This document shows positions 1-49,146 of a stretch of DNA of 49,146 nucleotides, one piece after another. The notes under the pieces are model-generated. The model was not told the origin of the DNA. It saw only the letters and a program-made list of their open reading frames with translations, and ran no database searches. Each line of letters opens with the position of its first letter. Within the stretch, counting starts at the first letter, position 1. The position numbers and the translations under genes are program-made. The DNA comes from Candidatus Latescibacterota bacterium (GTDB lineage Bacteria; Latescibacterota; UBA2968), in the NCBI GenBank assembly GCA_022823725.1, contig JAJEHL010000018.1:1-49146 (forward strand), given 5' to 3'.

Positions 1-86
1 AACGCGGATGGACTGCGACCAGCGCGTACAAGCTCGACGATCTGACGTTTCAACTCGGCTGGATAAGGTGGACGGGTTGGTGGCAT
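1..86 (-). CDS. IS3-family transposase OrfA, N-terminal part (runs off window)
   Basis: The minus strand starts with ATG at 86-84, preceded by a purine-rich AAGGAGA-type ribosome site at about 93-99. The 28 readable residues begin MPPTRPPYPAELKRQIVELV and continue with a basic, arginine-rich stretch. This is the usual opening of the IS3-family OrfA helix-turn-helix protein, which binds the element's ends. Only the N-terminus is in the window, so intactness cannot be judged. The gene is transcribed away from the ATPase gene at 149. The family call rests on a short stretch and on the element end described separately. Confidence 0.65.
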   Translation of the reverse strand, partial: MPPTRPPYPAELKRQIVELVRAGRSPSA

Positions 87-141
87 AGTGGGTCTCCTTT
101 CTTTCTACTCATAAGGTACCCACCCAAACGGGTCAAGTCCA
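1..141. mobile_element. End of an IS3-family insertion sequence (rest outside window)
   Basis: Between the OrfA start codon and the ATPase reading frame lies a short non-coding end. Read on the minus strand from 141 it begins TGGACTTGACCCGTTTGGGT, with the TG start and C/G-rich body typical of IS3-family terminal repeats. The element would end at or very near base 141. The neighbouring ATPase frame is open from base 89 through this end without a proper start or ribosome site, which suggests the element landed inside that gene's 5' end. The exact boundary and target duplication cannot be seen because the other end is off the window. Confidence 0.55.
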
Positions 142-148
142 ACGAGCC

Positions 149-1906
149 ATGCGCGATAGTGGTTACCGGAACACTGCCTATGCACTGGCCGAGCTTATTG
201 ATAATTCGGTCCAAGCAGGTGCTGAAGAAGTGGAAATTATCTGTATAGAAGAACGCCAAATGATTAATAAACGTGAGCGCAGACGAATTAGTGCTATTGG
301 TGTATTTGATAACGGATCTGGTATGGAACCTGAAGTTTTACAAATTGCTCTGCAATTTGGGAATGGAACTCGTCTCAATGATCGCAGTGGAATCGGACGA
401 TTTGGAATGGGACTACCTAACTCGTCCATATCTCAGTGTCGCAAAGTCGAAGTATGGACTTGGCAAAATGGTCCTGACAATGCCATGTACACCTACCTCG
501 ATGTAGAGGAGATTGAGCATGGTAGCCTTATGGCTGTGCCAGAACCGCAGGTCTCTGCCTTGCCCCCCGAATGGAGAAAACGGTCTAATATCGTAGACAC
601 TACCGGAACATTGGTTCTTTGGAGCAATTTCGACGACTATCGGCTTACCTGGAGGGGTGCCAACGCGACCCTTCGCAACACGGAGGAACTCGTTGGTAGA
701 ATTTATAGAAAGTTCATAGACAACGGTCAGGTGACAATACGTTTACTCGCCTTAGAGAATGAAAACCCAACTTCTGATGGCTATGTGAGGGTCAATGACC
801 CGCTTTATCTTATGAAAGATTCTACTACGCCAGCCCCGTTTGATGAACAGCCGATGTTCCAGAAATGGGGTGAAAAGGACGAAGTATTTCTAATAGAGTA
901 CGGTGATGCAGAGTACGAAGTTAAAGTGCGCGTGAGTTGGGCACGTGAGGAAACGCTTACAGAAGATGGAAGCCCCCGTGGTGCCCTACCCTATGGTAAA
1001 CACGCGGCCAAGAATTTGGGCGTGTCTATCGTACGTGCAGACCGTGAGCTTGACTTAGATAGAGGATGGATCAACAGCTATGATACACGGGAACGTTGGT
1101 GGGGCATGGAAGTAGAATTTCCACCTGCACTGGATGAAATATTTGGAGTCACTAACAATAAGCAGAGCGCGACTATCTTTTCGGAAATGTCTCAATTTGA
1201 CTGGAGGGCCGAAGCGGAACCAGGTGAATCCACTACAGAATTTCGTGATCGTATCCAATCTGAGGGGGACCCTCGTGCTCTCTTACTGCCAATCGTTAAT
1301 CACATCAAGGATCAAATAGCAGCGGTACAAAAGAGAATAGAGGCTCAGGGTAAAGGAAAAAGCTCCCAAAAGGATCGCCATGACAAACCAGGAGCTGAGG
1401 ACCGGGCTACTTCGAAATTCCTTGAGCGGGCCGAACAAGGGCATGAGACGGATTATGATAAGGAGGAATTCAAACAAGAGGATCGAGATCTGTTTGAGGA
1501 AGACCTCAAGACCAATAAGCAATACTCCGACGATGTTGCACAGAATATCGCCAATGTGGTTTTGACGCGCAAACGTAAGGTAGTGTTCCTTACCAAAGCC
1601 ATGGATGGATATGCGTTTTTCAATGTCGAGTATCATCATGGTGGGCTGACAGCCATCGTGTTTAATACGAATCATCCCTGTTATAATGAGCTTATAGAAA
1701 CCCTCCACCCCAATATAGACGATGAGACGGATGCCGAATTGATGGATAGGATAAATCAAGCATCTGATACATTAAATCTGATATTCGCCGCTTGGGCACG
1801 CTATGAGATGGAGGAGGTCTATCAACGCGAGAAACTGTTTGATATGCGGCAAGAGTGGGGAAGAATGGCTCGGTTTATCCTGACCGAGCGGGTAGAGGAG
1901 GAGTAG
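149..1906 (+). CDS. GHKL (MORC/Hsp90-like) ATPase, probably missing its N-terminus
   Basis: The N-terminal half is a GHKL ATP-binding domain. The N-box ELIDN (residues 15-19), the G1 box DNGSGM (54-59) and the glycine-rich lid GIGRFGMGLPNSS (81-93) are all intact. The middle and C-terminal parts are unrecognised; residues about 405-460 are very charged (K/E/D-rich). Prokaryotic MORC-like ATPases of this type occur in restriction-like and other conflict operons. The stop is 2 bases before the ATG of a PLD-fold nuclease, so the two form an operon. The first ATG at 149 has no ribosome site, and the normal family start lies some residues before the 'AMRDSGY' segment. The IS3 end sits directly upstream, so the 5' end appears lost and expression is doubtful. 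Confidence 0.7.
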   Translation: MRDSGYRNTAYALAELIDNSVQAGAEEVEIICIEERQMINKRERRRISAIGVFDNGSGMEPEVLQIALQFGNGTRLNDRSGIGRFGMGLPNSSISQCRKVEVWTWQNGPDNAMYTYLDVEEIEHGSLMAVPEPQVSALPPEWRKRSNIVDTTGTLVLWSNFDDYRLTWRGANATLRNTEELVGRIYRKFIDNGQVTIRLLALENENPTSDGYVRVNDPLYLMKDSTTPAPFDEQPMFQKWGEKDEVFLIEYGDAEYEVKVRVSWAREETLTEDGSPRGALPYGKHAAKNLGVSIVRADRELDLDRGWINSYDTRERWWGMEVEFPPALDEIFGVTNNKQSATIFSEMSQFDWRAEAEPGESTTEFRDRIQSEGDPRALLLPIVNHIKDQIAAVQKRIEAQGKGKSSQKDRHDKPGAEDRATSKFLERAEQGHETDYDKEEFKQEDRDLFEEDLKTNKQYSDDVAQNIANVVLTRKRKVVFLTKAMDGYAFFNVEYHHGGLTAIVFNTNHPCYNELIETLHPNIDDETDAELMDRINQASDTLNLIFAAWARYEMEEVYQREKLFDMRQEWGRMARFILTERVEEE

Positions 1907-1908
1907 GA

Positions 1909-2862
1909 ATGGGGACAATGCTACCTGGTGATGTCCTCTTGGATATCGTTCGCTCCGTCAAGGATAATCTTGTTATTGTTGCTCCGTACATAAAGACCGC
2001 AGCCCTTCAGAAAGTCATTGACGAAGTATCAAATGGCCCTGCTTCTTTGACCTGCATAACACGTTGGCTGCCTGAAGACATAGCAGCAGGGGTGTGCGAC
2101 TTGGAAATTTTGGATGTAATTGAGGGATTTTCAGGCGGAAAACTTTTAGTTCATCCCCATCTTCATGCCAAGTACTATCGCGGCGATGGGCGCTGTCTTA
2201 TAGGCTCAGCGAATCTCACGAGCCGCGGACTTGGATGGACAACACCGGCAAATGTCGAGTTGCTTGTCGAACTACCGGCTGACTTTAACAGCCTCCGTGA
2301 ATGGGAGACAGCACTTCTTGATGCGGCAATTCCGGCTACACAGGAACTAAAAAAAAATATTAAACGCGAGGCAGACCGTCTCATAGCCGACGGTGCATTA
2401 TCTCGACCGCCAGAGGTAGATCAAAATACTGATACGGAAGCTATTACGTCACAATGGGTTCCTCGGTGTCCTACGCCTGAGCGACTGTGGGATGTCTATA
2501 GCGGGCGGGGTTTAGAAATGATAATTTCTACCACCCGAGAGACAGCCCAAGAAGACTTAGCTGCCCTCGCCCCACCAATAGGTCTGACAACAAATTTATT
2601 TAAATCCTTTATCGCCGGTATTTTAAAGCAAATGCCTCTTATAGCAGAGATTGATGGTTTGGCATCGAATGGCCTATCGGACATTGAGGCACAAGCGTTT
2701 TTAGAAGATCGTCTCGGTGATGCCATGCTGTATTCGGCAGATGAGACATGGCGCATTCTCAAGACTTGGCTCATTTACTTTTTTGGACAGACTTACCGCC
2801 TTGAGGTGGAGCAAGAGGTCCTTGTGAAAGGCCAGAACATCTCAGGCTTAAGCGAAAGCTGA
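1909..2862 (+). CDS. Phospholipase-D-fold nuclease-like protein
   Basis: A 317-residue protein. ATG 1909 is chosen because GGAGGAG at about 1896-1902 precedes it and it follows the ATPase stop by 2 bases; an upstream in-frame start at 1855 would overlap the ATPase widely. The N-terminal domain carries one HxK motif (H86, K88) followed by GSANLTSRGLG (99-109), the signature of PLD-family phosphodiesterases, many of which are nucleases acting as dimers with one motif per subunit. The C-terminal half (about 170-317) is not recognised. Coupling to a GHKL ATPase suggests an ATP-gated DNA-processing or defence role; this is inference. A terminator hairpin follows, so the operon seems to end here. 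Confidence 0.7.
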   Translation: MGTMLPGDVLLDIVRSVKDNLVIVAPYIKTAALQKVIDEVSNGPASLTCITRWLPEDIAAGVCDLEILDVIEGFSGGKLLVHPHLHAKYYRGDGRCLIGSANLTSRGLGWTTPANVELLVELPADFNSLREWETALLDAAIPATQELKKNIKREADRLIADGALSRPPEVDQNTDTEAITSQWVPRCPTPERLWDVYSGRGLEMIISTTRETAQEDLAALAPPIGLTTNLFKSFIAGILKQMPLIAEIDGLASNGLSDIEAQAFLEDRLGDAMLYSADETWRILKTWLIYFFGQTYRLEVEQEVLVKGQNISGLSES

Positions 2863-2877
2863 AAAATTAAAGAACAA

Positions 2878-2916
2878 AAAAGCCCGATGGATAAGCATTC
2901 CACTGGGCTTTTGTTT
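2878..2916 (+). terminator. Terminator hairpin after the PLD gene
   Basis: AAAAGCCC (2878-2885) pairs with GGGCTTTT (2905-2912), with an inner TGGA/TCCA helix and a T-rich tail. It lies 15 bases after the PLD stop codon. A clearly related hairpin follows the Rpn gene at 4159. Confidence 0.8.
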
Positions 2917-3234
2917 TAGAGAGCATAAAACAGAATCCGAAAATGAGTAAAAAGGAATTCGCATCAGACCGCTATTTTTTTAATGTAAAAATCTTTCACG
3001 ATACCCATCATTCATGGATCAAAACGTACACTTTTGTATTCCGGTACGTTCCGTTTGTATGTACCTCCAGAGGCGCCCCTTACATTCAAGTTAGAGGCGC
3101 AATACAGCATATTAAAAGCATGATGAGGGTTCTTGAGCTTCTGTCCATACAATTTATCGCGCCATTCTGTGATGTTGGCGCGATATTTGCTTTGTGTCTG
3201 ATAAAATTCACCCATCAGACTCAGGGCATCTCAC
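2917..3234. other. Intergenic region before the Rpn gene
   Basis: About 320 bases without a convincing gene. The first part resembles the sequence after the terminator at 4159-4190 (GAGA.CATAA and GAGTAAAA blocks). A GAGGCGC word occurs twice (about 3070 and 3094). No strong promoter was recognised. Confidence 0.4.
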
Positions 3235-4116
3235 ATGGCCGAATATGACACCATCTCCAAACATCTCATCCAGACCTATCCCAAAGACTTCATCCGACTC
3301 ACACTTGAACAGGACGATGTAGAGGTCCTGGACATACTCGACACAGAGCAACACACGGTTGATACACGACATACCGATAGCCTCATCCGCGTCCATATCG
3401 CGGGCAAGGAGGCATTGATACATCACGAGTTTCAAACCACTGACGATCCATCTATGCCGATCCGCATGGCGGGCTATATTATACGTGCGATAGAGCGTCA
3501 CAACTTGCCGATTCATTCCAGCGTGATCTACTTGCGGCGCAATGCAGGTCGGCGCGATCCGGGGTACTTTGTTCATGAAATATCCGGCCGTCCCGTTGTG
3601 ATGGAATACACAGTGATTCGGCTGAGTGAGATCGAAGGACAGGACATTATTGATGGCGGACCTTCGGGCTTGTTTCCATTTGCATCGTTGATGAAACGTC
3701 CTGTTGGGATAGACTCGGAGACGTGGTTGCGTCACTGTGTTGACGCGACGAATGCTCTGGTGGTGGATGAATCAATAAAGGTTGACATTTTGGACAGGTT
3801 GATGATATTGAGTGGGTTAGAGTATGATCAGAGACTGATTAATCGTATTCTATTACAGGAGGGTCTTATGGATGCCATTATGCGCGAATCATCATTTGCA
3901 CAATACATCAAGCAACAAGGTATTGAGCAAGGTGAAAGAAAAAGTACGCTCGAAGATATCCTCGAAGTGTTGGAGATTCGATTTGACCTGAGCGAAGCGC
4001 ATCCCCTGTCTGCCCGCATTGCCGCGATTGACGATTTGCACCGCCTGAAGCAGTTGCACCGTGCTGCGATCCAGGTGTCCAGCCTTGAGGCATTTGAGCA
4101 AACGTTGGATGCGTGA
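3235..4116 (+). CDS. Rpn/YhgA-family PD-(D/E)XK nuclease
   Basis: A 293-residue protein matching the Rpn (recombination-promoting nuclease, formerly 'putative transposase YhgA') group. The N-terminal nuclease core shows an acidic residue after a beta strand (TDSLIRV, D48) and the EFQ motif (65-67, in LIHHEFQTTDD), the ExQ form of the PD-(D/E)XK site. The following segment, with IRMAGYIIRAIERH, is also typical. The C-terminus (about 225-293) is helical and charged, as in many family members that end in a small oligomerisation region. Rpn proteins cut DNA and can raise RecA-independent recombination. The start has only a weak ribosome site. It stands alone, bracketed by related terminator-like repeats. 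Confidence 0.85.
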   Translation: MAEYDTISKHLIQTYPKDFIRLTLEQDDVEVLDILDTEQHTVDTRHTDSLIRVHIAGKEALIHHEFQTTDDPSMPIRMAGYIIRAIERHNLPIHSSVIYLRRNAGRRDPGYFVHEISGRPVVMEYTVIRLSEIEGQDIIDGGPSGLFPFASLMKRPVGIDSETWLRHCVDATNALVVDESIKVDILDRLMILSGLEYDQRLINRILLQEGLMDAIMRESSFAQYIKQQGIEQGERKSTLEDILEVLEIRFDLSEAHPLSARIAAIDDLHRLKQLHRAAIQVSSLEAFEQTLDA

Positions 4117-4158
4117 CGCGATTATATATGGAATTTTGGAATTTTGAACTATATGAAT

Positions 4159-4190
4159 AAGCCCAGTGGGATGTATCCAGTGGGCTTTTA
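4159..4190 (+). terminator. Terminator hairpin after the Rpn gene
   Basis: AAGCCCA (4159-4165) pairs with TGGGCTT (4181-4187), continued by an inner TGG/CCA helix and followed by a T-rich run. Architecture and flanking bases resemble the hairpin at 2878. Confidence 0.8.
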
Positions 4191-4264
4191 TTTTCGAGAA
4201 CATAATTCAGCTGAGTAAAAGAGTGCGCACAGCACAACGTTAGTATAGCCTGGATAAGGACCTT

Positions 4265-6466
4265 ATGATAGAAAAACACGACATGGCAGAAGAACAAATT
4301 CGCAGCTATTACGGCTGGGCAGAAATTGATCCAGACCGGGCAGTTATAGCCGGAGAAACGGGCACATGGCGCATTGTATATCACGTGGGCAAATACGGAA
4401 TAGACGATGGCGGCGTAATCAAAATCGCCTGGCGCGACGTAAGCGACTGGCAGCGACCACAATTTGACGACCCCTCTGCGCCCGCTTATGCATCGGTCTC
4501 GACCACAGGACCGGCGACCTTAAAAGCCGTATTTGACAGACAGCGATATATTCGACCATGGCGATATTGCGTGACCATTGATGTATTTGACGACTCATTG
4601 TCGGAAGGCGACACCGTCACGCTGATATTGGGTGACACATCCGGCGGAAGTGCGGGCAGCCGCGCCCAAACCTTTTGCAAAGATGCGTTTGAATTTCGCG
4701 TATCGGTTGACTGGTGCGGCACATGGGTATATACAGAAGTACCATCCCCCAAAGTACCAATCGTAAGCGGTGCGCCCAATAAACTCGTCGCACTGGGACC
4801 CTCAGAAACAACGCCTGGAGAAACCACCTGGATCGGAGTAAAAGCCGAAGATGTGTGGGGCAATCCGTGTGCGGGATACAGGGGCAAAATAAAAATCAAC
4901 GCCGATGGCCTACACGGATTACCCGAAACATTTGTATTCGAGCCAGAGCATCGCGGCGTCATGCGATTTGAAAACGCCACAGCCCCCACAACGGGCACTT
5001 ATCGCGTAAGGGTCAGAGATGAAAACAGCGGCATTGAAGCAGAGAGCAACCCGCTCGTATGCATTGAAACCCGCAAAAACGCGCAGCCCTTTTGGGGAGA
5101 TCTGCACGGACAAAGCGAAGAAACCGTGGGAACCAATCCGGTCTCGTCCTACTTTCGTTTTGCGCGAGAAAAGGCGTGGATGGATTTTGCGGGACATCAG
5201 GGAAATGACTTTCAGATCACAGAAGCAATCTGGAATGAAATCAAACACCAGGCAAATACCCAAAATATCGCAGGCAAATTCGTCGCCTTTGTCGGTTGGG
5301 AATGGTCGGGCAACACGCCTTTGGGCGGCGATCACAACGTCTATTATCCCGGTGACGATGGACCATTGCACCGCTCCAGCCATGTCCTCATCGAAGACAA
5401 ATCAGATATAGATACAGATTGCCAGCACATAACCGACCTCTACCGCGCACTCAGCGGAAAAGACGCACTTCTGATACCCCATGTGGGCGGTCGCTATGCC
5501 AACCTGACCTATCACGACCCAGATTTGGAAACTGTGGTTGAAGTACTATCCGAATGGGGCGAATTTGAATGGTTCTTAAAAGAAGCCCTTGAAAAAGGCT
5601 ACCGCATCGGATTCACCTGCGGTAGTGACGACCACAAAGGCCGTCCGGGCGCCGCGCATCCGGGCAGTGGCGCATTCGGCATTTACGGCGGAATCACATG
5701 CGTATATGCAAAAGAACTGACGCGAGAAAGCATCTGGGAAGCAATAAAAACAAGGCGGTGTTACGGCACCAGTGGACAGCGCATCCTCATAGACGTCACC
5801 GTAGGTGGACAGCCCATGGGATCGGACCTCGCAACGAATACACCACCTGAAATCGCCGTCAAAGTCTGGGGCACTGCGCCAATAGAAAAAGTAGATATCT
5901 TCAGAGGCACAGAAATCATTTACACACATCCCCAAACCATCCCCCGACATCAAACAGACATACGTATCGCGTGGTCGGGACAACGCATCCGGGCGCGCAA
6001 CCGACTCGTGCGCTGGGACGGCGAGGTGACAATAAACAAAGGGCGAATCGCAGACGCCAGAGGCTTTGCATTTGACTCGGCATCCGAAGGCATTCAATCT
6101 GCCGACGACCAATCGGTCTCGTGGACATCGGTGACAACCGGCGATGCAGACGGCGTAATATTAACCGTGGACGCCCCGCCCGATGCAACACTCAATTTTG
6201 AAACGCCCATCTTGTCACAATCACCGAGCCTTGCAGAAATCGCAAAAGGACCAGTTGTAATCGATGCTGGTGGAATTGATATGCAGGTCGTATTTGAACA
6301 AATGCCCACAGGCATTGGACGCGACATCGCATTTACTCATACTGAGAACCAGTTGCATCCCGGCTGTCACCCCTATTGGGTGCGCGTGACGCAAATTGAT
6401 GGCGGGAAGGCGTGGGTCAGTCCGGTGTATGTGAAGTGTGAAGTTGAAAGTTGGAAAGAGAAATAG
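4265..6466 (+). CDS. DUF3604 protein (PHP-like metal-dependent hydrolase fold)
   Basis: A 733-residue protein. Residues about 1-275 look like beta-rich Ig-like modules. A DUF3604 domain follows, recognised by PFWGDLHGQ (about 276), GHQGND (about 310), GWEWSG, PHVGG and GSDDHKG (about 453). The spaced His/Asp residues resemble the metal site of PHP phosphoesterases, so a metal-dependent hydrolase role is likely but the substrate is unknown. The C-terminal quarter is again beta-rich. No signal peptide is visible. ATG 4265 has AAGGA five bases upstream; ATG 4289 is an alternative that gives a more usual start. Genes of this family are common beside sulfatases in environmental bacteria. Confidence 0.8.
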   Translation: MIEKHDMAEEQIRSYYGWAEIDPDRAVIAGETGTWRIVYHVGKYGIDDGGVIKIAWRDVSDWQRPQFDDPSAPAYASVSTTGPATLKAVFDRQRYIRPWRYCVTIDVFDDSLSEGDTVTLILGDTSGGSAGSRAQTFCKDAFEFRVSVDWCGTWVYTEVPSPKVPIVSGAPNKLVALGPSETTPGETTWIGVKAEDVWGNPCAGYRGKIKINADGLHGLPETFVFEPEHRGVMRFENATAPTTGTYRVRVRDENSGIEAESNPLVCIETRKNAQPFWGDLHGQSEETVGTNPVSSYFRFAREKAWMDFAGHQGNDFQITEAIWNEIKHQANTQNIAGKFVAFVGWEWSGNTPLGGDHNVYYPGDDGPLHRSSHVLIEDKSDIDTDCQHITDLYRALSGKDALLIPHVGGRYANLTYHDPDLETVVEVLSEWGEFEWFLKEALEKGYRIGFTCGSDDHKGRPGAAHPGSGAFGIYGGITCVYAKELTRESIWEAIKTRRCYGTSGQRILIDVTVGGQPMGSDLATNTPPEIAVKVWGTAPIEKVDIFRGTEIIYTHPQTIPRHQTDIRIAWSGQRIRARNRLVRWDGEVTINKGRIADARGFAFDSASEGIQSADDQSVSWTSVTTGDADGVILTVDAPPDATLNFETPILSQSPSLAEIAKGPVVIDAGGIDMQVVFEQMPTGIGRDIAFTHTENQLHPGCHPYWVRVTQIDGGKAWVSPVYVKCEVESWKEK

Positions 6467-6468
6467 CT

Positions 6469-6699
6469 TTACAGGCTATGCCATTCTTCAGCGGAAATGC
6501 TACGTCCGAGTTTGTCTTCGACTTGGACGAGCAATTTTCTCAGTTGCGGAACGGAATACTCATTGTTGCGGGGAATAATCTGTTTGTGGGAACCAAGACG
6601 CATCACAAAATGGCGCGCACCCGGTTCAGGGGGATTAAAACCGAGTGCTTGAAGTTTGCGGATAAACGCTCGACGTTTACACGGCAACCATCTATTCAT
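6469..6699 (-). CDS. hicA: HicA-family toxin (mRNA interferase)
   Basis: A 76-residue protein with the compact HicA double-stranded-RNA-binding-like fold: a helix-rich start (RRAFIRKLQALGF), then GARHFVMRL with the His at the usual catalytic position, then a basic strand and a C-terminal helix (SVPQLRKLLVQVE). HicA toxins cleave mRNA when not held by HicB. ATG 6699 is chosen because it overlaps the hicB stop by 8 bases (ATGAATAG), giving translational coupling. The same frame stays open a further 30 bases upstream through an A10 run, which matters for possible slippage. The gene ends 3 bases from the convergent DUF3604 gene. Confidence 0.85.
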   Translation of the reverse strand: MNRWLPCKRRAFIRKLQALGFNPPEPGARHFVMRLGSHKQIIPRNNEYSVPQLRKLLVQVEDKLGRSISAEEWHSL

Positions 6700-6985
6700 G
6701 GCATTTTTTTTTTGGCCCATTAAGGTCAAGGCCGTTGATCACAGGCAGGTCATCCCCGTGACGCAACGCGGAGAGCAACCAGTCTTGAAGTGCCCCTTTG
6801 AGTTCCTGACGGCACACTTCAAGTGTCTGTCCAAAAGCAATCGTGCCCGGGCATTTGGGGATTTCACCAGAAAATGAATTATCAGCCAATTTGTCATAGA
6901 CAGCGTATTTTAATGCTGAGTCCATGTAGTCTCGAATCATTTCGTCTCTCGTGGAGGTCGTGATTGGATGGTCAAGACGTGACAT
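6692..6985 (-). CDS. hicB: HicB-family antitoxin
   Basis: A 97-residue protein with the HicB partial RNase-H-like fold: KYAVYDKLADNSFSGEIPKCPGTIAFGQTLEVCRQELKGALQDWLLSAL, matching the usual 'F-A-E-I-P-x-x-P-G' plus helix pattern. It neutralises HicA and normally represses the operon. The antitoxin-first order differs from the classic hicA-hicB order but is common. There is no obvious C-terminal HTH or ribbon-helix-helix domain, so DNA binding may come from the divergent N-terminal 30 residues or be absent. The last residues (GPKKKCHE) are encoded by a run of ten A's. Confidence 0.85.
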   Translation of the reverse strand: MSRLDHPITTSTRDEMIRDYMDSALKYAVYDKLADNSFSGEIPKCPGTIAFGQTLEVCRQELKGALQDWLLSALRHGDDLPVINGLDLNGPKKKCHE

Positions 6986-7146
6986 ATCGAATTAGTCCTT
7001 GATTAAAACTGAGGCAATCCATCATCTTTACGATGCAAGTCTATAAGAATTTAATCTGTACCATATTGCCTGTCAAGAGAGTATAAAGCCTTTCCATATC
7101 TATTGAATCAATTCTCAGATACGTAATCCCTCAAAGGAGATATAAC

Positions 7147-8118
7147 ATGAACGAATATGCAGTCACATTTACCGAATCCGAAACCGCAAAATTACTACCC
7201 GTTGAAATCGATACAGACGCGATCGGTGCAGACGAAGTCGCAGGTCACACCCTTGCAACCCTCATCAGCGCGGGCACGGAATTAAACAGCGGGTATCTCG
7301 GCAACAATTTTCCCAGACAATCGGGATACGCAGCGGCATTCAAAGTTGAAAAAGTGGGAAAAAATGTCTCGGGCATTTCCCCGGGCGACCTCGCCTTCTG
7401 CCCGGGCAACCACGCCTCCTATCAGCGAAAACCCGCCTCACAGGTGATTCGCCTGCCCGATGGCCTCGCGCCAGAAATATCTACATTTGCCCGCATGATG
7501 GGTGTCTCAATGACCACCCTCACAACCACCTCGGCGCGACCACCCGCCAAAATACTCATCACGGGACTCGGCCTCGTCGGTCATCTCGCAGCCAAAAACT
7601 TTCAAGCCTGCGGCTACGAAGTCTATGCCTGTGACCCGGTTGAATCGCGGCGGCAAATTGCCTCGGAGACGGGAATTCACAATGTACTGGATGCCGTGCC
7701 ATCGGAAAATTCCGACCTATCGGGCCAATTCCACCTCGCCATTGAATGCTCGGGACACGAACAAGCCCTGCTCGATGCGGCAGGCGCCGTGAGAAAACGC
7801 GCCGAAGTCGTTTGCATTGCCTCCCCCTGGCGTCGATATACGGACCTGCTCATACACGACTTGCACCGCCTCATCTTCTTTAACTACGTCACCATTCGCA
7901 GCGGCTGGGAATGGGAACTCCCGCGCCAGCCAGAAGACTTTCGCACCAACAGCGTTTTTGAAAACTTCGCCGGTGCCCTCAAATGGTTGGCCGAGGACCG
8001 CGTCAATGTCGATGGCATCTACACAACATACGATCCCGAAAGGTGCCAGCAAGCATACCAGGACCTTTTGCACAAAAAAACCGAACGCCTCGCAGTCGTC
8101 TTTGACTGGACGACTTGA
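7147..8118 (+). CDS. MDR-family (zinc-type alcohol dehydrogenase-like) oxidoreductase
   Basis: A 323-residue medium-chain dehydrogenase/reductase. The N-terminal GroES-like half holds TLISAGTELNSGYLG and GDLAFCPGNHASY. The Rossmann half has the nucleotide-binding GLGLVG (about 139-144), then an acidic residue (CDP, about 160) suggesting NAD(H) preference. The cysteine-rich structural zinc lobe is missing and the catalytic zinc ligands are not obvious, so it may be a zinc-independent member acting on a sugar or polyol. AAAGGAGAT precedes ATG 7147. It is monocistronic, with a promoter for the next gene just downstream. Confidence 0.8.
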   Translation: MNEYAVTFTESETAKLLPVEIDTDAIGADEVAGHTLATLISAGTELNSGYLGNNFPRQSGYAAAFKVEKVGKNVSGISPGDLAFCPGNHASYQRKPASQVIRLPDGLAPEISTFARMMGVSMTTLTTTSARPPAKILITGLGLVGHLAAKNFQACGYEVYACDPVESRRQIASETGIHNVLDAVPSENSDLSGQFHLAIECSGHEQALLDAAGAVRKRAEVVCIASPWRRYTDLLIHDLHRLIFFNYVTIRSGWEWELPRQPEDFRTNSVFENFAGALKWLAEDRVNVDGIYTTYDPERCQQAYQDLLHKKTERLAVVFDWTT

Positions 8119-8155
8119 GATCAGCGGTTAGTAATAACCTTTAAAAGATAAATGC

Positions 8156-8184
8156 TTGACAGAAAAAATTTCTTTGGGTTTATT
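8156..8184 (+). promoter_or_regulatory. Predicted sigma70-like promoter for the Spondin_N lipoprotein
   Basis: A perfect -35 box TTGACA (8156-8161) is followed after 17 bases by a weak -10 candidate TTTATT (8179-8184). The leader would be about 45 bases, ending in AAGGAGAG before ATG 8237. Confidence 0.45.
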
Positions 8185-8236
8185 TTCGAGCAATTCAAAG
8201 TTAGAGCCGGGGAAACCGTAGTATAAGGAGAGTTTT

Positions 8237-9934
8237 ATGTCGAGATGTATTCGCAGTACCGTCGCGGTAGCACTCGCAGCAGGCCTGATGTGGAGTTGTG
8301 GTGGCGAGCGAGTCACAACATCGCAGGTCGCAAACGAACAGGTCGGACAGCCATTGGCCAAATTGGCCGCAGCCGGGCACATGGCTCAGGCTGTAGTGAT
8401 GGCTACGTTGCGACAAGATGACGCACCCGTAAGCGGTGCGATGATCGAACTTTCGCGTTCTATTGCAGGTCAGGCCCCCGATTACGCATGGTCTGGAACC
8501 ACCAATGACAATGGTCAGGCGCGAGTAGAGATTACATCGCAAAGTGTAACGGGTTATTACCAGGCACGCGCCATAAAGGACGGAAACACAATCGGTTCCT
8601 GGTCGAGCATACCAATTAACGGAGGCTACGAAGTGATGCTCGACTTGCCCATTGGTGGAAGGGCACAGGTGATGGGTTCATCTGAAATAGGTGCGACGGC
8701 ACCGCCAACCCAATTTACCGTGCGTATTGAGAATATTTCACCCATATTTGCTTCTATAGCGAGCGGTGTTTTTGCCGTACCATCGGGTGCAGATGGTCCC
8801 GGCCCCCTCCCGCCGGGTCAGTCTTATGGATTCTCGTTTGAAGCACCACCGGGAGCCCAATTGTCCTTTGCAACGATGTTTGTGCAATCCAATGACCTGT
8901 TCTATGCACCCGATGAAGAAGGCATCGCACTTTGGGATGATGCGGGCAATCGCATATCGGGCGATGTGACGGATCAGATCATGTTGTGGGACTCAGGCAC
9001 AGAAGTAAATCAACCCATCGGCACGGGTGCAGACCAGGCCCCGCGTCAAAGCGGTACAAACACGGGAGCGGCTGATGAGGACAATACCGTGCGCATCGCC
9101 ATGGGCGACGATATCCCCGCGGTTGACAGCGTGATCCGCGTGACGATCACACCATCGGAAGATTCTGCTACGGGTTTTGGTGTGCAGATTGAGAATGTGT
9201 GGAGCGGAGAGCTCCCGCAACTACTCGCACCCGGTGTATTTGGTGTTTATATGGGTAGTGGCTTGTTATTTACATCGGGTACGCCCGACCGGGGCGAGGG
9301 CCTCGAAGCACTCGCTGAAGATGGTAACCCCAGTGGTCTGGCGGAGGTTTTGAGCGCATCCACAGGTGCGCCTGGGATACTCGCACCGGGCGTGTTTGCC
9401 GTACATCGGGAAGCTGGCGTGTTATTCACATCGGGTACGCCCGACCGGGGCGAGGGCCTCGAAGCACTCGCTGAAGATGGTAACCCCAGTGGTCTGGCTG
9501 GCGTACTAGCAGGGAATACCGATGTGTCGGCCAGCGGCGCATTTGCCATACCCGAAGGTGCAGATGGTCCTGGACCTGTAATCACTGGCGGCGCGTATGT
9601 CTTTAGCTTTAGCGCGTCAGCGGGGGACCGCCTGTCCTTTGCCACGATGTTTGTCTTCTCCAATGATCTGTTCTTTGCCCCCGGTGAAGAAGGCATTGCC
9701 CTCTTTGGAGAGGACGGATCGGCAATCATGGGCGATATCACGTCCATGATCCAGTTGTGGAATGCCGGTACAGAAGTCGATCAACCCCTCGGTGTTGGTC
9801 TCGACCAGGCACCGCTTCAGTCTGGCCCCAACACGGGTGCTCCAGACCCAGACAACACCGTGCGCCTTGTCATGGGCGACGACATCCCCGCGGTTGGCAG
9901 CATAATCCGCGTGACGATCACGCCGGGTAATTAA
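8237..9934 (+). CDS. Lipoprotein with two Spondin_N-like domains
   Basis: A 565-residue secreted lipoprotein. Its signal peptide ends in a lipobox-like GLMWS|C with Cys21, so it should be lipid-anchored. Residues about 50-150 form an Ig/carboxypeptidase-regulatory-like module. Two Spondin_N-type domains follow (about 155-305 and about 306-565). Each has the pattern GVFA(V/I)P.GADGPGP, LSFATMFV.SNDLF.AP.EEGIAL and QAP.QSG.NTGA.D.DNTVR. In the second, the opening strand is followed by two copies of a 52-residue insert built on FTSGTPDRGEGLEALAEDGN. Spondin_N domains are calcium-dependent membrane- or matrix-binding folds; the ligand here is unknown. It has its own promoter and terminator and stands alone. 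Confidence 0.8.
   Translation: MSRCIRSTVAVALAAGLMWSCGGERVTTSQVANEQVGQPLAKLAAAGHMAQAVVMATLRQDDAPVSGAMIELSRSIAGQAPDYAWSGTTNDNGQARVEITSQSVTGYYQARAIKDGNTIGSWSSIPINGGYEVMLDLPIGGRAQVMGSSEIGATAPPTQFTVRIENISPIFASIASGVFAVPSGADGPGPLPPGQSYGFSFEAPPGAQLSFATMFVQSNDLFYAPDEEGIALWDDAGNRISGDVTDQIMLWDSGTEVNQPIGTGADQAPRQSGTNTGAADEDNTVRIAMGDDIPAVDSVIRVTITPSEDSATGFGVQIENVWSGELPQLLAPGVFGVYMGSGLLFTSGTPDRGEGLEALAEDGNPSGLAEVLSASTGAPGILAPGVFAVHREAGVLFTSGTPDRGEGLEALAEDGNPSGLAGVLAGNTDVSASGAFAIPEGADGPGPVITGGAYVFSFSASAGDRLSFATMFVFSNDLFFAPGEEGIALFGEDGSAIMGDITSMIQLWNAGTEVDQPLGVGLDQAPLQSGPNTGAPDPDNTVRLVMGDDIPAVGSIIRVTITPGN
9272..9342 (+). repeat. 71-bp exact direct repeat, copy 1 (inside lipoprotein gene)
   Basis: This stretch is identical, base for base, to 9428-9498. 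The period is 156 bases (52 codons), so the frame is kept. Confidence 0.95.
9428..9498 (+). repeat. 71-bp exact direct repeat, copy 2 (inside lipoprotein gene)
   Basis: Second copy of the repeat at 9272-9342. The flanking parts of the 52-codon unit have diverged while this core has not. Confidence 0.95.
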
Positions 9935-9960
9935 CCCAGTTCATGCAACAAACATATCAC

Positions 9961-9991
9961 AGGGCGAGTCTTCTGGCTCGCCCTTTTTTTT
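9961..9991. terminator. Terminator hairpin between convergent genes
   Basis: AGGGCGAG (9961-9968) pairs perfectly with CTCGCCCT (9977-9984), followed by eight T's. It ends the lipoprotein transcript and lies at the end of the convergent PhyH gene. Confidence 0.9.
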
Positions 9992-9992
9992 A

Positions 9993-10754
9993 TTAAATAT
10001 GCATACGCAACATGGGACGGCTGAATGAAACGGGCATGTACTCCCCGGTTTTGTGGCGTTTTGTACCCGGGATCATAAAGTGGATGGCGAACGCGCGACG
10101 CTGGCGACCTGTGTGATTGGGCGGTGTGTAGTGCAGGGTTTGGCAATGATGGAACATAACACCACCGGCGGGCAACTCGATAATTTCAGCTTTGGATACC
10201 TCCACCTGATCTTCGATATTAAACAGCGCATCGGTTTGAGACGAACGCTCATGGGTAAATGGGCGAAGATGAGAGCCGGGAATAACGTGCATAGCCCCGT
10301 TTTCGACATCGGCATCGTCCAGGGTGAGCCAGCAGGAGACGAGATTCGCTGGCATACATTGCCAATACCCATTGTCTTGATGCCAGAAAACCGCATCCCC
10401 GTTATGTGCGGGCTTGAAGAGCGCCTGATCGTGGAAGAGTTGAATATTTGGACCGATGAGCGACTCGGCAATATCGAGTATGGGATCGTAGTAGATCAGT
10501 TCCCGGTAGTGCAAATTGCGCTCACACATTTGCATAATCTGCAGCATCTGTGTAGGCGCGTCGTTCTTCGCACTGAGATCATCGGTATTGCTAATGGCGA
10601 GATTGCGAAAGCGGTTATCCTTCCGCGCGGCTGCAAATTCGCGGTCGTATTCCCGGCGCAATATCTCAATGTGTTCATCCTCGAGAAGTTTGCCAATCGA
10701 GATATAGCCATTCTGAAAAAAAAATTCGATTTGCTCCGAGGTTAATACAGACAT
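9993..10754 (-). CDS. Phytanoyl-CoA dioxygenase (PhyH) family protein
   Basis: A 253-residue Fe(II)/2-oxoglutarate dioxygenase. The facial triad is complete: H125-Q-D127 (FWHQDNGYW) and the distal His in FHHCQTLHYTPPN (about 208). RQRRA (about 217-221) supplies the 2-oxoglutarate-binding Arg. The double-stranded beta-helix core also shows GAMHVIPGSH. Such enzymes hydroxylate small molecules; the substrate cannot be told. ACAGGAG precedes the ATG. The gene lies 15 bases downstream of a PLP-dependent enzyme on the same strand and is probably co-transcribed with it. Confidence 0.9.
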   Translation of the reverse strand: MSVLTSEQIEFFFQNGYISIGKLLEDEHIEILRREYDREFAAARKDNRFRNLAISNTDDLSAKNDAPTQMLQIMQMCERNLHYRELIYYDPILDIAESLIGPNIQLFHDQALFKPAHNGDAVFWHQDNGYWQCMPANLVSCWLTLDDADVENGAMHVIPGSHLRPFTHERSSQTDALFNIEDQVEVSKAEIIELPAGGVMFHHCQTLHYTPPNHTGRQRRAFAIHFMIPGTKRHKTGEYMPVSFSRPMLRMHI

Positions 10755-10769
10755 TGTGTGCTCCTGTAA

Positions 10770-11792
10770 TTAACTCAACAATTCCTCTGTATAAGCAAAC
10801 AACGCAGGTGTCCCTCCCGTATGCACCATCACCACCGTCTCATCTTTGCCAATCTCGCCGCGATTCACCATATCAATCAAACCCGCCAGTGTCTTACCCG
10901 TATAAATCGGCTCCAGCAAAATCCCCTCCGTTCGCGCCAATAGCCTGATCGCATCATTGCCTTCGGGTGAACAATACCCATATCCCTGCTCCCCGACATA
11001 CCGATCCACATTTTCAATCATAGACTCATCAAACGCGACATCCACATCCAGAATCTCCGCCATTCGTCTCAATACACCCAGAAATGCGTCTTTGAGATCA
11101 TAAGACCACAAAATCGGCCTCACGCCCACAACCCGCACATCCAGACCCAGAACAGTCTTCCCAAAAATCAAACCCGGCTGTGTACAACTGCCCGAACACA
11201 CAACAACAGTTGTAGGCGTTTCGCCTATCGCATCGAACTGATCCATCATCTCTGCCATACACAGCGCGTACCCCATGGCGCCAAACGGGCGATTCGCCGC
11301 TTGCATCACCACAAAAGGCTTTCGCCCTTCGCGCTCAAATTTTTCGATCAGTGCCTGCTTGGCATCGTCCAACAACTCCTGAGTTTCAACATTGATCAGT
11401 TCAAAATCTGCGCCCAATAAATCATCCAACAGCAAATTGCCCTGCGTACTTCCGCTCTTGTGGTCCTTCACCAGAACCAGCGCACAATCCACCCCCAACT
11501 TTGCCGCTGCCGCCGCCAACTGCCGGCTGTGATTGGACTGAGACCCCGCCCCTCCGATAAGCACATCCGCACCGCGAACCAGACCCTGCGCGATCGTAAA
11601 CTCCAACTGTCGCGTCTTATTGCCGCCAAATGCCAGACCCGTACAATCATCGCGTTTCATATAAATCTTTGGACCACCGACTTCTTCGGTCAACCGCTCG
11701 CAAAACTCGAGCGGCGTGGGCAAATGCCCCAGCGACACGCGCGGCACCTTGCTAATGCGTGCTCTCAGTTCGTCACGGGAAATAACAGCCAT
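10770..11792 (-). CDS. D-cysteine desulfhydrase-family PLP enzyme
   Basis: A 340-residue fold-type II PLP enzyme of the D-cysteine desulfhydrase / ACC deaminase / cysteate sulfo-lyase group. The PLP lysine is K59 in FGGNKTRQLEF, and the phosphate-side loop GSQSNHSRQLAAAAA follows. A C-terminal GGTPALFAY segment fits the family. Members release ammonia plus pyruvate with sulfide, sulfite or nothing, depending on substrate, so a role in organosulfur use is plausible among these sulfatases but not shown. GAGGAGGT precedes the ATG at 11792. It is the first gene of a two-gene unit with the PhyH gene. Confidence 0.8.
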   Translation of the reverse strand: MAVISRDELRARISKVPRVSLGHLPTPLEFCERLTEEVGGPKIYMKRDDCTGLAFGGNKTRQLEFTIAQGLVRGADVLIGGAGSQSNHSRQLAAAAAKLGVDCALVLVKDHKSGSTQGNLLLDDLLGADFELINVETQELLDDAKQALIEKFEREGRKPFVVMQAANRPFGAMGYALCMAEMMDQFDAIGETPTTVVVCSGSCTQPGLIFGKTVLGLDVRVVGVRPILWSYDLKDAFLGVLRRMAEILDVDVAFDESMIENVDRYVGEQGYGYCSPEGNDAIRLLARTEGILLEPIYTGKTLAGLIDMVNRGEIGKDETVVMVHTGGTPALFAYTEELLS

Positions 11793-11998
11793 TATAGACC
11801 TCCTCAGTCAGAATCAGGATGTGCAGGATGAAAGGATGATCAGGATAAAAGCAAATGCAACCACCGATAAACAGGTATAAGAAAGTCAAGTGCTAAAAGT
11901 GCCAAAAACGAGAGACGAGCGGTTAATCCTGCCAGTTATGTCTCAGGGCTTTACACAGGTATGTCATCGAGGGTCACTGCCCTTAAATTGCTTCATTC

Positions 11999-12088
11999 AA
12001 GCTCCTGAGAGGCAGGCGAACACGTCACAGATTCAGGGTCAAAGCCCGCATGTTCATCACAGTTCTGTCCCGCTCATCCCAGGAGCTT
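11999..12088 (-). other. Long-range hairpin in the 3' end of the IS110 element
   Basis: AAGCTCCTG (11999-12007) and CAGGAGCTT (12080-12088) are perfect 9-base complements. The second arm overlaps the transposase stop codon, and the enclosed 72 bases contain smaller pairings. It may be part of a structured RNA or of the recombination end of the element. Confidence 0.45.
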
Positions 12089-13355
12089 AAGCCGCTTTAG
12101 GCGCGATTTGTGCTTTGTGATTCTTCCTCGTGTTGAAGTCGGTATTAAATACTTCTTGTTTATTAACCAGTGCAAACAGGATGCGTAAGAGTTTCGTGCA
12201 TAGTGCAACAAAGGCTTTTTGATTGGGTTTTCCTGCCTCTTTGAATCGGTGATAGGTCTCATTGAATATGGGATTATGTATGATGAGGGGCAAGATAGCT
12301 GTATAGAGTATGCGTCGCAGTCTGGATCGTCCGCGTTTGGCGATCCTTCTCCTGCCCTTTTTATGTCCTGAAGAGATTTCAAAGAGATTTAAGCCAGCCA
12401 GTTTGATGAGTTTTTCAGGGGCATCATAATCAGTGAAGGGCCCTGTTTCACCGAGTATGGAGGCGACCGTGATAGGTCCTATGCCAGGGATAGAGCACAT
12501 ATATCTTGCCTGTGGTATGTTTTGTAAGTGATTCAGGAGTTGTGCTTCAATCTCTTGCAATTGATTGTTCAGAAGGTCAAGTAAATCAAGGGTTTGTCTA
12601 AGTTCTATGCAGGCACTGTCTATGGCCTGTCTAACGCCAATGGAGGTATGAGCCGCTTCAAGGACGGCCTGTGCTTTGGCTTTGGAAAGACGGCGGTTTG
12701 ATGCCTTTTGGATCAACGTGGTAAGTCTTTTGATGCCAAGGGCTTGCATCTGCAAAGGTGTGGGTGCCTCGCGCAGAAGCTGTCGTGCGGTTTTGCCTGT
12801 TATATCGCTGAAGAGGGTCACAAACTCAGGAAAGAGGACATCCAGGATGCGATGCAGCACGTTTTTAGTCGCTGCGATTTGGTCTTTCTTATGATAGCGC
12901 ATCGCGGTTAATTGCCGCAAATGGGCATAGACCCCTTCAGGCAGATAGGCACTGTGATAGGTGCCTTGACGCACTAACCCGGCAATGACGCCGGCGTCTT
13001 TTGGGTCTGTTTTCAAGGGACTGTTGTCTGCCAGTTCCTTTGACCAGCGCACGTGGGAAGGCTTGACGATGACAAAAGGCTGCTTATGAGCTTGGAGAAA
13101 GTAGGCCAACGGCAACCAGTAATGTCCGGTAGGTTCCATACCAATGAGGGACGTGGTACATTGATGTTGGTTCTTAACCTGTTGAATCTTTTGCAGCAAA
13201 GACATAAAGGCACTACCTTCGTTGTAGAGTTTAAAACTGGCGATCTGCATACCATCTAACATCATCTTGACAAAGTGAACCTGTTTACCGATATCGATCC
13301 CAATGATTAAGGTGTTGGGAGAAACATACTGCGAATGCTTGTGCGTCTTGGCCAT
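12087..13355 (-). CDS. IS110-family transposase (DEDD recombinase)
   Basis: A 422-residue protein with both family domains. The N-terminal RuvC-like DEDD domain has D21 (IIGIDIGK), E74 (GMEPTGHYW) and D117/D120 (TDPKDAGVIAGL). A central coiled region follows (about 200-285). The C-terminal Tnp-20 domain has CSIPGIGPITVASILGETG (about 295-313), where the conserved serine acts, and FEISSGHKKGRRRIAKRGRSRLRR. IS110 enzymes recombine circular intermediates guided by an RNA from the element's own non-coding end. No frameshift or stop is seen, so the enzyme looks active. GAGGAGG precedes the ATG. Confidence 0.95.
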   Translation of the reverse strand: MAKTHKHSQYVSPNTLIIGIDIGKQVHFVKMMLDGMQIASFKLYNEGSAFMSLLQKIQQVKNQHQCTTSLIGMEPTGHYWLPLAYFLQAHKQPFVIVKPSHVRWSKELADNSPLKTDPKDAGVIAGLVRQGTYHSAYLPEGVYAHLRQLTAMRYHKKDQIAATKNVLHRILDVLFPEFVTLFSDITGKTARQLLREAPTPLQMQALGIKRLTTLIQKASNRRLSKAKAQAVLEAAHTSIGVRQAIDSACIELRQTLDLLDLLNNQLQEIEAQLLNHLQNIPQARYMCSIPGIGPITVASILGETGPFTDYDAPEKLIKLAGLNLFEISSGHKKGRRRIAKRGRSRLRRILYTAILPLIIHNPIFNETYHRFKEAGKPNQKAFVALCTKLLRILFALVNKQEVFNTDFNTRKNHKAQIAPKAA

Positions 13356-13450
13356 GGTTGCCTCCTCGAAGAATATAATTTAATGGTTTTTTCTTCCTCT
13401 TCGAATTTGGCAACTATGGCCTTCATACTCAACTTTTTTCTTACTCCTTT

Positions 13451-13456
13451 ATTATA
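13451..13456 (-). promoter_or_regulatory. -10 box upstream of the IS110 transposase
   Basis: On the minus strand this reads TATAAT exactly. A transcript from here would give a leader of about 90 bases containing TCGAAGA and TCTTCGA as hairpin arms close to the start codon. No strong -35 box was found, so this is a partial call. Confidence 0.4.
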
Positions 13457-13625
13457 GCAATCACAGATAAACGCAGATGAAGACAAGCGTATGGAAAGGA
13501 ATATACACGCATGAAGCAAGCGAAAATGCCATTGACATTTCTCAAGATAGCGAATTATTTGTTAAGGGCAGTACATACGGGGGTTACATCACCAAAAACC
13601 ATCAATACAAAGCCAGGAGGACCCC

Positions 13626-14600
13626 ATGAAAATACTCATCACCGGCATCACAGGGCGCATAGGCGGCAACCTGGCGGCGCAACTCGTTGAACAGGGGCAT
13701 CAGGTCCGTGGGCTTGTCTGGCCCAAAGACCCACGCGTAGAAAAATTTGAGGGCATTGACCTCGAGCTCATCGAAGGCAGCCTCACCGAATACGCAGACG
13801 TGGAAAAAGTCACCGATGGCGTCGATGTAATCTATCACCTCGGCGCGGCCTTTCAGGGAGGCGGCCCATTTAAAGACAACGACTACTTTGAAATCAACCT
13901 GCGCGGCACCTTCCACATGCTCAAAGCCGCACAACAACGCAACATCAAACAATTCATCTTTGCAAGCACAGACGCGCTCTACGCCAAATATCCTCCCGAA
14001 GGAATGGACGAACCCATCCGAGAAGACGCAATGCCCCGGGAACCGCGCGGTTGGTACGCCCTATCCAAATCCGTCGGTGAAGAAATGTGCTACGGATACT
14101 GGCGCGCCCATAATCTTCCCATCACCATCTTGCGCTTTTGCCTCGTCGTTGGCGCGGGTGAAATCCTCGACTTTCGCCAATTTTACCTGAGCAAACTCAA
14201 AGGACTCCCCGAACTCAGTGCACTATGGCACGGCGAAGAACGCCTCCTCCTGCTCAAAGACATGAAAGGTCGCTCCTACAAAAAACACATCGCCGATGTG
14301 CGCGACATAGTACACGGCTGTATCTGTGCCTTAAACAAAACGCAAGCCGCCGGACACGCCATTCAACTCGGTGGACCGCGACCATTCACATGGGCCGAAG
14401 CCATCCCGTATCTATCCCAACGCCTGAACATCCCCTATCAGGAAGCCATCTTACACGGCACGCCCACACATTACGAATACAACCTGACCAAAGCGCGCGA
14501 CCTGATCAGCTTTAACCCGCAATACGACATCATCCGCATGATCGAAGACGCCATCGCCTACCGAGAGGGAAAAACCATCAACGTCTTGCCCACGGAATAA
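13626..14600 (+). CDS. NAD-dependent epimerase/dehydratase (extended SDR)
   Basis: A 324-residue extended short-chain dehydrogenase. The N-terminal GITGRIGG (7-14) is the nucleotide-binding glycine motif. The catalytic YxxxK is YALSK (about 144-148), with the upstream serine in FASTDALY (about 117). Length and layout match UDP-sugar epimerases and related dehydratases or uronate dehydrogenases; the substrate cannot be assigned. AGGAGGACCCC precedes the ATG. It starts a plus-strand series running into the choline-sulfatase-like gene 35 bases downstream. Confidence 0.85.
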   Translation: MKILITGITGRIGGNLAAQLVEQGHQVRGLVWPKDPRVEKFEGIDLELIEGSLTEYADVEKVTDGVDVIYHLGAAFQGGGPFKDNDYFEINLRGTFHMLKAAQQRNIKQFIFASTDALYAKYPPEGMDEPIREDAMPREPRGWYALSKSVGEEMCYGYWRAHNLPITILRFCLVVGAGEILDFRQFYLSKLKGLPELSALWHGEERLLLLKDMKGRSYKKHIADVRDIVHGCICALNKTQAAGHAIQLGGPRPFTWAEAIPYLSQRLNIPYQEAILHGTPTHYEYNLTKARDLISFNPQYDIIRMIEDAIAYREGKTINVLPTE

Positions 14601-14635
14601 GAGCAGGATGGAAGGACCAAACCAAGAGGAAACAC

Positions 14636-16141
14636 ATGTCTCAACCCAACATACTCATGATCATCTCAGACCAGATGACGCCCTTTCTCACGGGCGCTTA
14701 TGGCCATCCTGTCGTACAAACGCCTGCGCTAAACGCGCTGACAGAAAACGGCATCCGCTTTGACGCGGCCTATACCCCTTTCCCGCTCTGCTCACCTGGA
14801 CGTGCCTGCTTCATGACGGGAAACAACGCCGCAAAAATCGGCGCGTATGACAACGGTGCCGAACTCCGCTCGGACATCCCCACTTTTGCCCACCATCTCA
14901 CCCGCGCCGGATATGACACCGTCCTCTCCGGCAAAATGCACTTCATAGGTGCAGATCAACTTCACGGCTTCAGCCGCCGCCTCACCACAGACATCTACCC
15001 GGAAGATTTCCGGTGGGTCAAACCCGAATGGATACACATCAAAGAAAACAGAGGAGAAAATTACCAGGCCATCATGGAACAGCGAGGCAGATATAACGCC
15101 GCCAATTACGACGGACACAAAATCCAAATCGACACCTGGCACGGCCCCCTCAGCTACGACGAGGAAACGCACTTCCGATCACTGGAATACCTCCACGCCG
15201 TCGGCACGCAGAAAAATTCCAAACCCTTCCTCCTGTGCGCGTCTTATCACCACCCCCACGAACCCTTTTGGCCGCCCCAATCCTATTGGGATATGTACGA
15301 AAATGCAGACATCGAAATACCCACCTTGCCAGACAACCTGGACGACACATACTCCACGATGGACAAATGGCTCAACGCCTATCACGGCACGCGCAAACAC
15401 GACCTGCGCGACCCGGACGCCCTCTACAAACTCCGCCGCGCCTATTACGGACTCGTCACATACATGGACGACAAAGTGGGAGAACTGCTCGCCTCACTAA
15501 AAGAAAATGGCCTGGACGACAACACCATCGTCATCTTCTTTTCGGACCACGGCGACATGCTCTGCGAAAAAGAAATGGTCCAAAAACGAACCTTCTACGA
15601 CTGGTCCAGCCGCGTACCTTTCTTTATTCGCTTTCCAGACCATTACAAAGCTGGCAGCACAATCGACCAGCCCGTCTCGCTCATTGACCTGTTACCCACC
15701 TTATGCGATATGGCCGGAATGGAAGACCACTACCCCTGCGAAGGCACCAGCCTGATGCCCCTCATTGAAAGCGCGAAAACAGAAGACCGAGAAATTTTTG
15801 TCGAAGCCCACGAAGCAGTCGGCACCCCCTGTGTCATGATTCGCAAAAACAACTACAAATACAATCACATCCACGGACATGAGCCGCAGCTATTTGACCT
15901 CGACGCGGACCCGGGAGAATGGAATAACCTCAGCGGTCAGCCAGACCATGCAGAAATCGAAACCTATCTCCGCACGCGCATCCTCGACAGCTATGACTTC
16001 GACGCCATAGCCGAAGCCAATTTAGATAGCCTGTATCGCAGGCAACTCATCCACGAGGCAATGCAAGCCAATGACACATCCTGGGCGTACAATCCGAGCT
16101 TTGACCCAACCAAAAACGCACAAGCACAGTATCTCCCATAA
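14636..16141 (+). CDS. betC: Choline-sulfatase-like type I sulfatase
   Basis: A 501-residue sulfatase with the formylglycine signature CSPGRACFMTG (C52 would be oxidised). It has metal-site DQM near the N-terminus and FFSDHGDM (about 300). The segment SGKMHFIGADQLHGFSRRLTTDIYPEDF closely matches choline-sulfatases, which hydrolyse choline-O-sulfate to choline and sulfate in the cytoplasm. No signal peptide is present, consistent with that. There is no choline oxidation gene next to it, so the natural substrate may be another small sulfate ester. The enzyme needs a formylglycine-generating or anaerobic maturase that is not in the window. A PhyH gene follows after 16 bases. Confidence 0.8.
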   Translation: MSQPNILMIISDQMTPFLTGAYGHPVVQTPALNALTENGIRFDAAYTPFPLCSPGRACFMTGNNAAKIGAYDNGAELRSDIPTFAHHLTRAGYDTVLSGKMHFIGADQLHGFSRRLTTDIYPEDFRWVKPEWIHIKENRGENYQAIMEQRGRYNAANYDGHKIQIDTWHGPLSYDEETHFRSLEYLHAVGTQKNSKPFLLCASYHHPHEPFWPPQSYWDMYENADIEIPTLPDNLDDTYSTMDKWLNAYHGTRKHDLRDPDALYKLRRAYYGLVTYMDDKVGELLASLKENGLDDNTIVIFFSDHGDMLCEKEMVQKRTFYDWSSRVPFFIRFPDHYKAGSTIDQPVSLIDLLPTLCDMAGMEDHYPCEGTSLMPLIESAKTEDREIFVEAHEAVGTPCVMIRKNNYKYNHIHGHEPQLFDLDADPGEWNNLSGQPDHAEIETYLRTRILDSYDFDAIAEANLDSLYRRQLIHEAMQANDTSWAYNPSFDPTKNAQAQYLP

Positions 16142-16157
16142 CGAACAGGAGCAACCA

Positions 16158-17072
16158 ATGTCCAACAACACACCATTCATCGTCGATAAAAACCTCGGCG
16201 TCAACATGACCGTCGAACCAGAAGACCTCACGCAAACCAACGCCGATGGAGAAGCCGTCATCGCGCCCACACAAGAGGAAAAATACCTCTTTGATGCGCG
16301 CGGCTGGTTGCTTTTCCCCGGCGTCCTATCCGATGACGACATACGCGACATGCGCGAATATGCGCTACAGGTCAAACACGAGCCGCAATCGCTGCCCGAA
16401 CACGAGCGATGCTATGTGGCAGGTCCCTTGCAAAAACTCGCCGACCATCCCATAGTCGTCGGATTTATGAACGAATTTGTCGCACATCCCCACCTCGCCA
16501 GCCCCGATGGATATGGCTTTCGCATGGAAGCATCGGGCATTCGATTCCGCTCGACGCGCACCGGCGAAGTCGGCGGATTTCGTCCGCACAATGGCAACGG
16601 CCTGTTTCGCTTTGCAATCGACTCCCACCACTATCAGTGCATCCCCGGCAAAGCGTATAGCGGTCTAACCCGCGTGGTCTGGGAACTCGCTCCCGTACAA
16701 AAAGGCAAAGGCGGAACACTGGTGGTCAGCGGCAGCCACAAAGCTGTTTATGCCGCGCCAGAATCCATTCACGACCCAAACTCACCCATCTGGGACACCT
16801 ACGAATGCCCGGCTGGCTCACTGCTCTTCTTCACCGAAGCCCTCACCCACAGCGCCACGCCCTGGACAGATGAAACAACCGATCGCGTTGCCATCTTCAA
16901 CCTCTACAACACCATCGGCAGCAAATGGAGCAACTGGCACCCACACCCGGACCTGCTCGCCTCCATGCCACCCAAACGCCAGAGCCTGTTCCGAGACGTG
17001 CGCTGTGCAGCCAATCGCATTGGCGGCAACGGACGCTATCACGGTGCCAATCTCAGTGAAATGAAAAAATAA
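16158..17072 (+). CDS. PhyH-family protein with an altered iron site
   Basis: A 304-residue protein of the phytanoyl-CoA dioxygenase fold. ATG 16158 is chosen because CAGGAGC precedes it; an earlier in-frame ATG at 16071 lies inside the sulfatase gene. Core motifs GGTLVVSGSHK and the distal His in ALTHSATPW with a following Arg are present. The expected HxD iron motif is not: nearby candidates are H144-N-G146 and A-I-D (about 156-158). It may be a halogenase-like (HxG) or otherwise altered enzyme, or the family may use a different ligand. It sits 16 bases behind the choline-sulfatase-like gene, so the two are co-transcribed. Confidence 0.75.
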   Translation: MSNNTPFIVDKNLGVNMTVEPEDLTQTNADGEAVIAPTQEEKYLFDARGWLLFPGVLSDDDIRDMREYALQVKHEPQSLPEHERCYVAGPLQKLADHPIVVGFMNEFVAHPHLASPDGYGFRMEASGIRFRSTRTGEVGGFRPHNGNGLFRFAIDSHHYQCIPGKAYSGLTRVVWELAPVQKGKGGTLVVSGSHKAVYAAPESIHDPNSPIWDTYECPAGSLLFFTEALTHSATPWTDETTDRVAIFNLYNTIGSKWSNWHPHPDLLASMPPKRQSLFRDVRCAANRIGGNGRYHGANLSEMKK

Positions 17073-17108
17073 GTAAGTCATTAAAACAAAAAATTCTGGA
17101 GCTTTTTT

Positions 17109-18425
17109 ATGCCAAACCTCTCTAACCGTCCCAACATCCTCTTCTTTTTCCCCGACCAACTTCGCTTTGACTGGATGGGAAGCAATCCCCACATAGCCGT
17201 ACGCACGCCCAATCTGGATCGCCTTGAAAAAAAAGGAGTAACATTCTCCAAAACCGTCTGCCCCGCACCTGTATGTGCGCCCAGTCGCGCCTGTGTTGCA
17301 GCCGGCACAGAATACGACAACTGTCCGGTCAAAGGAAACAGCGACGACTATCCCACAGACCGCGACAGCGTTTATAGTCTGCTCCGCGACAGCGGGTACC
17401 ACACACTGGGCTGTGGCAAATTCGACCTCAACAAAGGCACCTGCACATCCAACCTGCCAGCCTGGGGACTGGATGGCAAACGCCATTTGAACGAATGGGG
17501 GTTCTCGGACGGCGTCAACAACGAAGGCAAAATAGACGGCGCCAACAGCGGACGCGAAAAACCGCAAGGACCCTATTTGCAATTCCTCGAAGAACGCGGC
17601 CTGCGCCAAATGCATCTCAACGACTTTGCCAACCGCAAAGGCCAGCGCAGTACCTTTGCCACGCCACTGCCCGACGACGCCTATTGCGACAACTGGATCG
17701 GACAAAACGGCCGGGATCTCATACAATCAGTCCCCGAGGACAAACCCTGGTTCATACAGGTCAATTTCAACGGACCCCACTTGCCTCTGGACATCACGGA
17801 AAGCATGGCAAAACTCTACGCAAACGTCGATTTCCCACAGCCGAACCACAACGACCAGCTCACACCCGATGAACACCTCGAAGCTCGCCGAAATTACTCC
17901 GCCATGGTCGAAAACATCGACCATCAGGTCGGTCTCTACCTGGACCTGCTCGAAGAACGGGGCGAATTGGACAACACCCTCATCGTCTTTTCCTCGGATC
18001 ACGGTGAAATGCTCGGCGACCACAATTCCTGGGGCAAGGGCAAACCCCTGCACCCCTCGGCCAGTGTGCCCCTCATCATCTCGGGTCCCGGTGTACAACA
18101 GGACATAACCCATGACCTGCCCACGACCAATCTGGACCTCACCGCCACCTTCCTCGACTACGCGGGTCTGAACATTCCCGACGACATGGACAGCCGATCT
18201 CTCCGCAACCTCCTTGAAGGCAATACCAGCACGCATCGGGACATCGTCCTATCCGGCCTTGGGAACTGGCGCATGGCTTATGATGGCCGCTACAAATACA
18301 TCGAAGGATTTGGCGACACACCCATGCTCTTTGATCTCGACACCGACCCACTCGAAAACAACAACATCATCGACGACCCGGGCGTCTCATCGCATATTGC
18401 CCGGTTGAAAGCAGAGTTGATATAA
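17109..18425 (+). CDS. Type I sulfatase (alkaline-phosphatase superfamily)
   Basis: A 438-residue sulfatase. The formylglycine motif is CAPSRACVAAG (C56), the N-terminal metal Asp is in FFFPDQ, and the second metal site is SSDHGEM (about 298-304). No signal peptide is visible, so a cytoplasmic site is likely. Substrate class cannot be assigned, though the DNC...GNSDDYPTDRDS region resembles small-molecule sulfatases rather than long-glycan ones. Its stop overlaps the start of the next sulfatase (TAATG), giving translational coupling. A purine-poor TGGAGC precedes the ATG. Confidence 0.85.
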   Translation: MPNLSNRPNILFFFPDQLRFDWMGSNPHIAVRTPNLDRLEKKGVTFSKTVCPAPVCAPSRACVAAGTEYDNCPVKGNSDDYPTDRDSVYSLLRDSGYHTLGCGKFDLNKGTCTSNLPAWGLDGKRHLNEWGFSDGVNNEGKIDGANSGREKPQGPYLQFLEERGLRQMHLNDFANRKGQRSTFATPLPDDAYCDNWIGQNGRDLIQSVPEDKPWFIQVNFNGPHLPLDITESMAKLYANVDFPQPNHNDQLTPDEHLEARRNYSAMVENIDHQVGLYLDLLEERGELDNTLIVFSSDHGEMLGDHNSWGKGKPLHPSASVPLIISGPGVQQDITHDLPTTNLDLTATFLDYAGLNIPDDMDSRSLRNLLEGNTSTHRDIVLSGLGNWRMAYDGRYKYIEGFGDTPMLFDLDTDPLENNNIIDDPGVSSHIARLKAELI

Positions 18426-19762
18426 TGACCAATCGCCCCAACATCCTCTTCTTCTGCTCCGACCAGCACCAGACCGCTGCATCGGGGTGTTATGGTCACG
18501 CAGAAGCACAAACCCCGAATATTGACCGCATTGCCGCATCTGGCATCCGCTTTAACAGAGCCTACTGCCAGTCTCCCGTCTGTGTGCCCGCACGCGGATC
18601 GATCATCACCGCGCAATACCCACACACACACGGCGCACGCATCTTACAAGACGCACTATCCCCAAACACGCGCACCATTGCCCATCACTTTGCCGAACAC
18701 GGCTATCAAACCGGTGCAATAGGCAAAATGCACTTTGTGGATGAAACGCAAAAACACGGATTTGATTACCGCCTGGAAATGGGAGACTTCAGAAAAACGC
18801 TCACAGATGAAGAACAGCGGGAACTACAGCGAGATCAGGGCGGCGGAGGGGGCACATCGGGGCGACCATCCAAATTGTCCGCACGCTATTTTCAAGACAC
18901 GTATTACGCCGACGAAACCGTGCGGTATCTGCGCGAAAAAAGGGATCCCGACAAACCCTTCATCCTCTGGTCATCCTACTTCATGCCGCACACGCCCCTC
19001 GTCCCCATGCAACAATACTTCGACCTCTACAATCCCGAAACCCTCACCCTGCCCGAACGCAGTGACAACGCGCTGAAAACCGGCTTTGAGGGCCACCTCA
19101 TGCGCGCCAAACAGCGGGGGTGGTACGCGCAAACAGACCGGGAACTCGGCCGCGCACTCGCCGGATACTACGGCAACATCAGCCAGATGGATGCGTGCAT
19201 CGGCAAAGTACTCGACACACTCTACGACCTGGACCTCGACAAAAACACCATCATCGTCTATACCTCTGACCACGGCGAAATGGCCGGCGCACATCGCATG
19301 TGGACCAAACACAACATGTACGAACAATCGGTCTGCGTACCGCTCATCATCCGCCTGCCCGGAGACATCCACGCCAATACCTCGCACAACCACCTCGTCG
19401 AACATGTGGACCTCTATCCCACACTCGCCGAATTGTGCAACCTGCCCATTCCCGAAAACATCCACGGACGCAGTTTTGCCCCATTATTTGACAACCGAAC
19501 CTATCAGCCGCGCGAATACGCTTACTCCGAATACGATTTTTGTCACAGCGTCTTCACACGAGACAATCGGTATGTGGGCAAACCGCCGATCCTCATGGTT
19601 CGCACGGACCGCTGGAAACTCAATTATCTGAGTTGGGCACGCTCTGAACTCTTTGATCTCGAAAATGACACGAATGAATTTCGCAACATCATCGACGACC
19701 CCGCAAATACCAGCATCACGCGCGAACTCACCGACATTGCGAAACGGATGTATGAAAACTGA
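18425..19762 (+). CDS. Type I sulfatase, coupled to the previous one
   Basis: A 445-residue sulfatase beginning inside the stop codon of the previous gene (TAATG). The formylglycine motif is CVPARGSIITAQ (C53). Metal-site residues are in FCSDQHQ and TSDHGEMAGAHRMW. The central GGGGGTSG (about 139-146) is a low-complexity loop. It has no signal peptide. Sequence of the core resembles arylsulfatases and choline-sulfatases equally, so no substrate is given. Having two coupled sulfatases suggests a substrate with two kinds of sulfate ester, or sequential desulfation. Confidence 0.85.
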   Translation: MTNRPNILFFCSDQHQTAASGCYGHAEAQTPNIDRIAASGIRFNRAYCQSPVCVPARGSIITAQYPHTHGARILQDALSPNTRTIAHHFAEHGYQTGAIGKMHFVDETQKHGFDYRLEMGDFRKTLTDEEQRELQRDQGGGGGTSGRPSKLSARYFQDTYYADETVRYLREKRDPDKPFILWSSYFMPHTPLVPMQQYFDLYNPETLTLPERSDNALKTGFEGHLMRAKQRGWYAQTDRELGRALAGYYGNISQMDACIGKVLDTLYDLDLDKNTIIVYTSDHGEMAGAHRMWTKHNMYEQSVCVPLIIRLPGDIHANTSHNHLVEHVDLYPTLAELCNLPIPENIHGRSFAPLFDNRTYQPREYAYSEYDFCHSVFTRDNRYVGKPPILMVRTDRWKLNYLSWARSELFDLENDTNEFRNIIDDPANTSITRELTDIAKRMYEN

Positions 19763-19853
19763 CGAATCAACGAATCAACGAATCAACGAATCAACGAATG
19801 GTGCTCGCACTGACTTTGGGTAGCGGGGCGGGATTCGTCTATTCGTCTATTCG
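19763..19853. repeat. Eight-base tandem repeats forming an inverted pair
   Basis: Directly after the sulfatase stop, CGAATCAA occurs four times in tandem (19763-19794) plus a final CGAAT. From 19833 to 19853, ATTCGTCT occurs twice plus ATTCG. The CGAAT cores of the left array can pair with the ATTCG cores of the right array at the same spacing, making a hairpin with a loop of about 33 bases. Confidence 0.85.
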
Positions 19854-19929
19854 CGCCTTATATTGCAGTAGAAGCATTGCATTTGTTTTTTATTCCACAC
19901 ATTCAATCAACTCAAAAAAGGAGCACATC

Positions 19930-20853
19930 ATGCCTGCTTTTCAAACACCCGACGGCACAAAAGTTAAAATGAGCGGAAAAGAACTCGTATTTGGAGAAAC
20001 CATCTTCTCGCCGAGGGAATCCAACGACATCCTCACAGACACGGAAGCATTGAGACAGCGAATGGAAGAAGACGGGTATCTCATCATTCGCAACTTCCAC
20101 AGCCGCGAAGACATCATGAAAGCGCGAAAAGAAGTTGTCGGTCACATGGAAAGCCAGGGCCTGCTCGCCGAGGGATCGACACTTGAAGACGCCATCATCG
20201 GCGATAGAAAACGCTCCATGCGCTTCAAAGACAGCCTGGTCAAAACATGGCCCGGTTTTCTCAATATTGTCGATGGCAAAAACACAATGGACTTCTTCGG
20301 CCGCTTTTTGGACGGCCCCGCCCTCTCGCTCGATCACAAATGGCTGCGCGCCGTCAGAACGGGAGGCAACGCGGGCATGCACTGCGACATTGTATATATG
20401 GGCGCAGGCACCAAAAATCTCTATACCATGTGGACAGCCCTGGGCGACATCTCCCTCGACATGGGACCGCTCGCCCTCTGCCTGGGATCGCACAAACTCG
20501 AACGTCTTCGCAATACCTACGGCGCATCGGATGCACACGACGATTTGATCCAGGGATCGTTCTCCAACGATCCCTACGATGTCATAGAAACCCTCGGTAC
20601 CACCTGGGCCGCCACGCCATTTCAAGCCGGTGATGTCGTCATCTTCGGCATGTACTTCATGCACGCCTCTCTCGAAAACACCACCGACCGCTTTCGCATC
20701 AGCAGCGACACGCGCTACCAACTCGCCACAGAAGCTACTGACCAGCGACACATGGGCGAAGATCCCGACGTAATACCCAAAGCAGATCTGTCCGAACGCA
20801 AGTCCATTGAGGACTACCGCGCGGAATGGGGATTGGCGAAGGAGACCTCTTGA
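19930..20853 (+). CDS. Phytanoyl-CoA dioxygenase (PhyH) family protein
   Basis: A 307-residue Fe(II)/2-oxoglutarate dioxygenase. ATG 19930 is chosen because AAAAAAGGAG stands just before it; an open frame extends upstream to 19798 but runs through repeat DNA. The iron motif is H151-C-D153 (AGMHCDIVYMG), the distal His is in YFMHASLEN, and the SSDTRYQ Arg is a candidate 2-oxoglutarate ligand. It is followed after one base by an arylsulfotransferase-like gene. It lies after two sulfatases, repeating the sulfatase-PhyH order seen elsewhere in the window. Confidence 0.85.
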   Translation: MPAFQTPDGTKVKMSGKELVFGETIFSPRESNDILTDTEALRQRMEEDGYLIIRNFHSREDIMKARKEVVGHMESQGLLAEGSTLEDAIIGDRKRSMRFKDSLVKTWPGFLNIVDGKNTMDFFGRFLDGPALSLDHKWLRAVRTGGNAGMHCDIVYMGAGTKNLYTMWTALGDISLDMGPLALCLGSHKLERLRNTYGASDAHDDLIQGSFSNDPYDVIETLGTTWAATPFQAGDVVIFGMYFMHASLENTTDRFRISSDTRYQLATEATDQRHMGEDPDVIPKADLSERKSIEDYRAEWGLAKETS

Positions 20854-20854
20854 A

Positions 20855-21925
20855 ATGTCCGGTATCACACAGCACAAACCCGACAAAGCCTATGAAGGAT
20901 ACACCCTCTTTTCAGAAACCTTCGCGGAACCAAACTGGGAAGTCGGCAAAGAAGCCGTGGTGTACCTTATCGACATGAACGGAGACCCCGCCCACACCTG
21001 GCACCTCACGCAACACACCGTCCAGTCCCACTGTCGCTTGCTGCCCAACGGCCATCTACTCGTGCCCACCCACGATCGATCGGGCGTCACGCAGTGCAGC
21101 AATGTCGGCATTTTTGAATACGATCCCGACAGCACACTCGTCTGGCGCGTGCGCTGTCGCACCGACCACGACTATCAGGTGCGCGACAACGGCAATCTGC
21201 TCATCCACACGCTCAACGAGACCATGTGCCCGCCCCTGGGACCTGAACTCAAACGCCACCCGTATATGATCGAGATTACGCGAGACAAAGAACTGGTCTG
21301 GGAGTGGAAAGGCGAAGAGCATTTGGAAGACCTCGAAGCCTGTCTATCCCCCGAAGCATGGCAACACGTTCTGGACCGCGCTACCGGACGCTTTGCATTT
21401 GACTGGGCGCACAACAACACGCTCCAGATCATCCAGCCCAATAAAAACGAGGGGGACCCGCGCTTCAAACCCGGCAACATCTTCTTCTCCTACCGCAGCA
21501 ACGACGTCATAGGCGTAATTGACTACGACACCGGCGACATAGTCTGGGCATGGGGTCCCGGCATCATCGACGGGCAGCACAAACCCCACATGCTCGCAAA
21601 CGGCAATGTACTGATCTTCGACAACGGCACCCTGCGCGGGTATTCTCGCGTAATTGAACTCAATCCCCTCACCGAAACCATCGAATGGGAATACGTCGCA
21701 GACCCCAAAGAAGCGTTCTTCAGCGCGGCTATTTCCGGCGCCCAGCGCCTGCCCAATGGCAACACCCTGATATGCGAAGGCGGCAAGACCCGACTTTTTG
21801 AAGTCACGCCAGATGGGGAAATCGTCTGGGAATTCATCAACCCCTATCGCCACGAAAACGGACGCCCCGTCATCTATCGCTGCTTGAGATATTCGCCCGA
21901 ATACGTAGCCTCTCTTCTGTCCTGA
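20855..21925 (+). CDS. Arylsulfotransferase (ASST)-like beta-propeller protein
   Basis: A 356-residue protein with repeated propeller-blade motifs: RLLPNGHLLVPTHD, VRDNGNLLIHTLN, MLANGNVLIFDNG, RLPNGNTLICEGG and TPDGEIVWEFINP. This matches the arylsulfotransferase family, which moves sulfate between phenolic donors and acceptors. Classic ASST enzymes are periplasmic with a signal peptide; none is seen here, so activity could differ or a simple binding role is possible. ATG 20855 has AAGGAGA upstream and follows the PhyH stop by one base. Being next to sulfatases supports a sulfate-ester theme. Confidence 0.7.
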   Translation: MSGITQHKPDKAYEGYTLFSETFAEPNWEVGKEAVVYLIDMNGDPAHTWHLTQHTVQSHCRLLPNGHLLVPTHDRSGVTQCSNVGIFEYDPDSTLVWRVRCRTDHDYQVRDNGNLLIHTLNETMCPPLGPELKRHPYMIEITRDKELVWEWKGEEHLEDLEACLSPEAWQHVLDRATGRFAFDWAHNNTLQIIQPNKNEGDPRFKPGNIFFSYRSNDVIGVIDYDTGDIVWAWGPGIIDGQHKPHMLANGNVLIFDNGTLRGYSRVIELNPLTETIEWEYVADPKEAFFSAAISGAQRLPNGNTLICEGGKTRLFEVTPDGEIVWEFINPYRHENGRPVIYRCLRYSPEYVASLLS

Positions 21926-21961
21926 GTGATCTTACTGCGCCATAAAACCAAGGAAAGTAGC

Positions 21962-23527
21962 ATGCGTTTTTTCAATACCACCGGTCCCGTCCGCCTCAAA
22001 GAACACTACAGCATCCCGCCGTTGGATCGCCTGGATCTCGATAGCGTGCTAACACTCATCCGCCAACAAAAGTACTTCGTGTTGCACGCGCCTCGGCAAA
22101 CGGGCAAGACGTCTGCTCTCCTGGCGTTGCGCGATCTGCTGAACAGCGGTGGAGACTATCGCTGTGTGTACGCAAATGTCGAGATCGGACAGGCGGCGCG
22201 AGAAGACATCCGGGAAGCGATGCGGGCGATCCTGGACGAACTGGCTTTGCGTGCTCAGTTGACACTCGGAGACGACTTTGTAGATGGGATATGGTTCGAT
22301 ATCTGGACGCATGCCGGACCCAACAGCGCGCTCAGACGGGTCTTAAGCCAGTGGGCGCAAGCCGACCCGAAGCCGCTAGTGCTGCTCATCGACGAAATTG
22401 ACGCGCTGGTGGGCGACACGCTACTGTCCGTACTGCGCCAGTTGCGGTCCGGCTACGACCTTCGTCCAGAGGCTTTTCCACAAAGCGTCATCCTGTGTGG
22501 GGTGCGAGACGTACGAGACTACCGCATCCATTCGCGTTCTCAAAACGAAATCATCGCTGGCGGCAGCGCGTTCAACATCAAGGCTGCTTCACTGCGCCTC
22601 GGTAACTTTTCGCGGGACGAGGTCACGACATTGCTGGCGCAACACACAGCGGAAACAGGACAGGCGTTCAAGCCAGAAGCTCTACACCGGGTGTGGACGC
22701 AATCTCAAGGCCAGCCGTGGTTGGTGAACGCACTCTGCGCCGAAGTCTGTTCCAGAAACATGCCTGACCGCGACCAACCAATCTCTGAAGACGACATCAT
22801 CGCGGCGCAAGAGCAACTCGTCCTGCGCCGTGAGACGCATCTGGACCAACTGGCGGACAAGTTGCAGGAAAACCGCGTGCGGCGCGTGATTGAGCCATTG
22901 CTCAGCGGTGGCGACGAGCGCGATTTTTCTGCTCGCGATTTGGAGTACGTGCGCGACCTGGGTCTAATCGCACGCGAAGACCCCCTCCGCATTACCAATC
23001 CGATTTACGCGGAAATTGTGCCGCGGGAACTCAACTACTTCGCCCAAGCAGGTCTCGTTCAAGACACCGCCTGGTATGTAAAAACCGATGGCAGCCTGGA
23101 CCTGGTCAAGCTACTCTCTGCCTTCCAAATATTTTTCCGTGAGCACTCCGAGCATTGGGTTGAGCGGTTCGAGTACAAGGAGGCCGGGCCGCAACTGCTC
23201 TTGCAAGCGTTTTTACAGCGCGTGGTGAACAGCGGCGGTCGCATTGAGCGCGAATACGGCCTGGGGCGGAGGCGCACTGACTTGCTCATCGTCTGGCCAC
23301 AAGGGGATCAAACGCGCCGGTTCGTGGTAGAATGCAAAATTCTGTACAAAAGTCTGGAACAAACCATCGCCGAGGGAATTGAGCAAACCGCCGATTATAT
23401 GGACCGTTGCGCTGCAGAGGCGGGCCATCTCGTGATCTTCGACCGCAGCGACAGCCCCTGGACAGACAAGATCTTCCATCGCCGTGTATCAGCAGGCGAT
23501 ACCTATATCGATGTATGGGGAATGTGA
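21962..23527 (+). CDS. AAA-like ATPase fused to a PD-(D/E)XK nuclease-like domain
   Basis: A 521-residue protein. The Walker A motif is APRQTGKTS (43-51) and Walker B is LVLLIDEID (139-147). A helical lid and winged-helix-like middle follow (about 220-375). The C-terminal part has GGRIEREYGLGRRRTDLLIVWP and RFVVECKI, where the D...ExK spacing fits a PD-(D/E)XK nuclease; GIEQTADYMD comes after it. Genes of this AAA plus nuclease type occur as single, scattered genes in many bacteria, and their role is unknown (possible mobile or defence function). AAGGAAAG precedes ATG 21962. It interrupts the sulfatase series. Confidence 0.75.
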   Translation: MRFFNTTGPVRLKEHYSIPPLDRLDLDSVLTLIRQQKYFVLHAPRQTGKTSALLALRDLLNSGGDYRCVYANVEIGQAAREDIREAMRAILDELALRAQLTLGDDFVDGIWFDIWTHAGPNSALRRVLSQWAQADPKPLVLLIDEIDALVGDTLLSVLRQLRSGYDLRPEAFPQSVILCGVRDVRDYRIHSRSQNEIIAGGSAFNIKAASLRLGNFSRDEVTTLLAQHTAETGQAFKPEALHRVWTQSQGQPWLVNALCAEVCSRNMPDRDQPISEDDIIAAQEQLVLRRETHLDQLADKLQENRVRRVIEPLLSGGDERDFSARDLEYVRDLGLIAREDPLRITNPIYAEIVPRELNYFAQAGLVQDTAWYVKTDGSLDLVKLLSAFQIFFREHSEHWVERFEYKEAGPQLLLQAFLQRVVNSGGRIEREYGLGRRRTDLLIVWPQGDQTRRFVVECKILYKSLEQTIAEGIEQTADYMDRCAAEAGHLVIFDRSDSPWTDKIFHRRVSAGDTYIDVWGM

Positions 23528-23672
23528 GTAGAAAGTGATGGACAATACGAGGGACAATAGGTAGTCTCATCTGTATTGAATCACAAAACACTTCATGAAG
23601 AAATCCAAAATCTGGCCTAAACGAAATAGTGGTCAGTGCTTTGTTGCACCATTTTTATAAAGGAGTTTATCG

Positions 23673-25385
23673 ATGCCTTCTCCCAACGTAGTCTTTGTAA
23701 TTACCGATGATCAGGGCTATGGCGACTTAAATTGTCACGGCAATGACATCATCCAGACGCCCAATCTCGACAAGCTTTATACCGAAAGTGTGCGATTTAC
23801 CAATTACCACGTCGGCCCCACCTGCGCGCCCACCCGGGCGGGCATTATGACGGGACGCTATTGCAACTGCACAGGTGTATGGCACACCATTGCGGGACGC
23901 TCGCTATTGCGCAAAGACGAAACCACCATCGCCGACTTTTTCAAAGCAGCGGGATATCGCACCGGTATGTTTGGCAAATGGCATCTCGGCGACAACTATC
24001 CATTTCACCCACACAACCGGGGCTTTGACACGGTCGTTTACCACGGCGGCGGCGGCGTACACCAGACCCCTGACTACTGGGGCAATACCTATTTCAACGA
24101 CACGTACTTCCGCAATGGCGTACCCGAAAAATTCAGAGGCTACTGCACGGACATCTGGTTTGACGAAGCCAAAAAATTTATCGAAGACTGTGGCGATACA
24201 CCCTTTTTCTGCTACATCCCCACCAACGCACCGCACGGCCCCTTCAACATAGCTGATCACTACCGCGAACTCTACAACGGCGACGGCTTGCCCGGCCAAC
24301 GCGACCGCTTTTACGGCATGATCACCAACATCGACGAAAACGTCGGCCTCATGCGCGACTTCCTCCGCGAAAAGGGATTGGAAGAAAACACCATCTTCAT
24401 CTTCATGACCGACAATGGTACGGCCAATGGCTGCACCCTCGACGGCAATGGCTATGTCACAGATGGTTTCAACAATGGCATGCGCGGGAAAAAAGGCTCG
24501 GAATACGAAGGCGGGCATCGCGTCCCCTTCTTTTTTCACTGGCCCGCGGGGGGATACACCAGCGGACGCGACATCGACACCCTCATTGCCAATATCGACT
24601 TCTTGCCCACCCTTTGCGACCTCTGTGATGTCCCCATCTCCGACGAAGCCCTCGAACGCATCAACGGCACCAGCGTCAAACCCCTCCTCGAAGACACAGA
24701 CAACTGGCCCGACCGCACAATCGTCACGGATTCACAGCGCGTGGAAAACCCCATCAAATGGCGCAAATGCGCGACCATGACACAGCGATGGCGACTCGTC
24801 AACGGCGAAGAACTCTACGATATGGACACCGATCTCGAACAACGCCACAATGTCGCCGAGCAACACCCCGATGTCGTCGCCGAATTGCGCCAACACTACG
24901 AGGACTGGTGGGCACTCGTCTCCGAACGCTTTGGCGAAGACGTGCCCATCATCGTCGGCTCCGAAAGCGAACCCATCTCTGTGATCACAACCCACGACTG
25001 GCACAACGAAAACAGCGATTGCGCCTGGAATCAGGCCGCGATCCGCCGCGGGGTAGAATGCAATGGTCGCTGGGCAATTGACGTAGCCGAATCAGGTGAT
25101 TACACCTTTGAATTGCGCCGATGGCCCCGCGAAGAAGACCGCGCCATCACCGAAGGCATCCCCGGCAAACTCACGCCCTACTACGGCGGCAACGCAATTC
25201 CCGTCAGCACCGCCCGCATCAAAGTTGCAGGGGAAGAACAAGCGCTATCCATCGGCTCAGAAGACAAGGGCATCGCCTTCACTTATAATCTCCAGGCCGG
25301 TGAAACGAGCCTCGAAACCGAACTCACCGATGGAAACGGCATCTCGCTGGGAGCGTATTACGTGTATGTGGAAAGGGTGGAATAG
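23673..25385 (+). CDS. Arylsulfatase-like type I sulfatase
   Basis: A 570-residue sulfatase. The formylglycine motif is CAPTRAGIMTGR (C51), with ITDDQGYGD as the first metal site, GKWHLGD (about 108) and MTDNGT (about 246). These are the motifs of the arylsulfatase A/B type. After residue about 430 there is an extra beta-rich C-terminal domain of about 140 residues ending in GNGISLGAYYVYVERVE, often a carbohydrate-contacting module in such enzymes. No signal peptide is seen. AAAGGAG lies upstream of the ATG. It looks monocistronic, with a hairpin downstream. Confidence 0.85.
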   Translation: MPSPNVVFVITDDQGYGDLNCHGNDIIQTPNLDKLYTESVRFTNYHVGPTCAPTRAGIMTGRYCNCTGVWHTIAGRSLLRKDETTIADFFKAAGYRTGMFGKWHLGDNYPFHPHNRGFDTVVYHGGGGVHQTPDYWGNTYFNDTYFRNGVPEKFRGYCTDIWFDEAKKFIEDCGDTPFFCYIPTNAPHGPFNIADHYRELYNGDGLPGQRDRFYGMITNIDENVGLMRDFLREKGLEENTIFIFMTDNGTANGCTLDGNGYVTDGFNNGMRGKKGSEYEGGHRVPFFFHWPAGGYTSGRDIDTLIANIDFLPTLCDLCDVPISDEALERINGTSVKPLLEDTDNWPDRTIVTDSQRVENPIKWRKCATMTQRWRLVNGEELYDMDTDLEQRHNVAEQHPDVVAELRQHYEDWWALVSERFGEDVPIIVGSESEPISVITTHDWHNENSDCAWNQAAIRRGVECNGRWAIDVAESGDYTFELRRWPREEDRAITEGIPGKLTPYYGGNAIPVSTARIKVAGEEQALSIGSEDKGIAFTYNLQAGETSLETELTDGNGISLGAYYVYVERVE

Positions 25386-25413
25386 AGCGAGGGGCTGGAG
25401 ACTGGGGACTGGT

Positions 25414-25458
25414 TGAGAGGACATCTCACCTCTTGTGTCTTTGTGTGAGGTCCTCTCA
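25414..25458. terminator. Inverted repeat after the sulfatase gene
   Basis: TGAGAGGAC (25414-25422) and GTCCTCTCA (25450-25458) are perfect complements with a 27-base loop. There is no T run right after, so it could be a weak terminator or an RNA-stability element just upstream of the next gene. Confidence 0.45.
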
Positions 25459-25482
25459 CCTTTCACCTATAAAAAAAACAAA

Positions 25483-25896
25483 ATGGGCAAAGGCTTGTTA
25501 CTCATCTTCGCGCTTTTCTTCGCGAATTCACCTTCATGGAGTGCGGAATCTCAGCCCGATTCTCTCTCATCGGACCACCGCGTGCGCGGTGCAGTCTTGC
25601 GGTCTATCGCGCTACCGGGATGGGGACAATTTTACAATGGCAAGCGCGTAAAAGGCAGTGTAATCGCGACCGCAGAAGTAGCTTCGGCCATCGCATGGGT
25701 CGTGCGTCGCAAACAGATCAAAGAGCGGGGCACTCAGGAGCGGAACCTGTACCTCTTCTCAACCATTGGGATTGTCCTCTACAGCGTGGGAGATGCTTAT
25801 GTGGATGCCCATCTCAGCCGGGTAGATTGGGCTGAAGTGGAGGCGGGTATCGACGAAAATGGCGCGGCAAAATTGCGACTAAAACTTAAGTTTTGA
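25483..25896 (+). CDS. DUF5683-like small membrane-associated protein
   Basis: A 137-residue protein from ATG 25483. The first 20 residues form a signal peptide (MGKGLLLIFALFFANSPSWSA). A DUF5683-like core follows, with AVLRSIALPGWGQFYNGKRVKGSVI (about 40-64), two short hydrophobic helices, and a soluble C-terminus ending in LRLKLKF. Members of this family are small cell-envelope proteins of unknown function. An earlier in-frame start at 25435 would lie inside the inverted repeat and destroy the signal peptide. Confidence 0.65.
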   Translation: MGKGLLLIFALFFANSPSWSAESQPDSLSSDHRVRGAVLRSIALPGWGQFYNGKRVKGSVIATAEVASAIAWVVRRKQIKERGTQERNLYLFSTIGIVLYSVGDAYVDAHLSRVDWAEVEAGIDENGAAKLRLKLKF

Positions 25897-25910
25897 TAGC
25901 ATTGCGTTCC

Positions 25911-26882
25911 TTAGACATACCTGATATTCTTCCCCAGCGTCGCCACCATCTCGCCACTTGATACCATCGGCAACAAATTTTCCGACCAAAAAATCGACTC
26001 CTCTGGCGCGCGCAATGTCTCGAGCACATTGCCAAACGGATCGGTAATATCTGCAACGGGATCGCCCTTTTGCAAATGATCGTAGTGCTGCGCGTGAAAC
26101 TCTATAAACCCACCCCGATTGGCCAATACCGTCAAAAATCCATCCACCACCACTTGCTTCCTGGGTATAAACGGCTCGCCCGGTATGATCCCGTAATACT
26201 TCAACACATTCTCGACACCCGTAATACCCTTTTGAATGCTCTCTCTATCCCAGCCGATGCATCCACCGAGTTCGGGATCAATCGTCGGGATCCCCTCATC
26301 GGGGGCAGAACGCGCGAGTTGCCCTTCAGGACCGCGCTGATCGAGAATATAGCCAATGCCAAACACCTGAGCCATCTCCATACACGCGCGATGAATGCGC
26401 TTGCGCCGATCTACCCGCACGCGCACCTCGTCAATCATCGGCCGGCGCCCTCCCTGGTGCAAATCAACACAATAATCGGACTGCAATACCGCATTGTGAA
26501 ATAACCGATAGGCAATGCGCTCACTCGACGTGCCATCTTTGCGCCCTGGAAAACACCGATTCATCTTTTTTTCATCAATCGGACTAAATGCCTGATGCGC
26601 GTGAAACGCGTGAAAATTGACAATCAACACCGCAATAACCCGCCCGCTCATCACCGTCGGGTCCAGCCGCTTCAACACCTGTCGAATCACACTGATGCCA
26701 TTTAACTCATCCCCATCGCTAATCGCCTGCAAATAAATCGTCGGTCCTTCCTCAGCACCATTGACCAGGGATACTGGAACGCGCGCAGGCGACCCATCCT
26801 GCATCTCAGCCACCTTCAAATAGCCATCCGTACGTTGCCCAGACTCAGCCCGAAGATGTTCAACGCGAAGCAATTCACCCAT
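25911..26882 (-). CDS. Succinylglutamate desuccinylase/aspartoacylase (AstE/AspA) homologue
   Basis: A 323-residue protein of the M14-like zinc deacylase group. ATG 26882 has GGAGCG upstream; the open frame goes further back but without a ribosome site. The usual first zinc motif HGDE appears here as S-D-G-D-E (D56-G-D-E59), so the first His is replaced by Asp, while the second ligand region VDLHQGG is intact. The C-terminal beta domain (GGFIEFHAQHYDHLQKGDPVADITDPFG) is complete. Family enzymes remove acyl groups from amino acids or ectoine derivatives. The His-to-Asp change makes activity uncertain. Confidence 0.75.
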   Translation of the reverse strand: MGELLRVEHLRAESGQRTDGYLKVAEMQDGSPARVPVSLVNGAEEGPTIYLQAISDGDELNGISVIRQVLKRLDPTVMSGRVIAVLIVNFHAFHAHQAFSPIDEKKMNRCFPGRKDGTSSERIAYRLFHNAVLQSDYCVDLHQGGRRPMIDEVRVRVDRRKRIHRACMEMAQVFGIGYILDQRGPEGQLARSAPDEGIPTIDPELGGCIGWDRESIQKGITGVENVLKYYGIIPGEPFIPRKQVVVDGFLTVLANRGGFIEFHAQHYDHLQKGDPVADITDPFGNVLETLRAPEESIFWSENLLPMVSSGEMVATLGKNIRYV

Positions 26883-26965
26883 AATATTGATCGCTCCTAA
26901 AAAAGCTAAATGTCTCTCAAATCCGCGTGTTAAAAAAACAGGTGAAACCATGTGATGTCAACCAA

Positions 26966-27000
26966 AAAGAGCCGATCCATTTCCGGACCGGCTCTTTCAC
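26966..27000 (-). terminator. Terminator hairpin downstream of the DUF1080 gene
   Basis: AAAGAGCCG (26966-26974) pairs with CGGCTCTTT (26989-26997), with GATCC/GGACC bases partly extending the stem. On the minus strand the stem ends in a run of five T's. Confidence 0.85.
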
Positions 27001-27025
27001 TTATGGCCTCAATAATAGGTCCTTT

Positions 27026-27772
27026 CTACCCCTCATCATAATCAGTCAATGGACGGATCCAGATATTCCGATAGCGCACGGGATCGCCGTGATCTTGCAG
27101 CATCAACGGTCCGGTAGGCCCGTGCGGCGTGTCGTAATTCGACACATTTCTATGCCCGGTCGGTCCCATAGCCTCTTTGCGATTGTGCAGCACGACACCA
27201 TTTAAAAACACCGTCAAATACGCGGGCTTCACCAGTGAGTCGCCATCGTATTCCGGTGTTTCAAAAACAATATCATAAGCCTGCCACTCACCCGGCGGGC
27301 GCGTCGGATTCACCAGCGGCGGATACTGACTGTAAATCGCACCCGTCGTACCATCGGAATACGTCGGATTGTCATATCCATCCAGCACCTGCACCTCGTA
27401 TTTGCCGATCAAAAATACACCGCTATTTCCCCGCCCCTGGCTGCTACCGCGCACTTCTGATGGACAGGCAAACTCTATGTGCAACTGTGCGCTCCCAAAC
27501 TCATCTTTTGTCCGAATATTCCCCGTGCGAGGATTCACCTCCACATACCCATTCTCCACTGTCCATGTCGGATCCCCACCATCGAGACTCTGCCAACTGG
27601 ACAAATCTGTACCATCAAACAGCACCACGGCATCTGATGGCGCATCACCTGCACTGGCACCCGGCGTCACCACGCGCGGGGCTGGACGATTCTTGTCGTG
27701 AACGCGCCACGGTTGATTGGGCAACATCGGCGTATCGTCATACCCCACCGGCGTGTGTTTTTCTGCTGCCAT
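27026..27772 (-). CDS. DUF1080 / 3-keto-disaccharide hydrolase domain protein
   Basis: A 248-residue protein that is essentially one DUF1080 domain: VVLFDGTDLSSWQS (about 49-62), WTVENGYVEV, SAQLHIEFACPSE, GNSGVFLIGKYEVQVLDGYDN and PVRYRNIWIRPL. The fold is a concanavalin-like jelly roll, and some members cleave 3-keto-glycosides made by sugar 3-dehydrogenases. There is no signal peptide, unlike many family members. GAAAGGAAA precedes the ATG. The gene stands alone on the minus strand with its own terminator. Confidence 0.85.
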   Translation of the reverse strand: MAAEKHTPVGYDDTPMLPNQPWRVHDKNRPAPRVVTPGASAGDAPSDAVVLFDGTDLSSWQSLDGGDPTWTVENGYVEVNPRTGNIRTKDEFGSAQLHIEFACPSEVRGSSQGRGNSGVFLIGKYEVQVLDGYDNPTYSDGTTGAIYSQYPPLVNPTRPPGEWQAYDIVFETPEYDGDSLVKPAYLTVFLNGVVLHNRKEAMGPTGHRNVSNYDTPHGPTGPLMLQDHGDPVRYRNIWIRPLTDYDEG

Positions 27773-27864
27773 TTCGTTTCCTTTCTAAAATGAAGTGAAA
27801 ATTTTATCGTAGAACCATGATCATAAAAATAAACTGATGTGTCAAGCTCACAATACACAATATC

Positions 27865-28650
27865 TCAGTAATAAATCCCGCTAATATCCCATCCAAAAAC
27901 AGACACATCCACCCATTCGGTGCTGCCCCCTTCTGCATTAATCTCAACACCCTCACACGCCAGCAACGCCCGCTGATTATCCACATGCGGTGTCAAACAC
28001 CCTTTTGAATCCAGAATGCGATGCAGGGGATACGCCTGTCCCGCCACGCGCCTCATATACGTGGGCAACACGCGGTAATACGAACGCGACACCCCCAGAA
28101 CATCCACAATCTGCTTATACGTCATCACCTTCCCAAAGGGAATCTGTTTTACAACCCACAAAAATCGATCTGAGGTCCTATCGGGCACGGGATCATAACA
28201 CCTGTCCAACACCCTGACCGGATCGCCTTCACAAACGACCCCACCCGTCAACACCACTGCCAAAAGCCCACGCCGATTCTCCAACGACTGGATCGGTTTT
28301 ACGCCCAATGTTCCGATATACTTGCACACCTCACAATAATACGTCAGCCGAACAGTCGCGGAATCCCCGAGTCCCAACACCGAACCCGATGGCAAATCGT
28401 CCAACGGCAACCCGGCGACAACGACATTCTCTCTCAAATCACCTGGCTGCAATTTGAACTCGTGCAGAGTCTCCATAGCAACCAAAAGCACCTGTCGCGG
28501 ACCAACGCTACCTGCATTGGCATCGCCTTCAATGCCAAAACGAGCGCGCAACAAAAATTTACCATCACGAGGCTTTGACAAAGGCAGACCCTTCTCTGCC
28601 TTAATAAACAGAGCAATGACACGCCCCTGTATATTTTGCACTTTTTCCAT
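27865..28650 (-). CDS. MOSC domain fused to an alkyltransferase-like (ATL) domain
   Basis: A 261-residue fusion. Residues about 1-150 are a MOSC domain (GIEGDANAG, LRENVVVAGLPLDDLP, YYCEVCKYI), the sulfur-carrier module of molybdenum cofactor sulfurases. Residues about 160-261 are the DNA-binding domain of O6-alkylguanine transferases: IPFGKVMTYKQIVDVLG, then RRVAGQAYPLHRILDSKG. Where active transferases have PCHR this has P208-L-H-R211, so there is no acceptor Cys, as in ATL proteins that flag alkylated bases for repair. ATG 28650 is preferred because it follows the upstream hydrolase stop in TAGGAATGG; ATG 28668 would overlap it. Confidence 0.8.
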   Translation of the reverse strand: MEKVQNIQGRVIALFIKAEKGLPLSKPRDGKFLLRARFGIEGDANAGSVGPRQVLLVAMETLHEFKLQPGDLRENVVVAGLPLDDLPSGSVLGLGDSATVRLTYYCEVCKYIGTLGVKPIQSLENRRGLLAVVLTGGVVCEGDPVRVLDRCYDPVPDRTSDRFLWVVKQIPFGKVMTYKQIVDVLGVSRSYYRVLPTYMRRVAGQAYPLHRILDSKGCLTPHVDNQRALLACEGVEINAEGGSTEWVDVSVFGWDISGIYY

Positions 28651-28652
28651 TC

Positions 28653-29318
28653 CTACCCCGCCATCCATCCCCCCGCGACCCGTGCCAATTCTTCCATCAC
28701 GGGTTCATCGGTATTTCGCCGCTTCAGAATCTTAAATCCGTGATCCGCGGTATCCACCACATGAAGCGTCGCCCCCTTCAGATTATCCACCACCGGCTGC
28801 AACAGATCTAAATTCGCCATCCTATCCCGTTGACCCGATAAAAACAGCATCGGCACGTACACATCCTTCAAATGCTCGGCACGCTCTGTATCCGGCTTAC
28901 TCGAATAAAGAGGAAACGCGAAAAACACAATACCCTTCAGCCCATCAATGGATTCTTCAGCACAAGCCATCGAAACCATTCGTCCACTCATCGAATGTCC
29001 GCCAGCAAAAACCGGCAACCCGCGCGCCTGCTGCATCCCCATTGCTATAGCCGCACGCACAGTAGCCAACCGTACCTTCTCGCCATCCATGCCACCGCCG
29101 CCCTTCTCGGAATAGGGATAATTGAAGCGCAAGGTCGCAATCCCCACATCGTTCAACGCATCGCTCAGTTCCTGCATAAAAAGATGCCGCATATTCGTAC
29201 CCGATCCGTGCCCCAACACCATCAACGCCTTTGCCCCGCGTGGTCGCGCGTACAAAGCCGACACCTCGCCCTTTTCCTCAGTCGCAATAAATTTCAACTC
29301 TCTGGATTCAACAGCCAT
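28653..29318 (-). CDS. Alpha/beta hydrolase (dienelactone hydrolase / KANL3-Tex30-like)
   Basis: A 221-residue serine hydrolase. GHGSGTNM forms the oxyanion loop, the nucleophile elbow is GGHSMSGRM (Ser in GHSMSG, about 108), the acid is likely Asp in LSGQRDRMA, and the His is in VVDTADHGFKIL. This compact form matches the KANL3/Tex30-like group of cytosolic hydrolases with unknown substrate. AAAGGAGAT precedes the ATG, overlapping the end of the DUF5990 gene, whose stop directly abuts this ATG. Part of a minus-strand cluster: HTH regulator, DUF5990, hydrolase, MOSC-ATL. Confidence 0.8.
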   Translation of the reverse strand: MAVESRELKFIATEEKGEVSALYARPRGAKALMVLGHGSGTNMRHLFMQELSDALNDVGIATLRFNYPYSEKGGGGMDGEKVRLATVRAAIAMGMQQARGLPVFAGGHSMSGRMVSMACAEESIDGLKGIVFFAFPLYSSKPDTERAEHLKDVYVPMLFLSGQRDRMANLDLLQPVVDNLKGATLHVVDTADHGFKILKRRNTDEPVMEELARVAGGWMAG

Positions 29319-29801
29319 TTATATCTCCTTTTGCCACATAATATGAGAAGCCCGCGGCGTAGCGCAAAGCGGCCCGCCGAGATCATCCGTCAACTTTAGC
29401 TTTACAACAATGGGATCACCCGACTCAAGTGCCCGATTAACCTGCGTCCAATCGAGATGTCCAAGACGAATTTTGAGTCGTCGAAACATCTCAAAATTAC
29501 CCGAATCTCGCACCACACCCCAGGAAAGATAAAAAAAGCGATCTGCGGGCCTGCCCTGTGCATAAGGGCCCAAAAAATTGGGCGCACCATCGGGTTTCTC
29601 ACCAACCCTGAACTCGGGATAAAATACCACCTCGCGACGATCTGCGGAAACCTGCTCGATAACCTCTTTCCCTCGCTGTATGCCGAGATAAACAGGTTCT
29701 TTAATTTTGGGTTTGTGAGCGTGCGGATCTTCAAAACGCGTACCGGGCAATTCGGTGCAAATCACTTTTAGTTTCAAATATGTGTCGGTTATTCCTGGCA
29801 T
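29319..29801 (-). CDS. DUF5990-like protein
   Basis: A 160-residue protein when started at ATG 29801. The longer frame to 29918 would overlap the HTH gene. The body (LKLKVICTELPGTRFEDPHAH, EPVYLGIQRGKEVIEQV, FLGPYAQGRPADRFFYLSWGVV, FRRLKIRLGHLDW) has the layout of the DUF5990 family, small proteins of unknown function, with beta strands and a highly charged loop. No catalytic site is evident. It ends exactly where the hydrolase gene begins (TAAATG), so the two are translated together. Confidence 0.6.
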   Translation of the reverse strand: MPGITDTYLKLKVICTELPGTRFEDPHAHKPKIKEPVYLGIQRGKEVIEQVSADRREVVFYPEFRVGEKPDGAPNFLGPYAQGRPADRFFYLSWGVVRDSGNFEMFRRLKIRLGHLDWTQVNRALESGDPIVVKLKLTDDLGGPLCATPRASHIMWQKEI

Positions 29802-29824
29802 GGGACCACCCGCATTATCTGAAA

Positions 29825-30160
29825 TTAGAAAACAGCGACCTGGATATATCCATCTTTCTGGTTTTTGGATTTCTGCTTTACAGTTAAGGTAACATTTTGA
29901 TCGAGCTTGGTGAGCCAACCCATCAAACGATCAAAAGTAAACCGTCGAAGTTCACGCCCCCGTTTCAGTTTTGAAATGTAAGACTGATCGGTGCCGAGAA
30001 TTTGAGCTGCTTCAATTTGTGTTAGCCTTCGTTCCTCGATAAGTCGGAGAATGGCTACTGCAAGTTTGGCTTTTGCCTGCATACCATCTGCATCCTCAAC
30101 ATTGAGATCGGCAAAAATATTGCCGCTACCTTTTTCGACTGCTTCGATTGTATTTACCAT
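29825..30160 (-). CDS. XRE-family HTH protein (HigA-type antitoxin-like)
   Basis: A 111-residue DNA-binding protein. Residues about 28-95 make a helix-turn-helix (LAVAILRLIEERRLTQIEAAQILGTDQSYISKLKRG), with LTQIEAAQILGTDQSYIS the core. The upstream charged helix and the C-terminal LDQNVTLTVKQ strand are typical of HTH antitoxins of the HigA/RelB-like type that sit behind a RelE-like toxin. No toxin gene lies upstream: the 240 bases to the divergent sulfatase hold no matching frame. It may be an orphan antitoxin or simply a regulator of the cluster downstream. CGGAG precedes the ATG. Confidence 0.8.
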   Translation of the reverse strand: MVNTIEAVEKGSGNIFADLNVEDADGMQAKAKLAVAILRLIEERRLTQIEAAQILGTDQSYISKLKRGRELRRFTFDRLMGWLTKLDQNVTLTVKQKSKNQKDGYIQVAVF

Positions 30161-30401
30161 CGTTTATACTCCGATAAAATACACAGATTTTAAGACTTCA
30201 TTTTCCATATTTAATTATGGCTTAAAAGACATAAAATTGCAAGCAATAAAAGAGATATTCTGCCATTTCCTGTAGGCAAAAACCATCTCACAGTTTATGC
30301 TTTCTATGCGATTTCAAAACTTGCATCAATTGATAGAACTGCGTATAGTGTGTATCTAAAAAATTGGAAGTAGGCTCAGTGTAATCATCGAAAGGAGACG
30401 C

Positions 30402-31760
30402 ATGCAACCCAACATCATCTTGATCAACTGCGACGACCTTGGCTATGGTGACCTCGGCAGTTACGGCTCTAAAATCAACAAAACGCCAGCACTCGACAAA
30501 ATGGCCGCAGAAGGCATCAAATTCACCGACTTCTACATGGCATCACCCGTGTGTTCGCCCTCCCGAGGGGCCATGCTCACGGGCTGTTATCCCCCGCGCA
30601 TTGGCTTTGGCTCTTTTGACGGGCGCTGGGTCCTCTTTCCCGGCCAGGGTGTGGGATTAAACCCCGGCGAAATCACCATCGCCAAACTCCTCAAAAACCA
30701 AGGCTACGCCACCAAAATAGTCGGCAAATGGCACTGCGGAGACCAGCCAGAATTTCTGCCCACCCGTCATGGATTCGACAGCTATTACGGCATCCCCTAT
30801 AGCAACGACATGGGGATACAAAAAGAAGACGACAAAAATCCACCTCTGCCCTTATTGCGCGACGAGGAAGTCATCCAGGCACAACCCGACCAGCGCGGCA
30901 TCACCGAACGCTACGTCGAAGAATGCGTCCGCTTCATGCGCGACAACAAAGACCAGCCCTTCTTCCTCTACCTCGCCCACATGCACGTCCACCTGCCCCA
31001 CTATCCCCCCGAAGCCTTTGTCCGCGAATCGGAAAACGGCGTATATGGCGCGGCAGTCGCCTGCATTGACTGGGCAGCCGCCGTCATTTTCGACGAACTC
31101 AAAACTCTGGGACTCGACGACAATACCCTCGTTATTTTCACCAGCGACAACGGCTCCCGCGCCCGCGACGAAGGCGGCAGCAACAGCCCTTTGCGCGCTA
31201 CCAAAGGCACCACCTGGGAAGGCGGTCAGCGCGTACCGTGCCTCATGCGCTGGCCCGGCAAAATCCCCGCGGGCGAAGTGTGTAGCGAATTGACACTATC
31301 CATGGACTTTTACCCCACACTTGCAGCCCTCGGCGGTGCAGAAGTGCCCACCGACCGCATCATCGACGGCAAAGACATCTGCCCGCTCATGTTCGCAGAA
31401 AAAGGCGCGACATCGCAACACGAATCCTTCTTTTACTACAAACGCAACAGCATTGAAGCCGTGCGGAGCGACAAATGGAAACTTCACATCCGCAAAGACG
31501 ACCTGGAAATCCAGGAACTATACGACCTCGAAGCCGACATCGGTGAAACCAATGACATCAGTGATCAACACCCCGACATCGTGCGGGATCTCAAGGCTCA
31601 AATTGACGCCTGTCGCAAAGACCTCGGAGACGATGCCGCGGGCATAACAGGCGAAAACATCCGCCCTGCTGGCCGCGTAGAAAACCCCGACACCCTCACG
31701 CATCTCGACCGCGACCATCCCTATATGATCGCCATTTACGACCTCAAAGAACGGGGTTAA
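30402..31760 (+). CDS. Arylsulfatase A-like type I sulfatase
   Basis: A 452-residue sulfatase. The formylglycine motif is CSPSRGAMLTG (C51), with NCDDLGYGD as the first metal site, GKWHCGD (about 110) and FTSDNGS (about 246). The pattern matches arylsulfatase A / N-acetylgalactosamine-6-sulfatase types. No signal peptide is present. AAAGGAG precedes ATG 30402. It is followed after one base by a PhyH gene and then by the ArsC-like selenoprotein, so these three form one operon that ends at the strong terminator at 32886. The 240-base region upstream is divergent with the HTH gene. Confidence 0.9.
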   Translation: MQPNIILINCDDLGYGDLGSYGSKINKTPALDKMAAEGIKFTDFYMASPVCSPSRGAMLTGCYPPRIGFGSFDGRWVLFPGQGVGLNPGEITIAKLLKNQGYATKIVGKWHCGDQPEFLPTRHGFDSYYGIPYSNDMGIQKEDDKNPPLPLLRDEEVIQAQPDQRGITERYVEECVRFMRDNKDQPFFLYLAHMHVHLPHYPPEAFVRESENGVYGAAVACIDWAAAVIFDELKTLGLDDNTLVIFTSDNGSRARDEGGSNSPLRATKGTTWEGGQRVPCLMRWPGKIPAGEVCSELTLSMDFYPTLAALGGAEVPTDRIIDGKDICPLMFAEKGATSQHESFFYYKRNSIEAVRSDKWKLHIRKDDLEIQELYDLEADIGETNDISDQHPDIVRDLKAQIDACRKDLGDDAAGITGENIRPAGRVENPDTLTHLDRDHPYMIAIYDLKERG

Positions 31761-31761
31761 T

Positions 31762-32511
31762 ATGCCTCTCAAACCCGAACAAATCGCCGAATTCAAAGCA
31801 TTGGGATATGTCCTCGTACCTAATCTAATCGATCCATCGATGTTGGACAATTGGCGCGCGCAAATTCGCGCCAAATTTGGCGATCTCTCTGACCCCGTCC
31901 AGCAAAACGCCGCAGGACCGCCCCAACAACACCGCGAAGACATCACCATATTGAGAGGCTTTCGCTTTTCCCCAGAAGAAACACAACTCGTCAACCAGCC
32001 CAAAGTCAAAGCCATTGTCGATCACATGGGCGAGGGACAATTTTGCGGTGAAGACGGCAACCTGCGCCTCCTCTTGCCCGAATCCGAATGCAAATGGCAC
32101 TTGCCAGAGCGCGGACACATCGACGGTTATCTCGGCAAGCGACGAACCATGCCTTTTCTCCTTGGATTGGCAACCTATATCTACGACGTGGAACCGCGCG
32201 GCGGTGGCACGGTCTTCTGGCCGCGTAGCCATATCAAATCATGGAAATTTCTTCGCAAATATCCCCATCACCTCAACCACAGCTTTAAGGACCACCCTGA
32301 ATATCTCGACATGGTCAAAGATATTCAACCCGTTGAACTGCATGCAAAAGCAGGCGACGTCATCTTCTGGCACTGCAACATCCTGCACGAAACCTCTCAA
32401 AACACCAGCAACAACATCCGCCATGGCCTTTTCGCCCGCCTGCAGCACAAAGACCAGGAGACATTCCGAGACGAAATTCCCGATGATCTATGGAAACGCT
32501 GGCGGATTTAA
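31762..32511 (+). CDS. Phytanoyl-CoA dioxygenase (PhyH) family protein
   Basis: A 249-residue Fe(II)/2-oxoglutarate dioxygenase. The iron motif is H119-I-D121 (ERGHIDGYLG), and the distal His is in DVIFWHCNILHETSQN. The beta-helix core shows RGGGTVFWPRSH. ATG 31762 follows the sulfatase stop by one base. A ribosome site AAAGGAG for the next gene lies directly after this stop. The operon suggests it acts on the product of the sulfatase, or on a co-substrate. The enzyme depends on reduced iron, which could link it to the redox-type selenoprotein behind it; that link is inference. Confidence 0.9.
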   Translation: MPLKPEQIAEFKALGYVLVPNLIDPSMLDNWRAQIRAKFGDLSDPVQQNAAGPPQQHREDITILRGFRFSPEETQLVNQPKVKAIVDHMGEGQFCGEDGNLRLLLPESECKWHLPERGHIDGYLGKRRTMPFLLGLATYIYDVEPRGGGTVFWPRSHIKSWKFLRKYPHHLNHSFKDHPEYLDMVKDIQPVELHAKAGDVIFWHCNILHETSQNTSNNIRHGLFARLQHKDQETFRDEIPDDLWKRWRI

Positions 32512-32528
32512 TAAAAAGGAGATTTAAC

Positions 32529-32879
32529 ATGTCAAAAATCACCATCTACCACAACGACAACTGAAGCAAATCCAACGGCGCAATGGACATATTGCGTGCT
32601 GGCAACGTCGAGTTCGACGTTATTGAATATATGAAAACACCGCTGAGCGAACAGGACTTGAGAAAATTTCTCGCACTCCTGCCCGGTGAACCCAAAGACC
32701 TGATTCACCCCAGTTCATTCGAAAAACTGGGGCGCGACATGGATGACTACAACACGCCCGATGCACTCGTCGGCTTGCTCATAGAACACCCCGAAGTCAT
32801 GAATCGCCCCGTGTGCATTCGCGGAGATCGCGCAGTCATTGCCCGCCCCTCAGAAGCCATACATGAACTTCTCGACTAA
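32529..32879 (+). CDS. ArsC/YffB-family selenoprotein (in-frame TGA at the catalytic Cys position)
   Basis: Read from ATG 32529 (ribosome site AAAAGGAG), the frame gives a 116-residue ArsC-like thioredoxin-fold protein if TGA 32562-32564 is read through. The N-terminus MSKITIYHNDN-U12-SKSNGAMDILRAG aligns with the ArsC HNPxCxxSR loop, and codon 12 is exactly the catalytic Cys12 of E. coli ArsC. Downstream, RPVCIRGDRAVIARP holds R93 and R106, near ArsC R94 and R107; the R60 position is His. A SECIS-like hairpin follows (32572-32602), so selenocysteine is the best reading. It is last in a sulfatase-PhyH operon. A simple Cys-to-stop pseudogene is the alternative. An internal start at 32583 would lose the active-site loop. 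Confidence 0.8.
32572..32602 (+). promoter_or_regulatory. Candidate bacterial SECIS element
   Basis: Seven bases after the TGA, CCAACGGCGCAAT (32572-32584) folds onto ATTGCGTGCTGG (32591-32602). The upper stem has seven consecutive pairs (GCGCAAU with AUUGCGU, one G-U), then a bulged G, then further pairs with one A-C mismatch. The apical loop GGACAT (32585-32590) starts 20 bases after the TGA and begins with G. This fits the known bacterial SECIS pattern of a short loop with a G in its first two positions, about 16-37 bases from the UGA. Confidence 0.75.
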
Positions 32880-32885
32880 AAAAAT

Positions 32886-32925
32886 AGCCGCCGAGATATG
32901 AGAACCTCGGCGGCTGTTTTCTTTT
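32886..32925 (+). terminator. Strong terminator between convergent genes
   Basis: AGCCGCCGAG (32886-32895) pairs perfectly with CTCGGCGGCT (32906-32915) and is followed by a T-rich tail. It closes the sulfatase-PhyH-selenoprotein operon and probably serves the convergent aldolase gene too. Confidence 0.95.
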
Positions 32926-32937
32926 TCGCTTTGTAAC

Positions 32938-33726
32938 TCACGCACCCTCCACGGCTTTCCTCAGCTCATCGCCATTATTTCGCCACCACGAATGCAGAAC
33001 TGAGATATCCACCCCGATATTGAAATGCCGCACACCCATATCGAGATACTCCTTTGCTTCATCGGGCGACATAATCTCTGCGCGGGGATGCACGCCCATA
33101 CTCAGCGCAGTCTTAAACACCTCATTCTTCGCATCTGCCACTGCGGGATCACCGCGCTGCCCCGCCTTGCCAACACTCATCGAATAATCCGAAGGTCCCC
33201 ATTGCACCATATCCACGCCTGGAACCGAAAGAATCGCCTCTATATTCTCCACCGCCTCCTTCTTTTCAATCATCAAAACCACAACCGTCTCTCGCATGGC
33301 CTTCACATACTCAGGTCCCCCGCCATATCCCATATACGTATTGCGCCGCGTGTACACACTGTACAAACCGCCATCTTCCGGCGTATCTGGAAGCGTAACG
33401 CGCACGCACTCCTTTGCATCTTCTTCTGTGCGACAATCCGTAAACAAAATACTCCCAAAACCAGACCCGATCGCCCGTTGTGACAAAAAGTACTGATGGC
33501 TGCGATCAATTTTGAACATCATACCCATATTGTACAACTCGGCTGCACGGCACAAATTGTCGAGATCGTAGAGATCAAACGTACCGTATTCGCCAACGTA
33601 TTCGACATAGTCGTAAAGTCCCGTATGTCCAATCGCCTCGACAATCGCCGGCCAACTCGAATGAATGCGCGTACCAATGGTAGGTTCGCCCGCATCCAAT
33701 TTTTCTCTAATCCTATTCGGTTTCAA
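32938..33726 (-). CDS. HpcH/HpaI-family aldolase
   Basis: A 262-residue class II (metal-dependent) aldolase of the HpcH/HpaI / citrate-lyase-beta fold. Metal-site residues are expected in VLMIEKKEAVENIEAI (Glu, about 153) and WGPSDYSMSVG (Asp, about 177). The start is TTG 33726 (read as Met), chosen because AAAGGAGT stands about 8 bases before it. Such enzymes split 2-keto-3-deoxy acids into pyruvate and an aldehyde. A gap of 35 bases separates it from the aldo-keto reductase upstream, so they may be co-transcribed in sugar-acid breakdown. Confidence 0.85.
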   Translation of the reverse strand: MKPNRIREKLDAGEPTIGTRIHSSWPAIVEAIGHTGLYDYVEYVGEYGTFDLYDLDNLCRAAELYNMGMMFKIDRSHQYFLSQRAIGSGFGSILFTDCRTEEDAKECVRVTLPDTPEDGGLYSVYTRRNTYMGYGGGPEYVKAMRETVVVLMIEKKEAVENIEAILSVPGVDMVQWGPSDYSMSVGKAGQRGDPAVADAKNEVFKTALSMGVHPRAEIMSPDEAKEYLDMGVRHFNIGVDISVLHSWWRNNGDELRKAVEGA

Positions 33727-33761
33727 AATAAACTCCTTTGTTAATGGTTAGTTTTCGGTTA

Positions 33762-34652
33762 TCACCCAAACAACGACTGAAAAACGCTCTTCGTCTTGTC
33801 CAACACATCTTCGGACAACACTTTTCCATCTGAAATTTTCACATTATCTGTGAGATGCTCCACATTGGTCGATCCCACAATAGCAGTACACACATCTTCG
33901 TGAGAAAGCGTAAACCGCAACGCAAACTCAATCAGCGGCATATCGCCCGCCAATTCCCGCAACGGCATCTGCTGTGCCCGATCCCACGGATCGCCCATAT
34001 ACGAACCGTCTGGCCGCTCGGATCTGAGATACACCCCATTGGCAATCGGACGTTTAATAATCATCCCCATATCCCGATCGCGCAAAGTCGGCATCAAATT
34101 TTCAGCAGACTCCTGAAACAACACATTGTACGTAAACTCCTGCGTATCCAAATCCCACCTCTTCGCCGCCTCAGCCGCTGCCGATCCATCTGCCGATACA
34201 CCGACAAACTTCGTCCATCCCCTACTCTTCGCTTCCAACAGCGCGTCAAACGCCGCATCCCAATCATCCGCATCTCCCGGCAGCCCGTGAAATTGCACAA
34301 TATCGATCACATCCATCTTCAGCTTTGATCGACTCGCATCAATCGTCCTCAAAATGCCCTCGGGCGAATAATCCTTCACAATCTCGCGCTTACCGCCATT
34401 GATCACCTGATAATCGCCGCACTTTGTCGCCAGAACAAACGCATCCTGCCGATGGGCGATAAATTTCCCGATCCGCTCCTCGCTATCGCCATACATCGCA
34501 GCCGTATCGATAAACGTGACACCCAAATCGAGCACCGTGTTCAGCACCGCTTCGACCTGCGACTCTGGCAGCGACGGATTTCCAATCTGCGCCGCGCCAA
34601 AACCGATCTCCGAGACTTTCAAACCCGTCTTTCCCAGCATCCGAAATTTCAT
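33762..34652 (-). CDS. Aldo/keto reductase
   Basis: A 296-residue TIM-barrel oxidoreductase. The catalytic tetrad fits FIDTAAMYGDSEE (Asp, Tyr), LATKCGD (Lys) and IVQFHGLPGD (His). The C-terminal IVGSTNVEHLTDNV is the usual NADP(H)-phosphate contact region. This short form, starting MKFRMLGKTGLKVSEIGFGA, is common in environmental genomes, with D-threo-aldose- or galactose-dehydrogenase-like assignments; substrate unknown. The ribosome site is weak. The TnpB right end lies 54 bases upstream of its start, so its promoter region abuts the IS element. Confidence 0.9.
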   Translation of the reverse strand: MKFRMLGKTGLKVSEIGFGAAQIGNPSLPESQVEAVLNTVLDLGVTFIDTAAMYGDSEERIGKFIAHRQDAFVLATKCGDYQVINGGKREIVKDYSPEGILRTIDASRSKLKMDVIDIVQFHGLPGDADDWDAAFDALLEAKSRGWTKFVGVSADGSAAAEAAKRWDLDTQEFTYNVLFQESAENLMPTLRDRDMGMIIKRPIANGVYLRSERPDGSYMGDPWDRAQQMPLRELAGDMPLIEFALRFTLSHEDVCTAIVGSTNVEHLTDNVKISDGKVLSEDVLDKTKSVFQSLFG

Positions 34653-34706
34653 ATCACTTTGCCCTCACATAGTCCGATATTTGCACAAGCCACCCAAATG
34701 TCGTAT

Positions 34707-34810
34707 TTGACATACTCCCAACGCTAAAGCATTTGGGATTCTCGGTGCTTCAGCGGGGATTGTGGTATCACCAGCGACAGCATACTATACGAGCTATGTC
34801 TTACGTCGCC
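34707..34810 (-). ncRNA. Candidate omega-RNA (TnpB guide RNA scaffold)
   Basis: The bases from the tnpB 3' end to the element's right end carry a conserved terminal structure: GGGATTC, then a CTAAAG loop between arms, then CTCCCA on the plus strand (34711-34740). TnpB guides use this scaffold plus about 16-20 bases of flanking DNA. The guide here would be the reverse complement of 34687-34706. The 5' limit of the RNA inside tnpB is not visible. Confidence 0.65.
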
Positions 34811-35904
34811 TCCTCCAAAGGTGGATGTCCCCACCTGTGAATGTTTATTGCTGCGTTGAGGTCTCTGTCTATGACGAAACCACAATCGCAACGGAATGTT
34901 CTGTCTCGTAGTTCAAGGTCTTCTTTGACCGTGCCACAAGCGGAGCAGGTCTTAGAAGTAGGCAACCATTGGTTGAGTTGCACAACCTTTTTGCCTGTCT
35001 TTTGTGCGACATACTTGAGTGTGGCCAAGAAGTCAAAGAAGCCGAGGTCACTAATTTTCCTGCCCCATAGCCTTTGCATGGCTTTGATATTGAGTTTTTC
35101 AAAGCACAGGATGTCGTATTGCTTACAAAGGTGGCGAGCCAGCCACCAGTGGTATTCTCTGCGTTGGCAGGCAATGCGTCTATGTATTCTTGCAAGATTG
35201 ACCCTTGCTCTGTGGCGGTTGTTGCTGCCCTTCTGCTTGCGAGAGAGGTTACGGTTGGCTTGCTTGACCTTACGAGAATTGCGAGAAAAGAACAAAGGCG
35301 ACTGTATTTGTGTATTGTCGCTGGCAGTCAAGTATGTTTTCAAGCCGAAGTCAAAGCCTGCGGTTTTACCGATCTTAGCAATGTCCTGCTTGATACCCTC
35401 TGCTTTTGCAACAACACACAGCCACAGGTCGCCTACGCGGTCACGAATGATTGTGACTGTCTTAACAGTTTCTGCATCGAAGTCTCTGCTTTTGTGATAC
35501 CTGAAGACTCGCTTGCCTATACGCACTTTGTTGCCGTCCAAAAACTTGTAGCCAGCTTGTTTGAGTGTATAGGACAGATACCGAAAGCGAGACCGAAACG
35601 TGGGTGGTCGCTTGTTGTCTTTGGCAAAGAATTTCTGGTAGCCAAAGTCTATGCGCTCTATCACATTCTGCAATGCCTGAGACGGCAACAAGCACCAGCG
35701 AGCAAAGCGGGCAGTCTTTTTTAGCTTTGTCAAATGCTTGATCAGTGTGAACTTGCCCGGGTACTTGCCAAACCTTTGATAGTATCGCTTGTTCAGGGCA
35801 ATGAAGTGGTTATACACACCTGCAAAGGCGTCTATATCTCGGTGGAGATACCTGTTGCGTTCACAGCGACTATACAGCTTGTACTTGTAGGTAAGATAGG
35901 ACAT
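34801..35904 (-). CDS. tnpB: TnpB RNA-guided nuclease
   Basis: A 367-residue TnpB. ATG 35904 is chosen because it overlaps the tnpA stop (TGATG). RuvC-like residues are present: D185 (GFDFGLK), E269 (CFEKLNIKAM) and DRD (346-348, in VIDRDLNAAIN). The zinc finger CSAC...CDCG (about 320-342) lies between RuvC II and III. These are the catalytic residues of known RNA-guided TnpB enzymes, so it looks active. TnpB cuts the empty donor site and helps keep the element after excision. It has 29 bases of extra frame upstream that are inside tnpA and are not used. Confidence 0.95.
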   Translation of the reverse strand: MSYLTYKYKLYSRCERNRYLHRDIDAFAGVYNHFIALNKRYYQRFGKYPGKFTLIKHLTKLKKTARFARWCLLPSQALQNVIERIDFGYQKFFAKDNKRPPTFRSRFRYLSYTLKQAGYKFLDGNKVRIGKRVFRYHKSRDFDAETVKTVTIIRDRVGDLWLCVVAKAEGIKQDIAKIGKTAGFDFGLKTYLTASDNTQIQSPLFFSRNSRKVKQANRNLSRKQKGSNNRHRARVNLARIHRRIACQRREYHWWLARHLCKQYDILCFEKLNIKAMQRLWGRKISDLGFFDFLATLKYVAQKTGKKVVQLNQWLPTSKTCSACGTVKEDLELRDRTFRCDCGFVIDRDLNAAINIHRWGHPPLEEAT

Positions 35905-36335
35905 CAAACGCCTTTCTGATTCTGCACATATGTCTTGAGGATTTCCAGCGTCACGTATCCAGCAGACGAAACAAATTTTGAGCGTGTCCACAATGACGGC
36001 AACCGGCTTTTGAGTTCTGGATACTTCTTCCGCAATTCATGTGCTGTGAAACTTTTAATTTTAGCAATGACAGCATTAACAGCATATTGAGGATTAACCG
36101 AAAGGAGTAAATGCACATGGTCGGACATTGTTTCGACTTCTATTAGCTCAAATCCGTAGGTTTTTTCTTTTGACTTGACCAGTGCTTTAAAATCTTCCTG
36201 CATTTGGTCAGAAAGCACAGCCCTACGGTATTTCGTGCAAAAAACAATATGGTAGTAACAGGAATAGAGTGCGTTGTGTGTGCATTGATACTTTTGATCA
36301 GGGTCTTTTAATCGCACAACAAACCCCCTTGACAA
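35904..36335 (-). CDS. tnpA: IS200/IS605 TnpA (Y1 HUH transposase)
   Basis: A 143-residue single-strand transposase. The HUH motif is H73-V-H75 (SDHVHLLLSV) and the catalytic tyrosine is Y136 (LKTYVQNQ). The start is a TTG at 36335 or an alternative GTG a little downstream; the ribosome site is unclear. Length matches the family. It recognises the left-end hairpin at 36346 and the right-end hairpin and moves the element as single-stranded DNA next to short target words. No defect is seen. Confidence 0.9.
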   Translation of the reverse strand: MSRGFVVRLKDPDQKYQCTHNALYSCYYHIVFCTKYRRAVLSDQMQEDFKALVKSKEKTYGFELIEVETMSDHVHLLLSVNPQYAVNAVIAKIKSFTAHELRKKYPELKSRLPSLWTRSKFVSSAGYVTLEILKTYVQNQKGV

Positions 36336-36345
36336 AATGATGTAT

Positions 36346-36366
36346 TAACTTGGCACATACAAGTTA
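36346..36366 (-). repeat. Left-end hairpin of the IS200/IS605 element
   Basis: On the minus strand TAACTTG and CAAGTTA are perfect arms with the loop TATGTGC. Such hairpins are the recognition feature for TnpA. Confidence 0.75.
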
Positions 36367-36384
36367 TTAAATATATATCATTCT

Positions 36385-36576
36385 GTCAATCACAAAAGCC
36401 AAAGCTGTTATAAGGCTAAAGCCCTCACAGGAAGCCCTTCGCCGTGCGACCCCCGCATGGAAGGCCGGGACCACATCTTTGACGAATATCCCGTCACCAA
36501 TTCAGAACAAGAGCAAAGAGTCAAAAAACGGTTCCGCATTGCCAAGGAAAAGGGTATTTTCTTTAAAAGCAATTAA
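36385..36576 (+). pseudogene. Open-frame fragment interrupted by the IS200/IS605 element
   Basis: A frame without stops runs from the element's left end to TAA 36576. It encodes about 63 residues, with the core KALTGSPSPCDPRMEGRDHIFDEY and a basic, helical tail (EQRVKKRFRIAKEKGI). The first internal ATG is 36457. The amino-acid make-up looks like real protein but no family was recognised. If the element is removed in silico, the frame continues into an ATG just beyond the right end (34698), so this may be the larger part of a small gene split by insertion. Confidence 0.5.
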
Positions 36577-36591
36577 ATAAGGAGAAATGAT

Positions 36592-37374
36592 ATGGACCTT
36601 GGATTGACAGGAAAAGTTGCAGTTATCACGGGCGGCAGTGAGGGAATCGGCAGGGGAATCGCATTGCGGCTCTTGGAAGAGGGAGCGAAAGTCGCGATTT
36701 GTGCGCGACGCGATGATATCTTGCAGCAGGCAGCGGAAGAACTTCGTACCTCAACTGGTGGTGATGTCCTCGCTGTCCCTGCTGACGTGACCAAACCGGA
36801 AACACTAACGAACTTCATCAACACAGCGGCCCAGCATTTCGGACGGATTGACATCCTGGTCAACAACGCTGGCCGGTCTGCCGCGAGCGCCTTCGATGAG
36901 TTGGACGACGATGATTGGCATGCCGATTTAGATCTGAAACTGATGGGGGCTGTACGTTGCGTGCGCCTGGTCATTCCCCACCTGAAGCATATCGGCGGAG
37001 GACGGATTATCAACGTCACGCATCCGGGGGGCAAACAACCTGGCGCAGCTTCTTATCCAACCTCCGTGAGCCGCGCAGCGGGAATAGCCATGACCAAAGC
37101 GCTATCTAAGGAACTATTGCCTTACAATATCCTCGTCAACACCGTATGCTTGACTTCCATCAAGAGCGCACAGGGAGAACGCGCCTGGAAAGCGGAAGGT
37201 TCTCCTGGTACTCTACAGGACTATTGGACTGAGCGGGCTGAAGAGCATCCGCTGGGACGTTTAGGTGAACCCTCTGATGCTGGTGCTCTCGTCGCCTTTC
37301 TCGCTTCGGAATGCGCTTCTTTCATCACAGGCACGGCGATTAACCTCGACGGCGGATTGTCCAACGTCGTATAG
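36592..37374 (+). CDS. Short-chain dehydrogenase/reductase lacking the usual YxxxK
   Basis: A 260-residue classical SDR by fold. TGGSEGIGRG (about 14-23) is the cofactor motif, NNAGRS (about 90) the structural motif, and the C-terminus ends SFITGTAINLDGG. At the catalytic position it has ASYPTSVSRAAGIAMTK: Tyr is followed three residues later by Ser/Val, so the general-base lysine is absent, and the usual catalytic Ser region is NVTHPGG. A subgroup of SDRs with 'PTSVSRAAG' exists, so this is a family trait and not a fresh mutation. AAGGAGA precedes the ATG. The gene ends 7 bases from the convergent isomerase-like pseudogene. Confidence 0.85.
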   Translation: MDLGLTGKVAVITGGSEGIGRGIALRLLEEGAKVAICARRDDILQQAAEELRTSTGGDVLAVPADVTKPETLTNFINTAAQHFGRIDILVNNAGRSAASAFDELDDDDWHADLDLKLMGAVRCVRLVIPHLKHIGGGRIINVTHPGGKQPGAASYPTSVSRAAGIAMTKALSKELLPYNILVNTVCLTSIKSAQGERAWKAEGSPGTLQDYWTERAEEHPLGRLGEPSDAGALVAFLASECASFITGTAINLDGGLSNVV

Positions 37375-37381
37375 ACGCGTG

Positions 37382-38178
37382 TCAATACCCAATTCCCCGC
37401 AGATAATCGAGATTGGACTTTGCCGCCTCTGCAGGGGGTTTGGGTGGATACGGTCGGTCGAGCTCTACAGACACCCACCCATCGTAACCCACTTCCTCCA
37501 ATTTCTCCAACGCTGCCCGTGCGTCAAACCCCATATTCCCCGCGCCGAGTTCTGCGAATCGCGCTTCCTCATTAAACTGCCCCGTGCGGTGATTCCATGA
37601 TGCGGGATCATTGGCATGTACATCCTTCAAATGCACATGTCCAATCCGATTCCGCAACACATCGCGTTCAAAAACCTGCATCGGATCGCTACCCGCCGCC
37701 AGCATGTGTCCCGTATCGTAAAGCAACCACAAATCGGGCGCTGCCGTCATCAATCTCTCGGCATCCTCAACCGTCTCGATCAACGTCCGCATATGCGCGT
37801 GGTGAAAACCCTTCACATTGTGCGCCTTGCAATATGCCAGCACCTCATCGAGCGAGCCGCATTCTCAACATCTTCATCGCTCGGATCATCGCCCCCCCAC
37901 ATCGCGCGACGACACGACGGCACCTCTGCCGCATCATTGCCCAAAGCGATATTGAGCCGAACCCGATCGAGCGGAGTCGGTCCCCCCACATTAACCAGAT
38001 GCAAACCATTCTTCCTCGCCAGATTGGCCTTAGCAACCAGATCATCGCCACTATCGATCTTCAACCCCTCCACCCCATCCCATCCGGCCTCAGCCACTTC
38101 TGCCAGTACCTTCTCGGGATTTTCGTGCTGCTCGCCCCGAAACTGAATCAAATGACAAGCCAGTCTAAATTTGCCCAT
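37382..38178 (-). pseudogene. Sugar phosphate isomerase/epimerase (xylose isomerase-like TIM barrel), frameshifted
   Basis: Two adjacent frames make one protein. The first part, from ATG 38178 (AAAGGA upstream), reads MGKFRLACHLIQFRGEQ and runs through GGDDPSDEDVENAARS. The second resumes as VLAYCKAHNVKGFHHAHM and ends at 37382. The break lies at about 37850-37860. Adding one base restores a continuous '...AARS-DEVLAYCKAHN' frame, so a single-base deletion (in the genome or in the assembly) explains it. The complete protein would be about 265 residues, with metal-site residues such as FHHAHMRT, LLYDTGHML and HVHLKDVH intact. Family enzymes isomerise or epimerise sugars and inositols. Confidence 0.8.
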
Positions 38179-38215
38179 GTGTGTCCTTTCTGTAAGAGGG
38201 AAATCCCTTTCCCGA

Positions 38216-38848
38216 CTAATCCACCGTCCGATGTGCGAAGGCATTCCACACACCAGCCAACTCGTGAACGGCCTTAAACATCGGATACAGCGCATCCCAC
38301 ATCGCATCTCGTGCTTTGAATGCGGCTTCCCTATCGCCCTCTGCGAATGCCTTCTTGAAAGCCGCAACTTGTGTGCGCTGCGTCTCTGCTGTCTGTTCTA
38401 CACGCGCGACAAAATCCTCCACAGATTGCAGATGTTCATCTGCTCTTGCGTCTGCACCAACGCTCAAATCCGGCGTCTGATCAAAAGAAAAAGAGTTCGC
38501 AAATCGCGGCGGCTCCTTCTCCCCCTCTGCCGTCCAATACGTATGCGTAGGCAAAATATGCGGCGTCACAGACAAATACATAATCACCTCATCATCGCCT
38601 ACATTGCGTACCGTATGCGCCTCATCTGTCAGAGCAATACACATCTGCCCGGGGCCCAACACCTCCTTGTGCCCTTCGATATCAAACTCTGCCTGCCCTT
38701 GCAAAATCAGAAAAATCTCGTGCCCCAAGTCGTGCGTATGACTCTGATTGAACTGCCCCACCTCCATCTTCAAAAAACGCGAACGAATCTGGGGTGTCAC
38801 CAGCATATTGGTAATATCCTTGCGATAGTCAAAAACTTGATATGGCAT
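38216..38848 (-). CDS. Cupin-domain protein with a helical C-terminal domain
   Basis: A 210-residue protein from ATG 38848 (GAGGAGGA upstream). Residues about 20-110 are a cupin: QSHTHDLGHEIFLILQGQAEFDIEG has the HxH...E metal ligands, and later AHTVRNVGDDEV gives the last His. Residues about 135-210 are alpha-helical (DEHLQSVEDFVARVEQTAETQRTQVAAFKKAF). The architecture is often linked to sugar or phytanoyl-type enzyme clusters; function is unknown. It lies 37 bases upstream of the frameshifted isomerase on the same strand, so they were probably one operon. Confidence 0.75.
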   Translation of the reverse strand: MPYQVFDYRKDITNMLVTPQIRSRFLKMEVGQFNQSHTHDLGHEIFLILQGQAEFDIEGHKEVLGPGQMCIALTDEAHTVRNVGDDEVIMYLSVTPHILPTHTYWTAEGEKEPPRFANSFSFDQTPDLSVGADARADEHLQSVEDFVARVEQTAETQRTQVAAFKKAFAEGDREAAFKARDAMWDALYPMFKAVHELAGVWNAFAHRTVD

Positions 38849-38933
38849 AACATCCTCCTCATTAGATCGCGAATTAAAAAAACTAAATGATCCTTGATTC
38901 AACATCCCAAACACAGCATATTACTCCCTGCGC

Positions 38934-38983
38934 GGGCGACCATAGAGCCTGACCCATAATGCTTTTATACGGGGAGGTCGCCC
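38934..38983. repeat. GGGCGACC inverted-repeat element
   Basis: GGGCGACC (38934-38941) and GGTCGCCC (38976-38983) are perfect 8-base complements with a 34-base spacer. It lies in the divergent spacer between the cupin gene and the membrane protein gene. The arms plus flanks look like a short dispersed intergenic element, though only one copy is visible here. Confidence 0.7.
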
Positions 38984-39013
38984 CTACAATCACACCAACC
39001 GAAAGAAATATGC

Positions 39014-40960
39014 ATGAGCTTGCCCAATCCCGCACCACAGCCTGAACCCGCGTCACACATCACCACCCGCGCCATTATCGTCGGCCTGATCCTCACCCTT
39101 GTCATCTGCTATTTTGCCACCGACACCACCTATCGCCTTCGCGCATCCCGCGTATCTCTGGGCCACATGCCCATGTCATTGTGGCTGCCATTTCTCCTCA
39201 TCTTCCTGATCAATCCCCTGCTCAAAAGAATCCGGGAGAACTGGATGCTTCGCCCGCATGAATTGGGACTCATCCTCTGCATGGGATTTATAGGCAGCGT
39301 TTTCCCCACTAAAAACGTCGCCGGGCGCCTGATCGCCGTACTCGCCAGCCCCTATTACAAAGCCACGCCGGAAAACCGATGGGCGGAATTTACCCACGAA
39401 CACATCCAACCCTGGGCTGTACCCAGCAATCGCGCAGGCGACATCACCAATTTGTGGGAGGGATTACCAGCGCATCTCTCCACCCCCTATCACGTCTGGG
39501 CCGTGCCGCTCTTCTGGTGGTTCACATTTTTCTTCGCGCTATTCATCGCCTGTTTGTGCATCACCGTCATCTTGCGCAAACAATGGGTCGAACACGAACG
39601 CATCACCTTTCCCCTCGCGCAATTGCCCATACTCATGATTCAGGATACAGCGTCGGGACAAATTGGCTTCACAAAAAACAAATTATTCTGGACGGGATTT
39701 GGCATCTCCTTATTCATCTTATCCTGGAATATTCTGCCTCTCTTCTGGCACAATCTCCCAATCATACCCATTGGCCCCACTTACCGCACCGCCGTCTCAT
39801 TTGGGCACGACTTTCCCCCGCTACAAATCAAATTCAACTTTGTCATGGCGGCCTTTGGATATCTCACCAATCTCGAAGTCCTGCTCTCCATCTGGCTATT
39901 CCACATCCTCTCGCTCATCGAAATCGGCGCATTAAACCGCTTTGGCATCACAGTGGGCAAAGACTTTGGCAGCGGCCTATTGCTACAACAAGTCGGTGGC
40001 TTCATCGCATTTGCCTTGTTTGGCCTCTTTATGGCACGGCAGCATATTGGAACCGTTATCCGCGCACTCTGGCAACCCGATGCACAGGACAAAACCGAAC
40101 TCCTGTCTTACCGCACCGCAGTAATTGGCCTGATCATCTCGCTCATCTATGCCAGTGCCTGGATGTACGCACTGGGTATTTCCCTGCTGGGCATTGCAAT
40201 ACAACTGAGCCTGCTCTTTATTTACTTCATCGGCCTGGCCAAAATTGTCGCAGAAACCGGCCTCGTATATGTCGAAACCCCACTGCGAACCCAGGAACTC
40301 GCCGCTGCCGCACTCGGCACAAACGTGCAAACCCCCGACCACGTCGGCATGGCCTTAGCAGCCAACAGCGTGGAAAGCCACCGCGAATACATCCTCCCAT
40401 CTCTCACTCACACCGCCAAAATCCACGACGTATTTCGCTGGCCACGCAATCGCATGGTCGCGGCCTTAATGCTCGCCTTTATCATCGGCTTCGCCGTCTC
40501 AATTATCTACACCCTCAACCTCTGTTACGGTGCGACCGGCGCCGCCAACATCCGCCACGTCTTTGTATTCGGCGGGTACAGCCAGCGCATGTTTGACCGC
40601 GTTGTCTCCTGGGCATCGGAACCGACCTCTTTTGGCCGCGTTGAATGGCAATTTCTGGCCGCGGGCGCGCTCGGCACCCTGTTTTTGAGCCTTATGCGCC
40701 TGCGCTTTGCGTGGTGGCCCCTCCATCCAGTGGGATTCACAGTGGGATATGTCTATCCCGTCAGGGTCACAGCCTTCACTGTCCTTCTCGTGTGGGCATT
40801 CAAATCCATTGTATTGCGCATCGGCGGCATTCGGCTCTACCGCAACTTGCAACCCTTCTTCATCGGCCTCTTAATCGGCTACACCCTCGGCGTAGGCCTT
40901 TCCACACTCGTAGATCACATCTACTTCCCCGGCAACGGCCACATGGTACATTCCTGGTGA
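39014..40960 (+). CDS. Polytopic membrane protein, DUF6785-like (OPT-like)
   Basis: A 648-residue membrane protein with about a dozen or more hydrophobic helices. It starts with a short polar tail (MSLPNPAPQPEPASH) and then AIIVGLILTLVICYF. Landmarks are RKQWVEHERITFPLAQLP (about 189), AETGLVYVETPL, and a C-terminus ending YFPGNGHMVHSW. This layout and length match the DUF6785 group, thought to be related to OPT transporters, so it is a candidate importer. No ATP-binding partner is nearby. A second copy is at 47025. The ribosome site is GAAAG, weak. It lies divergent to the cupin gene. Confidence 0.75.
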   Translation: MSLPNPAPQPEPASHITTRAIIVGLILTLVICYFATDTTYRLRASRVSLGHMPMSLWLPFLLIFLINPLLKRIRENWMLRPHELGLILCMGFIGSVFPTKNVAGRLIAVLASPYYKATPENRWAEFTHEHIQPWAVPSNRAGDITNLWEGLPAHLSTPYHVWAVPLFWWFTFFFALFIACLCITVILRKQWVEHERITFPLAQLPILMIQDTASGQIGFTKNKLFWTGFGISLFILSWNILPLFWHNLPIIPIGPTYRTAVSFGHDFPPLQIKFNFVMAAFGYLTNLEVLLSIWLFHILSLIEIGALNRFGITVGKDFGSGLLLQQVGGFIAFALFGLFMARQHIGTVIRALWQPDAQDKTELLSYRTAVIGLIISLIYASAWMYALGISLLGIAIQLSLLFIYFIGLAKIVAETGLVYVETPLRTQELAAAALGTNVQTPDHVGMALAANSVESHREYILPSLTHTAKIHDVFRWPRNRMVAALMLAFIIGFAVSIIYTLNLCYGATGAANIRHVFVFGGYSQRMFDRVVSWASEPTSFGRVEWQFLAAGALGTLFLSLMRLRFAWWPLHPVGFTVGYVYPVRVTAFTVLLVWAFKSIVLRIGGIRLYRNLQPFFIGLLIGYTLGVGLSTLVDHIYFPGNGHMVHSW

Positions 40961-41002
40961 GTCAAAAAGGGTCGCCATCGCACGATGACAACCCCTTTCA
41001 AT

Positions 41003-42508
41003 TCAAGATGGTTCTCGGAGTGCCTGTTCCCGGATAGTATTTACATACGGATGCCCCGTCTCCTCCAACCAGCTCAAAATGCGATCTCGCATCGATGCGG
41101 CACGCACGCGATCTCGATACGCCAGATTGTGTTCCTCAAGAGGATCATCCGCCAGATTGTAAAGCTCGTCCAAATCGCGCTCGCCATCTGAGGGCTTCCA
41201 ATTCAACACAAACTTCCACGTTCCCTGCCTGAGCATCACACCGCGATTCATCAAATCCGTAAACGTCTCCTCACGCGCAACATCGCGCTCCCCCTTCAAA
41301 ACACCGCCTATACTCTCGCCATCCACCCCATCGGGAATATCCACACCCGCCAGATCCAGCAACGTGGGCATCACATCCACACTGCTATTCAGTGAAGTAT
41401 TCACAGACCCCGCCTCAATTCGCCCGGGCCACCGCACCAAACACGGCACCTTCATCAACGTATCGTAGCCACAATACGTCAACTTATACACCATCCCAAA
41501 CTGACCCACCATATCGCCGTGATCCGACACAAACATCACAATCGTATTCTCCGCCTGCCCATTGGCATCCAGCGCGTTGAGCACCTGCTCGACTTGTGCG
41601 TCGATATAACTCACATATCCCCAATAACGCCGAATATAGTCCCGAACCTCATCTCTTGACCAGACATCGCGCACATAAGTGCGGTCATGACCCGATTGAA
41701 AACGCGGCTTATCCTCCAATGGCGCGTCGTAATTATCGGGCAGGGGCACATCGTCCAAATCGTACATCGCATCCCATGACTCGGGCGGGCAGACGGGCGA
41801 ATGCGGTCCGTAAAAAGACAACACCGCACAAAATGGATTATCCCGATTTGCATTGAGAAACGACACCATCTCATCGGCAAAAAAGTGCGCCATGTGGTGA
41901 TCCTCCCCCAGCAAACTCACGTTGTGCTCCCGGTCTGGCGCACTCGGCGCTGCCTGGTGATTGCCCACGCGAGGCGCATTTTTAACCTCATCGGGCAAAT
42001 CGGTCGTCTGCAAATACGCTTTGAAATGCTTCCAGCCTCCAACCCAGTGATCAAACCCACTGCGGGGTTCATCCTCGCCCGTGCCGCCCTCCACTTGCAC
42101 AAACTCAAAATCGCGTGTGCTATCTATCCGCTTCCTTACCCAGCTATTATCAAACGGACCGCGTTCCGCAATCCCGCGATACATCTGTCCCCCCAAATGC
42201 CACTTGCCAATCCACGCGGTTTGATAGCCCACATCGCGAAACGTATTGCCTATTGACGGCAACGCATCGTCCAATTCCACATCGTTTACCACCACCCCGT
42301 GGTTGTGCGTATAGCGCCCGGTCAAATACGTCGCCCGAGACGGCGTACACGGAAACGCCGCAATATAAAAATTGTCAAACCGCATGCCCTCTCGTGCCAG
42401 GCGGTCCTGCGCGGGTGTCTCAACAACCGAATTGCCATAACAACCGATAGTCGATACGGGTTGCTGATCCGTCATAATCAAAAGCACATTGGGACGATCA
42501 CTGGACAT
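41003..42508 (-). CDS. Type I sulfatase (arylsulfatase-like)
   Basis: A 501-residue sulfatase. The formylglycine motif is CTPSRATYLTGR (C54), with MTDQQP as the first metal site, GKWHLGG (about 99) and FVSDHGDM (about 329). No signal peptide is visible. GGAGGGGA precedes the ATG. It is the last gene of a six-gene minus-strand operon, 15 bases after the lactonase gene. The GGTGEDEPRSGFDHWVGGWKHFK segment resembles glycan-type sulfatases, and in this operon a sulfated amino-sugar derivative is a plausible substrate (inference). Confidence 0.9.
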   Translation of the reverse strand: MSSDRPNVLLIMTDQQPVSTIGCYGNSVVETPAQDRLAREGMRFDNFYIAAFPCTPSRATYLTGRYTHNHGVVVNDVELDDALPSIGNTFRDVGYQTAWIGKWHLGGQMYRGIAERGPFDNSWVRKRIDSTRDFEFVQVEGGTGEDEPRSGFDHWVGGWKHFKAYLQTTDLPDEVKNAPRVGNHQAAPSAPDREHNVSLLGEDHHMAHFFADEMVSFLNANRDNPFCAVLSFYGPHSPVCPPESWDAMYDLDDVPLPDNYDAPLEDKPRFQSGHDRTYVRDVWSRDEVRDYIRRYWGYVSYIDAQVEQVLNALDANGQAENTIVMFVSDHGDMVGQFGMVYKLTYCGYDTLMKVPCLVRWPGRIEAGSVNTSLNSSVDVMPTLLDLAGVDIPDGVDGESIGGVLKGERDVAREETFTDLMNRGVMLRQGTWKFVLNWKPSDGERDLDELYNLADDPLEEHNLAYRDRVRAASMRDRILSWLEETGHPYVNTIREQALREPS

Positions 42509-42523
42509 TGTAATCCCCTCCCT

Positions 42524-43594
42524 TTACACCAAAAACTTCAGGCAAACAGGCATGGGCACTTCCACGACATGCCCTGTTTCTGTCAATTTTCCGGTCTCTC
42601 GGTCGATGGCGAAAGAAACAATCGTATCGCTACTTTGATTCTCCGCCAGCAAGTAATTGCCATCGGGCGAAAGCGCGATATTGCGAGGCGTCTGTCCACC
42701 AGTAGAATGAATATCGACCGGCGTCAAGTGACCGCTGGACTCGTCAACCGCAAAAATGGCGACACTATCGTGACCGCGATTTGACCCATATACAAACTTG
42801 CCATCGGATGAAACGTGAATATCCGCCGTATGGCTCGTATCTGAAAAATCGCCGGGCAATGTGGCGATAGATTGCAATTCGGTCAACGCACCCGTCTCTG
42901 CACAATATGCATAGGCATTGACAGTATTTCCGATCTCATTAATGAGATAAGCGTATTCTCCCCCGGGGTGAAAAGCAAAATGGCGAGGTCCCTCACCGGG
43001 CGAAACAGAAACAGATGGCGGGTCATTCGCAAGGAGTTTGCCGTTTTCGAGATCGAGCTCAAAAATCAACACCTTGTCCAAACCGAGGTCAGCAACATAA
43101 ACGCGCTTGTTATCCGGCGAAATATTCGCAGAATGGGCGTGGGGGCCTTGCTGCCTTTGCGGATTGACACTACTGCCCTCGTGCTGAATAAAATCCGACG
43201 CTTCGCCCAATGCGCCATCTTCCCCAATGGGCAACATGCAGGTGCTACCCCCACCGTAATTTGCCACCACAGCATAGCGACCCGTCGCATCGATATTCAA
43301 ATGACAGGGACCCGTGCCTATTGTCGATTGCCGGTTGATAAACGCGAGATCTGCAGCCTCTGCATCAATGGCATACGCGCTAATCGCCCCCGCGCTCGCG
43401 CCATTGTATTCACTGATCTCATTGACCGCATAGAGAAAACGTCCATTGGGATGAATGGCGAGAAATGTCGGATTCTCGCTCTCGATGCTATTCGCCGGAG
43501 TGAGTTCACCAGTCTCGGTATTAAATCGGTGAACGTAAATACCTTTGCTGCCAGTGCGAGTATAGGTACCAATAAAAGCGATGATATTGCTCAT
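42524..43594 (-). CDS. Lactonase-family beta-propeller (6-phosphogluconolactonase-like)
   Basis: A 356-residue seven-bladed propeller of the YbhE/lactonase type: repeated NPTFLAIHPNGRFLYAVNE, GPCHLNIDATGRYAVVANYGGG, GPHAHSANISPDNKRVYVADLG and GPRHFAFHPGGEYAYLINE. Such proteins hydrolyse sugar lactones. It has no signal peptide. AAAGGAGA precedes the ATG. In this operon a lactone produced by sugar oxidation would be the likely substrate, but the specific one cannot be told. Spacing to its neighbours is 12 and 15 bases. Confidence 0.9.
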   Translation of the reverse strand: MSNIIAFIGTYTRTGSKGIYVHRFNTETGELTPANSIESENPTFLAIHPNGRFLYAVNEISEYNGASAGAISAYAIDAEAADLAFINRQSTIGTGPCHLNIDATGRYAVVANYGGGSTCMLPIGEDGALGEASDFIQHEGSSVNPQRQQGPHAHSANISPDNKRVYVADLGLDKVLIFELDLENGKLLANDPPSVSVSPGEGPRHFAFHPGGEYAYLINEIGNTVNAYAYCAETGALTELQSIATLPGDFSDTSHTADIHVSSDGKFVYGSNRGHDSVAIFAVDESSGHLTPVDIHSTGGQTPRNIALSPDGNYLLAENQSSDTIVSFAIDRETGKLTETGHVVEVPMPVCLKFLV

Positions 43595-43606
43595 GGAAAA
43601 TCTCCT

Positions 43607-44701
43607 TTAAGAACTCAAAATATCGACGACCATATCGCCAAAATCACTCGTCGAAAGAACATTCTTGGGATCGGTTATTTCTGAGGCGAGTTCAGAAGTG
43701 GCATATCCTCGTTCGAGAATATCGAACATAGCATTCCACAAAGCGTCGGACTCCTCTTTGAGACCCAGACATTTATCCAGCAAAAACGCAATACTGCCAA
43801 TCATCGAATAGGGATTGGCGATGTTTTGCCCCGCGATATCGGGTGCTGAGCCGTGCGCTGGTTCCACATAGCCCTTTTCTGGCCCCATACACGCCGAAGG
43901 CATCAAACCGAGAGAGCCGAGTAAGCCCCCCGCCTGATCGGTCAGAATATCGCCTTGCATATTTTCCAAAAGCATAACCCCATTGAATTGCCTGGGATCT
44001 CTGACGAGTTGAAAAGCCGCATTATCGACGATAATCGACACGTATTCGACATCGTCGTATTCTTTTGCCATATCTTCGATAATCGCATCCCAAAGCCGAG
44101 ACGTCGCCAGCACATTGGATTTGTGGACATGGGTCATCTTGACGCCGAGACGTCGGGCTTCGTCAAACGCAATCTTTCCAATCGCGCGCACCTGTTCTTC
44201 GGTATAAATACAATCGTCGCGCGCGTATTTCATACCCGTAGCAGTACCTTCTTCTTTCTCGCCAAAATAAATACCACCCACAAGTTCCCGAATCATGAGA
44301 ATATCAATACCCTCTCCAATAACGCTATCGCGCAAAGGTGAAAATGACGCGAGGGATTTGGGCAGCCTGACCGGGCGATAATTGGCATACGTATTAAAAC
44401 GCTTTCGCAAAGGCAGAATTGCGCCGAGTTCCGGACGCGACTCCTGTGGAATTTTCTTCGTCTCTTCAAGAGAAAGCCCCACCGGACCCTTGATAATCGC
44501 GTCTGCCCGATCACACAGGGCTTTTGTCTCATCGGGAAACGGACTGCCCTCGTCAAAATACGACGCCGCACCAAAAGGCGCGTATTCGAGCACAAATTCG
44601 TGATCGAACTTTTTTTCAATCGTGCGAAGCGCTTTAATCCCTTCGCGTACAATCTCTGGCCCAATGCCATCGCCTTCGAGCACAGCGAGGGTCTTTTTCA
44701 T
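43607..44701 (-). CDS. leuB: 3-Isopropylmalate dehydrogenase-like (LeuB) enzyme
   Basis: A 364-residue beta-decarboxylating dehydrogenase. LAVLEGDGIGPEI (about 5-17), RPELGAILPLRKRFNTYANYRPVRL, RELVGGIYFGE (about 137-147), VDNAAFQLVRDP and NMQGDILTDQAGGLLGSLGLMPSA all match LeuB, including the ELxGGIYFG stretch that sets it apart from tartrate or malate relatives. In leucine synthesis it oxidises 3-isopropylmalate with NAD. There is no other leu gene in the window and it sits inside a sugar-type operon, so it may act on another 3-substituted malate here or be the cell's LeuB in an odd place. Confidence 0.9.
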   Translation of the reverse strand: MKKTLAVLEGDGIGPEIVREGIKALRTIEKKFDHEFVLEYAPFGAASYFDEGSPFPDETKALCDRADAIIKGPVGLSLEETKKIPQESRPELGAILPLRKRFNTYANYRPVRLPKSLASFSPLRDSVIGEGIDILMIRELVGGIYFGEKEEGTATGMKYARDDCIYTEEQVRAIGKIAFDEARRLGVKMTHVHKSNVLATSRLWDAIIEDMAKEYDDVEYVSIIVDNAAFQLVRDPRQFNGVMLLENMQGDILTDQAGGLLGSLGLMPSACMGPEKGYVEPAHGSAPDIAGQNIANPYSMIGSIAFLLDKCLGLKEESDALWNAMFDILERGYATSELASEITDPKNVLSTSDFGDMVVDILSS

Positions 44702-44727
44702 AAAAAACCTTTCTGTTGAATTAAAAA

Positions 44728-45474
44728 TTACGAGTTAAACGCAGCGCTAACTTCCGACGCCGCCTCTCTATCTAAAATAAACGTACAATCCGAATGTGTC
44801 TGTAAAAAACTCGCTGGACAACTCGAATGTGGAACACCCTGTACAGCGCGGGCAACCACTCTCGCCTTATCCTTACCCGTCGCCAGAAGGATAATGCGCT
44901 TCGCCTCACAGATCGTCGCAATCCCCGCGGTGAGCGCCTGTTTGGGCACATCGTCAACGCGCTCAAAAAAGCGACTATTCGCCGCAATCGTACTCTTGGT
45001 CAAATCGACCAGACGGGTGCGAGAATCGGGTGCGCTACCCGGCTCGTTAAAAGCAATATGTCCATTGCGACCAATGCCGAGCAACCAAAGGTCCACGCCA
45101 CCACACGCCCGTATCCTGGTCTCAAAAGCCTCGCACTCGAGATCGGCATCCACTGCCGTGCCATTGGGTACATGCGTATTCCACAATTGAATATCAGTAC
45201 CCGCAAAAAACGCGTGATTCATAAAAAAACGATAACTCTGCGGATGCGTGCCATCAAGCCCCCAGTACTCATCGAGATTAAAGGTCGTCAAACGCGAAAA
45301 ACTCAGCCCCTCCTGATTCATCCGCACGAGTTCGGCATACGTCTTCACAGGCGTTGATCCCGTCGCCAAACCCAGCACGGCATCTGGCTTCTGGCGAACA
45401 AGCCCTGCTATTTCCGATGCGGCTGCGCGGGCCACATCGTCGGGCGTATCGCAAATTTTCACTTGAATAGGCAT
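44728..45474 (-). CDS. nagB: Glucosamine-6-phosphate deaminase
   Basis: A 248-residue NagB. LGLATGSTPVKTYAELV (about 34-50), FNLDEYWGL (about 65-73, Asp base), LLGIGRNGHIAFNEPG (about 130-145, with the His) and ALTAGIATICEAKRIILLATG are the family's catalytic and binding segments. NagB turns glucosamine-6-phosphate into fructose-6-phosphate and ammonia. It lies 2 bases after the amidohydrolase gene, so the two are coupled. No NagA (N-acetylglucosamine-6-phosphate deacetylase) is present; the upstream amidohydrolase may take that part. Confidence 0.95.
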   Translation of the reverse strand: MPIQVKICDTPDDVARAAASEIAGLVRQKPDAVLGLATGSTPVKTYAELVRMNQEGLSFSRLTTFNLDEYWGLDGTHPQSYRFFMNHAFFAGTDIQLWNTHVPNGTAVDADLECEAFETRIRACGGVDLWLLGIGRNGHIAFNEPGSAPDSRTRLVDLTKSTIAANSRFFERVDDVPKQALTAGIATICEAKRIILLATGKDKARVVARAVQGVPHSSCPASFLQTHSDCTFILDREAASEVSAAFNS

Positions 45475-45476
45475 AA

Positions 45477-47021
45477 TTAAACGCGGCGCAGCACCTGACC
45501 GGGCAACGCACCTGTGGGTTCTCCATTGGCGATAACGGACTGTCCGTTGACAAAAACATGCGAAATACCGACTGGCGGCAGCGTGGGATTTTCAAAAGTA
45601 GATCTCGCAGCCACCGTATCGGGATCAAAAACAACGAGATCCGCAGCCTTGCCCACAGCGAGTTCGCCTCGGTCGGGAATATTGAAACGCCGTGCGGGAA
45701 AACCACTCATCTTGTAGATCGCTTCCTCAAACGTCAGCAACTCGCGCTCGCGCACAAAATGACCCAGCACGCGTGCAAAACACCCAAAACCCCGCGGATG
45801 TGGATGCGGAATATTAAAAATGCCATCGCTGGCAATCATCATACGCGGATGAGTGGCTGTGCGCGTCACCGTCTGCGCGGCTACTTCGGGATCAACCTGC
45901 CAGGGAAAAATAACAGCATGATCTTCCCGCTCCTGAAAAATCAGATCGTAGGCAAAATCTTCGATAGATATATTTGCCCGAGCCGCGAGATCGCACAGAC
46001 GTTCTCCCGTGTACTTGCCCGAGCCAGTATAACCCACAATCTGATCGCCGCGCCCGAGCCATGTCTTGAGTTCGGCGACGGACTCAGCGCGAATATCAGG
46101 ATCTTCAAGACGCGCGTTGACCTCATCTGGACTACCGACCTGAAACTTCATGGGCAACATCATGTACAAATGCGTCATCCCGGCCGGATAGAGATAAGAT
46201 TCAAATGTCAGATCAATATCCTCGCGCTCGATTCTCTCCAGCAAATCGGCATTCTCATCGTTGACCCGCTCGTGCGAGATGTGAACCGGTATATTTGCAG
46301 CGCGGGAAAGCGCGATAGTCTCTTCCCATGCAGCAACGCGCCCAATGGTATGATAACGCACATGAGCCGCGTAAATACCCCCGTATTCCGCCGCGACTTT
46401 GCAAAGTGCAACAAGCTCCCTAAAATCCGCATTGGCACTCGGCTGATAATCGAGACCCAGATTGAGCGCGCCAGCCCCCGCCTCCATCCATTGTCGCGTA
46501 AGCTCCGCCATCCGTGCAATCTCATCATCCGTTGCGGGGCGCGCATCCCACCCGCATGCAGACAGGCGAACCGCGCAATGAGGAACTTGAGGATACACAT
46601 TTGCCGGGCTATTATTGGGAAAGAGACTCAGATAATCCTCAGGCGTTTGCCAGCCAATCGGTATATCGACCTCGCCAACGGAAAAGCGCGTATATGTCCA
46701 CAATTCGCGCGTGCGCTCGGATGACAGCCCCGTCCACCCAAACCCATCGGGCGTCAAAAGCTGCGTCGTAATCCCCTGCTGCACTTCCGCATAGCGGTGA
46801 ACACCTGTGAGAAGGGCGATTTCCGAATGAACGTGCACATCGATAAAACCGGGACAGACAATATGTCCCGTCGCGTCAATAACCGTATCGGCCTCTGCCT
46901 GAGACAAATCGCCAATGGCCTCAATGCGATCCCCACAAATGCCAACATCCGCCTGAAAACCGGGCGTTCGGCCCGTACCATCAATCACTGTTGCATTGCA
47001 AATAATAAGATCGAAAGTCAC
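45477..47021 (-). CDS. N-acyl-D-amino-acid deacylase-like amidohydrolase
   Basis: A 514-residue amidohydrolase-superfamily enzyme. GFIDVHVHSEIALLTG (about 58-73) holds the HxH metal motif; further metal and catalytic residues lie in YAAHVRYHTIG, VHISHERV and MIASDGIFNIPHPHPRGFG. The flanking small beta domain (VIDATGHIVCPG and the C-terminal GELAVGKAADLVVFDP) is typical of D-aminoacylases. It starts with GTG 47021, whose ribosome site AGGTGG lies across the stop region of the transporter-like gene. Family enzymes remove N-acyl groups from D-amino acids; next to NagB, an N-acyl amino-sugar derivative is also possible. Confidence 0.85.
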   Translation of the reverse strand: MTFDLIICNATVIDGTGRTPGFQADVGICGDRIEAIGDLSQAEADTVIDATGHIVCPGFIDVHVHSEIALLTGVHRYAEVQQGITTQLLTPDGFGWTGLSSERTRELWTYTRFSVGEVDIPIGWQTPEDYLSLFPNNSPANVYPQVPHCAVRLSACGWDARPATDDEIARMAELTRQWMEAGAGALNLGLDYQPSANADFRELVALCKVAAEYGGIYAAHVRYHTIGRVAAWEETIALSRAANIPVHISHERVNDENADLLERIEREDIDLTFESYLYPAGMTHLYMMLPMKFQVGSPDEVNARLEDPDIRAESVAELKTWLGRGDQIVGYTGSGKYTGERLCDLAARANISIEDFAYDLIFQEREDHAVIFPWQVDPEVAAQTVTRTATHPRMMIASDGIFNIPHPHPRGFGCFARVLGHFVRERELLTFEEAIYKMSGFPARRFNIPDRGELAVGKAADLVVFDPDTVAARSTFENPTLPPVGISHVFVNGQSVIANGEPTGALPGQVLRRV

Positions 47022-47024
47022 TTT

Positions 47025-48953
47025 TTACCACCTGTTGAGTTTGTGGCCATTGCCCGGGAAAAAAAGCGCATCCACAACAACGCCCAATGCAATACCGGCT
47101 ATTTGACCGGCGAGCATACCCAGAAACAAAGGCGCGATTTTGCGATAGAGTTCAAGACCGCCAAATTTGAGAACGAGCGTTTTAATCGCCCAGCTAAAGA
47201 AAATAGAAAAAAGGCTACTGCGCAAGACGCCCGACGATGAAATCGTAAACCCAATCGGATGAAGTGGAAAGTGGGGAAAGCGATAGCGAATATAGAGCAA
47301 AATACCTGTAAAAACGGCGCCAATACCCAAAAACCGCACGCGATTCCAATCCGTACTCATCGTCCCGGCGTGTATGCGGTTGGCGGTATAAGCCCACGAA
47401 CCCACGGCACCGTCGCCGGACCCATTAAAACTAACCACCCCAAAATTATAGCTGCCAATACCGTAATAGCCCTGATAGAGAGTAAAGGCAATAACAGTAG
47501 TTGCGCCGATCAAGGCACCTGTGGCAATCGCGGGAACAAAAGCGCGGCGGCGTTCGGCGGGCACAACCGCGGCCAGACGCGGCACATGCGCCAGCGTTGT
47601 AATCGCAAAAGTTTTGGCATCGCAAAAAAATGTGTACGTAAGCCCCAGTGCAACAGCACTCGGCGCGCCCATACCCGCAACACCAAGGACGTGCCAGGTA
47701 AATGCCTGAGCGGTAATAGGACCGCGCAAAAAAACCAGACCGCTCTCGGCAATAATATGTGCAAGGCCGAGATAGAGAATCAGCGTCGCACCCCAAAAGG
47801 TGAGTAAGGTAAGGACATTCATACCCGATTGCACGAGAAAGAAAATCGTGTACACACTACACAAGATCAAAATAATAAACGCCGTGCGATAGGATAAAAG
47901 TTCCCCCTCATCATCTATCGGCGCATTGCGAGACCACACCTTGCGCCAGACACCGCGCAAATGGGCGCGCGCCATCCACAGCCCCCACAGAACGAGAACA
48001 ATAAACCCACCAAAACTCTGCCACCCAATAGCCGGAGCCATAGAACACCACATATCGGAACCGCCAAAATCCAATCCAAAACGATTGAAAATACCAACCT
48101 GAAGAATCGCGAGCAGGTGAAAAAACCAGATGCTGTACAACACATCTGATTTCGTGAAATAGGCAAATGCAATCGTCATCGGCTGAAAGAGAAACCACAG
48201 CGGTGGAAAACCCCGACCAATGGAGATATTGATCTGCCTCATAACATCCAGACGGGGCAATGCCGTGACAAACCATGAGGCGACATTCCAGCAAAAAACG
48301 CCAAAAATGAGTGCAAATCCAATCTGAAAAAAGCGCGAGCGAACGAGATTGGCAAACGCATCTTTTGAATCACCCGTACCCGTCAGTTCGAGAAGTGCTG
48401 TAGCAATGGGAAAGGAGAGCCGTTCGTGCTCCATCCACTGTTTGCGAAGGAGAATAACCACACAAAAATTGGCGAGAAATACAGCACCCAAAAATAGAAC
48501 CCAGCCGGGAAAAAGCGCGATCCACGCATCCCAGGGAAAAGGGGCACCAGGCGGTAGCCCTTCGTAAAAACCCGTAGCCGCAGCGCGGTCTGTCAGCACA
48601 TGCCACTCGGTAAAATGCGGCCACAGCCTTTCGGCCCACATATTTTGCGTTGACGCAAAATAAATGGGCGCAGTAACAACGCCGAGAAAATAACCCGAAA
48701 GCCACTCGCCTTGCATATTGGCAGCCACCATGCCAATGCTACATATCGCGATGAGCTCAAAGGATGAGAGGCCCCTGAATCTGCGCGAAAAAACGTGATT
48801 GAAAGCGAGCAGGGCCAAAAAGGGAATGAGAAAAGCCACAGACAAATGGGCGAAATCCCCGCGGGAAGAACGCAGAACCAGGCTGCTATATGCGGGCCAA
48901 AAATTCACCCAAACAGATAGGCAAAGGCCAATAATGATCGCGCGAATGGTCAT
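47025..48953 (-). CDS. Polytopic membrane protein, DUF6785-like (OPT-like), first gene of an operon
   Basis: A 642-residue membrane protein from ATG 48953, chosen because MTIRAIIIGLCLSVW matches the family start; the frame continues to 49049 with a poor hydrophobic extension. It shares RKQWMEHERLSFPIA and the C-terminal FFPGNGHKLNRW with the protein at 39014, so the two are paralogues with the same layout of many helices. Its stop is 3 bases before the GTG of the amidohydrolase, so it leads the operon and probably imports the substrate of that operon. The ribosome site is not clear. Confidence 0.75.
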   Translation of the reverse strand: MTIRAIIIGLCLSVWVNFWPAYSSLVLRSSRGDFAHLSVAFLIPFLALLAFNHVFSRRFRGLSSFELIAICSIGMVAANMQGEWLSGYFLGVVTAPIYFASTQNMWAERLWPHFTEWHVLTDRAAATGFYEGLPPGAPFPWDAWIALFPGWVLFLGAVFLANFCVVILLRKQWMEHERLSFPIATALLELTGTGDSKDAFANLVRSRFFQIGFALIFGVFCWNVASWFVTALPRLDVMRQINISIGRGFPPLWFLFQPMTIAFAYFTKSDVLYSIWFFHLLAILQVGIFNRFGLDFGGSDMWCSMAPAIGWQSFGGFIVLVLWGLWMARAHLRGVWRKVWSRNAPIDDEGELLSYRTAFIILILCSVYTIFFLVQSGMNVLTLLTFWGATLILYLGLAHIIAESGLVFLRGPITAQAFTWHVLGVAGMGAPSAVALGLTYTFFCDAKTFAITTLAHVPRLAAVVPAERRRAFVPAIATGALIGATTVIAFTLYQGYYGIGSYNFGVVSFNGSGDGAVGSWAYTANRIHAGTMSTDWNRVRFLGIGAVFTGILLYIRYRFPHFPLHPIGFTISSSGVLRSSLFSIFFSWAIKTLVLKFGGLELYRKIAPLFLGMLAGQIAGIALGVVVDALFFPGNGHKLNRW

Positions 48954-49083
48954 AGGACACCGAAATATGGAGAATAAAAAAATAGGCGTCCATAATAACA
49001 CTGAGTGCTCTGTCAAAAAAAATATTTGCCAATTGTGTTGGGATATCATAGACTACCTAAAAAGCCAAACAGGAGGTTTGTCT

Positions 49084-49146
49084 ATGCGTCGCAAGTTCCT
49101 ACCCCCCGTTGTGCTGAGCAGACAAGAACGCGAAGCCCTTGAAGCC
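49084..49146 (+). CDS. N-terminus of a possible transposase (runs off window)
   Basis: The window ends within a frame that begins MRRKFLPPVVLSRQEREALE after a good AGGAGG ribosome site (49071-49076). The basic start plus 'LS..ER.ALE' resembles the N-terminal HTH region of IS630-type transposases. Only 21 residues are visible, so the call is weak. It is divergent from the transporter-like gene. Confidence 0.4.
   Translation, partial: MRRKFLPPVVLSRQEREALEA

Follow-up and report, generated by a model that had tools for sequence, protein, structure and literature searches.

The ArsC-like gene examined here lies on a 49,146-nucleotide stretch of Candidatus Latescibacterota DNA (the window) and very probably encodes a selenoprotein of the ArsC family, in which TGA codon 12 would be read as selenocysteine (Sec) under the direction of a SECIS element and SelB and Sec12 would be the catalytic residue. 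The frame (Table 1) runs from MSKITIYHNDN through the TGA into SKSNGAMDILR and on to HELLD and the terminal TAA, with one internal stop. In a phmmer alignment the TGA coincides with Cys12 of E. coli ArsC (1jzw and others, E=3e-14) and homology continues on both flanks, in agreement with the initial annotation, which had placed a single in-frame TGA at the catalytic cysteine. Its reading of the product as a Sec-dependent oxidoreductase, in which both Sec insertion and redox chemistry are predicted from sequence, draws support from the recoding machinery of the genome, the conservation of the codon, the exchange of Sec and Cys among homologues and the hairpin that follows the TGA.

Table 1. Features of the ArsC-like selenoprotein locus (window coordinates).
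Feature	Position	Strand	Basis or remark
Upstream neighbour, phytanoyl-CoA dioxygenase (PhyH) family	31762..32511	+	adjoins the selenoprotein gene in part of the genus only
Shine-Dalgarno AAGGAG ahead of the ATG, genus-conserved	32516..32521	+	sequence; upstream bases of relatives
Predicted ArsC-like selenoprotein gene, 116 residues with Sec12 (UxxS motif), stop TAA	32529..32879	+	sequence, Pfam, AlphaFold
TGA codon 12, very probably read as selenocysteine	32562..32564	+	TGA/Cys exchange among homologues
Bacterial SECIS-like hairpin	32572..32602	+	folding, codon null, published model
Intrinsic-terminator-like hairpin (AGCCGCCGAG/CTCGGCGGCT), then T-rich run, directly 3' of the stop	32886..32915	+	sequence reading

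A functional link between the PhyH neighbour and the ArsC-like gene is improbable. Among the neighbours, PhyH, sulphatase, HpcH and aldo-keto reductase genes recur within the genus only, and in part even there, and are absent elsewhere, so that no function was deduced from operon context. The window also contains an IS200/IS605-type element (34801-36335, - strand) that encodes TnpB, with Cas12f1-like TNB and OrfB_IS605 domains, and the Y1 transposase TnpA.

Orthologues at a minimum of 61% identity are encoded in 22 of 64 Latescibacterota genomes, and every one of the 22 has exactly one stop, a TGA, at codon 12; Candidatus Latescibacterota MAGs contain relatives of the window protein at 92-97% identity, and a scan of viral contigs for relatives found none. 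Of the 22 orthologue-bearing genomes, 20 yielded a SelB, and the two in which selB was not detected are highly fragmented (about 430 and 780 contigs); among 17 genomes outside the class selB is present in one and the ArsC-like selenoprotein gene in none. The same subfamily occurs in Myxococcota and Actinomycetota, with TGA in some members and Cys in others, and SelB-like matches were obtained in all five genomes checked among those with loci from these phyla, four of them above the curated cut-off. Codon 12 of 66 homologues is TGA in 32 (a count that includes the second ArsC-like gene of the genome, described below), TGC in 28 and TGT in 6, with no other codon, so that Cys, as had been proposed for relatives of this gene, takes the place of Sec in all 34 non-TGA homologues. 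Comparison of the window gene with its relatives gives dN/dS values of 0.08-0.24, indicative of purifying selection. When codon 12 is masked in the tree computation, the Sec proteins of Latescibacterota form one clade (100/99) beside those of Myxococcota; the alignment comprises 117 columns and the deeper forks are poorly resolved. Two genomes, G019 and G027, encode a Cys ArsC in addition to the Sec UxxS form, an indication that neither form is a simple replacement of the other. In the phylum of one Myxococcota Sec relative (L062), the ArsC-like match in many genomes is shorter and contains a single TGA, begins at residue 5-13 of the query and has an open frame of 101-105 aa; these may be further Sec forms or may represent stops upstream of the true start.

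The genome to which the window belongs, as contig 37, measures 5.34 Mb and is 98% complete, and the search for selA, selB, selC and selD located all four genes in it. selA adjoins selB on contig 31, and contig 25 carries a tRNA-Sec with anticodon TCA (UCA), which scores 68.5 bits against the Rfam tRNA-Sec model, with ARAGORN concurring, and is adjoined by selD, which has an in-frame TGA of its own in the motif SCGGU. Just upstream of selD is a gene of the AhpC-TSA/redoxin family (TlpA-like; L025:2700-3269 on contig 25, - strand) with TGA in frame within a W-U-G-C motif, likely a selenoprotein gene clustered with selD and tRNA-Sec. Contig 14 holds a second ArsC-like gene (L002:1474-1830, - strand), again with TGA at codon 12 and with the motif U-S-S-C (UxxC); its product belongs to a Spx-like branch, has about 30% identity to the window protein and is probably a further selenoprotein (compare NF041106).

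These data bear on three other readings of the TGA. One base separates TGA from TGC or TGT, and the codon could thus be a Cys-to-stop mutation in a decaying arsC; however, the TGA is identical across 22 species and recurs in other phyla, it is the only stop in a frame under purifying selection, and the Sec machinery is present. The conservation of TGA and frame effectively excludes such a pseudogene, which we consider extremely improbable. Translation could also begin at the in-frame ATG at 32583 (Met19), producing a 98 aa protein from which the active site is missing. Many relatives, however, have Leu, Ile or Gln in place of Met19, conserved residues precede this ATG, as does a strong ribosome site, and the shorter product would have none of the invariant active-site loop; an internal start was rejected on the variability of residue 19 and on these upstream features, and its likelihood is very slight. 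Finally, a TGA within a frame could mean that the organism reads this codon as an ordinary amino acid, in a Trp or Gly code. Against this, the neighbouring genes as well as selA and selB are open under table 11, the genome has a tRNA-Sec, and the in-frame TGAs observed fall at redox positions (in the two ArsC-like proteins, SelD and a thioredoxin-like protein), on which grounds code reassignment was rejected; its probability is close to negligible.

The recoding of codon 12 as Sec is further supported by the hairpin downstream of it. The initial annotation had described a hairpin of seven pairs with a GGACAT loop 20 bases past the TGA, and its coordinates and spacing are confirmed: the stem is formed by 32578-32584 and 32591-32597, the loop (GGACAU) by 32585-32590, a short lower helix pairs 32572-32574 with 32600-32602, the loop lies 20 nt from the UGA and the MFE is -11.4 kcal/mol. 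The bSECIS model specifies a loop of 3-9 nt with G in the first two positions, a stem of 4-16 bp, a distance of 16-37 nt from the UGA and an MFE <= -7.5 kcal/mol (PMC13188914); the window hairpin lies within all of these limits as quoted there. Together with a codon-null signal that is consistent across genera, this bears out the SECIS-like character that had been ascribed to it. A search with Rfam at gathering thresholds, covering the window and two loci, gave no matches, and a strict scan for simple hairpins left some relatives (for example L043 and L047) without a SECIS at the expected place.

On a dinucleotide shuffle the window hairpin alone is unexceptional (z=-0.23). We judged a synonymous-codon null, in which the protein and the codon usage are held, to be the better null, and against it, with SECIS geometry imposed, the window hairpin has p=0.021. 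Nine genus-level representatives of Latescibacterota give a mean z of -1.93 (Fisher p 1e-6) and eight Sec genes of Myxococcota and Actinomycetota one of -2.52 (p 6e-9), as compared with -0.61 when the Cys relatives within the subfamily are tested and -0.17 with the Cys ArsC of Latescibacterota. When the test is slid along the Sec genes it yields -2.22 for codons 13-26, -1.53 for codons 21-34 and between -1.2 and +0.2 beyond. The excess of hairpin strength therefore peaks just past the UGA in the Sec genes and is nearly absent from the Cys homologues, and both the TGA and a hairpin downstream of it are conserved in the clade, as the Sec reading had implied. Pair counts in the register of most genera revealed two-sided changes at 4 of 9 pairs, a result reached in 0 of 500 shuffles, and lower counts in slid registers; in the window's genus the stem register is shifted by two relative to the other genera, and in that register covariation alone is not significant. 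The codon test is the stronger evidence, since it includes Cys and offset controls and the pair-change counts rest on related sequences.

As for the family, the small protein matches Pfam ArsC (PF03960), a family of thioredoxin-like fold, with 37.4 bits against a cut-off of 24, and an AlphaFold model from the family (pLDDT 85.7) superimposes on E. coli ArsC 1i9d with a TM of 0.85. Its score of 78.2 bits against TIGR00014 (NCBIfam arsC, glutaredoxin) lies below the equivalog cut-off of 106.05, and the Myxococcota Sec relative L062 scores 104.7 bits. Arg60, Arg94 and Arg107 of E. coli ArsC are reported to be essential for the arsenic adduct (PMC3169414); the Latescibacterota Sec protein has two residues of this triad, which is thus incomplete. 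The equivalents of Arg94 and Arg107 show no variation. All 22 Latescibacterota Sec forms carry His at position 60, where almost every relative from other phyla, whether Sec or Cys, has Arg.

The initial annotation had read His60 and Asn16 correctly in the window sequence and had taken both to point to a substrate other than arsenate. This proposal is supported in part: the His60 change is clade-wide, but the invariant Arg94 and Arg107 leave either arsenate or another compound as the possible substrate. Asn16 is no argument on the substrate because it is specific to the window's genus, and position 16 is Arg in many sister genera. We give somewhat less than an even chance to a selenoprotein with a YffB/Spx-like thiol role or with glutathione-dependent reduction of a non-arsenate substrate, a reading that concerns the substrate alone and is compatible with Sec recoding. 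It is favoured by His60 and by the score below the arsC cut-off, by a search of the genome that found no Acr3 arsenite exporter, by neighbours that include no ars gene, and by the binding of glutathione by YffB proteins, in which the Arg triad is lacking (PMC3169414). In contrast to YffB, however, Arg94 and Arg107 are invariant here, and among solved structures the nearest by sequence and fold search belong to Grx-type ArsC, Spx and YffB being more distant. The score and the absence of Acr3 from the search results leave an arsenate role unproven. It is conceivable, if on balance slightly doubtful, that the Sec12/His60 clade of Latescibacterota is a distinct, neofunctionalised selenol reductase that is typical of these bacteria and whose substrate is not arsenate; the separate Cys ArsC kept beside the Sec form in G019 and G027 would, just as tentatively, form part of that picture.

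In the mechanism that we propose for the Sec-containing protein, UGA codon 12 would be decoded as Sec by SelB and Sec-tRNA(Sec), with insertion directed by the SECIS hairpin inside the coding sequence just past the UGA. The Sec12 selenolate would be the catalytic nucleophile of the UxxS site and, by analogy with ArsC, would attack the oxidised substrate, either arsenate with an altered adduct-binding residue or another oxidised compound, after which glutathione/glutaredoxin or some other small thiol would restore the selenolate. Grx-linked ArsC is regenerated by an external thiol, and as a second conserved Cys is absent from the UxxS site in the family alignment, the same route might be expected here. 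In the genome, one glutaredoxin scores above the Pfam cut-off, besides the probable second ArsC-like selenoprotein, and two proteins fall into the GCS2 family, to which gamma-glutamylcysteine synthetases and other ligases belong; a glutathione-type system is thus possible.

A Sec-containing UxxS arsenate reductase has been known since 2005, when 14 sequences were described from the Sargasso Sea (PMC1088965); the GOS survey of 2008 distinguished ArsC 1 (UxxS, 77 sequences) from ArsC 2 (UxxC, 42 sequences) (PMC2398784), so that the ArsC selenoproteins of marine metagenomes, mentioned in the initial annotation, are indeed in print. The protein also figures in catalogues of 2022 and 2026 (PMC9312934, PMC13188914). 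In work on the Latescibacterota of sponges, arsC is reported with selenium unmentioned (PMC12993501), and among papers retrieved for Latescibacter- with selenoprotein or selenocysteine, none concerns the present protein by title or abstract. The spread of the gene through Latescibacterota and the clade-wide change of Arg60 to His thus appear to be unreported. These results assign to lineages that possess the full Sec machinery an ArsC-like selenoprotein mainly represented by unassigned marine reads, and reveal a clean Sec/Cys exchange inside one subfamily that spans three phyla. Automatic annotation would shorten or miss such genes, and the equation of arsC with arsenic detoxification in these bacteria may not extend to the window protein.

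Compared with E. coli R773 ArsC (1i9d, 1jzw), the protein has the same fold, equivalents of His8, Asn9, Ser15, Arg94 and Arg107 and a catalytic residue likewise at position 12, which is Cys in E. coli and would be Sec here; it differs in having His60 for Arg60 and, in the window's genus, Asn16 for Arg16, and in its length of 116 residues versus about 140, as it lacks the C-terminal extension. YffB (Bm-YffB, PMC3169414) is likewise an ArsC-like protein of 116 residues with an incomplete Arg triad, of which it retains one residue, whereas the window protein retains two. The NF041106 ArsC family (seleno)protein, the 'Arsenate reductase 2' of GOS, is also ArsC-like, but it has UxxC rather than UxxS and occupies a separate Spx-like branch; it is the second ArsC-like gene of the genome, on contig 14, that resembles it. 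The UxxS ArsC of the Sargasso and GOS data (COG1393/pfam03960) shares with the window protein, as compared by description, membership of the ArsC family, Sec in place of the catalytic Cys, the UxxS motif and a SECIS downstream, and may differ from the clade described here, which belongs to Latescibacterota and has His60 in place of Arg60.
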